Of a DNA stretch of 64,000 nucleotides, positions 1 through 64,000 are shown in pieces (position 1 is the stretch's first letter; every line of letters begins with the position of its first letter). The position numbers and the translations under genes were made by a program. The notes below the pieces were generated by a model. That model saw only the letters and a list, made by a program, of their open reading frames with translations, was not told the origin of the DNA and searched no databases. Origin of the DNA: Gloeocapsopsis dulcis. GTDB taxonomy: Bacteria; Cyanobacteriota; Cyanobacteriia; Cyanobacteriales; Chroococcidiopsidaceae. The stretch spans positions 1,411,501 through 1,475,500 of the forward strand of contig NZ_CP119968.1 of the NCBI RefSeq assembly GCF_032163395.1, written 5' to 3'.

Positions 1-433
1 CCCTCACACCGTCTGCATCTTGTGTTAAAGTTTCCAATTCGGTCTGCCACTGAACTGCTTGACCGTTGCGCTGGAGATGTTCATCAAGCAGATGCTCGTT
101 TTTGCTTTGTTCAAACACAAGCATGAACGGAAATGGGCTGAGTCCTGCGCCAAAGTCTGAAAAATCGAGACGGGCACTAATTTTACCGTCGTGCATGAGA
201 GCGACTTTTTGCACCTGTTCCCCCCCTGCAACTGCTTTTCTCGCTAGATCCACTTGGTCGTAAATTTCTAGCGTGCGTGCGTGAACCACCAGCGCCTTGG
301 ATAGCTCAGTAACTCCTTCTTTCTGGTCAAAGATGACAAAATCGATGTTGTAGCGCATTAATTGCACAGCTAGCGAAAGCCCTGTGGGTCCTGCTCCAAC
401 GATAATTACATCCGTTTGAATGATATTTTGCAT
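1..433 (-). CDS. FAD-dependent aromatic-type monooxygenase, N-terminal part (runs off left edge)
   Basis: The frame stays open from an ATG at 433 to the window edge, giving the first 144 residues. It begins with a Rossmann FAD-binding segment, VIIVGAGPTGLSLA (GxGxxG at residues 13-18), followed by the 'LSKALVVHARTLEIYDQ' stretch of the FAD_binding_3 class (PHBH/TetX-like, NAD(P)H-dependent hydroxylases of aromatic or polyketide-type substrates). The substrate cannot be inferred. It is transcribed away from the TetR gene at 560. The 126-bp shared promoter region holds two operator-like palindromes, so TetR repression of this oxygenase, relieved by a small molecule, is the likely arrangement. 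The C-terminal two thirds are outside the window. Confidence 0.85.
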   Translation of the reverse strand, partial: MQNIIQTDVIIVGAGPTGLSLAVQLMRYNIDFVIFDQKEGVTELSKALVVHARTLEIYDQVDLARKAVAGGEQVQKVALMHDGKISARLDFSDFGAGLSPFPFMLVFEQSKNEHLLDEHLQRNGQAVQWQTELETLTQDADGVR

Positions 434-465
434 CCTTTAGTGCCTCCTCGTTCAGAAGCCATATG

Positions 466-514
466 CTAAACCGATTAGTTTAGCTCTATACTCAGACTAA
501 ACTGATTAGTTTAG
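466..514. promoter_or_regulatory. Twin palindromic operators between monooxygenase and tetR
   Basis: Two 18-bp sites, CTAAACCGATTAGTTTAG at 466-483 and CTAAACTGATTAGTTTAG at 497-514, differ by one base. Each is a CTAAAC/GTTTAG dyad. Their starts are 31 bp apart, about three helical turns, so bound dimers would sit on the same DNA face. The position between divergent monooxygenase and tetR genes is classic for autoregulating TetR repressors. Binding by the 560 gene product is inference. Confidence 0.8.
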
Positions 515-559
515 AATGTCAAGGTAAGATCGATTATTCAGCCTCAAGGACGACTCGGC

Positions 560-1228
560 ATGAGACAGGCAAAACCTGGACGTACAGATAGACAACTCTC
601 TCCAGAAAAGACCGCAGCCATTTTAGAAGGTGGAATGCAAGAGTTTTTAACCCACGGTTATGCAGCAACTAGTATGGATCGAGTTGCGATCGCTGCCAAA
701 GTTTCAAAAGCCACGGTGTACAGTCACTTTCAAGACAAAGAAAGCTTATTCATTGCGCTCATCCAACAACTAGTCGAACAAAGATTCCAATCTATTTTTG
801 GTGCAGCGGACGATCAGATTTTACAAATGGCACCCCAGGTTGTTCTGAGAAATTTTGCCAACCGAGCGTTAGATATTGGGACAACTGAACCCCAATTTCT
901 CAATTTTATGCGGCTGATTCTGGGAGAGTCGGGACGTTTTCCGCAATTAGCTCGCGCCTTTGTTCGCAACATCGAACAGACTGCATTTAGAAGGCTGTGT
1001 CACTATTTCACGCATTGTCCGCAACTTAAGCTATCTGATCCTGAAGCAACAGCAAGAATCTTTGTTGGTGCCGTGGTGCATTTCATGATTGTGCAAGAGA
1101 TGTTGCATGGTAAGGATATTTTACCAATGGAGCGCGATCGCATTGTCGATGGCTTAATTGACTTGATTGTAAAACCACCGCTCACAGATAAATTTGATAC
1201 TGGTTGCAACACAGCATCAAGCGGCTAG
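560..1228 (+). CDS. TetR/AcrR family transcriptional regulator
   Basis: A 222-residue protein with an N-terminal TetR helix-turn-helix (about residues 16-62; motif ATVYSHFQDKESLF, with GYAATSMDRVA before it). The helical C-terminal half resembles the AefR/TetR_C ligand and dimerisation region. The length is normal. The ATG at 560 follows a weak purine tract (caagga). It is divergent from the FAD monooxygenase and very probably represses both genes through the paired CTAAAC-type palindromes at 466-514. Its last 4 bp overlap the end of the convergent P-loop gene. The ligand is unknown, perhaps the monooxygenase substrate. Confidence 0.92.
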   Translation: MRQAKPGRTDRQLSPEKTAAILEGGMQEFLTHGYAATSMDRVAIAAKVSKATVYSHFQDKESLFIALIQQLVEQRFQSIFGAADDQILQMAPQVVLRNFANRALDIGTTEPQFLNFMRLILGESGRFPQLARAFVRNIEQTAFRRLCHYFTHCPQLKLSDPEATARIFVGAVVHFMIVQEMLHGKDILPMERDRIVDGLIDLIVKPPLTDKFDTGCNTASSG

Positions 1229-1788
1229 TTGCACCGATAGCTATTGAAACTCAATAACCATTTCTTTGTCATTTGTGGGGATTGCAAATGCACTACAGAT
1301 AGATGCACGTACTCTACTTGCTGAAACAGTGCAGGATACTTTTCGCGATTACGTTGATAAGTTTGTACCATCCATAGCAAGATAGAATCTTGACTGAAGA
1401 ACGATTTCCAAATATCTTCACGATTGCCATTCCAAAGTTCCTCTTGTTTGAGCGATCGCCGCAATGTTCGCTGCAAAAGTTGCCTCATAACTAGCCAGAA
1501 CGAGTAGTCTAGAAAGACAACTGTGTCAGCTTGACTCAAAACAATCTCACGAACTTTACTGTAGTTTCCATCTATAATCCAGCGATCGCCTTTAAGAGCC
1601 TCTGACACACGTTCTCGAAACACTTGTTCCGAAGCAGCTGTCCAATTCGGCTCCCAGTATAGTGCATCTAACTCAATATGAGGGATCTCTAAGTGTTGAG
1701 CAATTTTTCGTGCTAAAGTTGTTTTCCCTGACCCTGTAGTTCCAACAATTGAAATCCGCTGACCACAACTCTGAAAACCTTCTTTCAT
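1225..1788 (-). CDS. P-loop NTPase, FlaR-like/adenylate-kinase-type small kinase
   Basis: A 187-residue protein beginning with a Walker A loop (GTTGSGKTT, residues 16-24). It then shows the family hallmarks 'ELDALYWEPNW', 'RWIIDGNYSKVRE' and 'VVFLDYSFWLVMRQ'. Such proteins are usually annotated as topology modulation protein FlaR-like or adenylate-kinase-related AAA proteins. The true substrate is not known for the family; a nucleotide or small-molecule kinase is plausible. It is convergent with tetR, sharing 4 bp at the stop codons. Length is normal and the ATG start is supported by the position of the P-loop. Confidence 0.8.
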   Translation of the reverse strand: MKEGFQSCGQRISIVGTTGSGKTTLARKIAQHLEIPHIELDALYWEPNWTAASEQVFRERVSEALKGDRWIIDGNYSKVREIVLSQADTVVFLDYSFWLVMRQLLQRTLRRSLKQEELWNGNREDIWKSFFSQDSILLWMVQTYQRNREKYPALFQQVEYVHLSVVHLQSPQMTKKWLLSFNSYRCN

Positions 1789-1896
1789 AAGCTCGATTTC
1801 TATAAATAATGAATCCGTGATATCACGTGCATTTGTTCAAATGACTGGAATACATTTCAGCCGAGGCTATTGATTAATAATCGCTCGCTCTCAAAG

Positions 1897-2676
1897 CTAG
1901 GAAGCAAGGTAACATTTCACTCGGTCAATAGTGCGATAGCCAATGCGCTGATAAATTGCTTCTCCCATTGGACTAGCTTGAAGAGCGGCTATTTTCGCTC
2001 CACGAGCAAAACCTGCATTACTTACTAATCGTACGCAAGTTTCTGCCAAGCCACGACCTCTAGCGGCTTTTGTAGTACCTACCCAGTAAATCCCAGCTAC
2101 TTGTTCAGTCATGATCGCCATTGCAGTCGAGGCAGGTTGACCGTTGAGATAGGCAATGTAGGTGATCAATTTGGGCGATAGTAATCTCTGCGGTACACCA
2201 AAATAAGCTTCGGTTTGTTCTTTAGAAATGCCGATGGATTCATATGCTTCACTACTGATGCATCGCACGTCTAAAATCTCCCGTTCCTCTGTTACTAGTC
2301 GAATTTCAACAGCAGCAGGCAGCATTGGTGGTTCAACTTGGGTTTCTAAAACCATCTCTGGGGAATCAAAAAGTTGCTCCATCCCCGCTGATTGGGCCGC
2401 TGCTTCTAGGTCGAGATCTTGCTGTCCATAGGTAAGAATGGTAAAGTTTCGACCCAAAGCTTGGAAAAAAGCCTTGGCCTTGTCGATAACTTCTGGTGCG
2501 GGAATGTTGGCATCAAGGCGAATTGTGTAATTCATGAATACAGGAAAGGTGGTGCTTCCAGCGACAAACAGCAGTCCCTCTCGCTCAAGTAGTTGACTTG
2601 ATTGCTGCCAACGTCCGAATTCCCGCATTGCTTCAACAAAGTTGGCATACACCAGCGTACTTAACAAAGGATTCAT
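1897..2676 (-). CDS. GNAT family N-acetyltransferase
   Basis: A 259-residue protein. The C-terminal half (about 120-259) has a GNAT fold: 'AGIYWVGTTKAARGRGLAETCVR' carries the acetyl-CoA pyrophosphate-binding R-x-x-G-x-A signature (RGRGLA), followed by 'AALQASPMGEAIYQRIGYRTI', the usual beta6-beta7 tail. The N-terminal half is a divergent GNAT-like repeat, as in two-lobe acetyltransferases. The acceptor is unknown. It stands alone, 108 bp from the P-loop gene upstream in the same direction, and could be co-transcribed with it. Confidence 0.85.
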   Translation of the reverse strand: MNPLLSTLVYANFVEAMREFGRWQQSSQLLEREGLLFVAGSTTFPVFMNYTIRLDANIPAPEVIDKAKAFFQALGRNFTILTYGQQDLDLEAAAQSAGMEQLFDSPEMVLETQVEPPMLPAAVEIRLVTEEREILDVRCISSEAYESIGISKEQTEAYFGVPQRLLSPKLITYIAYLNGQPASTAMAIMTEQVAGIYWVGTTKAARGRGLAETCVRLVSNAGFARGAKIAALQASPMGEAIYQRIGYRTIDRVKCYLAS

Positions 2677-3128
2677 GTGACTTCCCTTTCCTTGTGATTA
2701 ATCACATTAGTTACCATATAATAAAGGAATGAACTTCCCCTTCTGAAACTGAAATGTGGCTAGAAGCTCTACTTTAAGTGCATCAAGAGTGAATGGCACA
2801 AAGTTAAGCCGCGATCAATTCGATTGAAGCCCTTGTAAATTCCGCTTTCAAGCCATAGCCATCTAGCGGCGCAGTTCTTTTTGAGGCTTGTGCATTGAGT
2901 TGAACTTTGAACAAAACTGACAAAAGTTGGTGAACTTGCATTGTGCTGCTTTTAGATTTAGCATGATGTTTTAGACTTTGTATATCTCCTGAGCATGACT
3001 GAAAAGCTGAATCGAAATTTGATTGAGTGCAACATGGCTGAGAATCTGCAGCCGTGGCGATGGTGTAGCTAAGCATCTAACACTTGCTGCCTAATTGACT
3101 CAATTAACATTCGACAACTTATTAGGAC
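2677..3128. other. Intergenic region, no convincing gene
   Basis: 452 bp between divergent GNAT and trpS genes. A 90-codon minus-strand frame (2804-3076) lies here but has no recognisable domain, a Ser/Ala/Gln-rich composition and no clear ribosome site. I treat it as chance. The promoters of both flanking genes must be here; no specific operator was seen. Confidence 0.5.
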
Positions 3129-4163
3129 ATGACTCAAAAAAGAATTCTGACCGGCGATCGCCCTACCGGTAAGTTGCATCTTGGGCATTATGTTGGTACC
3201 TTACAAAATCGTGTCAAGCTTCAGTATGACTACGAAACCTACATTTTGATTGCTGATGCACAGGCATTGACTGATAATTTTGCCACTCCAGAACGACTCA
3301 AAGCTAATATCCGTGAAGTTATGCTTGATTACCTAGCCGTTGGACTCGATCCAAATCGGTGTTGTTTTGTTGTGCAGTCAATGGTGCCAGAAATTGCTGA
3401 ACTTACCATTTTATACATGAATTTAGTAACGACAGCTCGACTAGAACGCAATCCCACTGTTAAAGACGAAATTCGCCATAAAGGAATGGATAGTACAGTA
3501 ACAGCCGGATTCCTGTGCTATCCAGTTTCTCAAGCAGCAGACATCACCATCTTTGGCGCGCATTGTGTACCTGTAGGAGCAGATCAAGCTCCTATGTTGG
3601 AACAAACCCAAGAAATTGTTGACCGCTTCAACTACTTATACGGGGAAACGCTAGTACGTCCGGAACCGCTATACAGCAATTACAGACGACTAATAGGTAT
3701 CGACGGTCAGGCTAAGATGAGCAAGAGTCTAGGTAACGCTATTTACCTGTCTGATGATGCGGCTACTGTCAGCCGTAAAGTCATGAATATGTTCACTGAT
3801 CCTAATCGCATTCATGGAACTGAACCAGGGCAAATTGAGGACAATCCAGTGTTTACTTACCATGATGCCTTTAACCCAAATCAGGAGCGCGTAGCACAAT
3901 TGAAAGAACTTTATCGTCATGGTGGTGTTACACCAGAGGGAAAGCCTATTTTAGGAGATGTACAAGTTAAAAGAGAACTCTCAACAGTGCTCAATCAGTT
4001 TTTGGAGCCTATTCGAGAAAAACGAGCCAAATTCGAGCAGGAAGAAGACTACATCTGGGATGTTTTACAAAAAGGAACTGTCCGTGCCCGTATTCGTGCT
4101 CAAGAAGTTATGGATGGTGTACGTTCAGCCATGAAAATTCGCTATTTCAGGCTCAGTAGTTAA
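3129..4163 (+). CDS. trpS: Tryptophan-tRNA ligase (TrpRS II-like)
   Basis: A 344-residue class I aminoacyl-tRNA synthetase that charges tRNA-Trp in the cytoplasm. The HIGH-type motif is [10 protein letters not shown] (residues 12-21) and the KMSKS loop is AKMSKSLGN (about residue 197). The start region [15 protein letters not shown] and '[10 protein letters not shown]' resemble the second type of TrpRS (as in Deinococcus TrpRS II and many Firmicutes). As I recall, the usual cyanobacterial housekeeping form begins with a GVQPTGNLHLGNY-like segment instead. This may therefore be an auxiliary, horizontally acquired copy. The length is normal and both catalytic motifs are intact. Confidence 0.93.
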
Positions 4164-4354
4164 TAAATTTTGGAGTGTGGATACATTTGGCTTTGTTGGT
4201 CAATTTGTCCACAGTCCAACAGTATTCGTCGTACCACAGTTCAGCCCATAGTTGAGTTTATTAGCTACCTCCAAATAGCCCTCTAACGTTGCTAGATCTA
4301 CTCACGAAAAATTGACTGTTATCGCGACACTTTACCATAATTGCCATAACACTT

Positions 4355-4540
4355 ATGAAACTGAATGAAGTTGTCCCTTGGGGCAGAACGCTGGAAGAAT
4401 ACAAATTGATGTTCAATTTGTCAGAAGCAGATTTGAATACTAAAATTTTCGGATGTGGTGATGGTCTGGCTAGCTTCAACGCTGAGATGACGCAACTTGG
4501 GTATTCTGTTGTGTCTGTTGATCCCATTTACTCCTCCTAG
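4355..4540 (+). pseudogene. SAM-dependent methyltransferase, N-terminal fragment
   Basis: A 61-codon frame, beginning MKLNEVVPWGRTLEEY and containing 'KIFGCGDGLASFNAEM' and 'GYSVVSVDPIY'. This is the N-terminus and SAM-binding motif I of a cyanobacterial class I methyltransferase. Such proteins are normally about 200-250 residues, but this one stops just after the post-I acidic motif and the DNA beyond has no continuing homology in any frame. The motif I glycine run is altered (FGCGDG). It is a truncated remnant, not a working enzyme. Identification of the parent family is from memory of similar sequences. Confidence 0.65.
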
Positions 4541-4663
4541 AATCTTGATTTTGTTGTAGAAAATATAAACAAATTCTTAAGACATTCTCATTAATATTTT
4601 TCTCTGAGGGTAACTTGATAATGCCACTCTAGCTGGGTAAAAGCGCGAATGGCACAAAAGAAG

Positions 4664-5404
4664 TTAGGCGTTGCCAATCTTCTTGGCAACAATGCTTACC
4701 ATCCCATTATCAAATGTATCCCGAACAATAGCCAGACCCAACTCGCTCATCTGCTTAATCAGCCAATTCTTATCTAGTCGCAGCTTTCGGTAGGAACTAG
4801 CACTAAGTACCCATTGTGTCCCCACCTTGTGGTGGAGCAAGTCATACACCTCCACAAATTCCTGATAATACTCAAGAAAACAAGTCAAAATTCTGGTGCC
4901 ATCACTTCGTACAGGAATAAAACGTTGGTGTCCGCGAAGCTCCACTGAAACATAATCACGAAAAGTCAAAACTAGTATTCCTCCATCGACCAGCTCTCGG
5001 CTCACCTCTGTGATTAAATTGTGAACAGCATCAAGCGAATTAAGATGGGTTAGTGTGTCACCCATGCAAGTAACCAACTGCGCTTGATCGCTGATATATT
5101 TGGCAAAGTTCAATAGATCGTCGTGAATTATCCTCATCGAAAGGATATCAGCACGTTCACGCAACTGGGATAGCAACACAGCACAAGAATCTATAGCAAC
5201 AACCGAATAACCAAATTCTGCTAGTGGAATCGACTGAAAGCCTGTACCGCAGCCTAAATCAATTGCCAAGCCTTTTGAAGATACATCAAGCCCTATCTGG
5301 CGAAATAAGCTGCGATTTTGCTTTAAAGCTGCGTTTTCATTCCCAACCATCCAGCTATAAATAGCACCGAGGTGCTGATCGTAGTGTTCTTTAGCACTAT
5401 TCAT
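4664..5404 (-). CDS. Class I SAM-dependent methyltransferase
   Basis: A 246-residue Rossmann methyltransferase. Motif I is 'AIDLGCGTGFQSIPLAEFG' (about residues 47-65), followed by the acidic strand end 'VVAIDS' and 'LVTCMGDTLTHL' (motif IV region). It resembles the Methyltransf_11/25 group with small-molecule acceptors. The actual substrate cannot be told. It lies 48 bp upstream of the Ser/Thr kinase gene in the same orientation, so co-transcription is possible. Nothing is missing or broken. Confidence 0.87.
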   Translation of the reverse strand: MNSAKEHYDQHLGAIYSWMVGNENAALKQNRSLFRQIGLDVSSKGLAIDLGCGTGFQSIPLAEFGYSVVAIDSCAVLLSQLRERADILSMRIIHDDLLNFAKYISDQAQLVTCMGDTLTHLNSLDAVHNLITEVSRELVDGGILVLTFRDYVSVELRGHQRFIPVRSDGTRILTCFLEYYQEFVEVYDLLHHKVGTQWVLSASSYRKLRLDKNWLIKQMSELGLAIVRDTFDNGMVSIVAKKIGNA

Positions 5405-5452
5405 CTAACAAGTTCTTTCGCACGGATACCAGCAACTGCATCTAATTACTTC

Positions 5453-7693
5453 TTAAGGTATAGTTTTTGTTGTCCAGCTATATGATGGCTTTGCAGGAGT
5501 AGCGCGTTGAGGCTGAGGTGCTGCTTGACGGCGGACGATTTTTCTTGCAGTACCACGGTTAACAGGACGTTGCTGAACGCGTTTAGCTGGAATCACTGGG
5601 GTAGTTTTGCGTTGAGGAGTACGAGTGGTAGGAGTCACTCGTTTTGCTGCAGTTACTGTAGGTGTGGTTTTTGTTACCGTGCGTCTTGGTGCTGTAGCAG
5701 TTGATTTAGGAGTTGTTACCGTAGGGGCAGTACGAACTACGGGAGTTACTTTCTTTTGAGGGGTACTTGTTGACTGGGCTGTTACAGCAGGTTGTTTCTC
5801 CGTAGCTGCAATTTTAGAGTCTGCTGCGTGAATAATTGGCTGTGTTTGTTGTTGCCAATAAACGGTATCTAAAACTTTATTGGCTTCGGCGATCGCTTGT
5901 TCCCATTTTCCAGCTTTGAGAGCGGTTTTCGCAGTTTCAATGTATTGATTGTTGCTTTCCCACTCAGTATTCCATTGCTTGATTGCTGTTTGTGCTTCTA
6001 GGTAAACTGGACTGAATTCGGGAATATGCTGCGCGATCGCGATCGCTTGCTTAAGATCGCCTGATTGATATTCGTTGGTTGCGGTTTCTAAAATACTATG
6101 CGACCACTGTTCAATTAGCTGCTGGACATTTTGATAAAAAGCTGCCGTGGATGGTATTTTACTTGCTTCTGTAATTGCTGCATGAAAGTTCCGTTCTCCT
6201 GCAAATCTTATTGCTTGGGCAATTTGACACTCATATAAAATCGACTGCGCATCTGTGTAATAGCTGGATTCCTCTAATAAAGTAGAAGCTTGATCAACGC
6301 ACTCTTCGTATCTTCCTTCAGCTTTAAGTGATTTCATTTGCTCTAAAGGTTTAGAGACACTAGGACGCGGTTGCCAGTAGATTGCATATCCTGCAACTAA
6401 GCCCAAGATAATTGCTGTAATTCCTGCACCAATACGTAGCTTGTATTGACCTTGAACTGTATGGCTAACACTTGCACGGTTATTTAATGGTGGGTCAATG
6501 CGAGTATTTTTAACTGAACTGACTTGCGGTGCAAAAGTATTTGCCTGGTCAGATAGGGGTTGTGGTGAGAGGGGTGATGGCAGTTGTGCAACACTCACTT
6601 GACAACTTGGAGAAAGCGATCGCGCTTTTCTCAGCGCCAGAGGCGATCGCTCAATGATGGGGCTAACTAACTGCGAGCTAATTTGACCAGCATATAGCTC
6701 TGTAGAACCTGCTAAGGTGACTGGAACAACATGTTGAGGTTCTGATGTTCTGGCATCCTCGGTGAAAATGATAGTGCTTTGTGGTGGACTTGGTAGCGGA
6801 AGTTGTTCTAATAAAAAGTCTGCTGTATTTACTGGTTCTTCTAGTAAATTGATGCGTGCCAAATCTTGTAGAACTTCTGTGACTGTTTGATAGCGATCTT
6901 TAAAGTGGTAGCGCACCATTTTTGAAAGTAAGTTAGCAAGTGCCGAGTCAACTTGCGCTACTGTGTGTAACCACAAAATTTCACCAGTATCTAAATCTTC
7001 CTGAAAACGCATCGGACTTAAACCAGTTAGTGCTTGGATGCCAATAATACCTAAGGCATAAATATCACTATTCGGACGCGGTCTACCTCGCCCTTGTTCA
7101 GTTGGCATGTATCCTGGCGTGCCAATACCAATCGTTGCTGGAGTTCCTAAAGCAAAACTTGTTTTTGTTTGTCCGTGGGCTGTAACGACTTGTGTCCACG
7201 CTTGCTTTACTGAACCAAAATCAACTAAGACTAACTTGTTGTCCTCTTGGCGTTGAATTAAGTTATTTGGCTTGATATCGCGATGAATAACTCCTTGGCT
7301 GTGGACGTATTCTAAAATTCCTAAAACTTCGCCTAACAGGTGATAGACTCTTCCTTCACTCCAGCGTCTATCTGCTTGTAATGCCACACTTAAAGGATGA
7401 CCTTGAATAAAATCTTGAACTAAGTAAAATTCTTCGTTTTCCTCAAAGTAAGCTAATAGTCTCGGTATTTGGTCATGACTACCTAACTTTTCTAAGGTTT
7501 GCGCTTCAGATTGGAAGAGACGTCGCGCATTTTCTAAAAAACTGGAGTTGCTGCTAGCAGGCTTGAGGTGTTTAACAACACATTTAGGGCTACCTGGTCG
7601 GTGAATATCTTCAGCAACATAGGTTTGACCAAAGCCACCTGTGCCTAAAATATCTACAATTTGGTATCGCCCACCTAGCAATTTGCCTATCAT
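5453..7693 (-). CDS. Membrane-anchored Ser/Thr protein kinase with repeat-rich extracytoplasmic region
   Basis: A 746-residue Hanks-type kinase. Catalytic domain about residues 10-275: glycine loop GTGGFGQTY, invariant lysine in VVKHLK, catalytic loop HRDIKPNN, DFG in VDFGSVK, and the P+1 region GTPGYMPTEQ. A Pro/Ser-rich juxtamembrane linker leads to one transmembrane helix at about 420-439 (AGITAIILGLVAGYAIYW). The C-terminal part has TPR-like helical repeats (YEECVDQASTLLEES and similar). It ends in a roughly 100-residue low-complexity Thr/Pro/Lys/Arg tail that could bind cell wall or polyanions. This matches cyanobacterial SpkB/PknB-like kinases. Its targets are unknown. Confidence 0.93.
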   Translation of the reverse strand: MIGKLLGGRYQIVDILGTGGFGQTYVAEDIHRPGSPKCVVKHLKPASSNSSFLENARRLFQSEAQTLEKLGSHDQIPRLLAYFEENEEFYLVQDFIQGHPLSVALQADRRWSEGRVYHLLGEVLGILEYVHSQGVIHRDIKPNNLIQRQEDNKLVLVDFGSVKQAWTQVVTAHGQTKTSFALGTPATIGIGTPGYMPTEQGRGRPRPNSDIYALGIIGIQALTGLSPMRFQEDLDTGEILWLHTVAQVDSALANLLSKMVRYHFKDRYQTVTEVLQDLARINLLEEPVNTADFLLEQLPLPSPPQSTIIFTEDARTSEPQHVVPVTLAGSTELYAGQISSQLVSPIIERSPLALRKARSLSPSCQVSVAQLPSPLSPQPLSDQANTFAPQVSSVKNTRIDPPLNNRASVSHTVQGQYKLRIGAGITAIILGLVAGYAIYWQPRPSVSKPLEQMKSLKAEGRYEECVDQASTLLEESSYYTDAQSILYECQIAQAIRFAGERNFHAAITEASKIPSTAAFYQNVQQLIEQWSHSILETATNEYQSGDLKQAIAIAQHIPEFSPVYLEAQTAIKQWNTEWESNNQYIETAKTALKAGKWEQAIAEANKVLDTVYWQQQTQPIIHAADSKIAATEKQPAVTAQSTSTPQKKVTPVVRTAPTVTTPKSTATAPRRTVTKTTPTVTAAKRVTPTTRTPQRKTTPVIPAKRVQQRPVNRGTARKIVRRQAAPQPQRATPAKPSYSWTTKTIP

Positions 7694-8339
7694 CGCTTGA
7701 CTCTCCCCAAGAGTTGAATCGCTTTGGTAAAAGTGTCAACTACAACACCACTTTTACTAATTTGAATTCATTGATCAGCTTAAATCTCAGTTTAAACAAA
7801 TTAAAAAATAGTTGCTAATTTATATGGACGAGCCAATGAAAAATGCCAAAAGTTATAGCATTGTTTTTTTTTTGTAAATTCTGGGAACAAAAATGTATTC
7901 AGTAGCTTCTACACGCTTTATTCGCATACTCTATTCACAAATCAACAACACGTAATAATTATGAGTGCAATGCAAGAACATGCACAAATTTTGTAGCCAT
8001 GCACACAAATCAGAATTTGTCAACATCGGTAGTTCTGGATAAAGCTTTTCAGAATTTGCTTTTTCTATTAAGAGATGTAAGTTTCTACAATAATTTTGAC
8101 ATAAAATGACAATACTTTCTGTTGAATTTGCTAGGAATAAGTCAAATAGATTGATCTGAAATCAGTAAATTGATGAATTACGGCAATTCAAGCTAGATTG
8201 CAGGAAACTATTCGTCAGATTAGCTTCTGAATTTGATTGTAGTTCCCTCAATCAGAGGGTTTTACACTAAACCTATGAATAGCCAAAAGCCTTAGTAGGT
8301 TAATTACAGTTATTTGTACAATCACCGAAAAAGGTCGCT
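7694..8339. other. AT-rich intergenic region between divergent genes
   Basis: 646 bp between the kinase and WD40 genes. It is AT-rich, with a ten-base T run near 7865-7876. A weak hairpin (CCCTC/GAGGG) followed by TTTT lies at about 8244-8262. No reading frame of note or RNA gene was recognised. It must hold promoters for both flanking genes. An unrecognised small RNA is possible but not supported. Confidence 0.5.
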
Positions 8340-9410
8340 ATGTCTTTACAAGCAATTGTGTTTACCGCGCTTCAGTTGTCATTTAGCGTCATACCATTAT
8401 CTACAACTCAGCAATTTTTACTCCAAGCAATACCACAGCTTACAATAAGTCAAAAACAGCCACGGATTCAAAATATTCTAGCAACGGCAAATGCATGGCG
8501 CGGCAAACTGTCAGTAGATACAATTAGCGGTGGTCATGCTCGACCAATATACACGGTAAAATTTAGCCCTAATGGACAAGTTTTGGCAAGTGGTAGTGGC
8601 GATCGCACTGTGAAAATTTGGAATTTGGGTGGAAAAAACCTGCAATACACATTGACAGGGCACAAAGACTGGATCAGTTCAGTGGCATTTACTCCGAATA
8701 GCCAAATTTTAGCAAGTGCAAGTGGTGACAAAACAATCAAGTTATGGGATCTCAAAACAGGTAAAATCATCCGCACGCTAGCCGGACACAAAGATTGGGT
8801 AAGTTCCGTTGCCTTTAGTCCCAATGGTGTGATTTTAGTGAGTGGAAGTAATGACCGTACCATTAAAATATGGGATATCAGAACAGGACAGCTTCTACGT
8901 ACAATTGCTGATGACGGAGGCGTGGCAGCGATCGCAATTAGTCCTGATGGACAATTAATTGCCACTGGGACTTTTCGCCAAAGAGCAAACCTCTGGAGCA
9001 TGAAAACAGGTAAGTTACTGCACTCCTTATCAGGACACGCAAGACCTGTCTACACAGTTGCCTTTAGCCGCGATAGTAAAACCCTAGCGAGTGGCAGTAA
9101 TATTGGAGAAGTCAAACTTTGGAATACTAGTAACGGCGAACTCCGCCGTACCATAGCTGCTCACAAAAAAGAAGTGACAGCAATTAGCTTTAGTGGTGAT
9201 GGCGAAACTTTCGCAACGGCAAGCGAAGATCGAGTTATTCGATTGTGGAATATGGAAAATGGAGAAGTTGTCCGCAATCTTGCCGATCACTCACAGGGAA
9301 TCACGAGTGTAGCGTTTAGTCATAATGGTCTAAATTTTGCTACTGCTAGTAAAGATCGAACGATTAAGATTTGGCGTGTGTCTCCTGCTGGACCTATTAG
9401 TCAGATGTGA
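8340..9410 (+). CDS. WD40 repeat protein, single seven-bladed propeller
   Basis: A 356-residue protein with a hydrophobic N-terminus that may be a signal or anchor. Seven consecutive WD40 blades run from about residue 64 to 348; most keep the GH...WD pattern (for example GHKDWVSSVAFSPNG and DRTIKIWDI). Blade 4 is degenerate (lacks GH and ends in LWSM) and blade 5 has lost the usual Asp before the WN pair. Seven blades close one beta-propeller, a protein-interaction platform with no enzymatic activity of its own. It is followed 96 bp later by the malectin-type gene on the same strand. Function beyond scaffolding is unknown. Confidence 0.93.
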   Translation: MSLQAIVFTALQLSFSVIPLSTTQQFLLQAIPQLTISQKQPRIQNILATANAWRGKLSVDTISGGHARPIYTVKFSPNGQVLASGSGDRTVKIWNLGGKNLQYTLTGHKDWISSVAFTPNSQILASASGDKTIKLWDLKTGKIIRTLAGHKDWVSSVAFSPNGVILVSGSNDRTIKIWDIRTGQLLRTIADDGGVAAIAISPDGQLIATGTFRQRANLWSMKTGKLLHSLSGHARPVYTVAFSRDSKTLASGSNIGEVKLWNTSNGELRRTIAAHKKEVTAISFSGDGETFATASEDRVIRLWNMENGEVVRNLADHSQGITSVAFSHNGLNFATASKDRTIKIWRVSPAGPISQM

Positions 9411-9506
9411 GTAACTGGACAGATACTTTTTGTACCTAAATATGGTAGAGATTTTAAGTAGATCGCAAGTACAACTTTTACCTCTATTAAACCTACTAGG
9501 TCTGCA

Positions 9507-11120
9507 ATGACGCTCAACTATCAATCGGATACTTTAAATAGGTCTTTTGAGTCGAATAGCAACTTACTACACAGTAACAGTTTCAATGAGTCGCAGGCTG
9601 AGTTAAGTACACTTTCACCCTTAAGACAACATTCTTCAATTCAGGCTGCAGTAAGTGGTCCAGAAATTGAAATCCAAAACCTCGATAATGTACCTTACAG
9701 CGATCGCCTTGTCTTTAGTCGTATTGGTAGCCTGAGCAACCCACCTGATAATGGAGTTCATGATACAGTTACGCTCCGAACCAAAAATTTAGGTACTAGC
9801 CCTTTAAGAATCACAGGCGTGCCCATTACAGGTCCGTGGGAATTGCTGAATAACATTCAGGTTCCCACAACAATTGCTCCTGGAGGACAGCTTGATTTAC
9901 GAGTCCGCTTTAAAGCAACGAGTGGCAATATCCACAATGGTACATTAACCATTAAGTCTAATGATGCGGATGAGGCAAACAAAGTTGTTCAACTTTCGGG
10001 TTTCTGGCAATCAGTATCTGAAGGTAATCAAGAACCCAGCTTAAATGAGATTCTTAAAGTTTTTGGTTATCAAACAAAAGTGACTGGTCCTGGACAAAAA
10101 CTCAATCAAAATGGTTTAGTTCAAGCAGTAGGTGATGAAGTTCTTTCAGCCTATTGGCAACGGGCAAATGCTGCTCAACCCGTCAGTGTGAGACAATTGG
10201 CTGCCTATCATACCCAAGATAAAACCGCGACAATTTTCTGGCATAGCAAAGGTAGCGACGCAACCAAAGTTGTTTTTACTCATACAGGCGTTGATGGACA
10301 AACACTACTACCACGTAAACAAAATTTGGTACAACCTGCACAAGGTTCTTTTGCTCCCAATGGAGCTTTTGGCTTTAAAATTGACCAAGAGTGGAGCGAT
10401 CCGACAAAAAATAATCAGTTAATTGATCAACAAAAGGGTAGTCCTGGACCTAGTGGTCATCATGTTCGTTTTTGGGCAGCTCGCAATCGCCAAGGGCAAG
10501 TCATTCCCAATACTTGGATTGTAGCAATGGATTACTCTGGAATTAACTACGATTACCAAGACAATGTTTATTTAGTTAGCAACATTAAGCCAGAAACGCA
10601 AGCGGCTCTGTATCGAATTAATGTAGGAAGTAATACTTCTTATACAGATAGTACAGGTAAAGTGTGGTCTTCTGATACAGGGAAAGGCTGGTTTTCACCA
10701 ACAAATGCACCAGCTGAGAATGCTGGTAATGTGCAGATTGCAAATACAACCAGTGATAAGCTTTACCAAACCTATCGCGGGAAAATTGCTAACAATACTC
10801 CTCTAGCATCGCGCGTGATTAACTTCAACCTTCCAGTTAGCACTCCAAGTAATCTGGAAGTGCGATTACATTTTGCTGAAACTTACTGGGGTGCACCTGG
10901 TAAAGGTCCTGGCGGCATTGGCAGACGCGTGTTTGATGTCCTTGCTGAGGGTAAACTTGTGATGAATAACTACGACATCTCAAAGGCTGCTGGGGGGGCT
11001 TTAAACGCAACAATGGTTGCAATTAGAGGTGTAAGAGTTACCGATGGTAAGTTAACTCTCACTTTTAAAGCAGAAAAAGACTTTCCTTTGATTTCTGCCA
11101 TTGAAGTACTAAGGATTTAG
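9507..11120 (+). CDS. Choice-of-anchor-D/malectin domain protein
   Basis: A 537-residue protein. After a low-complexity Ser/Asn/Leu N-terminus, an Ig-like 'choice-of-anchor D' domain spans about 48-170 (features 'LGTSPLRITGVPITGPWE' and 'GTLTIKSNDADE'). The middle region is of uncertain fold. A malectin-like carbohydrate-binding domain spans about 370-537 ('YRINVGSNTSYTDSTGKVW', 'VRLHFAETYWG', 'RRVFDVLAEGK', 'ISAIEVLRI'). No obvious Sec signal is present. Binding of surface or intracellular glycan is the likely role. Domain names are from recognition of the sequence patterns. A strong terminator hairpin follows at 11209. Confidence 0.82.
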   Translation: MTLNYQSDTLNRSFESNSNLLHSNSFNESQAELSTLSPLRQHSSIQAAVSGPEIEIQNLDNVPYSDRLVFSRIGSLSNPPDNGVHDTVTLRTKNLGTSPLRITGVPITGPWELLNNIQVPTTIAPGGQLDLRVRFKATSGNIHNGTLTIKSNDADEANKVVQLSGFWQSVSEGNQEPSLNEILKVFGYQTKVTGPGQKLNQNGLVQAVGDEVLSAYWQRANAAQPVSVRQLAAYHTQDKTATIFWHSKGSDATKVVFTHTGVDGQTLLPRKQNLVQPAQGSFAPNGAFGFKIDQEWSDPTKNNQLIDQQKGSPGPSGHHVRFWAARNRQGQVIPNTWIVAMDYSGINYDYQDNVYLVSNIKPETQAALYRINVGSNTSYTDSTGKVWSSDTGKGWFSPTNAPAENAGNVQIANTTSDKLYQTYRGKIANNTPLASRVINFNLPVSTPSNLEVRLHFAETYWGAPGKGPGGIGRRVFDVLAEGKLVMNNYDISKAAGGALNATMVAIRGVRVTDGKLTLTFKAEKDFPLISAIEVLRI

Positions 11121-11208
11121 CCCAGCTTTTTTAAAAGCCTCTTGACTGAAGTCGGGTTACTGAAACGAAGTATGCGGATACACACTCTCAAGTTTGAGGT
11201 TTATGATT

Positions 11209-11236
11209 AAGTCCACCTCCGTGGACTTTGTTTGTT
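11209..11236 (+). terminator. Intrinsic terminator after the malectin gene
   Basis: A perfect 8-bp stem AAGTCCAC/GTGGACTT with a four-base loop (CTCC), followed by a T-rich run TGTTTGTTT. A second small hairpin (CTCAAGTTTGAG) lies just upstream. It separates the malectin gene from the dipeptidase gene that starts at 11280. Confidence 0.75.
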
Positions 11237-11279
11237 TAGCTGCGAATTCATTCGCACTCGCATTGATGCAGGAAGCCTA

Positions 11280-11990
11280 ATGGAGAAGCCTTATCAGCAA
11301 GTTCCAATTTTAGAGTGTCATGAACCACTAGTTCCGATTCCTCTGGAAAAGTTTGCGGTGGTTTCTCCCCATCCTTATCAGCAGTTGGGAGCAGTTTATG
11401 GCGATCGCTCTCCTTATTATTTACGTCAGAGTGTCGTATCAGCTTTACTCACTGCTCAAACTCAACTGCAAAAACAGTATCCTTGCTGGCGAATTCTCAT
11501 TTTTGATGCTTATCGCCCTGTAGCTGTGCAGCAATTTATGGTAGATTACACGTTTAATCAAGTTGTGCAAACTGCCGGATTGCAAGTAAGTAATTTATCT
11601 GCAACTCAACGTCAAGAAATTTGGGAACAAGTTTATCAGCTTTGGGCAGTACCTAGTTCAGACAAACGCTATCCACCCCCACATAGTACTGGTGGTGCAG
11701 TAGATGTCACACTCGTTAATAGCATGGGTGAGAATGTTGATATGGGTTCCGCGATTGATGAATTATCAGAGCGATCGCATCCTGATTACTATGCCACTAG
11801 TACTTGTGCCGAGGCACAACAATATCACCACCATCGCCAAATACTATTTGAGGTGATGCATTTTGCAGGCTTCCAACGTCATCCTGGTGAATGGTGGCAT
11901 TTTTCCTTGGGAGATCAAATATGGGCGTATTTAGTAAACCAAGCCTATCCTCATAATCCTGTTGTTGCTCGTTACGGTCGTATCAGTTAA
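11280..11990 (+). CDS. D-alanyl-D-alanine dipeptidase (VanX/DdpX family)
   Basis: 236 residues from the ATG at 11280. An upstream in-frame TTG at 11232 sits inside the terminator and is rejected. It is a zinc peptidase that cleaves D-Ala-D-Ala. The metal and catalytic motifs are present: 'HSTGGAVDVTL' (SxHxxGxAxD type, His about 135, Asp about 142) and 'GEWWHFSL' (catalytic Glu about 204, zinc His 207). The arginine-containing 'FDAYRPVAVQQFM' motif is also kept. In cyanobacteria such enzymes act in peptidoglycan turnover rather than vancomycin resistance; no vanA/vanH partners are nearby. Confidence 0.9.
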   Translation: MEKPYQQVPILECHEPLVPIPLEKFAVVSPHPYQQLGAVYGDRSPYYLRQSVVSALLTAQTQLQKQYPCWRILIFDAYRPVAVQQFMVDYTFNQVVQTAGLQVSNLSATQRQEIWEQVYQLWAVPSSDKRYPPPHSTGGAVDVTLVNSMGENVDMGSAIDELSERSHPDYYATSTCAEAQQYHHHRQILFEVMHFAGFQRHPGEWWHFSLGDQIWAYLVNQAYPHNPVVARYGRIS

Positions 11991-12048
11991 CAATCCAAGC
12001 AGTAGAACTGACTGATAGCCAACTTTTTTTAAGACAGTTACTACAGGA

Positions 12049-13647
12049 TTAGTTGCTTATTGAATGCACTTTCCAAAGTTGACCAGGAGCATGAATGACT
12101 TCTAACTTGTAGTTAGGATCGTTTTCTAACCTAGCTTGTAATTCTACCTCTGGTCTAAATAAGAAAATTTCATTAAATTGATTAATAACGCTAGAAAGTT
12201 CAGTTTCACTTACTAACAGTACACTTACTTTAAGGTCAAGTTCATAGCTAAGGGAAGCAATACGACTAACTCGCTTTTGACTACTGATAACTAAAGGTCG
12301 ATTTGTCTGATTAATAATATTAGCAATTTCTGGATTATAGTAGCTACTATATTTATTCCACCAAGTTTCTGCTTGGCTACTGATAATACAAGACACAATT
12401 CCACCGGATAATATCACAACTAAAATAATATGCCATGCTCTTTTCTGCCAATGCTGAAGAGATGCGGTAAACCGATTAGCAAATAAATAAGCAACAGCTA
12501 ATTGTATGCCAAGATAACTGGGAAATAAATATCTTGCTATGCTTGAGCGTTGTCCTCCAGACACTAAATCTGGTATAACCAAACTACTTGCAGGAATTAT
12601 GACTAATGTACATATAAAAAGCCAGCATGATAATAGTGTATTGCTGCACAAAATATAAAATGAATATAATATTAGAATAATCACCAAAGGAATTAAATAT
12701 AAAAAAGGCTCATTAAAACCAAATTGAAAAATATCATTGCCGTTTTCTACATCCACAAAATGAACATTATTGTAACTGACTTGTACATCAAAAAATAAAG
12801 CATTCAGATTTAATAACCATCTTTTTATTAACGTATCAAAGTTAATTGCTCTTGCTGTCCATTCACCAATACTACTTGCATTAATAAAATATAAAATTAT
12901 CCAGGGAATAAGTGTAATTAGTCCTGTTACAGAAGCTATTAGATAAGCAATAAACTTTTTGGTTATTTGAAATTGTTCTAGAATTAATAAGTAAGTTCCA
13001 TGAGCTACACACACCAATATAAATATCAAATGAGAGTATAGCCCTAATGCTACTGTTAAAGCATATATTCCCCAGCTTGACTTTGTTTTTTGTCGATTAG
13101 CTCGTAGCAAGGCAATACTTGCAAGTAAAGTAGTTACTGTGAGTAAACTGTACTCTCTAGCTTCTTGGGCGTAAAGTACGTGTAGTGGGGACACAGCTAC
13201 TAATGCTATTGCAATTGCTCCCATAAGTGGTGAAGCAAATAACTCTAGACATAGCCAGTAGATGCAGGGAAACACAAATAAACTAATAACAGCAGCGACA
13301 CCGCGAGTGACTGAGACAGAACTACCAAAAATTTGCATAGCAACGCGGGCGATCGCATAATATGCTGGCGGATGTTCTGCATTACCTGCTAAAGCATTTA
13401 TTGTATCGAGCCAATTTTTCTCTGGGGATAAACGTTGAAATACTAGTAAATCTTTAATATTGATAATGCGATCGCTTGGTACTTCCTCAATAAATTCTGT
13501 TTTTTTATAACCAACAACTCGCACAGAAGTATGCACTTCGTCAATCCAATAAACTTTTTTATCTAGGTTGACAAACCTGAAAAATATACCCAGGATTAGT
13601 ACAGTAACAACTAAAAACTTAAGATGATTAGGCTTATAAGTAGTCAT
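12049..13647 (-). CDS. Membrane glycosyltransferase, GT39/ArnT-like (PMT_2)
   Basis: A 532-residue polytopic protein with about ten predicted membrane helices. The first periplasmic loop carries the acidic pair 'YWIDEVHTS' (GT-C catalytic DE). A later 'LHVLYAQEAREYSL' matches the SPxHxxYxQEARxYxL hallmark of dolichyl- or polyprenyl-phosphate-mannose-type glycosyltransferases. It uses a polyprenyl-phosphate sugar donor in the plasma membrane; the acceptor is unknown. It lies 15 bp downstream of the 13663 membrane gene, in the same operon. ATG start at 13647 is followed by the hydrophobic first helix. Confidence 0.85.
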   Translation of the reverse strand: MTTYKPNHLKFLVVTVLILGIFFRFVNLDKKVYWIDEVHTSVRVVGYKKTEFIEEVPSDRIINIKDLLVFQRLSPEKNWLDTINALAGNAEHPPAYYAIARVAMQIFGSSVSVTRGVAAVISLFVFPCIYWLCLELFASPLMGAIAIALVAVSPLHVLYAQEAREYSLLTVTTLLASIALLRANRQKTKSSWGIYALTVALGLYSHLIFILVCVAHGTYLLILEQFQITKKFIAYLIASVTGLITLIPWIILYFINASSIGEWTARAINFDTLIKRWLLNLNALFFDVQVSYNNVHFVDVENGNDIFQFGFNEPFLYLIPLVIILILYSFYILCSNTLLSCWLFICTLVIIPASSLVIPDLVSGGQRSSIARYLFPSYLGIQLAVAYLFANRFTASLQHWQKRAWHIILVVILSGGIVSCIISSQAETWWNKYSSYYNPEIANIINQTNRPLVISSQKRVSRIASLSYELDLKVSVLLVSETELSSVINQFNEIFLFRPEVELQARLENDPNYKLEVIHAPGQLWKVHSISN

Positions 13648-13662
13648 TTAAATCTCATATTC

Positions 13663-15375
13663 TTAAGATTGAGCTTGAATACATTTTGCTTGTAAAACAA
13701 TAAAGTTATCAACTTCAAAAACAGCACATTTTGAGCTGATATTACTCAAAGCTGGTGCTTTCTGTTGGAGCTGTTGAATTGTATTTGTAGCAAATGGTTG
13801 AAATTGTTGAATCCAGCGATCGTCTGCAATATACTCAGGAGTAAAGGCATTTTTTTCTAAGAGCCAGAAATCTACACCGTATTTTTGATTGATTTTTTGT
13901 ACATTCATTAAATCTTGACTGTACTGTGCTTGAATCAGATCGAGAGTACGCTGACGAAATTGACGATAGTATCCCCAATGATAAGGGATGGCATACTCGC
14001 TACCAACGAGAATAGAACGTTGAGCAAAGGTAGGCAAATTATTTGCTTCGTCTGCGAGAGAAGCTATGAGAGTATCTTGAGGTTGCCGTTGAAAGAACTG
14101 ATATAATTCAGCAGTATTACCTTGAATATAACCTGTCCATAAAAAGTTATTTAATGTACATGGATAGAAGAGTAATGAAATAGCAATTATAGTTATTGTG
14201 CTGAAAGCAAAAAGACGTTTTAAGTCATGAGAGGCAAGCACTCGCTTGAGTAAAGTATCTATCAACAAAGTTAATGCGATCGCAGCAGATATTGTCATGA
14301 CGATCCGCAAACTATGCTGAGTGTAGCGGCTGGGAAGATGTAGTTTAAATATCAAAGCATGGGCAATGGAAAACATTACCAATGATGCTAGTATTAGTTG
14401 TGGTAAAATGCTGATATGACGTATTTTTATTGCTAAAGGAAATAGTAACTTATACTGCCACATAATTGGTAGCAATAAACCTACATAAACAAGTGGTGGC
14501 ATTAACGCTGAAGTTAACCGAATTCCACTACGGCTTTCATTAAACCAAAACTGCCAAGAGTCGTTGTTGAAAAAGCTGCTTCTTCCCTCTGGTAAAAATT
14601 CAGGTAATGTTTTTGCAGTAGATGCGGCAATTGTAGGTGCAAATGCGTTTGAAGAGAGGGCATAAGGTAATAGTATAAGAACAGCAACTCCAATTCCGGC
14701 TATGCAGAAGGCATAATCTTGACGATTATGTGATAGATGTAGTCGCCAATGATGCCAGTGGCAAATTTGAAATACTAAAATTAGAATACAAACAAAAAGT
14801 AGCGAAGGATAAAATAGTCCTAAAAGTGCGATCGCAACTAAACAAGGTATAAAAGAACGTCGTAAAAAATAATAGAGAAATGCTAAAAAGAGTGGATAGA
14901 TAAAAGCTTTTGGTGTAGCCGAAATTAAGCCATCTTGCATCCACAAATTTTGATTGAGGAGAATTGAACCGATAAATCCAGTCATCGGTATTGGTAATAG
15001 CTGCAAGCAAACACCAAAACTATAAGCTGTTGTAATTAACCCTAAAACAATTGGTAAAACTTTACTTAACCACAGCGGATCAATGCCTAATAAAGCGAAG
15101 CTACGGTAAAAGACAGTGTATCCTAGCGGTGCAACAGATTGAAAATAATCAGCGATTAAATCGTTAGGAAATAATTCAGAGTTTAAAAACCGCCGCATCC
15201 AAAAAACGTGCTGTCGCGCATCATCCTGCACAACATACTCACTACTAAAAGCTTGCTGAAGCGCTAAAATGCCATAAAGAGTGGCAAAAATTAGACTTAG
15301 ACCAAACCAGAATTTGATATGGCTGTTAAACTGATTTGTTGGTGGAACGAGAAGCTGATGCAGCTGCCTTAGCAT
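13663..15375 (-). CDS. Polytopic membrane protein, possible GT-C-like transferase, function unknown
   Basis: 570 residues from the ATG at 15375 (a GTG eight codons upstream at 15399 is the alternative). About ten hydrophobic helices alternate with loops. The segment after the first helices contains 'VVQDDARQHVFWMRRF', with an acidic pair placed as in GT-C enzymes. The C-terminal soluble part (about 430-570) is outside the membrane. I do not recognise a named family. Close coupling (15 bp) to the GT39-like gene suggests a joint role in surface glycan or lipid modification. Assignment as a glycosyltransferase is inference. Confidence 0.7.
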   Translation of the reverse strand: MLRQLHQLLVPPTNQFNSHIKFWFGLSLIFATLYGILALQQAFSSEYVVQDDARQHVFWMRRFLNSELFPNDLIADYFQSVAPLGYTVFYRSFALLGIDPLWLSKVLPIVLGLITTAYSFGVCLQLLPIPMTGFIGSILLNQNLWMQDGLISATPKAFIYPLFLAFLYYFLRRSFIPCLVAIALLGLFYPSLLFVCILILVFQICHWHHWRLHLSHNRQDYAFCIAGIGVAVLILLPYALSSNAFAPTIAASTAKTLPEFLPEGRSSFFNNDSWQFWFNESRSGIRLTSALMPPLVYVGLLLPIMWQYKLLFPLAIKIRHISILPQLILASLVMFSIAHALIFKLHLPSRYTQHSLRIVMTISAAIALTLLIDTLLKRVLASHDLKRLFAFSTITIIAISLLFYPCTLNNFLWTGYIQGNTAELYQFFQRQPQDTLIASLADEANNLPTFAQRSILVGSEYAIPYHWGYYRQFRQRTLDLIQAQYSQDLMNVQKINQKYGVDFWLLEKNAFTPEYIADDRWIQQFQPFATNTIQQLQQKAPALSNISSKCAVFEVDNFIVLQAKCIQAQS

Positions 15376-15537
15376 GAGTGCGATCGCTAGTAAACACACA
15401 CGGGTTAGTCATCTCTAACGTCTGCATTAGTTAGAGTATAAAGTACAGCGATTGTCTATGAGAATTTCACTTTCGTCAATAGGGATGATTTTTCGTAGTC
15501 ACTCTGTTTCAGATTCATTAAAAAATTCTGCTCAACA

Positions 15538-15894
15538 ATGTTTAGAAAAATTGTATTGCTCAGTATTACAGCGATCGCCGTAATATTTACTTGGAGTAGT
15601 TTATTCGCTTATCCTGCTGCATCTCAAGCACAATCTCGCATTAATGCACTAGAAGTAGATCTTAGAGGTGTGCAATCGCGACTTAACCGCATTGAAGCCC
15701 AACTTAATCGATTACGAGGCGTTCCGTCACCGAGGACGCCACCAACAATTACACTACCATCACCACCAGGACCAAGAGCACAATTAAGTCAAGATCAAAT
15801 GTTTGATCGGTTGGCAACGCTCGTAGTAGAAGTAAAGCAACAAGTGAATAAATTGGAAACCCGAGTTGCTGCGTTAGAAAAACGGACACAATAA
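15538..15894 (+). CDS. Small secreted coiled-coil protein
   Basis: 118 residues. An N-terminal signal-like segment (about 1-32, ending in AYPAASQAQ) is followed by a heptad-rich helix (SRINALEVDLRGVQSRLNRIE), a Pro-rich hinge (RTPPTITLPSPPGP) and a second coiled coil near the C-terminus (VNKLETRVAALEKR). It is probably periplasmic or membrane-tethered and oligomeric. No enzyme motif and no family I can name; similar small proteins are common in cyanobacteria. It is divergent from the 13663 gene. Confidence 0.7.
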   Translation: MFRKIVLLSITAIAVIFTWSSLFAYPAASQAQSRINALEVDLRGVQSRLNRIEAQLNRLRGVPSPRTPPTITLPSPPGPRAQLSQDQMFDRLATLVVEVKQQVNKLETRVAALEKRTQ

Positions 15895-16016
15895 TTAGGT
15901 GGGCGTAATTATGTATCACATGTTTTATGCTGGTTAAATGGCTAATAGCAACGAACAATTGGCAACCCCAAGGAGATGCTCATAAATCAAATAGAAACGT
16001 TATAGAACTTAATCTA

Positions 16017-16496
16017 CTAAGATTCTGCTGATTTTAAAGCGCGGTCAAGTATAATGCGGGCTTCTTCTGCTTTAGTTCTTGCTTCTTGATAACGAAGATT
16101 TACTTGCGCAAAGTTTTTTAATGCTTTGAAGCCTTCTTTGATGCGAGTAATTTCTGCTTCACTCACAGACTTATCTGTAAATAAGACATCAATTGCTGTG
16201 CGAACAGCCATCGCCTCATCTCGCGACTCTTGCACTTTAAGTTTGAGGGTGGCAAGATTACTTAAAACTTGCACCGCTTGCGTCACCGCATCTTCATCAC
16301 TTGCTGTATCTGTAATTGATTCTTTGACCTCAATTAGCTGTTGAGAACTAAAACCTTCTGCAAGATCTGTAGGAAGTTTACCCTCATCCATCAGTTCCAT
16401 CAGCTGATCCATCGCTTTCTCACGCGCTTTCGCTGAATCTTTACCGGAAACTGTGAGGATAATTTCTGGGCTTTGAGGTAAGGTGTATTTAGCCAT
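16017..16496 (-). CDS. Conserved hypothetical cyanobacterial protein
   Basis: 159 residues from the ATG at 16496 (the reading frame also allows 16520). It is soluble, helical and highly charged, without membrane segments. The N-terminal part 'KYTLPQSPEIILTVSGKDSAKAREKAMDQLMELMDEG' looks like a small alpha/beta unit; the rest is long helices. I recall similar proteins of this length in many cyanobacteria but know of no function. Codon use and composition match the neighbours, which supports a real gene. Confidence 0.7.
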   Translation of the reverse strand: MAKYTLPQSPEIILTVSGKDSAKAREKAMDQLMELMDEGKLPTDLAEGFSSQQLIEVKESITDTASDEDAVTQAVQVLSNLATLKLKVQESRDEAMAVRTAIDVLFTDKSVSEAEITRIKEGFKALKNFAQVNLRYQEARTKAEEARIILDRALKSAES

Positions 16497-16768
16497 AGTT
16501 GCTGACAATAAATTCTTCATACGTACTGCTGAGTTTAGTAGTTTTTAGTAGCAGTATCCATAACACAAGAGATAAATTTTAACTCAAGTGGCTAGGCGAT
16601 CGCTTTTGGCTGCTTTTCTCCAAACTGCTGCTCAACTCAATGACCAAAAGTTAGAACCTTATACTAAAGAAAGGATACTGATTTCTCAAGGGTTTTGTAT
16701 ACCATAGGGTCAATCCCAATCAAGAATCCACAATTTCCACAATTGATATGACTGAGGGCGTGTAAACT

Positions 16769-17464
16769 ACCCGCCACTAACCGCAAAGCGTTATAGTGGA
16801 GGCTTTTGGTAGCCCTAAAACTACTTGCTCTAAAGAACAAAATAGCTCTGAGCCTCTAGGCGAGTTTACAAGAGTCGCCCCAAGCTTTTTAATATTAGTC
16901 GCACCGTTGTAGTCAGCGTCTCCAGTCCAATTGCAGGTAGTATTGACACATTTAAAGGATTTGCCTTTACGCTTGCCAATTACATTGCAGCAATGGCAAG
17001 TTTTTGAGGTGTAGCGCGGATCAAGATGTTGGTTTAAACTCCTTGACGAGTTTACCTTTGTGTTTGGCTGTTTTCCGGTTGCCAGCAACGCGATTAATCG
17101 CTCGGATTGCTAAATTAGCCGATAAGCCAAACTGTTGTCTAATCTGTTCGTAGGTTAATGCCTGAATCCGAACGTTGTTGTCAACTTCGGGTCTACTGAC
17201 TGATTAATCCAGTTGCAAGCCGCTGCAAAGTTAGTCAGTGTCGCCTCTAACTTGGCGACCTGTTCGTTCTGGACTTGAAGCTTACAACTAATAGTCAGTA
17301 TTGTTTTCATTCCATAATTATATCACTGGAATGAGTATTTAAGACAAAACTATTAAGGATGCTACGCAGTTGTTGCTTGGTCGCAATTCCTGAGCGAAAA
17401 TGCGGTGTGGATTTTCCTCCCGCATTATTCGCGTCCCCCACTAAGCTCTTTGCTATAGTGGAGG
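16769..17464 (-). mobile_element. Miniaturised IS200/IS605-type element with related end hairpins
   Basis: About 0.7 kb bounded by two similar imperfect hairpins. The right-end type is at 16770-16803 (CCGCCACTAA...TTATAGTGGAGG) and the left-end type at 17435-17464 (CCCCACTAAG...CTATAGTGGAGG). Subterminal stem-loops without inverted repeats are typical of IS200/IS605 elements transposed by TnpA. The interior is a TnpB remnant reading on the minus strand; no tnpA is present. The element ends 24 bp before the start codon at 17488, so it may have changed that gene's leader. The exact cleavage sites cannot be fixed by eye. Confidence 0.65.
16777..17310 (-). pseudogene. TnpB (IS605 OrfB) remnant with central deletion
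   Basis: The ATG at 17310 opens a TnpB N-terminus ('MKTILTISCKLQVQNEQV', 'NFAAACNWINQSV'). After a frameshift it continues as 'LTYEQIRQQFGLSANLAI' and 'GNRKTAKHKGKLVKEF'. Near 17020-17030 the reading jumps straight to the C-terminal zinc finger ('DPRYTSKTCHCCNVIG', 'FKCVNTTCNWTGDADYN'). Roughly 200 residues, including most of the RuvC nuclease core, are missing compared with intact TnpB of about 400 residues. The last catalytic Asp region (DADYNGATNI) is retained. It is not active as a nuclease; it may survive as a passenger of a trans-mobilised mini-element. Confidence 0.8.
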
Positions 17465-17487
17465 CATCCTTGCGACATACCAAGTGA

Positions 17488-18783
17488 ATGGCTCCAAATC
17501 CTACTATTATGCAAGCTGTAGAACAACTGGGCTACCGCGTTACTGTTGGAGACGTTGCGACTCAATCAGGATTAAATGTCAGCTCGGCACAACAAGGATT
17601 ATTAACGCTTGCTTCTGAAGTTGGCGGACATATGCAAGTTGCCCAATCTGGCGAGATTGTCTACCAGTTTCCCAAAAATCTCCACGCAGTTTTAAGAAAC
17701 AAATTCTGGCGGTTGCGGCTACAGGCTTGGTGGCAAAAAGTCTGGCGAGTTTTATTTTATTTGATTCGGATTTCCTTTGGGATTGTTTTATTACTGTCAA
17801 TCGCAATTATTTTTCTGAGCATTGTCATTATTATCAGTACGGCAAATCGCGACAATGACAATCGCAGCAACCATTCTGGTGGTGGTATGATGTATATGCC
17901 ACGCTTCTGGATTGGTCCTAATTGGTATTGGTTTTTTTATCCTGATTATGGTAGACGCTATCAACGGCGGCGACGTGAAACCAGCGAACTGAATTTTTTA
18001 GAGGCAATTTTCTCATTCTTATTTGGTGATGGCAACCCAAACGCTGACTTAGAAGAACAGCGCTGGCAAACAATTGCAAGTATCATTCGCAATAACCAAG
18101 GTGCGGTTGTTGCCGAACAAATTGCGCCGTATCTTGATGAAATTGGTACAGGCTATGCTCAAGAGTACGAAGATTATATGTTACCTGTGCTAACTCGATT
18201 TAACGGGCAACCTGTTGTGAGTCCCGAAGGGCAGTTAGTGTATCATTTTCCTGAATTACAGGTAAGTGCCTCGCAACGGCGATCGCGTTCTGTAGCACCG
18301 TATTTACAAGAGTCACCCTGGCGCTTTAGTGCTGCAAGTTCTGGGCAAATTACTTTAGCCGCAGGGTTGGGTTTGTTAAACTTTGTAGGCGCTGTGTTTT
18401 TAGGTTCCTTATTAGCCGATGGTGCTGTTGCTGCGGAACTAGGAGGATTAGTGGCGTTTGCCCAAGGTATTTATTGGTTACTTCTGGGCTACGGTACAGC
18501 GTTTTTAGCAGTTCCTCTGGTGCGGTATTTCTGGATTAAGTGGCGCAATCGTCAAATTAGCGATCGCAATCGTCAGCGAAAAGCAAGAGCAGAAACTTTA
18601 GTCAATCCTGATGCGACTTTAAAACAAAAAATGACCTATGCCAAACAATTTAGTGCGAATACAGTGATTACTCAGGAAGATTTAATTTATAGTACTGAAA
18701 CAGATCTGCTAGAACAAGAAGCAGAACGCTCCGACAAAATAGATGCTGAATGGCAACGTCGATTACGTCGCTCAGATTCTTAG
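17488..18783 (+). CDS. Conserved cyanobacterial membrane protein with two winged-helix-like modules
   Basis: 431 residues. The N-terminal module (about 1-75: 'TVGDVATQSGLNVSSAQQGLLTLASEVGGHMQV...GEIVYQFP') and a second one (about 185-260: 'IASIIRNNQGAVVAEQIAPYL...GQLVYHFP') look like an internal duplication of a winged-helix-type domain, each ending in VYxFP. Membrane helices lie at about 86-118 and, as a pair, at about 285-350. An aromatic/Arg-rich linker separates the halves. The C-terminus is a charged helix. I know of no function for the family. The ATG at 17488 lies only 24 bp beyond the IS605-type end. Confidence 0.75.
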   Translation: MAPNPTIMQAVEQLGYRVTVGDVATQSGLNVSSAQQGLLTLASEVGGHMQVAQSGEIVYQFPKNLHAVLRNKFWRLRLQAWWQKVWRVLFYLIRISFGIVLLLSIAIIFLSIVIIISTANRDNDNRSNHSGGGMMYMPRFWIGPNWYWFFYPDYGRRYQRRRRETSELNFLEAIFSFLFGDGNPNADLEEQRWQTIASIIRNNQGAVVAEQIAPYLDEIGTGYAQEYEDYMLPVLTRFNGQPVVSPEGQLVYHFPELQVSASQRRSRSVAPYLQESPWRFSAASSGQITLAAGLGLLNFVGAVFLGSLLADGAVAAELGGLVAFAQGIYWLLLGYGTAFLAVPLVRYFWIKWRNRQISDRNRQRKARAETLVNPDATLKQKMTYAKQFSANTVITQEDLIYSTETDLLEQEAERSDKIDAEWQRRLRRSDS

Positions 18784-18900
18784 ACAATCTCAGTTGCACT
18801 TTTCTACCCTTACGGTAGCCAAAATAACCGAATGATTACGGTAGGATCGTTGTAATTCAATATTTTCTACGTTCAACGGAAACCTTTTCACAAGTTAATT

Positions 18901-21096
18901 ATGGAATCTAGGGAAGCTTCTACAGGATTCCAGCAGTACTGGTTGATGTTAAAGCGGCGGTGGTTGCCTGCTTCTATCGCTTTTAGTGCTATCTTTGCCT
19001 TGACTGCTGCGGGTCTGTTAATGCGCAAACCGACTTATGTAGCCGAAGGAAAGTTACAATTTCGCCGAACAAGTCCAACATCCTCGCTAACAGGGCTAGG
19101 AACCGAGATAGGACAATTAGATCCTTTGCAGTATCAAAACTCGCCGCTTGATACCGAAGCGGAAGTGATGCGTTCTGCGCCCATTACGACAAATACAATT
19201 AATAAACTAAATTTGACCGATCAAGAAGGTAGCCTACTCTCGCCTCATCAGTTTCTTGGACAACTCAGTGTCAGAAATATTCCTGGTACTGACGTGCTAC
19301 AAGTAACTTACAAGGACAGAAACCCAGAAAGGGCGGCAGCAGTTGTCAATACTCTCATGACTTCGTATCTTGAGAATAATATAGTTAACAACCGTAGTGC
19401 AGCAGCAGCAGCGCGAAAATTTATTGAAGAACAGTTGCCTCAAGCTAAAGCAACTTTACAGGAAAGAGAATCAGCTTTACGCGCTTTCCGCGAACAAAAT
19501 AGTATTGTCTCACTTACAGAAGAAAAACGTACTGCTGTAGACACAGCTGCGGATATTCAAAGACAAATCAATACGATTCAAACCCAGCTAGCAGATGCAC
19601 AAGCACAGTCAGCACTGCTACAAAAACAACTTGGTAGAGGCTTACAACAAGCAAGTACCGCTACTACCGCAAGCCAGTTGCCAGTTGTCCAAGAATTGCT
19701 CGCAGAAATTCAGCGTGTAGAGTCGCAACTCGCAATTGATCGGGGACGTTTTCAAGCAGATCATCCCACTATTGCTGCATCAGAAACGAGAAAAGCTGAA
19801 TTAGAAAGGTTGTTGCAACAGCGCGTGCAAGGAAACTTTGGAAGTAACCAGCCCCAAAATCTTCGTGGTTTACAACTCAGTCCGTATGAACAAAACTTGA
19901 CGCAAGATTTGGCACGATCTGAGGCAAGAAGACTGGGGTTAGATAGCCAACTTACGGCTTTATCTAACTTACAAACTGCTTACACGCAAAAACTCAATGG
20001 AATTCCCAAACTAGAGCAACAACAAGGAGATTTGGAACGCGAACGAGATACTACCCAATCTACTTATAGTTTACTGCAGCAGCGCTATCAAGAAGCACGA
20101 ATTGCAGAGAATCAAAATGCTAGTAACGCTAGTATTATTTCTGCGGCTTTTGTGCCACCAGAACCCGTAGGTTCCCGTCAGCTTTTGATTTTGGCAGCAC
20201 TACTAATGGGTGGGTTAGCAGCAGCAGCGACAATTTATATTTTAGAGGCACGAGATAAGTCACTCAAGACAGTAGATGAAGCTAAGCGAGTTTTTGGTTT
20301 ACCACTGTTGGGCATTATTCCAGCCTTGAAAAAATCAGAAAAAACTGTGGTGCGGCATGGAGAGTTAGAACGTGCGACTCCAGAAGTTGTGGTGTGGAAT
20401 GCTCCGCGATCGCCTTTTAGTGCCGTGTACCGAATGTTACAGGCAAACCTGAAGTTTCTGAGTTCTGATAAGGAACTTAAAATCATTGTTGTATCTAGTG
20501 CTGTGCCAAAAGAAGGTAAATCGACCGTGGCGGCTAATTTAGCGGCTACGATGGCTCAGTCAGGAAGAAGAGTCTTACTCGTAGATGCGGATATGCACCA
20601 TCCTGTGCAGCATCATATTTGGGAAACAACAAATCAAACAGGTTTAAGCAATCTTTTAGTTGGACAAGCAGAATTCCAAACAGCAATTCAATTTGCGATG
20701 CCTAATTTGGATGTTCTTCCTGCAGGAGTCACACCACCTAACCCAGTCGCATTACTCGATTCTCAAAAAATGGCAGCCTTGATGACGCGGTTTACAGAAA
20801 ATTACGACTTCACAATTATTGATACACCAGCAATTAATGTTGATGCTGAAGCTCCAATCCTAGGCAAAATGGCAGATGGGGTAGTGCTCGTCGTCCGCCC
20901 TGGAGTATCAGATGCTAATAATGCGGCTTTAGCTAAGCAGTTTCTCCAGCAGTCAAACCAGAATATTTTAGGTTTAGTTATTAATGGTGTTGTTCCTGAA
21001 AATGAACCCCAAAGCTACTACTATTTTTCGCAAGAGTACAATACTGCCGATGCGAATTTAGTACCAAAAGCTGTACAGCCCAAAATACGAAAATAG
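18901..21096 (+). CDS. Polysaccharide co-polymerase/BY-kinase (Wzz + CpsD-like ATPase)
   Basis: 731 residues. A Wzz domain with transmembrane helices at about 22-40 and 425-445 encloses a long periplasmic coiled coil (about 165-410). The cytoplasmic bacterial tyrosine kinase domain follows: Walker A SAVPKEGKSTVAANL (about 534-548), Walker A' VLLVDADMHHP, Walker B FTIIDTP. The C-terminus has a tyrosine cluster (SYYYFSQEY) suited to autophosphorylation. It controls chain length and export of exopolysaccharide made by Wzx/Wzy systems; the matching GTs, Wzy- and Wzx-like genes lie at 32-47 kb. It is a fused one-piece form like Wzc. Conserved motifs are intact. Confidence 0.93.
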   Translation: MESREASTGFQQYWLMLKRRWLPASIAFSAIFALTAAGLLMRKPTYVAEGKLQFRRTSPTSSLTGLGTEIGQLDPLQYQNSPLDTEAEVMRSAPITTNTINKLNLTDQEGSLLSPHQFLGQLSVRNIPGTDVLQVTYKDRNPERAAAVVNTLMTSYLENNIVNNRSAAAAARKFIEEQLPQAKATLQERESALRAFREQNSIVSLTEEKRTAVDTAADIQRQINTIQTQLADAQAQSALLQKQLGRGLQQASTATTASQLPVVQELLAEIQRVESQLAIDRGRFQADHPTIAASETRKAELERLLQQRVQGNFGSNQPQNLRGLQLSPYEQNLTQDLARSEARRLGLDSQLTALSNLQTAYTQKLNGIPKLEQQQGDLERERDTTQSTYSLLQQRYQEARIAENQNASNASIISAAFVPPEPVGSRQLLILAALLMGGLAAAATIYILEARDKSLKTVDEAKRVFGLPLLGIIPALKKSEKTVVRHGELERATPEVVVWNAPRSPFSAVYRMLQANLKFLSSDKELKIIVVSSAVPKEGKSTVAANLAATMAQSGRRVLLVDADMHHPVQHHIWETTNQTGLSNLLVGQAEFQTAIQFAMPNLDVLPAGVTPPNPVALLDSQKMAALMTRFTENYDFTIIDTPAINVDAEAPILGKMADGVVLVVRPGVSDANNAALAKQFLQQSNQNILGLVINGVVPENEPQSYYYFSQEYNTADANLVPKAVQPKIRK

Positions 21097-21102
21097 TAAT
21101 TA

Positions 21103-22230
21103 CTAGCAGTGGAGATTAGCGATCGCTTGAATAACTCGGTCTAAGTCTTCGGAAGTTAAATTAGAACCCGATGGTAAACATAAACCACATTTAAATAGAT
21201 CTTCAGCGATCGCGCCACCAACAGACTCGCATTCAGTAAACACTGGTTGTAAATGTAACGGCTTCCACACTGGACGAACTTCAATTTGTTGTTGCGCTAG
21301 TGCTAAACGAATTTGCTCGCGATCGACTCCAAAGGCATCAGCATCAACCGTTAAACAAGTTAACCAGCGCGTAGCACGTCCAAATGCTGCCTCAGGCATA
21401 AACTCAATTCCAGGCAAGTTACCTAGTGCTTGGCGATAAGTTTCAAAATTACGCCGTCGTGCTGCTACTCTATCTTCTAAAACCCGCAATTGTCCGCGAC
21501 CAATTCCCGCTAAAACGTTACTCAAGCGGTAGTTGTAGCCAATTTCTGAGTGCTGGTAGTGTGGTGCCGGATCGCGTGCTTGCGTCGCTAGAAAACGAGC
21601 TTTAGCAACTAAATCAGCATCTTCAGAAACTAACATTCCGCCGCCAGAAGTGGTGATAATTTTGTTGCCGTTAAAGGAGAAAATACCAATGCGTCCGAAG
21701 GTACCAGGCGATCGCGCTTTGTACGTCGCACCTAACGCCTCAGCAGCGTCTTCAATTAAAGGCACTTCGTACTCGTTACACGCTTCAATAATTGGAGCAA
21801 GATCCGCACTTTGTCCATAAAGATGCACAATGACGACGGCTTTGGGTAGTTTTCCTTGATGCGATCGCTTTGCTAACGTTTCCCGTAACAGATCGGGGTT
21901 CATATTCCAGGAAGTGCGATCGCTATCGATAAATATTGGTTTTGCCCCTAAATACGTAATTGGGCTTGCGGTTGCAATAAATGTTAGTGTTGAGCAGATC
22001 ACTTCATCACCTGGTTCAATGCCAATGAGTCGCAAAGCCAAATGCAATGCTGCGGTTCCCGAACTTACTGCGGCTGCATGACTTGTGCCAATAGCTTGAC
22101 AGAATTCTTGCTCGAAAGCATCGACATGAGGACCAACAGGCGCAATCCAATTAGTCTCAAAGGCTTCTTTTACGAACTCTAGTTCGCGATCGCCCATATG
22201 TGGGGTTGAAAGGAGAATTGGTTTAATCAC
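21103..22230 (-). CDS. DegT/DnrJ/EryC1/StrS-family sugar aminotransferase
   Basis: 375-residue PLP enzyme. The Schiff-base lysine lies in 'SFNGNKIITTSGGGML' (about residue 187). 'SSGTAALHLALRLIG', 'EDAAEALGA' (PLP Asp) and 'GYNYRLSNVLAGIGRGQL' are family hallmarks. The sequence resembles PglE/PseC/PerA-type enzymes that aminate 4-keto-6-deoxy nucleotide sugars with glutamate. With the CapD-type dehydratase (44333) and the PglC-like transferase (32253) it could make and load an amino-dideoxy sugar such as a bacillosamine precursor. It is convergent with the BY-kinase gene, 6 bp apart. Confidence 0.92.
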   Translation of the reverse strand: MIKPILLSTPHMGDRELEFVKEAFETNWIAPVGPHVDAFEQEFCQAIGTSHAAAVSSGTAALHLALRLIGIEPGDEVICSTLTFIATASPITYLGAKPIFIDSDRTSWNMNPDLLRETLAKRSHQGKLPKAVVIVHLYGQSADLAPIIEACNEYEVPLIEDAAEALGATYKARSPGTFGRIGIFSFNGNKIITTSGGGMLVSEDADLVAKARFLATQARDPAPHYQHSEIGYNYRLSNVLAGIGRGQLRVLEDRVAARRRNFETYRQALGNLPGIEFMPEAAFGRATRWLTCLTVDADAFGVDREQIRLALAQQQIEVRPVWKPLHLQPVFTECESVGGAIAEDLFKCGLCLPSGSNLTSEDLDRVIQAIANLHC

Positions 22231-22563
22231 TACTCAGCTCGATTCTTGGGAAAGACTGGATGAACAACAAAATGAACAAAGGGGAAGTTATTAATATTCC
22301 ATAAGCGTATTTTTCTTCATCTGAAATCTTAGCTCTGGAAATGCCTAAAATCCATTGTGAAATAGGATAAAGCGGCGAATCCATTAGACGTAAGTCTTCT
22401 CAGTGTTATAGGAGTAATACTTGACTCAAATTACATCGCGTACTTGGTCGAGCAGCTTTCGGGGACGAGGCTCTATAAGGTAGCTTTGAAAGTATGTATA
22501 AATTAAAACTAAATGTTACAAGTATTCTATTTATACTTTCCTGGTTAGATATACCAAACTTTG
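22231..22563. other. Intergenic region upstream of the aminotransferase, no gene seen
   Basis: 333 bp between the aminotransferase start and the palindromic element at 22564. AT-rich with no recognisable frame. It should contain the aminotransferase promoter. Confidence 0.5.
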
Positions 22564-22624
22564 CTGTAGATCCACCCAGAATGGGGGAGACACACAGCAG
22601 CCTTGCCGTAGATCCATCTTACAT

Positions 22625-23517
22625 GAGCCTATCCCACTAACTTCGGAAACCAGATGTAGGATGTAGCGAGGAGGAGGAAAGCATCAAAACAGACTTTCAG
22701 GCGTTCCCATCGAACAACGAGCCGTCTATACTTGCGTTGAAACCAGGAGAAAGAGCGCTCCTGCTGATAGCGAGGCACAATTACCTTGATTGGTCTGCCC
22801 TTGGGCTTTTTGCCTCTGATTTGCCGTTTTTTGATTTGCGGTCGAATACCCTGAGTACGGAGTTTCTTACGCAACCATATGGCATCGTAACCTTTGTCAG
22901 CAGCAAGAGTTTTAGGGCGACGCTTAGGATTACCCCGTTTACCTGTCGCCAATCGGATTTGAGCTAGCATTGGCAGGACTTGCTGCCTCTCATCACCGTT
23001 AGCAGGAGTAGTAATGGTTACTACTGGCATACCGTTGGCATCTGTAATACTGTGAATTAGTACACCTTTGCCTTTGTAGCCATAAGCTACACCTTCACCG
23101 CCACCTTTCCCAGGGGGAAAAAGAGCCATCAACGGCCCCGTACTTCCAGTCGATTATTCCTTTTTCCTCTGCCACTGCCAAAATCCGCCTTTTTAGTTGT
23201 TCCAGCGTTCCGTCTTCATACCATCGCTTGAGCCATCGGTGGGCTGAACTTTTTGCTGCCCATTGCTCCCCTCGTGGTATGTCGCACCATCGGCAACCAG
23301 TAATCAGCACCTATAGTTGGGTATTCAATACCTTACGGAACGGCGTGTGTGGCATTCCACGCCCTCTTTTCTCTGGAGATTGAGGTAGTAAGTCTTCAAA
23401 CAATTTCCATTCGAGATCGCTCAATCCCTCAAACCTACCTACCATTTTGTCTTTTTTTGTTCTATTTCAGCTTTATGCTGATTCTAGCTCATCTTTTTAT
23501 ATTAGTGGGATAAGTTC
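22625..23517 (-). mobile_element. IS5-family insertion sequence, decayed
   Basis: 893 bp with terminal inverted repeats GAGCCTATCCCACTAA (22625-22640) and TTAGTGGGATAAGTTC (23502-23517; reverse complement GAACTTATCCCACTAA), 14 of 16 matching. An AT dinucleotide flanks each side (22623-22624, 23518-23519), compatible with a short target duplication. The transposase inside is of the IS5 type with DDE core segments 'VDGSFS', 'AADKGYDA' and 'RYQQERSFSWFQRKYRRLVVRWER'. It sits within the palindromic element at 22564-23574. The transposase carries a stop codon, so the copy is probably immobile by itself. Confidence 0.85.
22629..23445 (-). pseudogene. IS5-family transposase, interrupted by nonsense codon and frame change
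   Basis: The ATG at 23445 opens 'MVGRFEGLSDLEWKLFEDLL', then an in-frame TAG at 23311-23313 replaces the expected Tyr before 'VLITGCRWCDIPRG'. The frame continues to 'YGAVDGSFSP' and changes at a pyrimidine run (TTTTTCCCCC, about 23123-23132) into 'PPGKGGGEGVAYGYKGKG', 'TLAADKGYDAIWLRKKL' and the C-terminal 'YRRLVVRWERLKVCFDAFL'. The frame change may be a programmed slippage as in some IS5 groups or a one-base insertion; the TAG is a clear lesion. The C-terminal codons run into the terminal repeat. Confidence 0.82.
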
Positions 23518-23802
23518 ATAGGTGGATCTACAGCAAGCGATTCGTTCATTCCTCCCAAACTGGAAGATCTACAGATAAACTCTGTACAATAAATTGTTAT
23601 ACCTAACCCAACACGTTCGTTAAAGTTGTTTGTTTTTAGCCGAGATTAGGCAAGCAAAGGTGTTTTGCTTCGTTCAGGACTGAACGACATAGAAATCGAA
23701 CTGAGAAGTCGCGCTGGGCTACTTGCTTGTAGCGCACAGGGAAAATCTTTGAAAAGTGTAAAGTGAAGTGTAAAATGGGATTATGGGCATTCTTATGGAT
23801 AT

Positions 23803-24594
23803 ATGAAAACAGCAGTGCAGAAAATGAGTCTTGCGCCCGTGTTCTACACACTGGCTCAGGTGCAATTTAACCCAATTGCCCAAATGTCAGATTATGTTGC
23901 CAAGTTGCAGGAGCATTTGCGCCGAAGTGGGTTCCCTGATTTCCGAGCCGAAAATCAATTTGAACTCACAATTCGCCGACTGGACGAAACAGAACCTGAT
24001 GTTAAGCCTACGCAGCACATGCGCTGGAGCTTCACGAATACTCAACGCACTGAAGGATATTTATTACTCTCGAATGCCTTGGTTTTTCACACTACTACAT
24101 ACGATACCTTTGCAGATTTCTTGAAAAAGACCATCTCTGGTTTAGAGCTAGTTCACAAAATTGTTGAACTGGCTTATGTTGAACGGATTGGACTGCGTTA
24201 TCTTGATGCTGTTACCCCGATAGGTAACGATACCCTACAACAATATTTGAACCCATCTCTGCTCGGCTTTTCTGCAAATCTAGAGGGTCGTCTAAGTCAT
24301 AGTTTTACCGAAACGGTCACAGCTATTGAGGATGGCAACTTAGTTGCTAGAGCAGTTATTACAGATGGGGCATTAGCTTTATCACCTGACTTGTTTCCGT
24401 TACAACTCGAACTGCAACCCCAATTTGCAGAAATTAATGGTCGGAATGCTGTGTTAGATACTGACTATTTTGTTGCCAAGCGAAACAGTTTTAATCTCAT
24501 AGAAGTTGAAGATCAACTTCAGAAAGCACATGACATTATCACGAACGCTTTCAAGGTTGCGGTAACTGACTACGCTAGAGAAAAATGGGCTTAA
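23803..24594 (+). CDS. TIGR04255-type protein, first gene of a three-gene accessory operon
   Basis: 263 residues. The start 'LAPVFYTLAQVQFNPI', middle 'RWSFTN...GYLLLSNALVFHTTTYDTFADFL' and 'YVERIGLRYLDAV' fit the sporadically distributed TIGR04255 family, whose function is unknown. The family call is from pattern memory. No membrane segment or enzyme motif is visible. ATG at 23803 or 23824 could be the start; no strong ribosome site precedes either. It ends 4 bp before the HTH gene at 24599, which in turn abuts the 25267 gene: one transcript of three coupled genes. An attC-like site follows the operon, suggesting a mobile cassette. Confidence 0.75.
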   Translation: MKTAVQKMSLAPVFYTLAQVQFNPIAQMSDYVAKLQEHLRRSGFPDFRAENQFELTIRRLDETEPDVKPTQHMRWSFTNTQRTEGYLLLSNALVFHTTTYDTFADFLKKTISGLELVHKIVELAYVERIGLRYLDAVTPIGNDTLQQYLNPSLLGFSANLEGRLSHSFTETVTAIEDGNLVARAVITDGALALSPDLFPLQLELQPQFAEINGRNAVLDTDYFVAKRNSFNLIEVEDQLQKAHDIITNAFKVAVTDYAREKWA

Positions 24595-24598
24595 GAAT

Positions 24599-25267
24599 AT
24601 GAATACAATATCTAAACCCTATGCCAAATATCCTGTTCATTGTATAGACACAGGCACATCTAGTAGTTGGCAAAGCTCAACGAAATTGCAATCTATCAAA
24701 CCTCGCGCACACATCGCATCAGAGGTTCCTCTATGGATTTGGAGAGCAGGTACTGGTGGCATTATGACTCCACATAGTACAGCTGAGGTACTAAACCGAA
24801 TTCATGATCCACGCATACATGTCGAACCTCCTAGAGCAAAGCAGACTGATATGCGATCCCCTGCTGAGCATGTTGCTAACATCCGTGATGTATTTGCTAT
24901 AAGTATGTCTGATTTAGCTTCTATTCTAGGGGTCACTCGTCCTACGGTCTATGCTTGGTTGGCAGGACAAGAGCCAAAGGGAGAAGCAGTAATACGTATT
25001 CAGCAATTGTCCCGCGCTGCCGATAAATTTAATCAAGCAAACATCATCCGTCTAGATAAGCTGGTACATCGTCCAATTTTAAACGGGCGTTCCTTGCTCG
25101 ATATACTCAAAACAGATGAAGACCCGTTAGAGGCTTTAGCTACTATCAAGGCAATAGCTGATAAAGAAGCTCAGACCCGTCGTGAATCTAAAGGTGCTAA
25201 CAAACACCTGAAATCGCTCGACGATGTGTTGGGTGAGTCTTCTGTGGCTATCTATGAGAGGAGCTAG
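24599..25267 (+). CDS. XRE-like HTH DNA-binding protein
   Basis: 222 residues. The first about 85 residues are polar and without known fold. A helix-turn-helix lies at about 92-130 ('NIRDVFAISMSDLASILGVTRPTVYAWLAG'), of the Cro/C1 or MerR-like bent type seen in antitoxins. A helical C-terminal region follows ('LLDILKTDEDPLEALATIKAIADKEAQTRRES'). As the middle gene of a tight operon it may autoregulate the operon and bind its partners. It starts 4 bp after the TIGR04255 gene and its stop codon overlaps the next start by 1 bp. Whether it acts as an antitoxin or adaptor is not known. Confidence 0.8.
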   Translation: MNTISKPYAKYPVHCIDTGTSSSWQSSTKLQSIKPRAHIASEVPLWIWRAGTGGIMTPHSTAEVLNRIHDPRIHVEPPRAKQTDMRSPAEHVANIRDVFAISMSDLASILGVTRPTVYAWLAGQEPKGEAVIRIQQLSRAADKFNQANIIRLDKLVHRPILNGRSLLDILKTDEDPLEALATIKAIADKEAQTRRESKGANKHLKSLDDVLGESSVAIYERS

Positions 25268-26073
25268 TGCAAGAAATGCCTTGGTCTCGAAACACCACAT
25301 GGCGACAGGGTAGCGTACTGGCTCGGAAAGACTTTCAGACAGTGGGCTTGACTGATGTGCCTAATACAGATCTGGCTATAGCGATATCTCACGATTGCGA
25401 TATCGCCAATGACAATCTGGATGCTGAACCTGCTGTAGAATTCATCTTTGCTCGTATCTTAGAGCAGCGCAATGGTAATTACACACATGGGAAAAATCCG
25501 CGCGTATTACACCTAGATTACACAGACGGTGAAAAACTTGTTTCCCTCGAACTGCTCTCCTCAAAAAGATTGATAGTACAGAAAGATAAGCTTGAGGCAG
25601 TTCAGCCTGATGATACTTATAAACTCACTCATTCTCGGCAAATTCTTCAAAGTTGGTTGGCTGCTAGATATCGTCGCCATGCTCTACCGAACAGCCTCGT
25701 TGATAGGCTTCGTGAAGTTTTCGCATACATTGAGAAGAAAGGTAAGAAAAATTCTTCTGGAATATTGTCTTTCCGTCTTTCCTATGACCCCGAAGATGAA
25801 CTTCCCCCCGAAGAACCGTATGAACTCTGGCTCAACATTGTTTATATCACTGATAAGGATGATTACCGCCCAATGTCTGAAGATATTGCACAAAGCTTGA
25901 AAACAGAATTTCCAAGGCTTTTAGAAAAGACAAAGGATTGCGGCAATGTGATTTTACGCAAGTGCGAGGCGGTCTCTGAAATGGAATTCACACTCCGCGA
26001 TATGCGTGAAACGGTTGAATACCATCTCGAACACTTAAGTCATCGCACTGAGCCTTCGGGACCAGTAATTTAG
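25267..26073 (+). CDS. Unknown 'SHDCDI' protein, third gene of the accessory operon
   Basis: 268 residues. The GTG at 25267 overlaps the upstream TAG by one base; an ATG at 25276 is an alternative. I do not recognise the family. Its most striking motif is 'AIAISHDCDIANDN' (about residues 37-50), where His/Asp/Cys/Asp could bind metal or form an active site. Further conserved-looking parts are 'VEFIFARILEQRNGN', 'HSRQILQSWLAARYRRHALP' and a Pro/Glu-rich loop. No membrane helices. Translational coupling to the HTH gene and position in front of an attC-like site suggest a toxin or effector role, which is inference only. Confidence 0.75.
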   Translation: MQEMPWSRNTTWRQGSVLARKDFQTVGLTDVPNTDLAIAISHDCDIANDNLDAEPAVEFIFARILEQRNGNYTHGKNPRVLHLDYTDGEKLVSLELLSSKRLIVQKDKLEAVQPDDTYKLTHSRQILQSWLAARYRRHALPNSLVDRLREVFAYIEKKGKKNSSGILSFRLSYDPEDELPPEEPYELWLNIVYITDKDDYRPMSEDIAQSLKTEFPRLLEKTKDCGNVILRKCEAVSEMEFTLRDMRETVEYHLEHLSHRTEPSGPVI

Positions 26074-26126
26074 ATAACTGTGTAGGAATAGGATCGCAAG
26101 TTGACAAAAATGCAAAAGCAATCGAG

Positions 26127-26214
26127 GTACAACAACGCCCATGCACACCGACCGCTGAGAGTTGATCGGTGAGTTGCAAAGGTTATCTGCGGCGGGTGAT
26201 GGGCAACGTTAGCC
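26127..26214 (+). repeat. attC-like integron recombination site A
   Basis: 88 bp ending in the R' core GTTAGCC (26208-26214), with a degenerate R'' (GTACAAC, 26127-26133). Inner arms pair as GCCCAT/ATGGGC and as CACCGACCGC/GCGGCGGGTG with a two-base mismatch. The stretch TTATC at 26183 lies exactly 25 bp before GTTAG, as in sites B and C. It lies 53 bp after the three-gene operon, in the orientation expected for a cassette whose genes read toward attC. The pattern matches known attC architecture (R''-L''-L'-R'). Confidence 0.75.
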
Positions 26215-26279
26215 TTCTGACTTACCTGTTAAGACCGTCTTCTGAAGGATACTGATGGTTTTGAAGACGGATTGAGAAA

Positions 26280-27134
26280 TTATTGTTTCGGTAGTAACTC
26301 AAAATTTCTACCAATGATTTTGTCTAACCAGCGATCTGGCAGTGCCAGCGGTAAAACCCAATTGGGAATTGGATTGGAAACGACCGCATAACGGGCTTTT
26401 GGTTTTTGAAGCTCAAATACCTTTCTAACAAATCGTCCAACGTGCTCTGGGGAGTATCCTGCCTTACCAAGTCCAGTAATATATCGCTGAAATGCCTGTA
26501 AGGGCTTTGCATATTCTGTCGCTGCATATTGACTCAAATCTTGAGCCGATTCCTTATCCCAAATAGGTGTATTTACTGCCCCAGGTGCAACGACGATCAC
26601 ATCAGTATTATGGAGTTGCAGTTCTCGCCGCAGGCTGTGAGATATTCCCTCGAGGGCGTGTTTACTTCCCGCATAGGCACCAATGAAAGGGGCTGCAATC
26701 TTTCCCCCAACAGAGCTAATATTAATGATTCTGCCAGGTCTTGACGTTGGAGATTGTCTAGCTTTTAGTAAGGGCAGAAATGCTTGTATCACGGCAATTG
26801 GAGCAATCACATTCACCTCAAACTGCCAACGAATCTCATCAATCGGTTGGTAGGCGAGTGGACCACTAGTTGCAATTCCAGCATTGTTAACTATCCCAGC
26901 TAATCCGCTGTGTTTAACTAATGATGTGACCTGTCGAGCCGCATTTTGCAGGGCTTTAGAGTCAGTCACATCAAATAGCAGCGGCGTAAAGCTAGAACCG
27001 ATTTCGTTCGTGAGTCGCCTCGCATCATCTTCTTTACGGACACTTCCAAACACCTGATAGCCACAAGCAGCAAATTCCTTGACTACGCCATATCCAATGC
27101 CAGAAGAAGCTCCAGTCACCAAAATTGCTTTCAC
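26280..27134 (-). CDS. Short-chain dehydrogenase/reductase (SDR)
   Basis: The start is taken at GTG 27134, which has a good ribosome site (GAGGG) and places the Rossmann motif TGASSGIG at residues 7-14. A GTG at 27170 would add 12 residues. Classical SDR features are present: 'NNAGIATSG', catalytic Ser in 'IINISSVGG', YxxxK as 'YAGSKHALEG', and the C-terminal 'VVAPGAVNTPIW'. It is an NAD(P)-dependent oxidoreductase of unknown substrate. It is divergent from a MerR gene, with a MerR-type promoter between them, so probably induced by the MerR ligand. It lies between attC-like sites A and B and reads against cassette direction. Confidence 0.9.
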   Translation of the reverse strand: MKAILVTGASSGIGYGVVKEFAACGYQVFGSVRKEDDARRLTNEIGSSFTPLLFDVTDSKALQNAARQVTSLVKHSGLAGIVNNAGIATSGPLAYQPIDEIRWQFEVNVIAPIAVIQAFLPLLKARQSPTSRPGRIINISSVGGKIAAPFIGAYAGSKHALEGISHSLRRELQLHNTDVIVVAPGAVNTPIWDKESAQDLSQYAATEYAKPLQAFQRYITGLGKAGYSPEHVGRFVRKVFELQKPKARYAVVSNPIPNWVLPLALPDRWLDKIIGRNFELLPKQ

Positions 27135-27175
27135 ATTACCCTCTTGCACTAACTTGTGAGATACGTCCACATCAC

Positions 27176-27206
27176 TGTAAACTATGGACTATACTCCAAG
27201 GTCAAG
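27176..27206 (-). promoter_or_regulatory. MerR-type promoter/operator for the SDR gene
   Basis: On the minus strand a -35 TTGACC (27205-27200) is followed after 18-19 bp by a -10-like TTTACA/TTACAG (about 27181-27175). The spacer contains the dyad TGGACTATACTCCA (27185-27198). An overlong spacer carrying a dyad is the hallmark of MerR-family activation by DNA distortion. The site lies 9 bp upstream of the merR start, so it could also autoregulate merR. Confidence 0.6.
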
Positions 27207-27214
27207 TAATCACA

Positions 27215-27565
27215 ATGCTGATTGGAGAACTCGCGAAAAAATCGGGGCTACCGATTGATACCATCCGTTTCTATGAAAAGAAAGGCTTGATTGACTCTGA
27301 GCTAATCCAACGTAAAAGCAACAACTACAGGGATTATTCAGAGCCTAGCGTAGAAAGGTTGATATTGATTCAACAAGCTAAACGTTTAGGATTCACGCTC
27401 ACTGAGATTCAGGAATGGATTAAAGCTTTTGAAAGCGATCAACTTACCGTTGCTCAGAAACAGAGTATTTTGGGTCAAAAACTCGAACAGATTGAGGAAC
27501 GAATTAACGAACTAAAGAGGATGAAAATTTATCTTTCAGAAAAACTGGCTCGTTTACATAAATAA
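27215..27565 (+). CDS. MerR family transcriptional regulator
   Basis: 116 residues from the ATG at 27215, giving the standard start MLIGELAKKSGLPIDTIRFYE. An upstream alternative start would add 30 residues without homology. The winged HTH covers residues 1-70 ('RFYEKKGLIDSELIQRKSNNYRDYSE'); a dimerisation coiled coil follows ('LGQKLEQIEERINELKRMKIYLSEKLARL'). There is no Cys cluster for metal sensing, so an organic or redox signal is more likely. It is divergent from the SDR gene and the probable activator at the 27176-27206 promoter. Its stop codon is 21 bp before attC-like site B. Confidence 0.92.
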   Translation: MLIGELAKKSGLPIDTIRFYEKKGLIDSELIQRKSNNYRDYSEPSVERLILIQQAKRLGFTLTEIQEWIKAFESDQLTVAQKQSILGQKLEQIEERINELKRMKIYLSEKLARLHK

Positions 27566-27586
27566 GACACTATTGTGCCGTGAGAA

Positions 27587-27673
27587 GGCTAACACTGTAT
27601 GGCAGCGGACGGTCGAAAGCTACTTGAGGCTACTGCCGAAGTTATCTGCCGCCGCTCAAGCACAACGTTAGGC
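27587..27673 (+). repeat. attC-like integron recombination site B
   Basis: 87 bp from R'' GGCTAAC (27587-27593) to R' GTTAGGC (27667-27673). The two core boxes are complementary at six of seven bases. The inner arms AGCGGACGG and CCGCCGCT pair, with one bulged A of the kind that serves as the extrahelical base in folded attC bottom strands. TTATC is 25 bp before GTTAG, as in A and C. It directly follows merR. Confidence 0.82.
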
Positions 27674-27750
27674 TGCTTTAGGTTACTACTGAGACAGTAC
27701 TTGGAGGCGCTATTAGGTGAGGTGATTGATCCCTAACTGCTCACGTATCA

Positions 27751-28647
27751 TCACGATTTAACTCCCCGCCGTGTCGTCTTCCGTGCCAAGCTGAGAAATG
27801 CTCTTATTACTGGAGAAGAATCATGCTGCCGCCAAGCAAGATAAAGTCCGGTTTTAGGTGTCTGCTCTTGTAAAGGTCTGTAAATGACTCCGCTTCTATG
27901 AAAGTTTTGCAAGGAGGCGGGAACGAAAGCGATGCCCAGTCCTGCTGCAACCAAGCCGATGATAGTTTGCATCTGAACTGCCTCCTGAGCGACTTTCGGA
28001 CGAAATCCAGCTTGTTGACAAATGTTGATAATTTGCTCGTAAAAGATGGGTCCCATTTTGGCAGGAAATAGGATAAATGATTCATCTGCCAATGTGGAGA
28101 GAGACAATTGAGTCTGGGCAGACAACGGATGAGTTTCTGGCAACGCCAAGACCAATGATTCTGGTAAAAAGCACTCCACACTCAAACCTGGTTCGCTGAT
28201 GGCAGAACGAACAATGCCGATATCAACCTGTTTGTGATGCAGGGCTTGAATTTGCTCTTGCGTCGTCAGTTCATACAATCGCAGTTCTACAGCAGGAAAC
28301 TGTTCTCGAAAGACACTTAAAATATCTGGCAGTACGGTATACGTTGCAGATCCGACAAACCCGATCGCCAACCGTCCAACCTCACCCCGCTCTATCCGTT
28401 GTGTCACTGCGATCGCCTGTTCGAGTTGGGCTAACACCAGGTAGGAGCGCTCTAAAAACACTTTGCCTGCTTCAGTTAGATGCACTTGCCGCTTCGTTCG
28501 TTCAAACAGCTTGACGCCTAGTTCATCTTCCAAACCGCGAATCTGCTGACTGAGCGGGGGTTGGGAAATGCGCAACCGCTCGGCTGCTCGACTAAAGTGT
28601 AGTTCCTCAGCCACCGCGATGAAATAGTGCAGGTGCCGTAGTTCCAT
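27751..28647 (-). CDS. LysR family transcriptional regulator
   Basis: 298 residues, standard LTTR length. The N-terminal winged HTH is clear (MELRHLHYFIAVAEELHFSRAAERLRISQ in pieces: 'FSRAAERLRISQPPLSQQI', 'ELGVKLFERTKRQV'). The periplasmic-binding-type effector domain spans about 90-295 ('IGFVGSATYTVLPDIL', 'LVAAGLGIAFVPASL'). It is divergent from the SDR gene at 28767, with a dyad GACAG...CTGTC between, so it probably controls that SDR in response to a small molecule. It lies between attC-like sites B and C on the minus strand. Confidence 0.93.
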   Translation of the reverse strand: MELRHLHYFIAVAEELHFSRAAERLRISQPPLSQQIRGLEDELGVKLFERTKRQVHLTEAGKVFLERSYLVLAQLEQAIAVTQRIERGEVGRLAIGFVGSATYTVLPDILSVFREQFPAVELRLYELTTQEQIQALHHKQVDIGIVRSAISEPGLSVECFLPESLVLALPETHPLSAQTQLSLSTLADESFILFPAKMGPIFYEQIINICQQAGFRPKVAQEAVQMQTIIGLVAAGLGIAFVPASLQNFHRSGVIYRPLQEQTPKTGLYLAWRQHDSSPVIRAFLSLARKTTRRGVKS

Positions 28648-28692
28648 GACACTTATATGTCTAACCTATTAATCTTAGTCAAATATATATTG

Positions 28693-28710
28693 GACAGTCA
28701 CATAGCTGTC
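28693..28710. promoter_or_regulatory. Dyad in the lysR-SDR intergenic region
   Basis: GACAGTCACATAGCTGTC forms a GACAG/CTGTC inverted repeat midway between the divergent lysR and SDR genes. LysR proteins bind imperfect dyads in such positions. No strict T-N11-A assignment was attempted. Confidence 0.45.
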
Positions 28711-28766
28711 TCCTATCGTAAGAAATATGAGGTGCATCTCATCGCTTTTGTATTGGAGAAAAACAA

Positions 28767-29631
28767 ATGAACTCAGACAAAAATCGTGTTGCTCCCAAAG
28801 TTTGGTTGATTACAGGATGTTCAACAGGGTTCGGACGTGCCCTAGCAGAAGCTGTTGAAGAAGGGCGACTACCTGCTTGCTACCGCTCGTGAACCAGAGC
28901 AACTTCGCCCTTTGATTGACCACTACCCAAATATCGCAAAGGCTGTACGTCTGGATGTCACATCATCCCAAGAGATACAAGGAGCCGTTGATGCAGCAAT
29001 CGCCACATTTAGTCGAATTGATGTACTCGTCAACAATGCTGGCTATGGACTAATTGGAGCACTTGAAGAAGTCAGTGATGCTGATATTCGCCAACAGTTT
29101 GAAACAAACTTCTTTGGGGCGCTCTGTCTAATGCGAACTGTCTTGCCTTTGATGCGTCAGCAAGGCAGCGGTCACATTGTGAACATGTCATCCACAGCAG
29201 GATTAGTGGGGTTTGGTGGTAGCAGTATTTACTGTGGCACTAAATTTGCCCTGGAAGGCACGTCTGAAGCCCTGGCTAAAGAAGTCGAATCCTTTGGAAT
29301 TAAAGTGACTTTAATTGAACCTGGGGCATTTCGCACAAGCTTCAACGGACGCTCTCTGGCAGCAGCTGAACAATCCATTGATGCCTATGTTCCGGTGAGT
29401 GGTGCTTCATTGCAGTGGTTTAAAGATATGGATGGTAAGCAACTTGGCAATCCACGATCAGCGGCGCAAGCCATCATTCAAGCTGTGGAAAGTCCTCATC
29501 CACCGATGCGACTGGCATTAGGCACCGATGCCATGAGCCTGATTCAGGAAAAACTGGAATGGGTCAAAACGGATTTGGATGCTTGGCAGCAGGTGACTGT
29601 AAGTACGGATTATACAGATAGGAACAAGTGA
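28767..29631 (+). pseudogene. SDR-family oxidoreductase, frameshifted near the N-terminus
   Basis: The ATG at 28767, preceded by GGAGA, opens 'MNSDKNRVAPKVWLITGCSTGFG', with the cofactor motif TGCSTGFG. At about 28855-28860 the frame is lost: reading on gives a stop after 'ACYRS', whereas the other frame gives 'KKGDYLLATAREPEQL' and a full SDR remainder ('NNAGYGLIGALEE', 'VNMSSTAG', 'YCGTKFALEGTSEAL', 'EPGAFRTSF'). A small indel at GCTGTTGAAG, such as two lost bases, explains this. The rest of the gene is intact to 29631, so the mutation may be recent or a sequencing error. It is divergent from lysR. Confidence 0.8.
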
Positions 29632-29720
29632 GGTAATCGTTGGGTAGCTAAGCTCTGAGCTAGTCATGAGACGGTGCATAGACCCAATACAATTCAGAAT
29701 TTAAGTCAGGAGAAAGTTAA

Positions 29721-30575
29721 GTGATTCGACTCGACGATCAAGTAGCGATTATTACTGGAAGCGGGCGTTTGGGGGCAGCCTATGCCCGTCTGCTGGCGGA
29801 AAGAGGAGCGCGTGTCGTTGTGCATGACGCAGGCGTCAACAAAGATGGAACCGGATTCGATCCGAACATGGCGGCTGATGCTGCAAGCAGGATTCGAGAA
29901 GCAGGTGGAGTTGCGTTCCCGAGCAACGTAATCCTTGATAGTAGAGATAACTGCCAAAGTCTAGTAGAAACTACACTGGAGAAGTTTGGTCGCCTCGACA
30001 TCTTGATCCACAATGCCGGATGGGTTGCCTATCAATCAGTGCAAGAACTAACGCCTGATTTTCTACAGCGCGCCATCAGCATTAATTGAGAGGCACCAAC
30101 ATGGCTGGCTCAAGCCGCCTTTCCAATTATGAAACAGCAAAACTACGGACGGATTGTGCTTATGACTTCGGATAGAGCTATTTATAAGCAATATGCACTC
30201 AGTGGTTTCGCCCCTTATGCTATGGGAAAAATGGCACAGATAGGTCTGATGAATGTGCTCGTGGTTGAAGGCAAAGAGCATGGAATTCTCATTAATGCGA
30301 TTTCGCCGGTAGCCAAAACGCGGATGTGGAACGTACAAGATGAGCCAGAGGATTTGCGACCCGATCAAGTAGCCCCTGGAGTGTTATATCTTGCTTCTCC
30401 AGAATGCCGAGAGTCTGGATTTATATTAAGGGCAAGCAATGGTCAATTCACAGCCGCGCGCTGGATCGAGCGAGACAACGTGGACTATCCGTTAAACCTT
30501 GCCGCTGTTGAAAGCTCTACTGCAGAGGATTTGGCTACTCGCTGGCAGGAGATTGCTGCGGATGTTGCGTTTTAA
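29721..30575 (+). pseudogene. SDR-family oxidoreductase with internal TGA
   Basis: The GTG start at 29721 has a good AGGAG upstream. The first part (123 codons: 'VAIITGSGRLGAAYARLLAERG', 'ILIHNAGWVAYQ') ends in TGA at 30087-30089. The same frame then continues with 'EAPTWLAQAAFPIMKQQ', 'RIVLMTSDRAIYKQ', 'YAMGKMAQIGLMNVL' (YxxxK) and a terminus at 30575. One nonsense change separates two halves of a 284-residue SDR of the FabG/peroxisomal hydratase-dehydrogenase-like type. Without readthrough it is inactive. It is followed by attC-like site C after 170 bp. Confidence 0.82.
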
Positions 30576-30745
30576 GGACTGGGCTTGTACTTCGAGATGG
30601 TCTGTAGGGAAACAATTGAGGTTATTGGTAGGGGCATAGTTGAAAAAAGGATATGGGTAGGGGGCGATCACCTCTCTCCCCAATGCCTTCTGTGAATGAG
30701 GGCAATTGCTCAATCTAGCATCATTTATGGTCGAGTATACCCGCA

Positions 30746-30833
30746 GCCTAACACATCACTGCACTGGAATGGAGCGTAGGTTATTTGTTGAGTTGCAAAG
30801 ATTATCCCCGTCCGGTGAGTTCAACCGTTAGAC
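30746..30833 (+). repeat. attC-like integron recombination site C
   Basis: 88 bp from R'' GCCTAAC (30746-30752, a perfect RYYYAAC) to R' GTTAGAC (30827-30833, a perfect GTTRRRY). Arms CACTGGA and TCCGGTG pair over seven positions with one G-T wobble. TTATC lies 25 bp before GTTAG. The segment GAGTTGCAAAG is shared with site A. Length, orientation and internal spacing match the other two sites. Confidence 0.83.
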
Positions 30834-30894
30834 CACTCAGGTATCGGTTACGGCAGGTATCTGAAGGCATCGGTAAGCATTCAGAGCTAAATCA

Positions 30895-31182
30895 ATGCCA
30901 GACAACAATAGCAACAAGAATCAGAATTCTCAAACCCAAATTATTCTGGCTCTCATTGGGCTATTCGGCACAGTAGGCGTAGCCCGTACACGACTAGTAA
31001 AGTCGATACTCGATTGTGCTTGGGGCGCGTTTCTTGTGATTCTGCAAGCAGTTGTGGTCAAACGCGGCAAGCAGACACTAGCAGTAGAAACCCGTGGCAG
31101 TAGTATTGAATGCTCTGGTTGTGGTGCGAGAGTCGAGAAAACTCTTGATGTTCGGGTTCACAGTTGTAGTCGCGGTCAATAA
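30895..31182 (+). pseudogene. Chimeric frame: small membrane-protein start joined to TnpB C-terminus
   Basis: The ATG lies 61 bp after attC-like site C. The first about 27 residues ('MPDNNSNKNQNSQTQ', 'IILALIGLFGTV') look like a small one-helix protein typical of integron cassettes. From 'ARTRLVKSILDCAWG' onward the sequence is the C-terminal end of a TnpB of the IS891/IS1341 type ('VETRGSSIECSGCGARVEKTLDVRVHSC'), keeping one CxxC of the zinc finger. It stops at 31182 before the second CxxC is complete; relics of the TnpB end seem to continue in shifted frames to about 31250. It is a deletion fusion of cassette gene and insertion sequence remnant. Confidence 0.65.
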
Positions 31183-31395
31183 CTAGTCCGCGACTGAAAT
31201 TCTGGACTCGTATTGTTAAGCCGTGGACTTCGGGCGGTGGGACTACCGCTTGCTGGCTGCGGAGGCTTAGTCGATGGACAGCCTATGAAACAGCAACTCC
31301 AATTCGTAAGTATTGGAAGCTCCCGCTACAGTCGTTAGACTTGGTGGTGAGAGTTGTCACGATAGGCAACACAAGCACTAATTAAGGAGAGATAA

Positions 31396-32247
31396 GTGCA
31401 AGCACGAGAAGTTGCTCAAGCGGTGATAGTATCAATGACAGAAGCAAAAATGGCTAACTGGCGTCGCCAACAGGGGTTTCACATCATCTCGCATGATGGT
31501 CGTCATTGGGAAAGGATACGTCCTGGCTTCTATCAACCCATCCATTTGCTAGCTCGCTTGAGCGCTGAGCAAGCAACAAAGCCAACACAATTATGTTGGG
31601 GGTTCCGCGCAGCTTTAGATGAGGCTAATATTGCAGTTGCTAATGGCTCAATACCCATTCACCTTTTATCTGATCTTGACAGCTACGATATGCAAAACTT
31701 TTCGTCAAATCGTAGACATAATCTTCGCCGATGTCAGAAGCGGGTTAAGATTGTCGAACTTACTAGTACAGCACTATTAGAACAGCAGGGATTTGAGGTT
31801 GTTCTTTCGGCAACAAAGCGAACTCAGTACTTAGGCGCACCTTCAAAACAGGAATATCTAACAAGTCTTACCGACTACATTGCCCCTCAGCATCGGTTAG
31901 TTCTAGCTGGTATTGTTGGCGATCAGCTAGGTGGATATATCAGCGGCTATGCTGTTGATGGGACAGCTTACTTTGAAAATCTCTATGTTGCCACTGAGAT
32001 GTTGACAACTAACATCAATAGCGGACTAGTTTATGAGTTCGTGCAAGTTTGTCGTCGCAGTGGCAAAATTCGTGAGATCGTCAATGGTCTACATTCCCGT
32101 GAGGATCAAGCATTATGTGTTTATAAGGATAGTATAGGCTTTCCTGTCATAAACATTCCGGCTAAAGTGTTTTTAAATACAATTCTTGGCAGCTTTATTC
32201 AGTGGCGTTATCCCCACATTTACTATCGTTTGACTGGACACGACTAA
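31396..32247 (+). CDS. GNAT/FemAB-like acyltransferase
   Basis: 283 residues from a GTG at 31396 with a strong AAGGAGA upstream. 'FSSNRRHNLRRCQKRVKIVEL' and 'DQLGGYISGYAVDGTAYFENLYVATEM' resemble the acyltransferase core of FemAB-type/GNAT proteins that modify surface sugars or peptides. The N-terminal part is variable. It reads toward the exopolysaccharide locus and is convergent with the sugar transferase at 32253 (5 bp apart). It could be the N-acyltransferase for the amino sugar of that locus, or a cassette gene, since a GTTAGAC core lies 55 bp before its start. Family confidence is moderate. Confidence 0.65.
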   Translation: MQAREVAQAVIVSMTEAKMANWRRQQGFHIISHDGRHWERIRPGFYQPIHLLARLSAEQATKPTQLCWGFRAALDEANIAVANGSIPIHLLSDLDSYDMQNFSSNRRHNLRRCQKRVKIVELTSTALLEQQGFEVVLSATKRTQYLGAPSKQEYLTSLTDYIAPQHRLVLAGIVGDQLGGYISGYAVDGTAYFENLYVATEMLTTNINSGLVYEFVQVCRRSGKIREIVNGLHSREDQALCVYKDSIGFPVINIPAKVFLNTILGSFIQWRYPHIYYRLTGHD

Positions 32248-32252
32248 TACTT

Positions 32253-32936
32253 TTACGTCGTTGCTTGCTCCTGATTCTGTTCTTCTAATGTATAGTTTTC
32301 TGACCAACTCCCCTTAAATTCTTCGCACGTAGCGTAACCTTGTTGATTAATTCCTTCACTTTGTAATACTTTGTACACCGTTAGAAAGATAATTTTCAAA
32401 TCGAGCCACAAGCTCCAATGATCGACATACCAAACATCGAGTTTGAATCTTTCCTCCCAAGAGAGGGCGTTACGTCCATTGATTTGTGCTAAACCAGTAA
32501 TACCTGGCTTGACTTCATGGCGACGTGCTTGTTCGGGAGTGTAACGATCGAGGTATTTGACGAGTAAAGGGCGTGGACCAATAATGCTCATATCGCCTTT
32601 AAGTACGTTCCACAGTTGTGGAAGTTCGTCTAAACTAGTGCGACGCAGAAGTTGACCTAGAGGTGTAAGCCGTTGTTCGTCTGGCAGTAAGTTGCCTTGT
32701 GTATCACACTCGTTGGTCATCGAGCGAAACTTGTAAAAGCTAAAGATTTTGCCATCTTTACCAGGACGTTGTTGCGTAAAAAAAATTGGTCGCCCAATCT
32801 GAGTTGCGATCGCGATCGCAACTCCTAACATAATAGGAAAAAGGCAACTTAAGGCAATAGTTGCCGCAACTTTGTCCATTAGGGATTTGACCAAGCGGCT
32901 GAATTCACGCAAAAGAATAGATAACTTAAGATTCAT
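32253..32936 (-). CDS. Initiating undecaprenyl-phosphate sugar-phosphate transferase (PglC-like)
   Basis: 227 residues from the ATG at 32936. This is the small monotopic phosphoglycosyl transferase type: one N-terminal membrane-embedded helix ('ATIALSCLFPIMLGVAIAIA'), the signatures 'FFTQQRPGKDGKIFSFYKFRSM' in pieces, 'LRRTSLDELPQLWNVLKGDMS' (catalytic Asp-Glu) and 'IGPRPLLVKYL'. It transfers a sugar phosphate from a UDP-sugar to undecaprenyl phosphate, starting repeat-unit synthesis on the inner membrane face. Absence of the extra WcaJ N-terminal domain suggests a diNAcBac-type or similar amino-sugar substrate. It is the last gene of the minus-strand polysaccharide set. Confidence 0.92.
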   Translation of the reverse strand: MNLKLSILLREFSRLVKSLMDKVAATIALSCLFPIMLGVAIAIATQIGRPIFFTQQRPGKDGKIFSFYKFRSMTNECDTQGNLLPDEQRLTPLGQLLRRTSLDELPQLWNVLKGDMSIIGPRPLLVKYLDRYTPEQARRHEVKPGITGLAQINGRNALSWEERFKLDVWYVDHWSLWLDLKIIFLTVYKVLQSEGINQQGYATCEEFKGSWSENYTLEEQNQEQATT

Positions 32937-33064
32937 TAGCAATATATTCTATCTTCTATAAATTTTAATATTTTAAAGTGTTATTTCTCTTGATAAAATA
33001 CACAACTTAATAGCTTAAACTATTGTATTGTGCAATTAAATCGAGTTCAAGATGCATTATTCAG

Positions 33065-33832
33065 TTAATTTAGTTTTTGACAAACACAATAAAGCATTCC
33101 TTTGATTGGTTCATCTACTAAAGCATCAAGACCACACATTTTTCCTTGTTTAATTTGGTAATCTGAACCAATAGCTAACACGCTAAAACCTACTGTAGTT
33201 AAAGCCTCAACTGCCTCACGTAAGCTATACCAATATATATAAGGTGCGCGATCGCAAAGTGCACTCCAGTTAGGCTTTCCACCTAACTTTAGCCAAGGAA
33301 GATAGTTTAGTGTCAGGTTTGATCCACGTAACTTTCGTGTTATGCTTAAATACATCAAAAGCGGCAAGTATGCAATACTTTTAAGCCTAGATTCAAGGCA
33401 TAGAAATGAGAATAAAGCAACGCCTTGTTTTTTCAGAATTCTGTTAGCTTCCTGAATTGTGCTTGTCCGCCCAGCTTCATCTTCGATTGAACTCACAATT
33501 TGTTGTAAGTAAATTATTTGATCGAAGCTAGAATCTGCATACTTTAACTGAGTTGCATTTTGAACTTCAAAACAAATACTAGAATCAGGATCTTTTTGTT
33601 GAGCTTTCTCAATATACTCAGGCATATAGTCGTAGCCATAAAGAGACTTAAAGCCCATCTTTTCCATTTCTAATAAAATTCTGCCACCACCAGTACCTGC
33701 TTCTAGTGTTTTTCTGGCTTTATCGAAATAGGTATTAATTAAATACTTTTCCTCATCGAGTAGATTTACCCCATATGCCCAAGCATCAAATTCTACAGTA
33801 CTGTATATTTGCTTGTTATTAACTATTGACAT
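33065..33832 (-). CDS. Class I SAM-dependent methyltransferase
   Basis: 255 residues. Motif I 'TLEAGTGGGRILLEMEKMG' and 'YGYDYMPEYIEKAQQ' (acidic post-I), then 'QIIYLQQIVSSIED' (motif IV region) mark a Methyltransf_11/25-type enzyme. Set among glycan genes it may O- or N-methylate a sugar or a cap residue, but no acceptor signature is visible. Start ATG at 33832. It lies between the sugar transferase and the FemAB-like gene on the same strand with 57-128 bp gaps. Confidence 0.85.
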   Translation of the reverse strand: MSIVNNKQIYSTVEFDAWAYGVNLLDEEKYLINTYFDKARKTLEAGTGGGRILLEMEKMGFKSLYGYDYMPEYIEKAQQKDPDSSICFEVQNATQLKYADSSFDQIIYLQQIVSSIEDEAGRTSTIQEANRILKKQGVALFSFLCLESRLKSIAYLPLLMYLSITRKLRGSNLTLNYLPWLKLGGKPNWSALCDRAPYIYWYSLREAVEALTTVGFSVLAIGSDYQIKQGKMCGLDALVDEPIKGMLYCVCQKLN

Positions 33833-33889
33833 GGCTTATTACTTGATAGGTCAATATTAGCTTATTAAGTTCTTAGGGTTGTTTTAATC

Positions 33890-35014
33890 TCAGATACTAG
33901 CTATACGATAAGCAGGAAAAAAATCAGATTTCAGCAATTCTTCATCTGAAATATCTAATTCTTCTGCGCGTTTTTGAACTAAACTATGATAGTTTTTCTG
34001 ATCCACAACTAAGCGGATAGTTGAAAATGTATGTCGTTGCTTAGAAAATCCCGCTTTAAAATGGTATAAACTATCTTTTGCACCTCCAACTCCACCACCG
34101 AGATGCAAGAATTCGTTGTTTCGTTCTTTAGCCCAAGTCCGGACACAGTCAAACATCAGTTTACTTGGTGCTTGTTTTAGAAATGCTGATTTTGTTCCAC
34201 CTAAGTGATATTGAACTATGCCACAAGCTTCAGTAAATAATCCACCACAAATAATTTCATTGTTTAATTCAACGATACACAAGTGAAGCTGGTTTTTTAG
34301 TGCTTGTGAGAGTTCGACAAAGTAATCTTTGCCAAAGTAGTAGGATTTTGTTGCTCCTACACGATCCATTGTTTGCTCATAGATATCAATAAAGTCATCA
34401 ATGTAGTCTACAAACGACACCATTTTTGCTGTCATTCCAGCGCGTTTACATTTGTTGATTTTATTACGATGCTCTGGTCGGGTTTGATTCCATATTTCTG
34501 CCAGTGACATTGTTAAATCAACCGCAATAGTTTCACCATTGACTTTGCAATGTGAATACTCGCTTAAATTTTGATTGAGTATAGGATGAAGTCGCAGAAA
34601 AGCCGAACAGACTTTTTTATTAGAAAGCTGATGTATCAACTCATTGAACGCGAGGTTAAGAAATTCTGGAGTATTAGCTGCAGCTTCGTTCATCAGAATT
34701 CCTGGGTAGCCATAAGGAGATATGACATCAAAAAGCTCCATCTGAGACTGATCGTTGGGAGATAGAGCATTGCACGAGCGTAACAAATAGGGAACGAAGA
34801 AAACACGATCGCCTTGGCTAATTAAAATTGCTTCAGGAATTGCTTTGATTCTTTGTGCTTCCAGAGCTACGTATTCTGGTAGATGATAAATATCATGACG
34901 TAAGCTGTCTAAAGCTATTTCCCATAAAGGATGTGATAAGTCAAGAACTTGACCTTTGATTGATTTGTCTAGTAAGAGAGGATTTTGAGATTGAGCTTTG
35001 TAGCAGCTGTTCAT
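33890..35014 (-). CDS. FemAB-like GNAT acyltransferase (BioF2-type)
   Basis: 374 residues. The C-terminal half has the BioF2-like/FemAB GNAT pattern: 'RPEHRNKINKCKRAGMTAK', 'LCIVELNNEIICGGLFTEA' and 'LHLGGGVGGAKDSLYHFKAGFSK'. Such proteins in capsule clusters are thought to attach acyl or aminoacyl groups to sugars or lipid-linked intermediates in the cytoplasm. The N-terminal half is the usual divergent GNAT lobe. It is distantly similar in architecture to the 31396 protein. Part of the minus-strand polysaccharide set. Confidence 0.8.
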   Translation of the reverse strand: MNSCYKAQSQNPLLLDKSIKGQVLDLSHPLWEIALDSLRHDIYHLPEYVALEAQRIKAIPEAILISQGDRVFFVPYLLRSCNALSPNDQSQMELFDVISPYGYPGILMNEAAANTPEFLNLAFNELIHQLSNKKVCSAFLRLHPILNQNLSEYSHCKVNGETIAVDLTMSLAEIWNQTRPEHRNKINKCKRAGMTAKMVSFVDYIDDFIDIYEQTMDRVGATKSYYFGKDYFVELSQALKNQLHLCIVELNNEIICGGLFTEACGIVQYHLGGTKSAFLKQAPSKLMFDCVRTWAKERNNEFLHLGGGVGGAKDSLYHFKAGFSKQRHTFSTIRLVVDQKNYHSLVQKRAEELDISDEELLKSDFFPAYRIASI

Positions 35015-35173
35015 TTGAATCCGCTCACTTCGATCACAGCAACTTGAAATTTTCTCTCAAGGTGTAAATATCTTAACTAATCATGCATACGTGTCCTCTG
35101 CGAATTGCTGCTGTGATAAGAATTTTCAATTTTACGGAGTAATAGTGATACATATTTAAGATGACAACTAAAT

Positions 35174-36301
35174 TTACCGCAAAGCTTCGGCATATAAGTT
35201 TTCATGCATTGCAATTATTTGCTGTAAGTCATAAGTAGCCATGCGATCGCGCCCTTTTTTCCCTAGAGTTTGAGCAGCTTCAGGATCAATTAGTACCCAA
35301 TTCATTGCCCGTGTGATTCCGGTGACGTCTCCTAACTGAACTAAAAGATCCGATTCCAAGAGATCTTGTATACCTCGAATGTCAGTACCAATCACAGGAA
35401 TTTCTAAGCTTAAAGATTCCATAACACTTCGGGGTAATCCTTCTTGCGCGGAAACAAGCAGCGTTGCGACTGAAGCGCGAATGAGTACTGGAATATCGCG
35501 TCGCAATCCGAGAAAATGAACGCGTTCGGCGATACCTAACTCAGATGCTAAACTTTGCATCGCTTCTTGTAATGGTCCCGTTCCAGCTAACGCTAAGTGG
35601 GCTTGTTGGTGTTCTAGTAAAGCAAAGGCTTGGAGAAGATCGCGATGGCGTTTTCGGGGAATAAATTCTGCAATTGACAAAAAGAGTGGATTTTCTGGCG
35701 TTAGTCCTAATTCTTGGCGTACCTGCATCACATCGGTTTGAGCAACTGCTTGAGGACTGTAGTAATTTGTATCAACTCCGATTCCTGGCATATATCGGAT
35801 TTTTGCCGCTGGTACAATTTGATGCTGTGCGGCTTGCTCGTCTTGACGATTAATTACGACAAGATAATCTGTCCAATGCCCTGCAAGTTTTTCTAGTGTT
35901 CGAAAGATTGTGTTTTTTACTGGCGATCCACCACGATAAAAGTGAAAACCATGCGCTGTATAAATTACCTTTGGCTTTGTTTGGTTTTGCCAACGATTAA
36001 TCGCATAACGAGTTACAAATGCAGCAACTGGTGTGTGGACGTGAACTAAATCATAATTTTGTTGGGCGAGAACTTGATGAATTTGGCGCGGTGCATTGAT
36101 AAAGTTGCGCGGATCGAGTGGGTTGCGCGACCATTCAACCTCCCAAATGCGATCGCACGCGGTAGTACACTCAGTACAATCAGTAATTCCCTGTGCCATA
36201 GCATCAACTTGCCAACCCTGTGCCCGAAAGTGCGCGATATAAGGCAACAGAAACGCCTGCACGGTAGCAGGAATGGTTGTAACAATCAAAAGTTTATACA
36301 T
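35174..36301 (-). CDS. Glycosyltransferase family 4
   Basis: 375 residues from the ATG at 36301 ('MYKLLIVTTIPATVQAFL'); an upstream in-frame start at 36334 would overlap the preceding gene by 41 bp. GT-B fold: N-terminal GT4 domain with 'DLVHVHTPVAAF' and C-terminal Glycos_transf_1 with 'LSIAEFIPRKRHRDLLQAF' and the E-x7-E region 'EGLPRSVMESLSLEIPVIG'. It is a retaining transferase using nucleotide sugars at the cytoplasmic membrane. The first 8 bp overlap the 36294 gene, so translation is coupled. Sugar specificity is unknown. Confidence 0.92.
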   Translation of the reverse strand: MYKLLIVTTIPATVQAFLLPYIAHFRAQGWQVDAMAQGITDCTECTTACDRIWEVEWSRNPLDPRNFINAPRQIHQVLAQQNYDLVHVHTPVAAFVTRYAINRWQNQTKPKVIYTAHGFHFYRGGSPVKNTIFRTLEKLAGHWTDYLVVINRQDEQAAQHQIVPAAKIRYMPGIGVDTNYYSPQAVAQTDVMQVRQELGLTPENPLFLSIAEFIPRKRHRDLLQAFALLEHQQAHLALAGTGPLQEAMQSLASELGIAERVHFLGLRRDIPVLIRASVATLLVSAQEGLPRSVMESLSLEIPVIGTDIRGIQDLLESDLLVQLGDVTGITRAMNWVLIDPEAAQTLGKKGRDRMATYDLQQIIAMHENLYAEALR

Positions 36302-37409
36302 ACAAAGCTTGATACTGGGCGACAATGGCATCAAGGGTAAAGTTTTCTTGAATTCTTACTCTTGCTGCTTTACCTAAAGCGGTTCTCCCTGCCGAACCGA
36401 GTTCAATTAATTCTTGCCAAGCCTCAGCGAGGGCTTGAGGATTTTTTGGCGGAACAACTTTTCCGGTGTTGCTGACAATCCACTCAGAATCACCGACATC
36501 TGTAACAGCACAAGGTACTCCACAAGACATTGCTTCTCCCACAACTAAAGGAAATGCCTCACCATACGCCGAAGCTGAAGTTGCAATATCAAGTGCAGCC
36601 ATAAGCTGGGGAATGTCACTGCGTTCGCCTAAAAGATGAATTTGTAGAGATAGCCCTAAGTGATCAATAAGTTGGTGCAAGTTCTGATTTGCTGACGTGA
36701 CATCGGTACCAGCTAGTAAAAAATGGACTGGATATTTCTTGGTAAGAATTGCGGCTGCTTGGAGAAAGTTGGCGTGATCTTTCATCGGATGATAGCGACA
36801 AAATAATCCGATCAATAATGTGTCTGGAGCTAATTTTAAAGCAGTGCGAACTTCTGATCTTGCCTTGGATGAAGGTTGAAACAGCGCAGTATCAAAACCA
36901 TTGGGAATGACGCAGCTATTTTGACTGCAATAACCTAAGGCTTCATGTTGCGATCTACTCGTTTGTGAAACAAAAACAATCTTCTTTGGAGAGTTAGATA
37001 TCTTAGCACCCAATTTAATAAGGGCTTGCGTCATCTGCTTTTCGGCATTCAACGCCGCAATGGAATGATGAATCCCCCAAATGACTGGTATTTTGGGTGT
37101 GAAAAGACTAGCAATGTATGCAGCTATATTGCCATGATACATCCAACCTTGAATAATACTTGGTTGCAATTGATGTAAAGTGCGAATCAATTTCCAGAAA
37201 ATAACTGGTGTAGGTAGCTTTCCTGGTTGCATTCCTAGCGCATGTACAGGTATATCTAACGCTGAAATGCGATCGCTTAATGCTCCTCGATCCATTAATG
37301 AAACTACGGTAGGGCTAAAGCGATCGCGGTTTGTCTGTGACAAAAGATTGTAAAGCATCATCTCTGCACCACCAGTAGAAAGTCCAGTGATGATATGCAC
37401 AATTTTCAT
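36294..37409 (-). CDS. Glycosyltransferase family 4
   Basis: 371 residues with a complete GT-B architecture: N-terminal 'VHIITGLSTGGAEMMLYNLL' (GGAE donor-side loop) and C-terminal 'IGLFCRYHPMKDHANFLQAA' and 'YGEAFPLVVGEAMSCGVPCA' (E-x7-E). It resembles enzymes adding hexoses or deoxyhexoses to exopolysaccharide repeat units. Its ATG overlaps the end of the polymerase-like gene by 4 bp and its end overlaps the next GT, so three genes are translated as one coupled set. Confidence 0.92.
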   Translation of the reverse strand: MKIVHIITGLSTGGAEMMLYNLLSQTNRDRFSPTVVSLMDRGALSDRISALDIPVHALGMQPGKLPTPVIFWKLIRTLHQLQPSIIQGWMYHGNIAAYIASLFTPKIPVIWGIHHSIAALNAEKQMTQALIKLGAKISNSPKKIVFVSQTSRSQHEALGYCSQNSCVIPNGFDTALFQPSSKARSEVRTALKLAPDTLLIGLFCRYHPMKDHANFLQAAAILTKKYPVHFLLAGTDVTSANQNLHQLIDHLGLSLQIHLLGERSDIPQLMAALDIATSASAYGEAFPLVVGEAMSCGVPCAVTDVGDSEWIVSNTGKVVPPKNPQALAEAWQELIELGSAGRTALGKAARVRIQENFTLDAIVAQYQALYV

Positions 37410-38620
37410 ACATTATGCCCTAAGCGATACTTCTCCTCTTGCTGGCTTGTCACGCTTAAAGTTGCCATCAAGGCAAAGCTCAGCAAGATAAATCTGTCTT
37501 CAATTACTGTATGGCTAAATATTCCCCACAATATAATAAAAGTCGCAAATGCTAGCGCAATATATTGACTTTCGCCTCGACTGTTGCGTGTTACAGCATA
37601 AACTAACAAGGGTAGAATTAAGATACCTAAAAACCCATGATCTGTCATGTAAAACAAGTACATATTATGGGTAGATATTCCAAAACTCCATTCAATCGTT
37701 GAAGCAATTCCATTACCCCATAATGGACTTTGCAAAAATAATTGCCATCCAGCAATCAAAATGTCCATCCGCGAATCAGCCGAATGTTCAGAACCTGTTG
37801 GGTTTTCAAACCATTCCAGCCTTTCTCTGATACCGTATGGTAGCTGGTTAATATTCACGAATTCGCTACTTAAAAATCCTAGTCCAACAACTAAAACTCC
37901 TACTGCTATAAGCCAGTAAACTATTTGATGTTTGCTAATGACTCGTTTTTTAATAAAAATTAGTGTTACTAAAATCCAGCCTAGAATTGCCCCCCGAGAA
38001 AACGTCAACAAAATTCCTAGCCCAATAAAAGAGATCAAATACGGGCGGTATTTCTGTGGTAGTATTTCCGTGCTAAAAATCATGCTTAAAACTAACGCAC
38101 AACCACTTCGATTTGGATCGACATAAAAGCCTGCTGGACGACCTGTGTCATTAAGACCACTAAAGATTAGGGGATTAAGTAATTCATAAATATTATTGAG
38201 AACTGCGAGCGCTCCTACAAACAAAATTGCATATCTTGCCCACACCTGTACAACATGATATTTAGAAAAAATTAGGAGCATAATAAAAATAAAGATCGCA
38301 GACAAAACTCGCAATCTTAATTCTTGATAACCAACATCAGAAGATAAAAATATTAAAAAATACAACAAAGAGACTGTAATATATCCAACAACCCAAACAA
38401 TAAACGCAGACGGAAAATATTTGATCCGGTTAAAAATCGAGAATAATAAAGGTATTGATAAGCCTCCAAAAAGAAAAATTATATTGATTGGAGCAGGACT
38501 CTGCCCAGATCTAAAGAAATATAAATCTGCATCTGAAAAGAAAATAGCAACAGCAGCTATTGCTAAAGCGCATTGGTAATATATAATTAAGTCATGTTTT
38601 CTAGCTATTGCAGGAATCAT
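37406..38620 (-). CDS. O-antigen polymerase/ligase-like membrane protein (Wzy/WaaL family)
   Basis: About 404 residues from the ATG at 38620 (a TTG at 38647 is less likely). Some eleven hydrophobic helices with a larger periplasmic loop containing 'GIRERLEWFENPTGSEHSADSRM' features and, before it, 'FYVDPNRSGCALVLSM' and 'LTFSRGAILGWILV', which are typical of the Wzy_C/O-antigen ligase family. Such proteins polymerise lipid-linked repeat units at the periplasmic face. Located among GT4 genes and paired with the flippase at 40904, so a Wzy role is likelier than ligase. Confidence 0.82.
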   Translation of the reverse strand: MIPAIARKHDLIIYYQCALAIAAVAIFFSDADLYFFRSGQSPAPINIIFLFGGLSIPLLFSIFNRIKYFPSAFIVWVVGYITVSLLYFLIFLSSDVGYQELRLRVLSAIFIFIMLLIFSKYHVVQVWARYAILFVGALAVLNNIYELLNPLIFSGLNDTGRPAGFYVDPNRSGCALVLSMIFSTEILPQKYRPYLISFIGLGILLTFSRGAILGWILVTLIFIKKRVISKHQIVYWLIAVGVLVVGLGFLSSEFVNINQLPYGIRERLEWFENPTGSEHSADSRMDILIAGWQLFLQSPLWGNGIASTIEWSFGISTHNMYLFYMTDHGFLGILILPLLVYAVTRNSRGESQYIALAFATFIILWGIFSHTVIEDRFILLSFALMATLSVTSQQEEKYRLGHNV

Positions 38621-38659
38621 AATACTAAAAGCAATATTTTTTCTCAAACACTAATTATA

Positions 38660-39775
38660 TTAATTTTCTTTACAGAGTAATAGTTCTAAGTATTTTGGCA
38701 CTGCCTGTTGTAATGAAAAATCCCTTGCTCGTTGAACTAATAATTCATGGTTCATCGGATTGTTTAATACCTTCAACATAGCTGTAGACAAAGCAGATAC
38801 ATCACCGATTGGTACTAAAGCACCGTACTTTCCTGCTGCTAAAATTTCTTCAGGACCGCTAGGGCAATTTGTTGCAATAACAGGACAACCACAAGCCATT
38901 GCTTCAATCAATACAGTTGGTAAACCTTCCCAACGTGAGGAAAGAACAAAAGCAGCGGCTCTACTCATGTAGGCATACGGATTATCAACAAAGCCAGGGA
39001 AAGAGACGTCTTCAGCAATTCCTAGTTCTTGGGTAAGTGCTTCTAATTCTTGCCGCGCTTCACCTTCTCCTAAAATCAGTAAACGCGCTGGTCGTGTTTT
39101 TCGTACAATTGCAAAGGCTTGAATCAAAGTGCTAAAGTCTTTTTGCAAAGTGAGCCTGCCAACCGCTAGAAATACAGGTACATCGACATTTTGAAACCAA
39201 GGATGATTTAGAGTTGCTTTGGCTTTGGTGATGAGTTCTTCATCGACGACAGGATTGTAAATTGCGCTGAGTTTGTGCGGTGCGATGTTTAATTGTTCTG
39301 CGAGATCGCGGGCTGCACCTTGAGAAACTCCCACGATCGCATCGGCACGTGGGTATAGCAATTTCATAAACAGCGGTACAAGCTTACCTCGGAGTAGATT
39401 TGATCGAGCTACAGATAGAGTGTCATGTTCGACTAAAACGAGTTGAGTATTTGTATGGGCTAACTCCCTTGCCATCACTGCTATTACGTTAGCGTGGTTC
39501 ATGTGCGAAAATAATGCATCTGGCTGGGCTTGGCGCAGATAACGCGATAGCGGTGCAATCGCCTTGATGACTCTTCCCGCTGCTAAGTCTACGACTCGTA
39601 CTTGTGAGGGAACCTGCTCTAAATATGGTCCTTCTCTACTTGCTAAAACGAGATCCAAGGACACATCGTATGGCAACATTCCTTTAAGAAGATTGATTGC
39701 TACTCTTTCTGCACCACCTCCGTGTAAGGCAGGAAGAAAAAAAGCAATACGTTTTGTCGATGAAAATTGGTTCAT
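38660..39775 (-). CDS. Glycosyltransferase family 4
   Basis: 371 residues from the ATG at 39775 ('MNQFSSTKRIAFFLPALHGG'); the reading frame extends to 39823 without a better start. GT-B features: 'GGGAERVAINLLKGM', 'LAVGRLTLQKDFSTLIQAF', 'RWEGLPTVLIEAMACGCPV' (E-x7-E) and 'CPSGPEEILAAGKYG'. It is clearly related to its upstream neighbour at 39801 over the C-terminal half (shared CPSGPxEI motif), suggesting an old tandem duplication. It adds a sugar to the lipid-linked repeat unit; donor unknown. Confidence 0.92.
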   Translation of the reverse strand: MNQFSSTKRIAFFLPALHGGGAERVAINLLKGMLPYDVSLDLVLASREGPYLEQVPSQVRVVDLAAGRVIKAIAPLSRYLRQAQPDALFSHMNHANVIAVMARELAHTNTQLVLVEHDTLSVARSNLLRGKLVPLFMKLLYPRADAIVGVSQGAARDLAEQLNIAPHKLSAIYNPVVDEELITKAKATLNHPWFQNVDVPVFLAVGRLTLQKDFSTLIQAFAIVRKTRPARLLILGEGEARQELEALTQELGIAEDVSFPGFVDNPYAYMSRAAAFVLSSRWEGLPTVLIEAMACGCPVIATNCPSGPEEILAAGKYGALVPIGDVSALSTAMLKVLNNPMNHELLVQRARDFSLQQAVPKYLELLLCKEN

Positions 39776-39800
39776 AACTTGATTTAGGCAGTAATTGATG

Positions 39801-40913
39801 CTATTTGCTGCGCACAACTTCATCCAGTAACGCTTCCCATTGACGCATCACGCTATCAAGACTAAACCGCGCGGATACTTCTGGCGCACGGCTAGCTAAT
39901 TGCGCACGCGCTGTTTGATCGACGATTAAATGTTCCATTGCAGATGCGATCGCCGCAACATCACCGTTGGAAACTAATATTCCATCTACACCATCGCGAA
40001 TAATTTCTTTCGGTCCACTTGGACAATCGGTACAAATAACTGGCAAACCGCAGGCTAAAGCTTCTCCATGTACCATCGGAAAGCCTTCAAATCGAGAAGC
40101 CATTGCAAAAAACTTTGCTTGTCTGAGGATTGCAAAAGGATTATTTACAACTCCCGGTAAAACAACTTGATGCGACAAGCCTAATTTATCTACATTAGTT
40201 TCTAGCTCTTGGCGTAACTCTCCTTCTCCTAAAATAATCAATTGCCAATCGGTAAATCGATCGGCTATTTGCTTGAAAGCAGATAGTAAAAGATCAAAGC
40301 CTTTTTGATAAGTTAGTCTACCCATAGCAACAATCCATTGCTTTTGCGGATCGATACCTTGTGGAAGACTCATTTGAGACTGAGGATCTTCACGAATAAT
40401 TAGTGGATTGTAAATTACAGTTTTTTTACGTTCTGGCAACCAATCAAACGCACTTTCAACTCCTCGACTCACGCTGACAACCTTAGCTGCATGAGGATAA
40501 GACAGGCGACGCAGTTTTTCCCAAATGGCACTACCGTATTTCATACCAACGTCACAATGCTCAGTAACAATAATAGGGTAATTTGTCTTAGTCAGTGACA
40601 ATAAAGTTGATATATTTGTTTGATCGACAAAGGAAATCACAGCATCAGGTTGCGTCGATTGAATTGCTTTGCGTAAGTGCGATAAGCGATAAAAATTATT
40701 TTTGACAGCTTGCACAATATTTGAAGATGTCCCCATCACATCTAAGGCTATTCTTTCTACTTGTGATGGTAGCTTATAAAAATCAATGTCTTTTCCTGAT
40801 AGCGTAATGACAGAAACGGTATAACCTCGTTGTAAAAAGCCTTCTGTCAGCAACACTAGAACTCGCTCAGCTCCGCCACAGGTAAGAGTTGCAGTGACTA
40901 ATGTTAGTTGCAT
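39801..40913 (-). CDS. Glycosyltransferase family 4
   Basis: 370 residues. 'LTCGGAERVLVLLTEGFLQ', 'VAMGRLTYQKGFDLLLSAF', 'RFEGFPMVHGEALACGLPV' and 'CPSGPKEIIRDG' mark a GT4 of the WbnH/PimA-like group. It is a paralogue of the 38660 protein. The start codon lies within the last 10 bp of the flippase gene at 40904, so translation is coupled. In the cytoplasm it would extend undecaprenyl-linked glycans before flipping. Confidence 0.92.
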   Translation of the reverse strand: MQLTLVTATLTCGGAERVLVLLTEGFLQRGYTVSVITLSGKDIDFYKLPSQVERIALDVMGTSSNIVQAVKNNFYRLSHLRKAIQSTQPDAVISFVDQTNISTLLSLTKTNYPIIVTEHCDVGMKYGSAIWEKLRRLSYPHAAKVVSVSRGVESAFDWLPERKKTVIYNPLIIREDPQSQMSLPQGIDPQKQWIVAMGRLTYQKGFDLLLSAFKQIADRFTDWQLIILGEGELRQELETNVDKLGLSHQVVLPGVVNNPFAILRQAKFFAMASRFEGFPMVHGEALACGLPVICTDCPSGPKEIIRDGVDGILVSNGDVAAIASAMEHLIVDQTARAQLASRAPEVSARFSLDSVMRQWEALLDEVVRSK

Positions 40914-42259
40914 TGCTCGGCAAATATTTTCAAGTTTTTATTAGCAAAAAAGATGAGATACAAGAAGGAAAATAAATAGACAAAGCTCGTAGACAAGGCA
41001 ATTCCACCAACTCCGATCCATTGCATAAATAGATAATTGAGACTGATATTGATGAGCAGGTTAAATACAGATACCCACATTAAAATGTGATTGAGTCGCA
41101 TTGAAGTAATTAGCTTAACCACAAAAATATCAGCAATATAAAAAGGAATTTGCAGCGCGTATAAAGATTGAATTTGAGCAACTATCTGTGTATCTTCAGA
41201 AGTAAAAGAACCGCGCTGAAATAATATCTGTACTATTAATTCAGAACTCAGTAGTAATAACGCCGTCAAGGGAAGAGCAACAGCAAAAATCAGCCACATA
41301 TATCGATTTAAAGTGCGGCGGACTCCTGCCCATTCATTACAAGCAACCATCTTAGAGAAATAAGGGATGACTGCAGTACTCAGTGCTGTTGTGGCTAAAG
41401 TAATTGGGAACGCAATAACTCGATTACCATAGTTCAGTGATGCCACACTTCCTGGGGCTAACATTGCTGCCATTGCTTGATCTACTAAAGTAGCACTACA
41501 CATGATGAATGCTCCAATCAGCGCTGGTACGCATTGATGTGCGACTTGACGCATTGGTGGATTAATTCCATACCATTTTGGTAGCAAAAATATACCTTGT
41601 TTGCGCAATGTTAATCCTAGTAAAACAATCTCTATTACTGTACCGGCAACCAAGCCTGCAGCTAGAGCAAAAATTCCCCAAGGTTTGATGAACAGAAAAA
41701 CGATAGTAATCGCTGGAGTTGCGATCGGAGCTAGCGCTGCTAAAGCAAAACGTTCGCCAGCGTTTAAAACTGCACCCCAGATCGCTACGACACTACTAAA
41801 GAGAACAATGGGAGCGATCGCCCAAAGTAAATGAAATGTTAAGCGTAATTTTTCTGGATCAAAACCAGCAGCAATCCAAGGTAAATATATTGGTGCAGTG
41901 ACTACCATCAGCAGCGTGGTAATGCCGAGCAATCCAAAACTCCAAATCATTGTTCCAGAAAACAACTGCTGTGCTGCTTGTTTACCTTGTTGCTCTCGCA
42001 CTTGGATATAGGTAGGAATTAACGCCGCATTGAAAGAGCCTGCAACGACATTAATGACAAAAGCAGGAACCAGCAAGGCAATCAAAAAGGCATCAACCGC
42101 GTCTCCAGTACCGAACCTCCAGGCAACTACCAGTTCTTTTCCGACAGATGCCACCTTGACGAATGCAGTTAATCCTGCAACTACAACAGCTGCACCAAAT
42201 ATTTTCCGGTTGACGGAAGTGCTTGTTAGCTTTGTCCAACTATTCAGTAATCTTTGCAC
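40904..42259 (-). CDS. Lipid-linked glycan flippase, MurJ/MviN-like (Wzx role)
   Basis: 451 residues with about 12-14 predicted transmembrane helices of the MOP superfamily. 'FGAAVVVAGLTAFVKVASVGKELVVAWRFGTGDAVDAFLIA' in pieces and 'ALIPTYIQVREQQGKQAAQ' are typical of the MurJ/MviN start, and 'NYGNRVIAFPITLATTALSTAVIPYFSKM' of its middle. Such MurJ homologues in polysaccharide loci usually flip the lipid-linked repeat unit (Wzx role) rather than lipid II. First gene of the coupled minus-strand cluster; its promoter should be in 42260-42587. Confidence 0.9.
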   Translation of the reverse strand: MQRLLNSWTKLTSTSVNRKIFGAAVVVAGLTAFVKVASVGKELVVAWRFGTGDAVDAFLIALLVPAFVINVVAGSFNAALIPTYIQVREQQGKQAAQQLFSGTMIWSFGLLGITTLLMVVTAPIYLPWIAAGFDPEKLRLTFHLLWAIAPIVLFSSVVAIWGAVLNAGERFALAALAPIATPAITIVFLFIKPWGIFALAAGLVAGTVIEIVLLGLTLRKQGIFLLPKWYGINPPMRQVAHQCVPALIGAFIMCSATLVDQAMAAMLAPGSVASLNYGNRVIAFPITLATTALSTAVIPYFSKMVACNEWAGVRRTLNRYMWLIFAVALPLTALLLLSSELIVQILFQRGSFTSEDTQIVAQIQSLYALQIPFYIADIFVVKLITSMRLNHILMWVSVFNLLINISLNYLFMQWIGVGGIALSTSFVYLFSFLYLIFFANKNLKIFAEQCN

Positions 42260-42587
42260 TTGCCAAGTTCTCGAACTAGCTCCTTAATTTATGTGTCTAG
42301 CTTACTAAGCCGCTGCTAAATAGCTTGATTGTAATTAATTACTGGGGTTTCGGATCAGCTAATAATGCTCAACTATTCCTAAACAACAAACACAATTTAA
42401 CGCTTACTTTTTTCATATTTAATTCATAATTAACTAATAATTTACTATTAGCTAAATTCTACAACACACAGTTGTTACTCATCCAGTTTTTAAAATAGAT
42501 TTATCCACAATAATTAGCAGATCCGAATTAAAGACTCTGCTATAGTTCAGTCAAATTAATTTGGTGATTTTTTAGAGTTAATAACAC
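42260..42587. other. Intergenic region, promoter of the polysaccharide cluster expected
   Basis: 328 bp, strongly AT-rich, between the DUF4832 gene end and the flippase start. No frame or clear operator was recognised. Confidence 0.5.
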
Positions 42588-44039
42588 TTAACGCGGTGCA
42601 AAAACCTGATTGCCAAAGTAGTTATTTCCTGACACATCAGGAGTAATGGTTACACTTCTTAATAGAGAATTATATCCAGTAGCTGCCTCCCATGTATTTT
42701 GATTTGCTAGTCGAATTGAATAGGCAGGGCGACGATATAATTTAGGCGAGGGATCGGGAAAATTAAGAAAGACTTGATACTTGCCATGAGGCATATTCGC
42801 TGGAATACCGCCTTCAACATTTACTGTCTTAGAATTGCCAGGCATCCACTTACGTGGTTCTTCGTTCACTGGTAAATAATACTCTTTTCCAGTTTGCTTG
42901 TGGCGTAAAACAATTTCTACTTTGCGTGGATTGTAAGCACTAGCCCATCCATCATTATTCACTGTGAAAGTCATTGCGAAAGTACCGGATGGTTTCACTT
43001 TTGCTGGAATTGTTGCATTTGTTAAACGAAAACGGTAGCCCAAGCGACGCTTAATTTCTAGCATACAGCCTTGCTGCTCCCACCGTTGTAATACTGCGTG
43101 GTGGAACTCTGAATTCAACACGCTCCAGCGTAGCTGTGCCATTTCTTTTAGCGCATTTGCACAGCCAATATAAGGTTGTGCGTGCTCGCTAGCGCTAGCA
43201 GTTTCACCACCATGTACTACATACAAGTTGTCGTTACCTAAATATTGCTTATCTCTGTCCACCTGGCGATAAGTATAAAATCCCAAATTATCTGAACTTG
43301 CTAAGAAACCATCATTGTGAGTCCCTGTTCTGGCACGATAAGTACCACTAAAAGCTTCGTCAGAATTGAGGGGTTGAGTCGTGTTAAACATATCCATTTT
43401 CTGCTTAGGAAACGGTAATAACACCATGCGTTGTGGAGGTAAAGCAGAAAGCATTTTGTAAAATATTGAGCGAGAATCTGCTGTAACATCTAGCGTTGAG
43501 TTGTTAATCAACTGATGAGAAGAACGATTCCACTGTCCCCAAGCCCCAATGAAGCCTGCTTCTAAATAAGCAATGACATCATAGTTATTTGACAATATTG
43601 GTTGCAGTTGCTCCAAGTGAGTCAAAATAATATCTTTCGGGGCGTCATAGCCACCAATATCCCAATTGTAGGCAAAACGGACTACTAGTTTTACTCCAGC
43701 ATCTCGCGCCCTATCAAAATCTTGTTTGACAAATTCGAGAAAAGATTGAGGTAGACTATTATACCGATATTGCGGAATTACATAAACTCGTCGAACTAAA
43801 CTTATATTCTCTGCTTTAACTGTTTTTAATTGGAAAGCTTGTAACGGAGAATCTTGATGTTTTGTTAAAAAATTTGCGTAAAATCCGCGTTCGGGACTCG
43901 CAAAATTTTCTAGACTTCCTTGATAAGTTGTAGTACCACCATTAACTTCTGTGGCGGCTTGACATGAACCAGCAACGGTTAAACTAACCAAGGAAAAAAT
44001 AACAGGGATTTGCAAACGTTGTAAAAGTCGTCTCATCAT
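42588..44039 (-). CDS. Secreted DUF4874/DUF4832 protein
   Basis: 483 residues with an N-terminal signal peptide (about 1-28, 'VIFSLVSLTVAGSCQAATE'). The first domain ('FASPERGFYANF', 'LVRRVYVIPQYRYNSLP', 'GVKLVVRFAYNWDIGG', 'YLEAGFIGAWGQWN') matches DUF4874, a TIM-barrel-like glycoside-hydrolase relative. The second ('GYRFRLTNATIPAKVKPSG', 'GKYQVFLNFPDPSPKL') matches DUF4832, a beta-sandwich. It is exported and found next to exopolysaccharide genes, so it may trim or bind the product. Catalytic acids are not established. Family names are from memory of these motifs. Confidence 0.82.
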   Translation of the reverse strand: MMRRLLQRLQIPVIFSLVSLTVAGSCQAATEVNGGTTTYQGSLENFASPERGFYANFLTKHQDSPLQAFQLKTVKAENISLVRRVYVIPQYRYNSLPQSFLEFVKQDFDRARDAGVKLVVRFAYNWDIGGYDAPKDIILTHLEQLQPILSNNYDVIAYLEAGFIGAWGQWNRSSHQLINNSTLDVTADSRSIFYKMLSALPPQRMVLLPFPKQKMDMFNTTQPLNSDEAFSGTYRARTGTHNDGFLASSDNLGFYTYRQVDRDKQYLGNDNLYVVHGGETASASEHAQPYIGCANALKEMAQLRWSVLNSEFHHAVLQRWEQQGCMLEIKRRLGYRFRLTNATIPAKVKPSGTFAMTFTVNNDGWASAYNPRKVEIVLRHKQTGKEYYLPVNEEPRKWMPGNSKTVNVEGGIPANMPHGKYQVFLNFPDPSPKLYRRPAYSIRLANQNTWEAATGYNSLLRSVTITPDVSGNNYFGNQVFAPR

Positions 44040-44332
44040 GATCGAGTTGAATACTAAACAATTTTATGAGTGGCTGTGTTAGTTCGAGATTTATGCTAGC
44101 TATACATAACCAAACAACAAATTGAAGATAGCTTTACTTTTGTTTTTTACCCTAGAGCAAATTCACTGAAAATAGAGTTATATCCAGTTTTTTCGTATGC
44201 TATCTACTAAGGATTTTTACTCAAGTAAAAAGCTACAATCAACATAATTAACTGAAATATTCAGTAAGATCTCGGCGAGCAAACGTTTATTCTGCATACA
44301 GCACTATTTTACTCTGCTCAGTAATTATACAG

Positions 44333-47107
44333 CTAAAATGAATTAATTGGAGCAAAGCGTGTTGCTAGTAGCGCCTCAATAGCATGACCTTCTACAGGTC
44401 TAGAAAATAAATACCCTTGTCCATATTCGCACTTGAGTGCTCGAATTCGTGCAAGTTGCTTGATTGTTTCTACTCCAGTAGCCGTCATGTTTATGTTCAA
44501 ATCGTGCGCGATCACCGCAATAGTTTGCACAATTTCCGAGCTTTCACTGTCAGTACAACTAACGAGCGTTCGATCGAGCTTCAACTTACTGATTTTATTA
44601 TTCTGCAGAATTTGTGGTACTTGCTGAAGTAAGCTTAAAAAAGAGTAACCCACACCAATATTATCTATTTGTAACTCCACTCCTAAAGCGGTTAACTGTT
44701 GAATGACCGCCGCAGTATGCTCAGGGTCTTCTACAATTACGTTTTCAGCCATTTCTAACCTTAAACTATCTGCTTTCAAATTGACATTTTGCAGAATTTG
44801 TGCAATTTGCTCACTCAAGTCAGGTTGAAAAAATTGTTTATGCGAAAGATTGACACCCATCGTTAAGCGAGTATGAGGAAATTGTTGTTGCCAAGCCTGG
44901 AGTTGTCTGCAAGCTTGTCGTAATACCCACCAACCAATCGGAACAATCAAACCTGTGTTTTCGGCGATATCGATAAATTTTGATGGTGCGATTAAGCCTT
45001 GTTGAGGATGTTGCCAGCGCAATAAAGCTTCAAACCCTGTAATATCATTCGTATCCAGATTGACGATCGGTTGATAGTGAATTCGCAACTCAGATTGCGT
45101 TAAAGCACGCTGTAAGTCTTGCTCGAGTTGTGTTAGTGTATTAACTTGCCAGTTAGTGCGATCGCCTGAGACAACCGTACTATCATTGGGAATGGCATTG
45201 CTGCTACTCGGCTGATATTCAATGACTAGCTGTTTTAGCAAAGCAGCAATAGCTTTACTATCGTTTAAGTTTGCCGCTTCACAAAGCGCTGCTACCATCG
45301 CATTTAAATTTGAGGGAATAATTCCACTCGCATTGCTGACTGAGACGATTTTTTCGTGCTGCGTTGGTTCGTAACGTTCTCCAGGAATAAATAATTCCTC
45401 ATACAGCTTTTCTCCTGGTCGCAGTCCTGTATACACAATATCGATATCTTCACCGACTTCATAACCGGAAAGGCGAATCAAATCCTTTGCCAAATCGACA
45501 ATCTTAACAGGTTCCCCCATTTTGAGCATAAAGATTTCTCCACCTTGACCAATTACTGCAGCTTGCAGTACAAGTTGAACTGCTTCGGGAATCGTCATGA
45601 AGTAGCGGCAAATATCAGGATGTGTAATTGTAATCGGACCGCCTGCAGCAATCTGTCGCTTAAATGTCGGAACTACACTACCTCGACTCCCTAATACGTT
45701 GCCAAAACGCACAACAACAAAAGGTTTTTTACTCTTTTGTGCTGCTTTCAATACCAACATTTCTGCTGCCCTTTTACTCGCGCCCATAATACTTGTGGGA
45801 TTCACGGCTTTATCAGTAGAAATCATCACAAAGTGTTTGACGTTGTAGCGCAGTGCTAAATCGAGTAGATTTTTCGTTCCTATAACGTTATTTGTAATTG
45901 CTTCTGGTGAGTTTGCTTCCATCAATGGCACGTGTTTGTGTGCTGCTGCATGGAAAATAATATCTGGTCTAAACTGCTCAAAAGTGTATTCTAAGCGCAA
46001 AGCACAGCGAATATCAGCGATTAACGTCGTTAGTCGAGGTGGATTTGGGCAAGAATGCCCATCTAAGGTTTGTTTGAGTTCCTGTTGGATGTTAAAGACA
46101 GAGTTTTCTCCGTGTCCGACGAGCAATATTTCTGCAGGACAACATTGCAGTACTTGACGACAAATTTCACCACCTATTGAGCCTCCAGCACCTGTAATCA
46201 GAACGCGCTTACCATTGAGAAAGTGTGAAACCTCCTTTACATCTGTTTCAATAGGTTCGCGTCGCAGTAAATCTTCAATTTTGACATCTCGAATACTAGC
46301 AATGCGGGCATTACTACTGAGAATTTCATGCATACTTGGCAAGGTACTTGTCGCCACACCTAGCGACTGACAACGATCAACAATTTCTCGCACGATTTTT
46401 CCAGAAACAGTCGGCATGGCAATAATGACACGCTCGATGTTGAAAGCGCGTACGATGTCTGGAATGCTACGGCAATCCCCCAGTACTCGAACTCCCCGAA
46501 TGCGTAAACCTAACTTTGTCGAATCGTCATCAATAAAACCAACTGCATAAAGACCAAGTTTCGGATTGTGTTGAATTGTTTGAGCTAACGACACACCTGC
46601 ATTACCAGCACCGACAATCAAAGCACGTTCATATTGATAGGTGGTTTGTGGTAATTGATACATTCGCTCTACAGCACGTACGCTAAAGCGGACTCCACCA
46701 ACTAAGAGTAAACTCAGTATGCCATCGAGTAGCGGTAGCGATCGCGGTAAATCCTCTACCAAAACATGATTGTAGTAAAGCAGGTAGAATAACCAAGTCT
46801 GGACAATAACAGCAGCAGTCATGGAAGCAATGACTTGGATGAGTTCATCAATACTGGCATAACGCCAACAGCGACGATAAAAACCAAATAAGTACAACAG
46901 TACGATCTTTACAACTAGAAATAGGATTGTTACAATAAAAACATCGGTACCATACACCCGATAGACAAATAATTTGTCTAAGCGCAACGCAAGTGCTAAT
47001 ACGGGCGTTAATAAAAAGATTGCTGTATCAGCAGCAAGAAAATGGCGGTTACGTAACCGCAGCCAAATATTTGATAGTGTATCTATCATGACTTTACGTC
47101 CAGGCAA
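44333..47107 (-). CDS. Membrane NDP-sugar 4,6-dehydratase (CapD/PglF-like) fused to a degenerate EAL domain
   Basis: 924 residues. Residues 1-130 hold four membrane helices; a nucleotide-binding domain follows ('[14 protein letters not shown]'); the catalytic SDR domain starts near 305 ('[15 protein letters not shown]'). '[17 protein letters not shown]' (about 429) has Met in place of the SDR Tyr, as in UDP-GlcNAc 4,6-dehydratases. Usual proteins end near 630; here a linker leads to an EAL domain (about 660-915). EALLRW and GVNLS are kept, but DDFG is DNIG (about 812) and AEGVET is ATGVET (about 876). The EAL part is therefore probably a c-di-GMP receptor, not a phosphodiesterase. It should supply the 4-keto sugar to the 21103 aminotransferase. 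Confidence 0.93.
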
Positions 47108-47774
47108 ATTTTCAAAGTAATGTTCCTTTCCTCAACTCATACTGAGGAAGGATTCTCGCTAAATTAGTAGTATTTGATTATGGAAATCGGCAGGCTTTAG
47201 GCGATCGCCTTATAGTTCCCGCTGTTTACAAAAAATAAAAGTTTGAACAGACTTTATATAAGACGTATTGATGAACTGAAAATTTAATTCAATTACTCCT
47301 AGGTTAGTCATTACGGGCAACCATACATTATTAATACTTAGCTCTGCACTAGTTTGCCTCAGTCTAGGTGACTGAGCTAATGCTGGGTAAAAAATTAATC
47401 TCTGCACCAAGAAAATTCTTGGTTTTTACAAGATACCACTAATTTTCATATTTTTTTGCCAATCTTTCATTAAAGCTTCTGTAAATTTTCAATATTTATT
47501 TAATGAAAGCGCACTTTAATAGTGATATTTACTGCAATATTTAAACATAAGTAACTGTCCAAAGATAGATAAAAACCTGCATTTGTCTCTAATTGTAGTA
47601 CTTAGTGGACAAACATTAGTATTTGCGTTAGCTTCAAGGAGCCATTATATTGCTCAAAAATGAATTGTGATTGAGTGTAGTTGAGAAGATCCTAGTTTGG
47701 GCAGGCAAAAGATGCCTAGCCCTGGGCGATTGCTCTAGTGTGGTTAATGCTAAAAACACCAAGAGCAAATGCAG
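47108..47774. other. Intergenic region, no gene recognised
   Basis: 667 bp, AT-rich, between the dehydratase start and a small membrane-protein gene. A 66-codon minus-strand frame at 47210-47410 has no supporting features. The dehydratase promoter lies here. No hairpin with a clear T-run was noted. Confidence 0.5.
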
Positions 47775-47912
47775 TTAGTTAGTAGGTTCCACCCAACTAG
47801 AATCGATCCTAGGATCGACCGGTCCTCTTTGAACATAAGCAAACAACGCTGATGACAGCACGAGAACAACAGAGACAAATGCCACCACTTCAAGCATGAT
47901 TTTGAAACGCAT
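47775..47912 (-). CDS. Tiny one-helix membrane protein
   Basis: 45 residues from an ATG at 47912 to TAA at 47775. The N-terminal part is a membrane helix ('VVAFVSVVLVLSSALFAYV'), followed by a short polar tail ('QRGPVDPRIDSSWVEPTN'). It begins 21 bp after the stop of the ferric-reductase-like gene on the same strand, so it is probably co-transcribed and could be an accessory subunit. There is no homology I can name. The sharp helix/tail design and operon position argue for a real gene. Confidence 0.5.
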   Translation of the reverse strand: MRFKIMLEVVAFVSVVLVLSSALFAYVQRGPVDPRIDSSWVEPTN

Positions 47913-47933
47913 AATTTTTAAGCTGTGACTCCA

Positions 47934-49265
47934 TCAAACAAGATTAAAGTGTTCCATGTGAATATATTTTGGGGGAACTTCCAGCTCATGTAAGGCTTTT
48001 TCTATTTCATCTAGAAAGCGGGGAGAACCACAAAGAAAATAGCGCCAACCTTCGCGGTCGTCGGGAATATGCCGTGCTAGGAGATCCTTATCTGCGTAAC
48101 CTGATTCTCCTGCCCAATCTTCAGGAGGTTCTTTAATAACATGAGTCACCGTGAAACTATCTAAGCGCTTATTGAGATATTCCAAGTCTTCACGAAAGGC
48201 AACATCATCCCACGAACCATTGGCATAAATCAAGCGAATTGGCCGGTGATCGCCGCGTTCAGCAAGCGTGACGAGAATGCTAATCATCGGTGTTACACCT
48301 ACACCGTTGGCGATGAGAACTAAGCCACTACAATCAAAACGATCGGGAGTAAAAGCCCCGTGGGGACCATCAAGAAAAGCTTTTGTTCCTGGCTGGACAT
48401 CTTTAATTGTGTTTGTGAAGTCACCAACAGCTTTAATTGTCAGTGCAACTTGATCGCCACGATCGGCATTAGAAGAAAACGAAAACGGATGCTCTTGAAT
48501 GCGATACGGAGAGCGATCTAGAGTTAACCAAGCAAATTGTCCTGGTAAAAAACGAATTCCTTCATGACCTTGAGGACGCAGTACTAATGTGTAAATATCG
48601 CCCCGTTGGGGTACAACAGCTTCTACCCGATAGGATTTTTGCGTCATCAACCATGGTTTGATGAGACGGATATATATCAACGAACCAAAAGCAAGAAGGG
48701 CTACTAGTATCCACAACAAAGCTTTCCAGGGAAGTGCGAGATAGTAGTTTACACCAAAAGCATGAGCTAGCCCCAGTGCTACTGTAGCTACTGCCAGAAT
48801 TCCGTGAGTCGTACGCCATACTTCATAGTTAAGCTTCAGCTTCTCCCGCCATAGCGAAGTGACAACAAGTAGGATTAATGAGATTGTTGAAATCACTGCA
48901 AATCTTGCTCGCCAAGGCGCTTCAAAGACATTGAGTAGTTGTAGGTATTCAGCGTCCTGAAAAAATAGAATGATAGGGTGGGCAAGGATTAGTGCAAATG
49001 CAACTTGAGTAATGTAGCGATGGTACTGCAAGACAATATCAATGCCATAAGGAGCAGCGATCGCATCAAAACGTGCTGTCAAGGCAAACTGCAGCATCAT
49101 CATTGCCAACCCTACATATCCAAAAGCTGCAGAAAACTCAATCCAGAATCCCCTGCCTTCTGGTGCTGGGTGAATCAAGAGAATCAACAAGGGAGAAAGG
49201 GTTATTACAAGATATAAAACTATCCAAAAGGTTCCTGCAACCCAGGGATTTTTCATTTGAAACAT
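47934..49265 (-). CDS. Ferric-reductase-like transmembrane flavoprotein
   Basis: 443 residues. The N-terminal half has six membrane helices with histidines for heme b ('YHRYITQVAFALILAHPIIL', 'WRTTHGILAVATVALGLAH'), the ferric_reduct fold. The soluble half carries an FAD domain ('HPFSFSSN', 'GPHGAFTPDRF') and an NAD(P) domain ('GVGVTPMISILVTLAERGD', 'FLCGSPRFLDEIEKAL'). It moves electrons from NAD(P)H across the membrane, reducing Fe(III) or oxygen. Close to an iron-uptake porin and siderophore genes, so iron reduction is plausible. An NADPH-oxidase-like role is the alternative. Confidence 0.88.
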   Translation of the reverse strand: MFQMKNPWVAGTFWIVLYLVITLSPLLILLIHPAPEGRGFWIEFSAAFGYVGLAMMMLQFALTARFDAIAAPYGIDIVLQYHRYITQVAFALILAHPIILFFQDAEYLQLLNVFEAPWRARFAVISTISLILLVVTSLWREKLKLNYEVWRTTHGILAVATVALGLAHAFGVNYYLALPWKALLWILVALLAFGSLIYIRLIKPWLMTQKSYRVEAVVPQRGDIYTLVLRPQGHEGIRFLPGQFAWLTLDRSPYRIQEHPFSFSSNADRGDQVALTIKAVGDFTNTIKDVQPGTKAFLDGPHGAFTPDRFDCSGLVLIANGVGVTPMISILVTLAERGDHRPIRLIYANGSWDDVAFREDLEYLNKRLDSFTVTHVIKEPPEDWAGESGYADKDLLARHIPDDREGWRYFLCGSPRFLDEIEKALHELEVPPKYIHMEHFNLV

Positions 49266-49403
49266 CTTTCTCTTTCCACTTACTTTGAGATTGACATTAA
49301 GCTATGGCAATTTTATATTTTCTGTGAAAGGCAGTAGATTTTGGTAATTGGTAAGAGCTATTTCTGAAAATTTTAATTCAATGAGCTTGCTATGAAACCA
49401 AGC

Positions 49404-49754
49404 TTATATTCCTACTGTACCGAGCAAGCTAAATAGGATAGAATTAACAATGCTCAAAGCAATTGTGCCAATTAAGGCACTCCAAATTCCCCAACGCAAG
49501 CGAAATCCATGCACTAATAATGCTGCTAGGCCAAAAATAATCGCATTGATAACGATGCTGAATAAACCCAGAGTTAAAAAATTGATAGGGAAAGCTAGAA
49601 AAGCAATAATTGGACGGACAAAAGCATTGAGAATTCCAAAAACTGCGGCAGATAGTGCGGCTTTCCCAAAACTGTCAATTTCTACACCAATAGGTATTTT
49701 TGAAATAATTAAAAAACTGATTGTAGTGACAATCCAATTAATAATAATTCCCAT
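49404..49754 (-). CDS. Phage-holin-4-2 family membrane protein
   Basis: 116 residues from the ATG at 49754; an upstream in-frame start at 49823 adds a polar stretch without homology. Four transmembrane helices with the family pattern 'FGKAALSAAVFGILNAFVRPII', 'FPINFLTLGLFSIVINAIIFGLAA' in pieces, and a C-terminal 'SIVNSILFSLLG'. Despite the family name these are chromosomal small membrane proteins of unknown function, widespread in cyanobacteria and actinobacteria. No phage genes are nearby. Confidence 0.87.
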   Translation of the reverse strand: MGIIINWIVTTISFLIISKIPIGVEIDSFGKAALSAAVFGILNAFVRPIIAFLAFPINFLTLGLFSIVINAIIFGLAALLVHGFRLRWGIWSALIGTIALSIVNSILFSLLGTVGI

Positions 49755-49931
49755 TTCAATGATGACTCCTATAAAAACTTCTTCGCATTCCCCGTCCCCT
49801 GCTATAACATTATTTACAGACAATGTGGCGGAAAAGTGACACGATACTTACTTGCAATTCGATTAGTTTAAATTCAGTAAGGTGGGCATTAACCCGCCTC
49901 AAAAAGAAATATTAATAAAAATCGCGACTAA

Positions 49932-51158
49932 CTATCTGTTTGCTGTACCAGCGTAAGTTACACGGTAAATTACACCGTTGGTATCATCTGTAAATAGTAA
50001 CGAACCATCAGGTGTCACACCAATACCAACAGGTCTGCCAAACTGTGCATTTCGTTGTTCGTTGAGAAAACCAGTGATAAAGTCCTCGATCGCAGTCGGC
50101 TTACCATTTTGATAACGAATACGAACAACTTTATAACCCACTGGTGGATTGCGATTCCAAGATCCGCGCATCGTCACAAACGCATCGTTACGGTATTCTT
50201 GCGGAAACTGAGAAGCCGTATAGAAGACCATTGCCAACGGCGCACTGTGAGCGGTATACGTCAGCACTGGAGGCTCAGTTGTTGCACAAAATTCTGCTTT
50301 CGATTGACCTTCTGGATCAGCTGGTAAGTAGACGTCTGGACGGCGATCGCCAAAACAGAAAGGCCAACCATAATGTTTACCTTGCTCAATTAAGTTTAAC
50401 TCTTCCGGTGGTTGATCGTTACCCCGCCAGTCGCTACCGTGATCCAGTCCCCAAAATTGTTTGGTTTGTGGATGCCAACCAAAAGGAATTGTATTGCGCA
50501 ATCCCTCAGCATAAATTGTCCGATCGCTGCCATCAGGTTGGGCACGCAGCATTGTAGCGTGTTCGTCATTTGGCTCGTCACACGAGTTACAGGTACTACC
50601 TACCGAAATGTACAGCATACCATCAGGACCAAACGAGATCGTCCGGTTGGGGTGTTGACCTGCATCGGGTAAATCGTTAATCAGAACTTGGGGTTTACCA
50701 ACAGTACCACCGCGTCCTAAATTAGATGCATAAAGTGACGTATCAGTGACGTAATACAAGCGACCTTGATGAATTGTAATACCATTAACAAAAGGTAGAT
50801 TTGAGGCAATTGTCCGCATCTCGTCAGCACGTCCATCGCGATTGCGATCGCGTAGGGCAACGACATCTTGTTGTTCGCGGCGAGTAACGTAAACTGTGCC
50901 ATCAGGTGCGATCGCAATATTACGCGGATTTCCTAAGTCCTTAGCAAAGACATTAATCTGAAATCCTGCGGGGATTCTCAATTGCTGCACCAGCGCTTCA
51001 TCAAATTCTAGTTGTTCTGGTGTCGCCAAATAGCCTTCAAGACGCTCAATTCTGCGTTGTTCTGGCTGCTGAGAATTTGCGGGAGTACTAATAATGCCAA
51101 AAAGGGCGATACCAAGCAAGAGTAATCCAAGTTTTTTGCGCTTCACAACATTTTTCAT
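49932..51158 (-). CDS. Secreted PQQ-type sugar/sorbosone dehydrogenase-like beta-propeller
   Basis: 408 residues from the ATG at 51158, followed by a signal peptide ('KKLGLLLLGIALFGIISTPANS'). The body is a six-bladed propeller of the GSDH/sorbosone dehydrogenase family: 'NPRNIAIAPDGTVYVTRRE', 'NRTISFGPDGMLYISVGS', 'WGLDHGSDWRGNDQPPEELN', 'RPVGIGVTPDGSLLFTDD'. It is probably periplasmic and oxidises aldoses or is a non-enzymatic propeller; cofactor residues were not checked. The conserved Cys pair in 'SVGSTCNSCDE' is typical of the subgroup. Confidence 0.87.
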   Translation of the reverse strand: MKNVVKRKKLGLLLLGIALFGIISTPANSQQPEQRRIERLEGYLATPEQLEFDEALVQQLRIPAGFQINVFAKDLGNPRNIAIAPDGTVYVTRREQQDVVALRDRNRDGRADEMRTIASNLPFVNGITIHQGRLYYVTDTSLYASNLGRGGTVGKPQVLINDLPDAGQHPNRTISFGPDGMLYISVGSTCNSCDEPNDEHATMLRAQPDGSDRTIYAEGLRNTIPFGWHPQTKQFWGLDHGSDWRGNDQPPEELNLIEQGKHYGWPFCFGDRRPDVYLPADPEGQSKAEFCATTEPPVLTYTAHSAPLAMVFYTASQFPQEYRNDAFVTMRGSWNRNPPVGYKVVRIRYQNGKPTAIEDFITGFLNEQRNAQFGRPVGIGVTPDGSLLFTDDTNGVIYRVTYAGTANR

Positions 51159-51413
51159 AGAAAGTATTTGCAAGCTGGCTGGCAAGACTGAAGAGTAGGC
51201 TATCTGATCCAGCTATAGGAGCAAAACTGTTTAGCATTATTCTAAGTAACGCACACTACAGTACTTTATTTTTGTTTAACTGGATTTTAGGCTCAAACAT
51301 AGAGTATTGCCAAAGCGATCGCATCTGTCTAATGGAATAAGCTTTAATTTATAAAACATTTTTAACGTAGATTGGTGTGATTGTCGTTGCACGGTGTGAG
51401 GAGTTAACAAATT

Positions 51414-52982
51414 GTGCAAAATTATCTACAACTTGCGTTTCAGCTTTGGCTAAGTAAACGAATTTATGCCTATTTTGTTTTGGGTGCAGCGATCGCCAGT
51501 GGGATGGATCAGGCGATCGCCAATGAACAGAATCTGGCAAATATCAATGCTGTTTCTCAACTAACTGAAGTACACTCTCAAGATTGGGCAAGTTCCGCTT
51601 TAAGCAATTTAGTTGAACGTTATGGGTGTCTTGCAGGATATCCGGATGCTACATTTCAAGGAGATCAAACACTTTCACGTTATGAGTTTGCAAGTAGTTT
51701 AAATGCTTGCTTGACTAACATTAGTCAACAACTTACAGTTGGTATACCTCCAGCAGATTTAGCAACAATCCAACGCTTACAAAAGGACTTTGCAACAGAG
51801 TTAGCAACTCTGGAAAATAGAGTAGACAATTTAGCAGCGCGTGTTGCAGAGTTAACCGCAAATCAGTTTTCTACGACAACAGTGTTAAGTACTTCTGTAG
51901 TCATTGCAGCCAGTGATTTAACGGGAGATACTGCTGATAGTAACCCAGATACCAGTATTGACTCCAATCTTGCTTTGAACTATCGGGCACGCATGAATTT
52001 TACCACTAGTTTTACAGGCACAGATCGCTTACTCGTAAGACTGCAAGCATCAAATCGAGTACCGAACTTCAGCGGTGTTTCTGCAACAAATATGACAAGG
52101 CTTTCTTATGAAGTCGGCAACACTGACAACAGTTTAAATTTGAATTTACTCGAATATCGATTTCCTGTTGGCGATCGCCTCAATGTTTATCTTTACGGTA
52201 ATGCGGCTTCGCATCACTACTACACTACCGTTGTCAATCCCTACTTTGCCAGCTTTGGCGGTACTAAAGGTTCGCCCTCGCGCTTTTCTGAACGTAACCC
52301 CATTTATCGGATTGGCGATATCAGTGTTGGTGGAATAGCTGCAGCTTATCGCTTCAACGAAGCATTACGGTTAGATTTAGGTTATCTTGCACAAAACGCT
52401 AGTTTAGCTAACCCTGGTGCAGGGTTATTTGATGGAACATATAGCGCTTTAGCGCAACTTTCTGTAAGACCGACAGCAAATGTGGAGTTAGGATTAACAT
52501 ATATTCGCAATTACTCGGCTGATGGTAATTTGGCGCATCGTACTGGTAGCACTTTTGCGAACATTCCTTTTGGTACAGGCGTTGCATTGACATCTAACTC
52601 TTACGGACTTCAAGCCTTATGGCGGATTGCACCTCAGGTGGCGGTGAGTGGTTGGTTAGGATACACTCAAGCAAATCGAGTTGACGGCGTTGATGATACG
52701 GCAGATATCTTTAATTACGCAATTAATATTGCTTTTCCTGATTTATTTAAAACTGGTGCTGTCGGTGGTTTAGGTTTTGGGATGCCACCAAAAGTTACTA
52801 ATAATACTATTGTAACGCGTGAAGATACTGCAACAGGATTGCACTTTGAAGCTTTTTATGAATACCCAATTACTGAAAATATTACTGTGATACCAGGTAT
52901 TATTTATCTCACAAACCCCGAACACAACGCTACTAATGGCAATATTTTTGTTGGTACAGTGAGAACAGTTTTTGGTTTTTAA
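51414..52982 (+). CDS. Iron uptake porin (SLH + OprB, cyanobacterial outer membrane)
   Basis: 522 residues from a GTG at 51414 with GAGGAG upstream. The signal peptide ('YFVLGAAIASGMDQAIA') is followed by an SLH domain (about 62-105: 'VERYGCLAGYPDATFQGDQTLSRYEFA' in pieces) for peptidoglycan/polysaccharide anchoring, a coiled coil (about 120-155), and a C-terminal OprB-type beta-barrel of about 360 residues ending in Phe. This architecture is annotated as 'iron uptake porin' in cyanobacteria and lets inorganic iron and small solutes through the outer membrane. Location near ferric reductase and siderophore genes fits. Confidence 0.92.
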   Translation: MQNYLQLAFQLWLSKRIYAYFVLGAAIASGMDQAIANEQNLANINAVSQLTEVHSQDWASSALSNLVERYGCLAGYPDATFQGDQTLSRYEFASSLNACLTNISQQLTVGIPPADLATIQRLQKDFATELATLENRVDNLAARVAELTANQFSTTTVLSTSVVIAASDLTGDTADSNPDTSIDSNLALNYRARMNFTTSFTGTDRLLVRLQASNRVPNFSGVSATNMTRLSYEVGNTDNSLNLNLLEYRFPVGDRLNVYLYGNAASHHYYTTVVNPYFASFGGTKGSPSRFSERNPIYRIGDISVGGIAAAYRFNEALRLDLGYLAQNASLANPGAGLFDGTYSALAQLSVRPTANVELGLTYIRNYSADGNLAHRTGSTFANIPFGTGVALTSNSYGLQALWRIAPQVAVSGWLGYTQANRVDGVDDTADIFNYAINIAFPDLFKTGAVGGLGFGMPPKVTNNTIVTREDTATGLHFEAFYEYPITENITVIPGIIYLTNPEHNATNGNIFVGTVRTVFGF

Positions 52983-53070
52983 GGAGTCGTTGGGCAAGCA
53001 ATATGCCTACCCCACACTTTATAGTCAATTTAGTTAACCTATAACTCATTACCAGTACTAAGTTGTGTTT

Positions 53071-54390
53071 CTAATCCTCTGAATAACTCAGTACTAGCTT
53101 TCTAATTAAAGTTTTCCAGATCAATCCAGCAATGATTAGTCCAATACCCACTAGCCAAATTCGCTGTTCTACCCAAAAAGCCAGGAAAAGACAAGCTGAT
53201 AAACCTATCCAAGCAATCCACTTGGGATAAAGCCGCTCTTCGTCTGGAATTTGTAATGCTGATAAATCGGTAATTGCGTAGTAAATTAACACAGAAAACG
53301 CACTAAACGACCACGTTGTTCTCACATCACCAATTAGAACTAAACAGGCGATCGCTGTTCCCATAATCAGCACTGCAATATAAGGAGTTGTGCGTGACGA
53401 GTTCATTTTGGCAACAAACTTAGGCAGATCTTGACGACGCCCCATAGCTAGCAACACGCGAGATAAACCTAAAATTAAATTTAGTAACACGCCTAATGTT
53501 GCAGTTACAGCACCAACAGCTAAGATTAAACCACTTCCAGGAATATTAAAGCTACGCGCTGCAATTTCTAAAGGTGCAACTTGTTCGCTTGTGGCTGCGC
53601 TAAGTGTCTGTGCGCCTACTGTACCAATACCCACAACCACAACGCCGATATAAAGCAACATTGTAATGGTAAGGGTAATAATAATTGCTTTCGGAATTGC
53701 CTTTTGTGGTTCTTTGACTTCTTCGCCTAATGTGGCAATGCGTCCGTATCCGGTATAAGCAACAAACATGAGTGCTGTCGCTTGCAAAACTGCTGCAACG
53801 GGATTACTCGTGTCACTTGTTGTTTGCACAAAAGGAGTAAAATTGGCAAATTCTGTAGAAGCAACTACAGGTAAGCCAGCCACAATAAAGAAAATAAGCG
53901 ATAACAGCGTAATTGACACAATAGTAATATTGACGATATTTGAGCGTTTCACTCCACCCAAAACAATTACAGTCAACAGTACTACTGCCCCTAAAGCAGT
54001 AGGAACTAAATAAGTGCGATCGCTGACTCCCAAAATATTCAACAAGTAACCTGCAAAACCTAAAGCTGCAGTCGCCGCCGAAGCCGATTTTGCCACCAGA
54101 AACATCCATCCCGCTGTAAACCCTAGCCAAGGTGTGAGATATTTATAGCCATATTCATAAGCACCACCACTAACAGGATGACTTGCGGCTAATTGAGCGC
54201 TATTTAAACCATTGCAGACTGCTACACAAGCTGCGATCGCTACCGAAATAATTACCGCAGGTCCCGCTACACCCGCAGCAATTCCCGTACTGACAAATAC
54301 ACCAGCACCCACAATTGAACCTAAACCAAGGGCGATTGCTCCAACAACACCTAATTCTCGTTTAAGTGATGGTGATGAATTCTGTGACAT
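53071..54390 (-). CDS. APC-family amino acid permease
   Basis: 439 residues with about twelve membrane helices. The N-terminal signature 'GAIALGLGSIVGAGVFVSTGIAAG' (GxG unwound helix 1), 'HPVSGGAYEYGYKYL' and 'FVAYTGYGRIATLGEEVKEPQKAIPKAI' in pieces are diagnostic of APC transporters of the YfnA/CAT-like group. It takes up amino acids or amines by proton or sodium coupling across the plasma membrane. Substrate not predictable. It is convergent with the porin gene. Confidence 0.92.
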   Translation of the reverse strand: MSQNSSPSLKRELGVVGAIALGLGSIVGAGVFVSTGIAAGVAGPAVIISVAIAACVAVCNGLNSAQLAASHPVSGGAYEYGYKYLTPWLGFTAGWMFLVAKSASAATAALGFAGYLLNILGVSDRTYLVPTALGAVVLLTVIVLGGVKRSNIVNITIVSITLLSLIFFIVAGLPVVASTEFANFTPFVQTTSDTSNPVAAVLQATALMFVAYTGYGRIATLGEEVKEPQKAIPKAIIITLTITMLLYIGVVVVGIGTVGAQTLSAATSEQVAPLEIAARSFNIPGSGLILAVGAVTATLGVLLNLILGLSRVLLAMGRRQDLPKFVAKMNSSRTTPYIAVLIMGTAIACLVLIGDVRTTWSFSAFSVLIYYAITDLSALQIPDEERLYPKWIAWIGLSACLFLAFWVEQRIWLVGIGLIIAGLIWKTLIRKLVLSYSED

Positions 54391-54462
54391 GGTTTTGTTT
54401 ACTTAGAGGATAACTAGTTACTTAACTTAAAGGATACGAGCGATCGCATGAGGATTTATAAG

Positions 54463-55728
54463 TTACTCTGAATCAGAACTAGCTTCATCTTCACTGGCTA
54501 CTTCAGCGTCTTGTGCTTGTTCAGATTCACCATCTTGTGCTTCTTGTCTTAGCTGTTCGACTTCTGGCGGTACGATAGGTTCGTAAAATTCAGCGACTTC
54601 CCAATCTTGCGTTAACCAAATTGCACCGAATGGAAGGAGATAAAAAATTGCTGCAATGTAACCAATTGCAGCGACTCGACCTGCTGTCACAAAATCTGCT
54701 GATTTTTCGGCAAGCCACACAGGCAGTCTCCGCGTGTACTTAATTGGGTAAAGTAGTGCGATCGCATAGAGATCAAACACCATGTGTACCATCGCTACTG
54801 TTAGTGATGCTACCCCTTCTGCACCTCCATCGGTTGCTAGTGAAAGGGCTGCGAGTAAAGCTGTGGTAGAAGTACCGATATTTGCACCCAAGAAATACGG
54901 TAAGGCTTGCATTGCAGCTACTATACCTAGTGCGATAATTGGCACAATAACGGAAGTTGTAATACTCGAACTTTGAACAGCAACAGTGATTAATAATCCA
55001 AACCCCATTGCTTGCCACCACGAACCAAAGAGATACTTCTTAATTTTTTCCTGTAAATTCTCGTCGAGAATTGCCTTGAGTGCTTTAACCAATCCCCTCA
55101 AGGAAAAGTACAGTAAAGCAAAAGCAATAATCAAAACAATCCAACCTGTCTCTTGAGTCAAACCAACAATAAAATCAGCAATTGGCTCGACTATATAATC
55201 CAGCGGGCTGAAAAGTTCGATTGCACCACCACCAACGAGGACATTAGTTAACCCTGTAGCTGACCAAGACAAAAGCCGTGTAAATATTTCTATCACTAGA
55301 AAAAGAACAGCAGCAATGATGTTGAAGAAATCCAGCACCATTGAACCAGTAAATGCCCGCTTGAACTCTTCTTTATTGCGGAAGTGACCTAACGCAACAA
55401 TGGTATTTGTTACACTCGTACCAATATTTGCTCCTAGCATTACAGGAATTGCTGCCTGTGGAGTAATTGTTCCTGCAGCCACCAGCGCAACTGTTAAAGA
55501 AGTAGTTGTTGAGGAACTTTGAACAAGTGTGGTAGCTAAAATCCCAGTGAAAAAGCCTGTAATTGGATTTGCAGTACTGGCTAATAAGGTTTCAGCAGCA
55601 TCATCACCTATTAACTCAAAAGCTTCACCTAAGAGGTCAAGGCTAGTAAAGAAAAGTATTAATGCAAGTATTAAACCAGCAATATTCCAGATACCGCCTG
55701 ATGGTAAAGCTCGTGTAAGACGTTCCAT
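54463..55728 (-). CDS. Na/Pi cotransporter family protein
   Basis: 421 residues. Two inverted repeats each carry the hallmark QSSS motif: 'TTLVQSSSTTTSLTVALVA' and 'ITVAVQSSSITTSVIVPII', each followed by 'GANIGTS' (TN or TT). About nine membrane helices. The tail is very acidic (Glu/Asp/Ser-rich, 'EQAQDAEVASEDEASS'). Family members import phosphate with sodium (NptA/SLC34-like, YjbB). Located alone, 72 bp upstream of the APC permease in the same direction, so possibly co-transcribed. Confidence 0.92.
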   Translation of the reverse strand: MERLTRALPSGGIWNIAGLILALILFFTSLDLLGEAFELIGDDAAETLLASTANPITGFFTGILATTLVQSSSTTTSLTVALVAAGTITPQAAIPVMLGANIGTSVTNTIVALGHFRNKEEFKRAFTGSMVLDFFNIIAAVLFLVIEIFTRLLSWSATGLTNVLVGGGAIELFSPLDYIVEPIADFIVGLTQETGWIVLIIAFALLYFSLRGLVKALKAILDENLQEKIKKYLFGSWWQAMGFGLLITVAVQSSSITTSVIVPIIALGIVAAMQALPYFLGANIGTSTTALLAALSLATDGGAEGVASLTVAMVHMVFDLYAIALLYPIKYTRRLPVWLAEKSADFVTAGRVAAIGYIAAIFYLLPFGAIWLTQDWEVAEFYEPIVPPEVEQLRQEAQDGESEQAQDAEVASEDEASSDSE

Positions 55729-56070
55729 GCTCTTAAGGCGACTGTTAACAACATCACCTCAAGGCTACATAGTTGCATTTCATTGCGTCGTTAAAATTCA
55801 GTTAATAAAAGGTTAAACAAGATATAAAGATCAGTGATTTATCCCTATCAGCATAAGTTATTATTGAGACTTTCTCGTATTCTTAAGTACTCTTTAACTA
55901 CTATGCAGTGCCGATAACAATTTAACGGCTTCAACCATTTACCCATTTACTTTGATCAATTCCATCAAAGCTTAATATTTTTGAGATTATCTCTGCTCTT
56001 GGACTGATGTTTCTAAACCACAAGGCGTTGATAACTTTAATATCAAGCATCAAATAAAAAGGGGAAAATC
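55729..56070. other. Intergenic region between divergent genes
   Basis: 342 bp holding promoters of the Na/Pi transporter (minus) and the small acidic protein (plus). No Pho-box-like direct repeat was confidently identified by eye and no frame of note was seen. Confidence 0.45.
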
Positions 56071-56283
56071 ATGAACCCTGAACAAAGTAAACCCAATATT
56101 CCAGCAGGATACAACACAGAAGATACAACTGGTGTTACATCTGATGTTGCTACTGAGGAAATAGATCAAAATACTGCCAGTCAAAATCCGCAATATACAG
56201 ATACAGAGACTCCTGATGATACTACTCCTGCTCCTGGAGAAAACGTTGTTGATCGTCAAATAGATATTATTGCTCGGATGTAA
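56071..56283 (+). CDS. Small acidic, probably disordered protein
   Basis: 70 residues with AAAAGGGGAAA as a good ribosome site just upstream of the ATG. Composition is Thr/Asp/Glu/Pro-rich ('TEDTTGVTSDVATEEID', 'TETPDDTTPAPGENVV') with no hydrophobic core, so it is likely unstructured. A conventional terminator follows at 56317, which supports a real short transcript. I do not recognise a family; a stress-related or chaperone-like small protein is one possibility, without direct evidence. Confidence 0.65.
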   Translation: MNPEQSKPNIPAGYNTEDTTGVTSDVATEEIDQNTASQNPQYTDTETPDDTTPAPGENVVDRQIDIIARM

Positions 56284-56316
56284 TAAGTAGTAAGCTCAGT
56301 ATGAGGATCTTTAATT

Positions 56317-56354
56317 CTCGCCCTTGAAATTTACTTGAGGGCGAGTGTTTTTTT
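56317..56354 (+). terminator. Intrinsic terminator after the small acidic protein gene
   Basis: A perfect 8-bp stem CTCGCCCT/AGGGCGAG (56317-56324 and 56338-56345) with a 13-base loop, followed by TGTTTTTTTT. It is a textbook rho-independent terminator 34 bp after the stop codon. Confidence 0.88.
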
Positions 56355-56587
56355 GGAATTTTATCATGCTTGCATTAACTCTATATTAAAGATTGTTTAT
56401 TTTTTTATTAAGCATGAAAACATAGTGAAATGTATATAATTTGTAGTAAATTTTCTAATATAGAATCTATTGACCAATTCTATATTTAGTTAACAAAGAA
56501 ATGTGGACGACAATTCATAAGTAAATTCAGCTCAACCATCACAATACTAAACATATATTGTTGTAAGTCTCCTAGAGGTTGAGTTGC

Positions 56588-56935
56588 ATGAACAAATTGC
56601 TAATTATTGGCGGTAGCGATGCAGGAATCAGTGCAGCTTTACGTGCCAAAGAAGTTAATTCAAGTGTTGACGTCACAGTTGTTGTAGCAGATCGTTTTCC
56701 CAATTACAGTATTTGTGGATTGCCATTTTATCTCAGTGGTGAGGTGACAGATTGGCACGACTTAGCTCATAGAACAGCCTCAGAGATTGCAGATACAGGG
56801 GTTAATCTTTTACTTGACTGTACAGCTCAAACTGTCGATCCTCAGCAAAAAATTGTTACGGCTGTAGGGCATGGTCAGCAACATCAGTTAAACTACGACC
56901 AACTTATTATCGGAACAGGTGCTATATCCGAATAA
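56588..56935 (+). pseudogene. FAD/NAD(P) disulfide-reductase-like protein, N-terminal fragment
   Basis: From the ATG at 56588 the sequence is the start of a CoA-disulfide/NADH oxidase-type flavoprotein: 'MNKLLIIGGSDAGISAALRAKE' (GGxxAG FAD fold), 'NYSICGLPFYLSGEV' with the redox Cys, and 'YDQLIIGTGA'. It is lost after 115 codons, where normal proteins run to about 450-550. The last codons already belong to the following NRPS sequence. The junction falls at about 56917-56925, where the oxidoreductase text changes into NRPS text in another frame. A deletion or recombination fused the two. Confidence 0.78.
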
Positions 56936-58853
56936 TACTAAGATTGAATATCCACAACAGCAATGTATTCATCAGTTGTTTGAGGCACAAGTAGAACGCA
57001 CACCTGATGCAGTAGCAGTCGTATTTGAATCGGAGCAGTTAACCTATCAGGAATTAAACGCCAGAGCCAATCAACTAGCGCATTACTTGCGCTCCTTGGG
57101 AGTCAAACCAGAGGTATTGGTGGGGATTTGTGTAGAGCGATCGCTTGCTATGGTCATCGGCTTATTAGCTATACTCAAAGCAGGTGGTGCTTATGTACCG
57201 CTAGATCCAGCTTATCCCTAAGAAAGATTAGCTTATATGTTGTCTGAAACTCAACTATCGGTTGTGTTAACTCAGCAATCCCTAGTTGAACAACTCCCAG
57301 CACATCAGGCACATACAGTTTACTTAGATACAGATTGGGAGCAGATTGCTCAGGAAAGCCAAACTAACCCGATCAATACGAATACAGTTAACAATTTAGC
57401 TTATGTAATTTACACCTCTGGTTCCACAGGCAAACCCAAGGGGGTGCTTGGTATTCATCAAGGTGCAGTCAATCGGTTTCATTGGATGTGGAAAACTCAT
57501 CCCTTTACTCAACAAGAAGTTTGTTGTCAAAAGACATCTTTAAACTTTGTTGATTCAGTTTGGGAAATTTTTGGACCTTTACTTCAAGGAATAACCACAG
57601 TAATTGTGCCAGAGCAAGTTGTGAAAGACCCACAACAGTTGATAACTATTCTGGTAGACAAAAATGTTACACGATTAGTACTTGTCCCTTCTTTATTACG
57701 TGTAGTATTAAATACAGATAATCTCTTACACTTGCAATTACCCAAGCTAAAGTTGTGGATTAGCAGTGGCGAAGCCCTATCTACTGATATCCTCAGACAA
57801 TTTCAGCAGAGTTTACCAGATAGTACCTTGTTAAATCTTTACGGTTCATCAGAGGTATCTGCTGATGTCACCTGTTACAAGATTACCCCACAAACACCCC
57901 TATCAGCATCTGTTTTAATTGGTCGTCCAATTGCTAATACGCAGATATATATACTGGATACTAGTCAACAACCTGTTCCTGTAGGTGTACCAGGTGAAAT
58001 ATATATAGGTGGTGACCAACTAGCAAGAGGTTACTTAAACCGTCCTGATTTGACAGCAGAAAAATTCATCCCCAATCCATTTAGCGACAAAGCCGCGCGT
58101 CTGTACAAGACAGGAGACTTAGCACGCTATTTACCCAATGGAGAAATAGAATACATTGGTCGCATTGACAATCAGGTTAAGATACGTGGTTTCCGCATTG
58201 AACTAGGAGAAATTGAAGCTTTAATCACTCAACATCCCGCAGTGCAAGAAACTGTTGTTATTGTCAGAGAGGATATACCTGGAGACAAAAGACTAGTAGC
58301 TTATATGGTATTTAAACAGGAATTAGTCCCTAAATTTAGTGAACTACGAAGCTTTCTCAAAGAAATACTGCCCAATTATATGATACCTACTGCCTTCGTA
58401 CCCATAAAGGCACTGCCCCTCACACCAAATGGCAAAGTGAATCGTCGGGCGTTACCAGCACCAGATAATTTTGAACCAGAATTGCGAACAACTAGTGTCC
58501 AACCACGAAATCATCTGGAAATTTCCATCGCCAGTGTTTGGCAGAAGGTATTAAAGATAGAAAACATAGGCATCTACGATAATTTCTTTGAAATTGGTGG
58601 ACATTCATTATTATTGCTTCAGGTTCATAGTCAACTGTGTGAAATATTCTCTACAAATTTATTAGTAATCGATCTATTCAAGTATCCAACGATCAGTTCT
58701 CTTGCTGATTTTCTCGGTTTAGCAAACACAAACGAATTATCCAATGTTCACCAAACTGAAGCTAAAAATGAACAATTAAAAAAAGGTAAAACACGAATTA
58801 ACCAATTTTTAAAAATTAGTAAAAGAATTAGAAATTTTTCCAACAACCTCTAA
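56919..58853 (+). pseudogene. NRPS adenylation-carrier module with internal stop (5'-truncated)
   Basis: An adenylation domain starts at 'IHQLFEAQVERTPDAVAVVF' and is cut by TAA at 57219-57221, where 'AYPQERLAYML' is expected (CAA to TAA). The same frame resumes to 58853: A3 'YTSGSTGKPKGVL', A5 'NLYGSSEVSADV', A7/A8 'YKTGDLARYLPNG' and 'RGFRIELGEIEA', A10 'PNGKVNRRALP', then a PCP ('FFEIGGHSLLLLQ') with the phosphopantetheine Ser. No condensation domain is left. Pocket residues read by eye as V-D-W-L-I-S-L-A-D, which resembles the beta-alanine code I remember from bleomycin NRPS. The 3' end overlaps the convergent gene by 4 bp. Confidence 0.83.
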
Positions 58854-59839
58854 GGTGTGTTGACGAGATATTTAAACAAATCATCAATTATTCTATTAGC
58901 CCCAAACGGACCACCAACACTCCAGTCTACTTGATAGACTCGGTTATTTTGCACCGCTTGAAGCTGTGCCCAAATAGGCTGTTTCAAAAAAGACATGGGA
59001 TCTGGGGTCTCTTCAGCCCAGTCATCAACAAACAAAACATCTGCATCATGGTTGGGTAACATTTCAATACTTGATATTAAGGAGGATTCTTTTTGATTTT
59101 GTTGGATTAATGGACGAGTTAAACCTATATCATTAATAATTTGACTAGGAATTGTAAAATCTGATCTATAGGTGTAAATATTTTGTCCTTCAAGAGCAAT
59201 CACAGATACAGTTATTTTCTCTAACTTTTCTCCTAATTGTTGCCGTAATTTTTTAATTCGCTCTTGATACACAACTAATAATTCCTCAGCTTGATCGCCT
59301 TTTCCTAGTACATGAGCAATGTATCGCAGCCTTTCCTTGAAATCTTGCAATTCGAGAGAGTTAATTAATATTGTGGGTGCAATTTCTGAAAGTAGTTCAT
59401 AATAATTCTTTTGAAAATGCGTTCCCAAAATCAAATCTGGCTTGAGGGTGAGAATCTTTTCTATGGAGGGTTGGCTAATATTACCGACTGTTGGAATATC
59501 AACAACTAACTCAGGAGGAATCCCCCGAAAACGCTCACCCTCGTGAGGCCAGTAAGCACTACCAATTGGTTTGACACCCAATGCCAAAACGGAATCAAGA
59601 ATCAACATATCGTGTAAAACGATGACTCTTTGTGGAGCAACAGGAATCCTGACTTCACCTAAAGCATGGTTAACAACTTGTGTGGCTATTGGCGATCGCA
59701 TTTTTGAGCTTGGTTGCATTTTTAGCTGGGATGTATTGCTGTGACAAGCTGCGATCGCTAAAATAGCCACTGTGATCACAAAGATGGAAATCAATTTGAC
59801 AAGTCTAGAAGAAAAAGTCAGTTTCACTAGTAGCCACAC
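58850..59839 (-). CDS. Siderophore-binding lipoprotein of an iron ABC transporter (FecB/FhuD-like)
   Basis: 329 residues with a signal and lipobox ending at Cys32 ('AILAIAAC'), so lipid-anchored in the periplasm. The Peripla_BP_2 fold shows 'PQRVIVLHDMLILDSVLALGV', 'VGNISQPSIEKILTLKPDLIL' and 'WAQLQAVQNNRVYQVDWSVG'. It captures ferric siderophore passed by the TonB receptor encoded 2 bp upstream (59842) and hands it to a permease not in this window. GTG start at 59839, or GTG four codons later. The two genes are clearly an operon. Confidence 0.92.
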   Translation of the reverse strand: MWLLVKLTFSSRLVKLISIFVITVAILAIAACHSNTSQLKMQPSSKMRSPIATQVVNHALGEVRIPVAPQRVIVLHDMLILDSVLALGVKPIGSAYWPHEGERFRGIPPELVVDIPTVGNISQPSIEKILTLKPDLILGTHFQKNYYELLSEIAPTILINSLELQDFKERLRYIAHVLGKGDQAEELLVVYQERIKKLRQQLGEKLEKITVSVIALEGQNIYTYRSDFTIPSQIINDIGLTRPLIQQNQKESSLISSIEMLPNHDADVLFVDDWAEETPDPMSFLKQPIWAQLQAVQNNRVYQVDWSVGGPFGANRIIDDLFKYLVNTP

Positions 59840-59841
59840 AG

Positions 59842-62547
59842 TTAAAAGGTAATAGACACGGAACCCACAACAGAGAAAGGCGCACCAGGCATTACGCCAC
59901 CTTCCCGAAACTCATTAGTTCCCACAAAATATTGGGTGTTAAACACGTTTTGAAAGTTAATTTGCGCTCTCCAATTATCTCGACGATAAAAGATAGACGC
60001 ATCTGTTCGCAAATAACTGGGAACCGCAAATGAATTTACTAAATCAGCTTCTCGTTCTCCAACGTAGTATAAACCTAAACCAAATCCTAACCCCTCCAAA
60101 GTCCCTTGCTGAATCTGATAAGTGTTCCACAAACTAAAAGAGTGACGCGGTGTAAAGATAAACCGATTGCCAACAGGAATTCTATTATCTTGGCTGACAA
60201 AGGCATCTGTATAAGCATAGGCAGCAATCATATTCCATCCAGGTGAAATTTCCCCGGAGATATCTAACTCAACACCTCGACTTTTGACTTCTCCAGTCAC
60301 AACTGAAAAACTTCGATTATCTGGATCAGTTGTGGGTATGTTTGTCTTTGTAATATCAAAATATGCCAGAGTTGCAGTTACCCTATCACTTAAATCAGCT
60401 TTAACACCTACTTCATACTGGGTTGCTTTTTGTGGTGGGGGTGCAGAACCATCTGCTAGGTTAGCTGTATTTGGCTCAAATCCTTGAACAAACGATGCGT
60501 ACAGGGAAACAGGCTGTATCGGCTGATAAACTAAACCAACTCTGGGACTGAATACAGAAGTTGTTCGTTCTGTAGTTGTTGACGTGATTAAGTTATCAAT
60601 TTTTCTTTGAAAACTATCAAATCGTCCACCTAGTAATAGCTTCAAATTATCTGTAAAAGCAATTTGGTCTTGCAGGTAGAAAGCATAAGTTGTAAAGTTT
60701 TCATCTCGCTGGGTACCAAATGGAAAGGAGTTAAATCTAAATCGGTCTGTGGAGTAAACAGGGCTAAAAATATTAAACGGTGTATCAAGGTCAACGCCAC
60801 CAAAAAATATCCTGCGGTTACGGGTTTCTCTACCAAGCTCAAACCCAATCAACAATTTATGTTCGATTGAACCTGTTTTAAAATTTCCCGTAATGTCTAA
60901 ATTATTGAAGTAAGAACTAACCGAGTCGTCTGACGTAAAACGTTGCCTTGAAGAAAATTCTCCCGTGGCCTCATCGAAATTAGAATAACCTCCTTGCGCC
61001 CTACGCAAGTTACTCGATCTAACAGCAAATGTATTACGCACAGACCAATCTTGGCTAAAGCGATGCTCGAATGTTGCACTCAGGTTATATCGTTGGAGGT
61101 CATCTTTCCCAAACGGATCTCCAAAATCCCCCGACTCACATAAAGCGCGGCTTCTGGGAATGTCAGCCACTCCTCGTCCCACCGCCGGAACACCACAGAT
61201 AAAAGTTGCACTAGAGTCAATAAACTCCAAATCAAGTGCTAACTTTGTGTCAGGAGAGATTCTCCACTCAAGGCTAGGTGCTAAGAAATATCGCTCTGAG
61301 TTGGCGAACTCCACAAAGCTGCGCGCTCTGTTATACGAGCCAACAAAGCGATACAAAACGGTTTTTTCCGGATTGAGAGGTCCAGAGATGTCAAATGATG
61401 GGCGATACTCTTCAAAACTCCCTACAGAAAAGCCTAGATTATAGTAAGGTTCGCTCAGAGGCTTTTTAGTAACTAAATTGATAATTCCTCCAGGGCTACC
61501 CTGACCAAAGAGTACAGAGGCTGGTCCTTTGAGTACCTCAACTTGCTCAATGTTATCTGTATTAGAGTTGTCATAGGCAAAACCACCAAGTGAAGTACCA
61601 TTTCTAAAAAATGAGTCAAAACTTGCAAACCCACGTAAGCGAGGTATGGCAACATTTCCACCGTAAATTTCTGAGTTAGTACCACTGACATTTTGCAGTG
61701 CTTCTCCCACATTAGTAACGCCCCTGTCTTCAATTACTTGACGCGGTACAACTTGAATAGAGGCGGGAATATCTCGAAGTGGTGTATCGGTACGGGTTGC
61801 CGTTGATGCATTAGGTACACGATACCCCGCATCCTGCTCTGCGGTCACTACCAACTCAATTAGCTCATTCTCTTGTACTGATGATTCCTCTGGCGGTATT
61901 TCACCCATGGGCTGCTCAACCCCAGGCTGCACTGCAATTGCCGCAGGTGTCAAACCAAAAATCAATCCTTCATCACCTTCAAAGAACTCAACCGTTGGCA
62001 ATCCTGTTTCACCCGCCACTGTCACCCGAATCGTATTGGCATCAAAGTTAGTCACAGTTATCTCAGTAATCCCATCAACAGGGTTTTGAGAACGAAATGT
62101 GAACCCATCACCCCTGGGTAAACGCAATTGAGCATTGGGAATGTCAGCGATAAAGTCATTCTCAGTACTGCGATTCGTAATTTGTAGTTGTTCCCCCTGA
62201 GTCGTCTGTAATATCACCTCCACACCTTGTTCAGTGGGATTAGCTTGCACTCCCGTCACCTGTATTACCTCAGAGGAAGCTGGCGACTGTACGAGTAGTT
62301 CCGCACTCTGGGAAACCTGCGAAATCTGACTCAGCTGAAGAATCTTTCTGTTGCTGGAAGCCAATACCGGAGATTTACTGCTTACAAACTCTTTGTCTGT
62401 AATTGCGATCGCGTCATGTAATGCAGATTTTTCGACTGTCGCAGTAGAAGATCCATCTTGAGTTTTTTCACTTCTAGCAGGAGTGCTAATCAACACCACA
62501 ACTACACCTGTCAGCAACAAACTTTGAAATAACTTATCTAACTTCAT
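59842..62547 (-). CDS. TonB-dependent siderophore receptor with AMIN domain
   Basis: 901 residues. After a signal peptide (about 1-27) and a linker, an AMIN domain lies at about 92-205 ('VTGVQANPTEQGVEVILQT', 'FTFRSQNPVDGITEITV'). The plug spans about 248-365 ('DIPASIQVVPRQVIEDRGV', 'VLKGPASVLFGQGSPGGIINL'). The 22-strand barrel ends in 'VVGSVSITF' with the terminal Phe. The combination is typical of cyanobacterial ferrisiderophore receptors (FhuE/FcuA/IutA-like). It imports ferric siderophore through the outer membrane with TonB energy. The substrate may be the product of the NRPS/PKS genes on either side. Confidence 0.95.
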   Translation of the reverse strand: MKLDKLFQSLLLTGVVVVLISTPARSEKTQDGSSTATVEKSALHDAIAITDKEFVSSKSPVLASSNRKILQLSQISQVSQSAELLVQSPASSEVIQVTGVQANPTEQGVEVILQTTQGEQLQITNRSTENDFIADIPNAQLRLPRGDGFTFRSQNPVDGITEITVTNFDANTIRVTVAGETGLPTVEFFEGDEGLIFGLTPAAIAVQPGVEQPMGEIPPEESSVQENELIELVVTAEQDAGYRVPNASTATRTDTPLRDIPASIQVVPRQVIEDRGVTNVGEALQNVSGTNSEIYGGNVAIPRLRGFASFDSFFRNGTSLGGFAYDNSNTDNIEQVEVLKGPASVLFGQGSPGGIINLVTKKPLSEPYYNLGFSVGSFEEYRPSFDISGPLNPEKTVLYRFVGSYNRARSFVEFANSERYFLAPSLEWRISPDTKLALDLEFIDSSATFICGVPAVGRGVADIPRSRALCESGDFGDPFGKDDLQRYNLSATFEHRFSQDWSVRNTFAVRSSNLRRAQGGYSNFDEATGEFSSRQRFTSDDSVSSYFNNLDITGNFKTGSIEHKLLIGFELGRETRNRRIFFGGVDLDTPFNIFSPVYSTDRFRFNSFPFGTQRDENFTTYAFYLQDQIAFTDNLKLLLGGRFDSFQRKIDNLITSTTTERTTSVFSPRVGLVYQPIQPVSLYASFVQGFEPNTANLADGSAPPPQKATQYEVGVKADLSDRVTATLAYFDITKTNIPTTDPDNRSFSVVTGEVKSRGVELDISGEISPGWNMIAAYAYTDAFVSQDNRIPVGNRFIFTPRHSFSLWNTYQIQQGTLEGLGFGLGLYYVGEREADLVNSFAVPSYLRTDASIFYRRDNWRAQINFQNVFNTQYFVGTNEFREGGVMPGAPFSVVGSVSITF

Positions 62548-63460
62548 TTATCCATTCACACTCAATCACACTATTTGTTCGTGCCCAAAGACACAATGAG
62601 TAGATTTGAAAAATATTGTCATTTAAATAGCGTTTAAATGGTACAACCAGGTGACATAAAACACAAGCCTATTAATAATTTCTTCTAATTAGTGTGCTAC
62701 ATAACAAACAGCAACTATTCTTAAACTAAGTATTCAGTTAATATAGGTTACAAATATTACAAGTATGGTTAAATCACTTCTATTATCAAGAATTACAACC
62801 TCCAAATAGTGTATCCAACCATGAATTAGCGCAAAATACAGCTAAATTGATTTAGTCCTCCGCAAACAACGTAGAGATAATAAGTCTTGAAAACAATCCT
62901 AATATCTTTTTGCCATCTATCAAAAGATATAAAGTTCTGTTATTAGATTAACTAATAGATGTCCAAAATAATAATAATATTAATGGCTTAAGCTGTTGCG
63001 AATGCTACTGATTTTCGTTATTGTAGGACAAGCTAAATAAAAATAGCTGTCAATAAATCAATCAAGACTACCTAAAAGATTGCTGTTATTAGCGCATAAC
63101 TCAGTAACAAAACCATCAAGTCTGGCTGCAGTAATCATCGCACATCTGGACCTAAGTATTAGGAACTGATACAGACAACGATTTTTTCACTCAACTTACA
63201 AAGCCTCATAAGGAATACCCCTTAATTTTCTGTTTTGAAATACTAAAAGTAAGGCTGCTTTGTATAAACGTAAATATTGCAGTTTTGTTATCAAACAGAG
63301 ACATTAAAAGTTTGTTTCGATCATTGCTCAACTTCGTTACTATTCCTATCTGAAGTCAAAAATATGATTAGTGGATGGAATAGGTTCAAGGAACACTAAT
63401 ACAAAAAAGCTTTGGATAGGTTTTTCCGCTGATAAAAAGCAGTAAATAGAGTTAAATACA
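62548..63460. other. Long AT-rich regulatory region between TonB receptor and PKS gene
   Basis: 913 bp without a convincing frame, separating divergent siderophore uptake and biosynthesis genes. It includes a 9-bp perfect stem ATATCTTTT/AAAAGATAT with an 11-base loop (62902-62930) and a perfect palindrome TATTAG-ATTAA-CTAATA (62941-62957). Iron-dependent control is expected here, but no Fur box was convincing by eye. Confidence 0.5.
62902..62957. promoter_or_regulatory. Two adjacent inverted repeats upstream of siderophore genes
   Basis: ATATCTTTT (62902-62910) pairs with AAAAGATAT (62922-62930); 10 bp further, TATTAG (62941-62946) pairs with CTAATA (62952-62957). Both are perfect dyads in the shared upstream region. 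They may be operator sites or chance in AT-rich DNA; no known consensus was matched. Confidence 0.35.
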
Positions 63461-64000
63461 ATGAATAATTCAGTAACATTCAGTCAAACTGGATTAGAAG
63501 TAGCCATCATTGGCATGGTAGGTCGTTTCCCTGGCTCCCAAAATCTTGACGAGTTTTGGCAAAACCTACGTGATGGTGTAGAATCCGTAGTCTCTTTAAC
63601 AGATGAAGAACTCAAGTCTTCAGGAATAGACATTATCAATATCAACGATAATTATGTTAAAGCAGCAGCTATATTAGAAAACATAGAATTATTTGATGCT
63701 TCATTTTTTGGATTCAATCCTAGAGAAACTGAAGTTATCGATCCTCAGCAGCGTATTTTCTTGGAATGTGCTTGGGAAGCTTTGGAAAATGCTGGATACG
63801 ATCCTAAACAGTATCAAGGTTCGATTGGGGTTTATGCTGGTACAGGAATTAATAATTATTTGATTAATCTTTATTCCAATCAGAATATCAGAAATTCTAT
63901 TGATGCTCAACAGCTTGTTTTTGCAAATGACAAAGATTTCTTGACAACAAGAGTATCTTATAAATTAGAACTAGAAGGTCCTTCTGTAGATGTTCAAACA
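63461..64000 (+). CDS. Polyketide synthase, ketosynthase start (runs off right edge)
   Basis: The first 180 residues from the ATG at 63461. The sequence is the N-terminal half of a modular type I beta-ketoacyl synthase: 'VAIIGMVGRFPGSQNLDEFWQNL' in pieces, 'FFGFNPRETEVIDPQQRIFLECAWEALENAGY' in pieces, and 'GVYAGTGINNYL'. The active-site Cys lies beyond the window. There is no N-terminal docking or loading domain, so it may follow an upstream NRPS or be a trans-interacting module. Placed beside a TonB receptor, siderophore-binding protein and NRPS remnant, it probably belongs to a hybrid NRPS-PKS siderophore pathway. Confidence 0.93.
   Translation, partial: MNNSVTFSQTGLEVAIIGMVGRFPGSQNLDEFWQNLRDGVESVVSLTDEELKSSGIDIININDNYVKAAAILENIELFDASFFGFNPRETEVIDPQQRIFLECAWEALENAGYDPKQYQGSIGVYAGTGINNYLINLYSNQNIRNSIDAQQLVFANDKDFLTTRVSYKLELEGPSVDVQT

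Follow-up and report, generated by a model that had tools for sequence, protein, structure and literature searches.

A dehydratase-EAL fusion gene in a polysaccharide region

The window (the whole 64,000-nucleotide stretch of Gloeocapsopsis dulcis DNA that was analyzed) carries a minus-strand open reading frame at 44333-47107 that encodes 924 aa when counted from TTG, as in the ORF listing. Full-length homologs align from about the Met encoded by the ATG at 47089, which gives a protein of 918 aa (P0001; Table 1). The sequence-only reading had proposed that four membrane helices, a sugar dehydratase, and an EAL domain lie in one frame, and this layout was borne out by the 918-aa ORF, by Pfam, and by AlphaFold2.

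Table 1. Features of the fusion gene and its downstream neighbor, in window coordinates.
Feature	Position	Strand	Remarks
CapD/PglF-EAL fusion gene, 918 aa	44333..47089	-	ATG start; stop codon included
N-terminal membrane part, four predicted helices, aa 2-145	46655..47086	-	AlphaFold2 helices and hydropathy segments
CoA_binding_3 (PF13727), aa 67-247	46349..46891	-	Pfam, 2.5e-17
Polysacc_synt_2 (PF02719) dehydratase, aa 296-584	45338..46204	-	Pfam, 6.2e-117; best solved relative PglF, Campylobacter jejuni
NAD-binding GAGGSIG, aa 300-306	46172..46192	-	Three Gly kept in 79/79 fetched clade members
Dehydratase active site TDK.......M...K, aa 425-439	45773..45817	-	Kept in 79/79; PglF residue names from PDB titles
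Dehydratase/EAL linker, aa 622-643	45161..45226	-	pLDDT <50 at 630-648
Degenerate EAL domain (PF00563), aa 657-898	44396..45121	-	Pfam, 6.1e-61; model; structure alignment
EALLR (ExLxR ligand motif), aa 687-691	45017..45031	-	E, A, L, R kept in 40/40 complete fusions; motif role from the accessible part of PMC12564702
DNIG replacing DDFG, aa 809-812	44654..44665	-	Second Asp lost in 42/42 (40 complete fusions and 2 remnants)
ATGVE replacing AEGVE, aa 870-874	44468..44482	-	Catalytic-base Glu lost in 40/40; base role from the accessible part of PMC12900916
DUF4874/DUF4832 gene, downstream, recurrent neighbor of the dehydratase clade	42588..44039	-	

AlphaFold2 placed the helices at residues 2-36, 43-67, 80-106, and 118-145, followed by two Rossmann-like parts and an EAL barrel. 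The full-length model, built on a 47-row alignment, had a mean pLDDT of 81.8 and a pTM of 0.56, with pLDDT below 50 across linker residues 630-648, and no fixed or rigid contact between the dehydratase and EAL parts is therefore predicted. The EAL part modeled alone reached a pLDDT of 90.9 and a pTM of 0.89. None of the 60 PDB matches listed spans both parts.

Next to the fusion gene stands a series of genes for glycosyltransferase, Wzy-like, MurJ-like flippase, and sugar transferase proteins, and DegT aminotransferase and Wzc-like genes lie at a greater distance; these neighbors mark the locus as a surface-polysaccharide region. The genome itself encodes 11 GGDEF matches and eight EAL matches, the latter including the window fusion and one fragment. 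No RNA family, c-di-GMP riboswitches included, was detected in the window at the gathering threshold. Elsewhere in the window, at 57237-62547, translations indicated an NRPS adenylation/carrier-like ORF whose neighbors encode an iron-siderophore binding protein and a TonB-dependent receptor.

The dehydratase part resembles PglF

PglF of Campylobacter jejuni was the best solved match of the window dehydratase (43-44% identity, TMt 0.91). Along with this match, several features place the window protein among PglF/CapD-type UDP-GlcNAc 4,6-dehydratases: the Polysacc_synt_2 domain, the NAD glycine motif, an active site with Thr-Asp-Lys, Met (for Tyr), and Lys, and N-terminal membrane helices with a CoA_binding_3 domain. 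Full-length PglF also has membrane helices, and, unlike the window protein, it is not known to carry an EAL domain. The C. jejuni UDP-GlcNAc 4,6-dehydratase (PglF, or WlaL; PDB 5BJU) shares its Thr-Asp-Lys and Met active site with the window protein, whose T, D, K, and M fall at the positions of PglF T395, D396, K397, and M405. By this similarity, the protein would catalyze the first committed step of amino-sugar synthesis. It is the one strong Polysacc_synt_2 protein of its genome (394 bits; next, 111).

The three NAD glycines and the T, D, K, M, and K of the active site were intact in all 79 members of the dehydratase clade described below, fused or unfused. Because the site is kept in both, the chemistry seems not to need the EAL domain, as expected of a regulatory add-on.

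Distribution and origin of the fusion

Sixty relatives were surveyed first, followed by 388 genomes of the order. A complete fusion was found in at least 40 of the 388 genomes, representing six families (f1, f2, f15, f16, f19, and f32); this count is a lower bound, with matches listed down to about E 1e-117 and more distant lineages beyond. The search itself joined the two parts in 33 of the 40, and in seven more the EAL was too diverged to be joined but was plain in the same frame. Full-length homologs in other genomes were 54-89% identical where aligned full length, and, over the dehydratase part, EAL-less relatives shared 57-66% identity with the window protein. In a phylum sample of 386 genomes that overlaps the order sample, the clade was matched (E 1e-180) in 24 genomes, of which only one (G594) lay outside the order, with an unfused copy.

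A check for an assembly or annotation artifact joining two genes had been set beforehand. Two copies do have broken frames. In G004 (L010), one of the 40, the reading frame breaks near aa 270, and this copy was counted by its C-terminal frame, the N-terminal part being in another frame. In G223 (L087), the break separates the dehydratase from an EAL part that is otherwise well preserved; it may be either a sequencing error or a recent loss. Against these stand 39 copies in unbroken frames together with that of G004, each from its own genome and all with the same domain order. The identity of full-length homologs in other genomes excludes a chance or assembly join, the check revealed no artifact, and we consider the chance of one negligible.

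The copies in G049 and G162 (L013 and L060) retain an EAL remnant of ~160 aa that lacks the ExLxR segment and the C-terminal part, and they are perhaps a natural intermediate in EAL loss. When the 37 unfused clade members were searched for a separate downstream EAL gene (E 0.01, ~1-2 kb of flank, partly N in L062), only the frame-broken G223 copy had one; the other 36 had none.

The dehydratase tree included 105 of 107 loci; L059, a duplicate of L013, was dropped, and the partial L028 was left out. The 40 fused, 2 remnant, and 37 unfused dehydratases (the G223 copy among the unfused), which are all the clade members among the matches listed, formed a single clade of 79 with an SH-aLRT of 100. 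The fused EALs also formed one clade (SH-aLRT 99), apart from the 60 control EALs described below. The EAL label changed seven times on the quick tree, which fits one gain and six losses, the G223 frame break among the six; the number of losses is only approximate because the trees were quick, supported by SH-aLRT only, and contained many open or weak forks. From these trees, a single fusion was apparently followed by repeated loss, about five times besides the G223 frame break, and repeated loss indicates that the EAL is dispensable. All 30 fetched members of family f33 lacked the EAL and grouped together in the tree. This family is probably Nostocaceae, since Nostoc, Scytonema, and Calothrix are among the EAL-less relatives known by name.

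Fused EALs lack catalytic residues and keep the putative ligand pocket

For the window protein, the sequence-only reading had reported that EALL was kept, DDFG changed to DNIG, and AEGVET changed to ATGVET, all of which is evident in the protein sequence. Across the family, the second Asp of DDFG was gone in 42 of 42 EALs, remnants included (replaced by N in 28, H in 11, R in 2, and Q in 1), and the first Glu of AEGVE was gone in all 40 complete fused EALs (replaced by T in 35, A in 3, I in 1, and S in 1). The variety of replacement letters shows that nothing holds these two sites to a catalytic role. The losses of both residues descend from one ancestor and do not represent 40 independent events.

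All 40 complete fused EALs retained Q and P in YQP; E, A, L, R, and W in EALLRW; Asn in NLS; the first Glu in LExxE; the first Asp in DDFG; the second Glu in AEGVE; and QG together with the final P. Two further positions were retained in most of them: the second Glu of LExxE (39 of 40) and the Lys of LKID (37 of 40, the conserved Lys being absent from fusions L007-L009). A comparison of pocket and catalytic residue conservation had been set as a test of the receptor reading, and the conserved ligand-pocket residues were still present in every one of the 40 fusions.

Sixty control EALs were used for comparison, six from the same genome and 54 from a contig scan with exact peptide patterns, a method that is weak for distant relatives. 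There were 63 first-pass controls, from which L108, L109, and L181 were dropped as being fusions themselves. The Asp was kept in 60 of 60 controls and the Glu in 59 of 60, the remaining one being a gap. Fifty columns were ≥95% conserved in the controls, although conservation around QGY is inflated because some controls were picked by peptide patterns touching QGY. The fused EALs kept 27 of these columns at ≥95% (Y-Q-P, E.L.RW, P, F, N, E..E, the first D, G.E, QGY, and P), 12 were intermediate, and 11 fell below 50%. The 11 comprised the catalytic-base Glu, the Thr of ExTE, six positions of loop 6, G685, P825, and F842. Five of these columns stood at 0 of 40, namely the catalytic-base E, the second D, the T of ExTE, the T of loop 6, and F842. 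As judged from these columns, the degeneration of the fused EALs is specific. Chance loss of the catalytic residues was ruled out by this systematic comparison.

We take the second Asp of DDFG to be a metal-site residue and E687, N747, E779, and D809, all kept in the window EAL, to be the other acids and the Asn of the metal site; the ligand- and metal-contact roles of the remaining conserved EAL residues are likewise presumed. With those four residues kept, the domain might still be a weak phosphodiesterase that drains c-di-GMP at the site of polysaccharide synthesis. We regard this as very improbable, given that the catalytic-base Glu is lost in all 40 complete fusions, the second DDFG Asp is lost in these and in both remnants, and loop 6 is degenerate; an active EAL phosphodiesterase would have the base, both Asp residues of DDFG, and the loop 6 consensus, a combination that the fused EALs lack. 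The sequence-only reading had counted both lost acids as metal binding, which, on the role assumed above, stands for the DDFG Asp. It does not stand for the Glu of AEGVE, which is the catalytic base according to the accessible part of PMC12900916, where loss of the base serves as the criterion of inactivity and domains without the EGVE Glu are taken as phosphodiesterase-inactive.

The fused EALs are as low as 28% identical to one another (median, 43%), and the kept pocket therefore does not reflect a shortage of time for divergence. This bears on the possibility that the EAL is a ligand-free structural or protein-protein domain. Non-binding EALs such as YdiV are known, the EAL has been lost repeatedly, and the two remnants (L013 and L060) are without the ExLxR segment. 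A ligand-free scaffold would, however, have no reason to keep the pocket, which persists in 40 of 40 fusions down to 28% identity while the catalytic and loop-6 columns have drifted, and we consider this explanation improbable.

The most diverged pseudo-EALs were the fused EALs of family f19 (L048-L058), many of which have TGIEN for EGVET. Loop 6 is barely recognizable in these proteins; EALLRW and the QG motif are nevertheless kept.

The fused EALs have the features of the broad class of degenerate-EAL receptors: an EAL (TIM-barrel) fold, loss of catalytic residues (Glu in all 40 complete fusions; second Asp in these and in both remnants), and an ExLxR motif that is kept in all 40 complete fusions and belongs to the segment missing in the two remnants. 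The available text of PMC12564702 states that FimX and LapD retain c-di-GMP binding via the ExLxR motif. In structure alignments, the EAL model matched solved EALs with Z up to 34.2, and c-di-GMP-bound EALs, including MucR, MorA, and FimX, scored Z 28-34. FimX (Z 28.8) and LapD (Z 26.5) ranked below active-type EALs. Sequence comparison gives good support for the prediction that a PglF-type dehydratase here carries a fused c-di-GMP receptor domain.

Selection on the EAL part

For 19 orthologue pairs, dN/dS was 0.05-0.38 for the EAL, 0.01-0.15 for the dehydratase, and 0-0.93 for the linker. The EAL value was higher than the dehydratase value in every one of the 19 pairs and lower than the linker value in 12 of the 18 pairs that could be compared; the linker comprises only 46-60 codons, and the pairs were hand-picked, share lineages, and are non-independent, with dS >1 in some. 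On these ratios, the EAL part is constrained by purifying selection, less strongly than the dehydratase. Pseudogene drift of the EAL part was ruled out by dN/dS values well below 1 in all 19 pairs.

Discussion

Our preferred reading is that a dead, c-di-GMP-binding EAL domain regulates in cis how much amino sugar is supplied to a surface polysaccharide, with binding and regulation both predicted from sequence; we give it a probability of roughly two in three. A membrane-anchored PglF-type enzyme, presumably acting as a UDP-GlcNAc 4,6-dehydratase, would carry an added C-terminal EAL that probably does not hydrolyze c-di-GMP and has probably retained its binding. The cellular c-di-GMP level may then set the activity, oligomeric state, or placement of the dehydratase, whose product, a 4-keto-6-deoxy amino-sugar nucleotide, would feed a surface polysaccharide of the Wzx/Wzy-like kind. 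The direction, in which high c-di-GMP would activate, is a guess from the usual link between c-di-GMP and polysaccharide. A wider proposal is that c-di-GMP gates the entry of UDP-GlcNAc into the amino-sugar branch inside the enzyme, as an order-wide cyanobacterial device that was built once and discarded independently several times; here we see the odds as evenly balanced.

The EAL might instead bind c-di-GMP and recruit a partner, as FimX recruits PilZ, or place the enzyme with the polysaccharide assembly machinery, such that complex formation rather than turnover would be controlled. Partner recruitment is a serious rival because the domain arrangement is not confidently predicted (pTM 0.56): AlphaFold2 gave a low-confidence linker and predicted no interface. 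FimX-PilZ complexes have been solved (PDB titles), and loop 6, the dimer or switch region in active EALs and in LapD (PMC3032553, accessible part), is rewritten in the fused EALs. No constant partner gene was found, however, within the ~1-2 kb of flank covered. Among the 79 clade loci, the DUF4874/DUF4832 gene followed on the same strand in 17, comprising 14 of the 42 fused or remnant loci and 3 of the 37 unfused ones; of 27 other CapD loci, none had it as a neighbor. Overall, we judge partner recruitment unlikely, though less so than the other alternatives considered.

FimX and LapD offer a close comparison: like the window EAL, they combine an inactive EAL, an ExLxR-type ligand motif, and an altered loop 6. 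They carry a degenerate GGDEF, and their signaling targets are a pilus or a periplasmic protease, whereas the partner domain in the window protein is a biosynthetic enzyme. No GGDEF was matched in the window protein (Pfam), which places it outside the narrow FimX/LapD family of tandem GGDEF-EAL proteins, though it may work alike. LapD, as described in the accessible part of PMC3032553, has an altered loop 6 (switch loop), KVL for EAL, and a central Arg after that motif, whereas the EAL motif of the window protein is intact. The closest EALs in both sequence and fold are of the active type (MucR, MorA, BifA, and TBD1265), not FimX or LapD. The window protein may thus represent a dead EAL of the FimX/LapD kind whose output, an enzyme, is new.

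Direct switching of a carbohydrate enzyme by c-di-GMP has a precedent in GlgX, the glycogen debranching enzyme of Streptomyces, which is c-di-GMP activated; it acts in breakdown, with no EAL mentioned in the accessible part of that report (PMC9530166), whereas the window protein would act in synthesis. The PilZ cellulose synthases (BcsA; Tll0007 of Thermosynechococcus vulcanus) and Alg44 also place a c-di-GMP sensor in polysaccharide machinery (PMC10519070, accessible part). Their PilZ sensor acts on polymerization or export, whereas the EAL of the window protein would act as a sensor on nucleotide-sugar supply. For cyanobacteria, the table of this 2023 receptor review, in the part available, contains only CdgR and the PilZ cellulose synthase. 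In the accessible parts of the same review and of PMC12564702, a 2025 effector review, c-di-GMP control of polysaccharide involves synthases, export partners, and transcription, and the latter text gave no match for 'cyanobacteri' or 'dehydratase'. A search of open-licence PMC full texts found no paper on a CapD/PglF-EAL fusion, as judged by title and abstract start, and none combining PglF, EAL, and c-di-GMP, or CapD and an EAL domain; domain databases may list the architecture without comment.

The fusion allows the question of regulation to be addressed in a single protein, with natural EAL-less relatives as ready-made controls. If the wider proposal is correct, nature has left paired forms of one enzyme, regulated and unregulated, the latter exemplified by the 30 of 30 fetched f33 members, and a second messenger sets monomer supply, not polymerization or transcription. 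Covalent attachment of a receptor domain to an enzyme for a first step of nucleotide-sugar synthesis would be new both as an output of EAL receptors and as a type of c-di-GMP effector in cyanobacteria.
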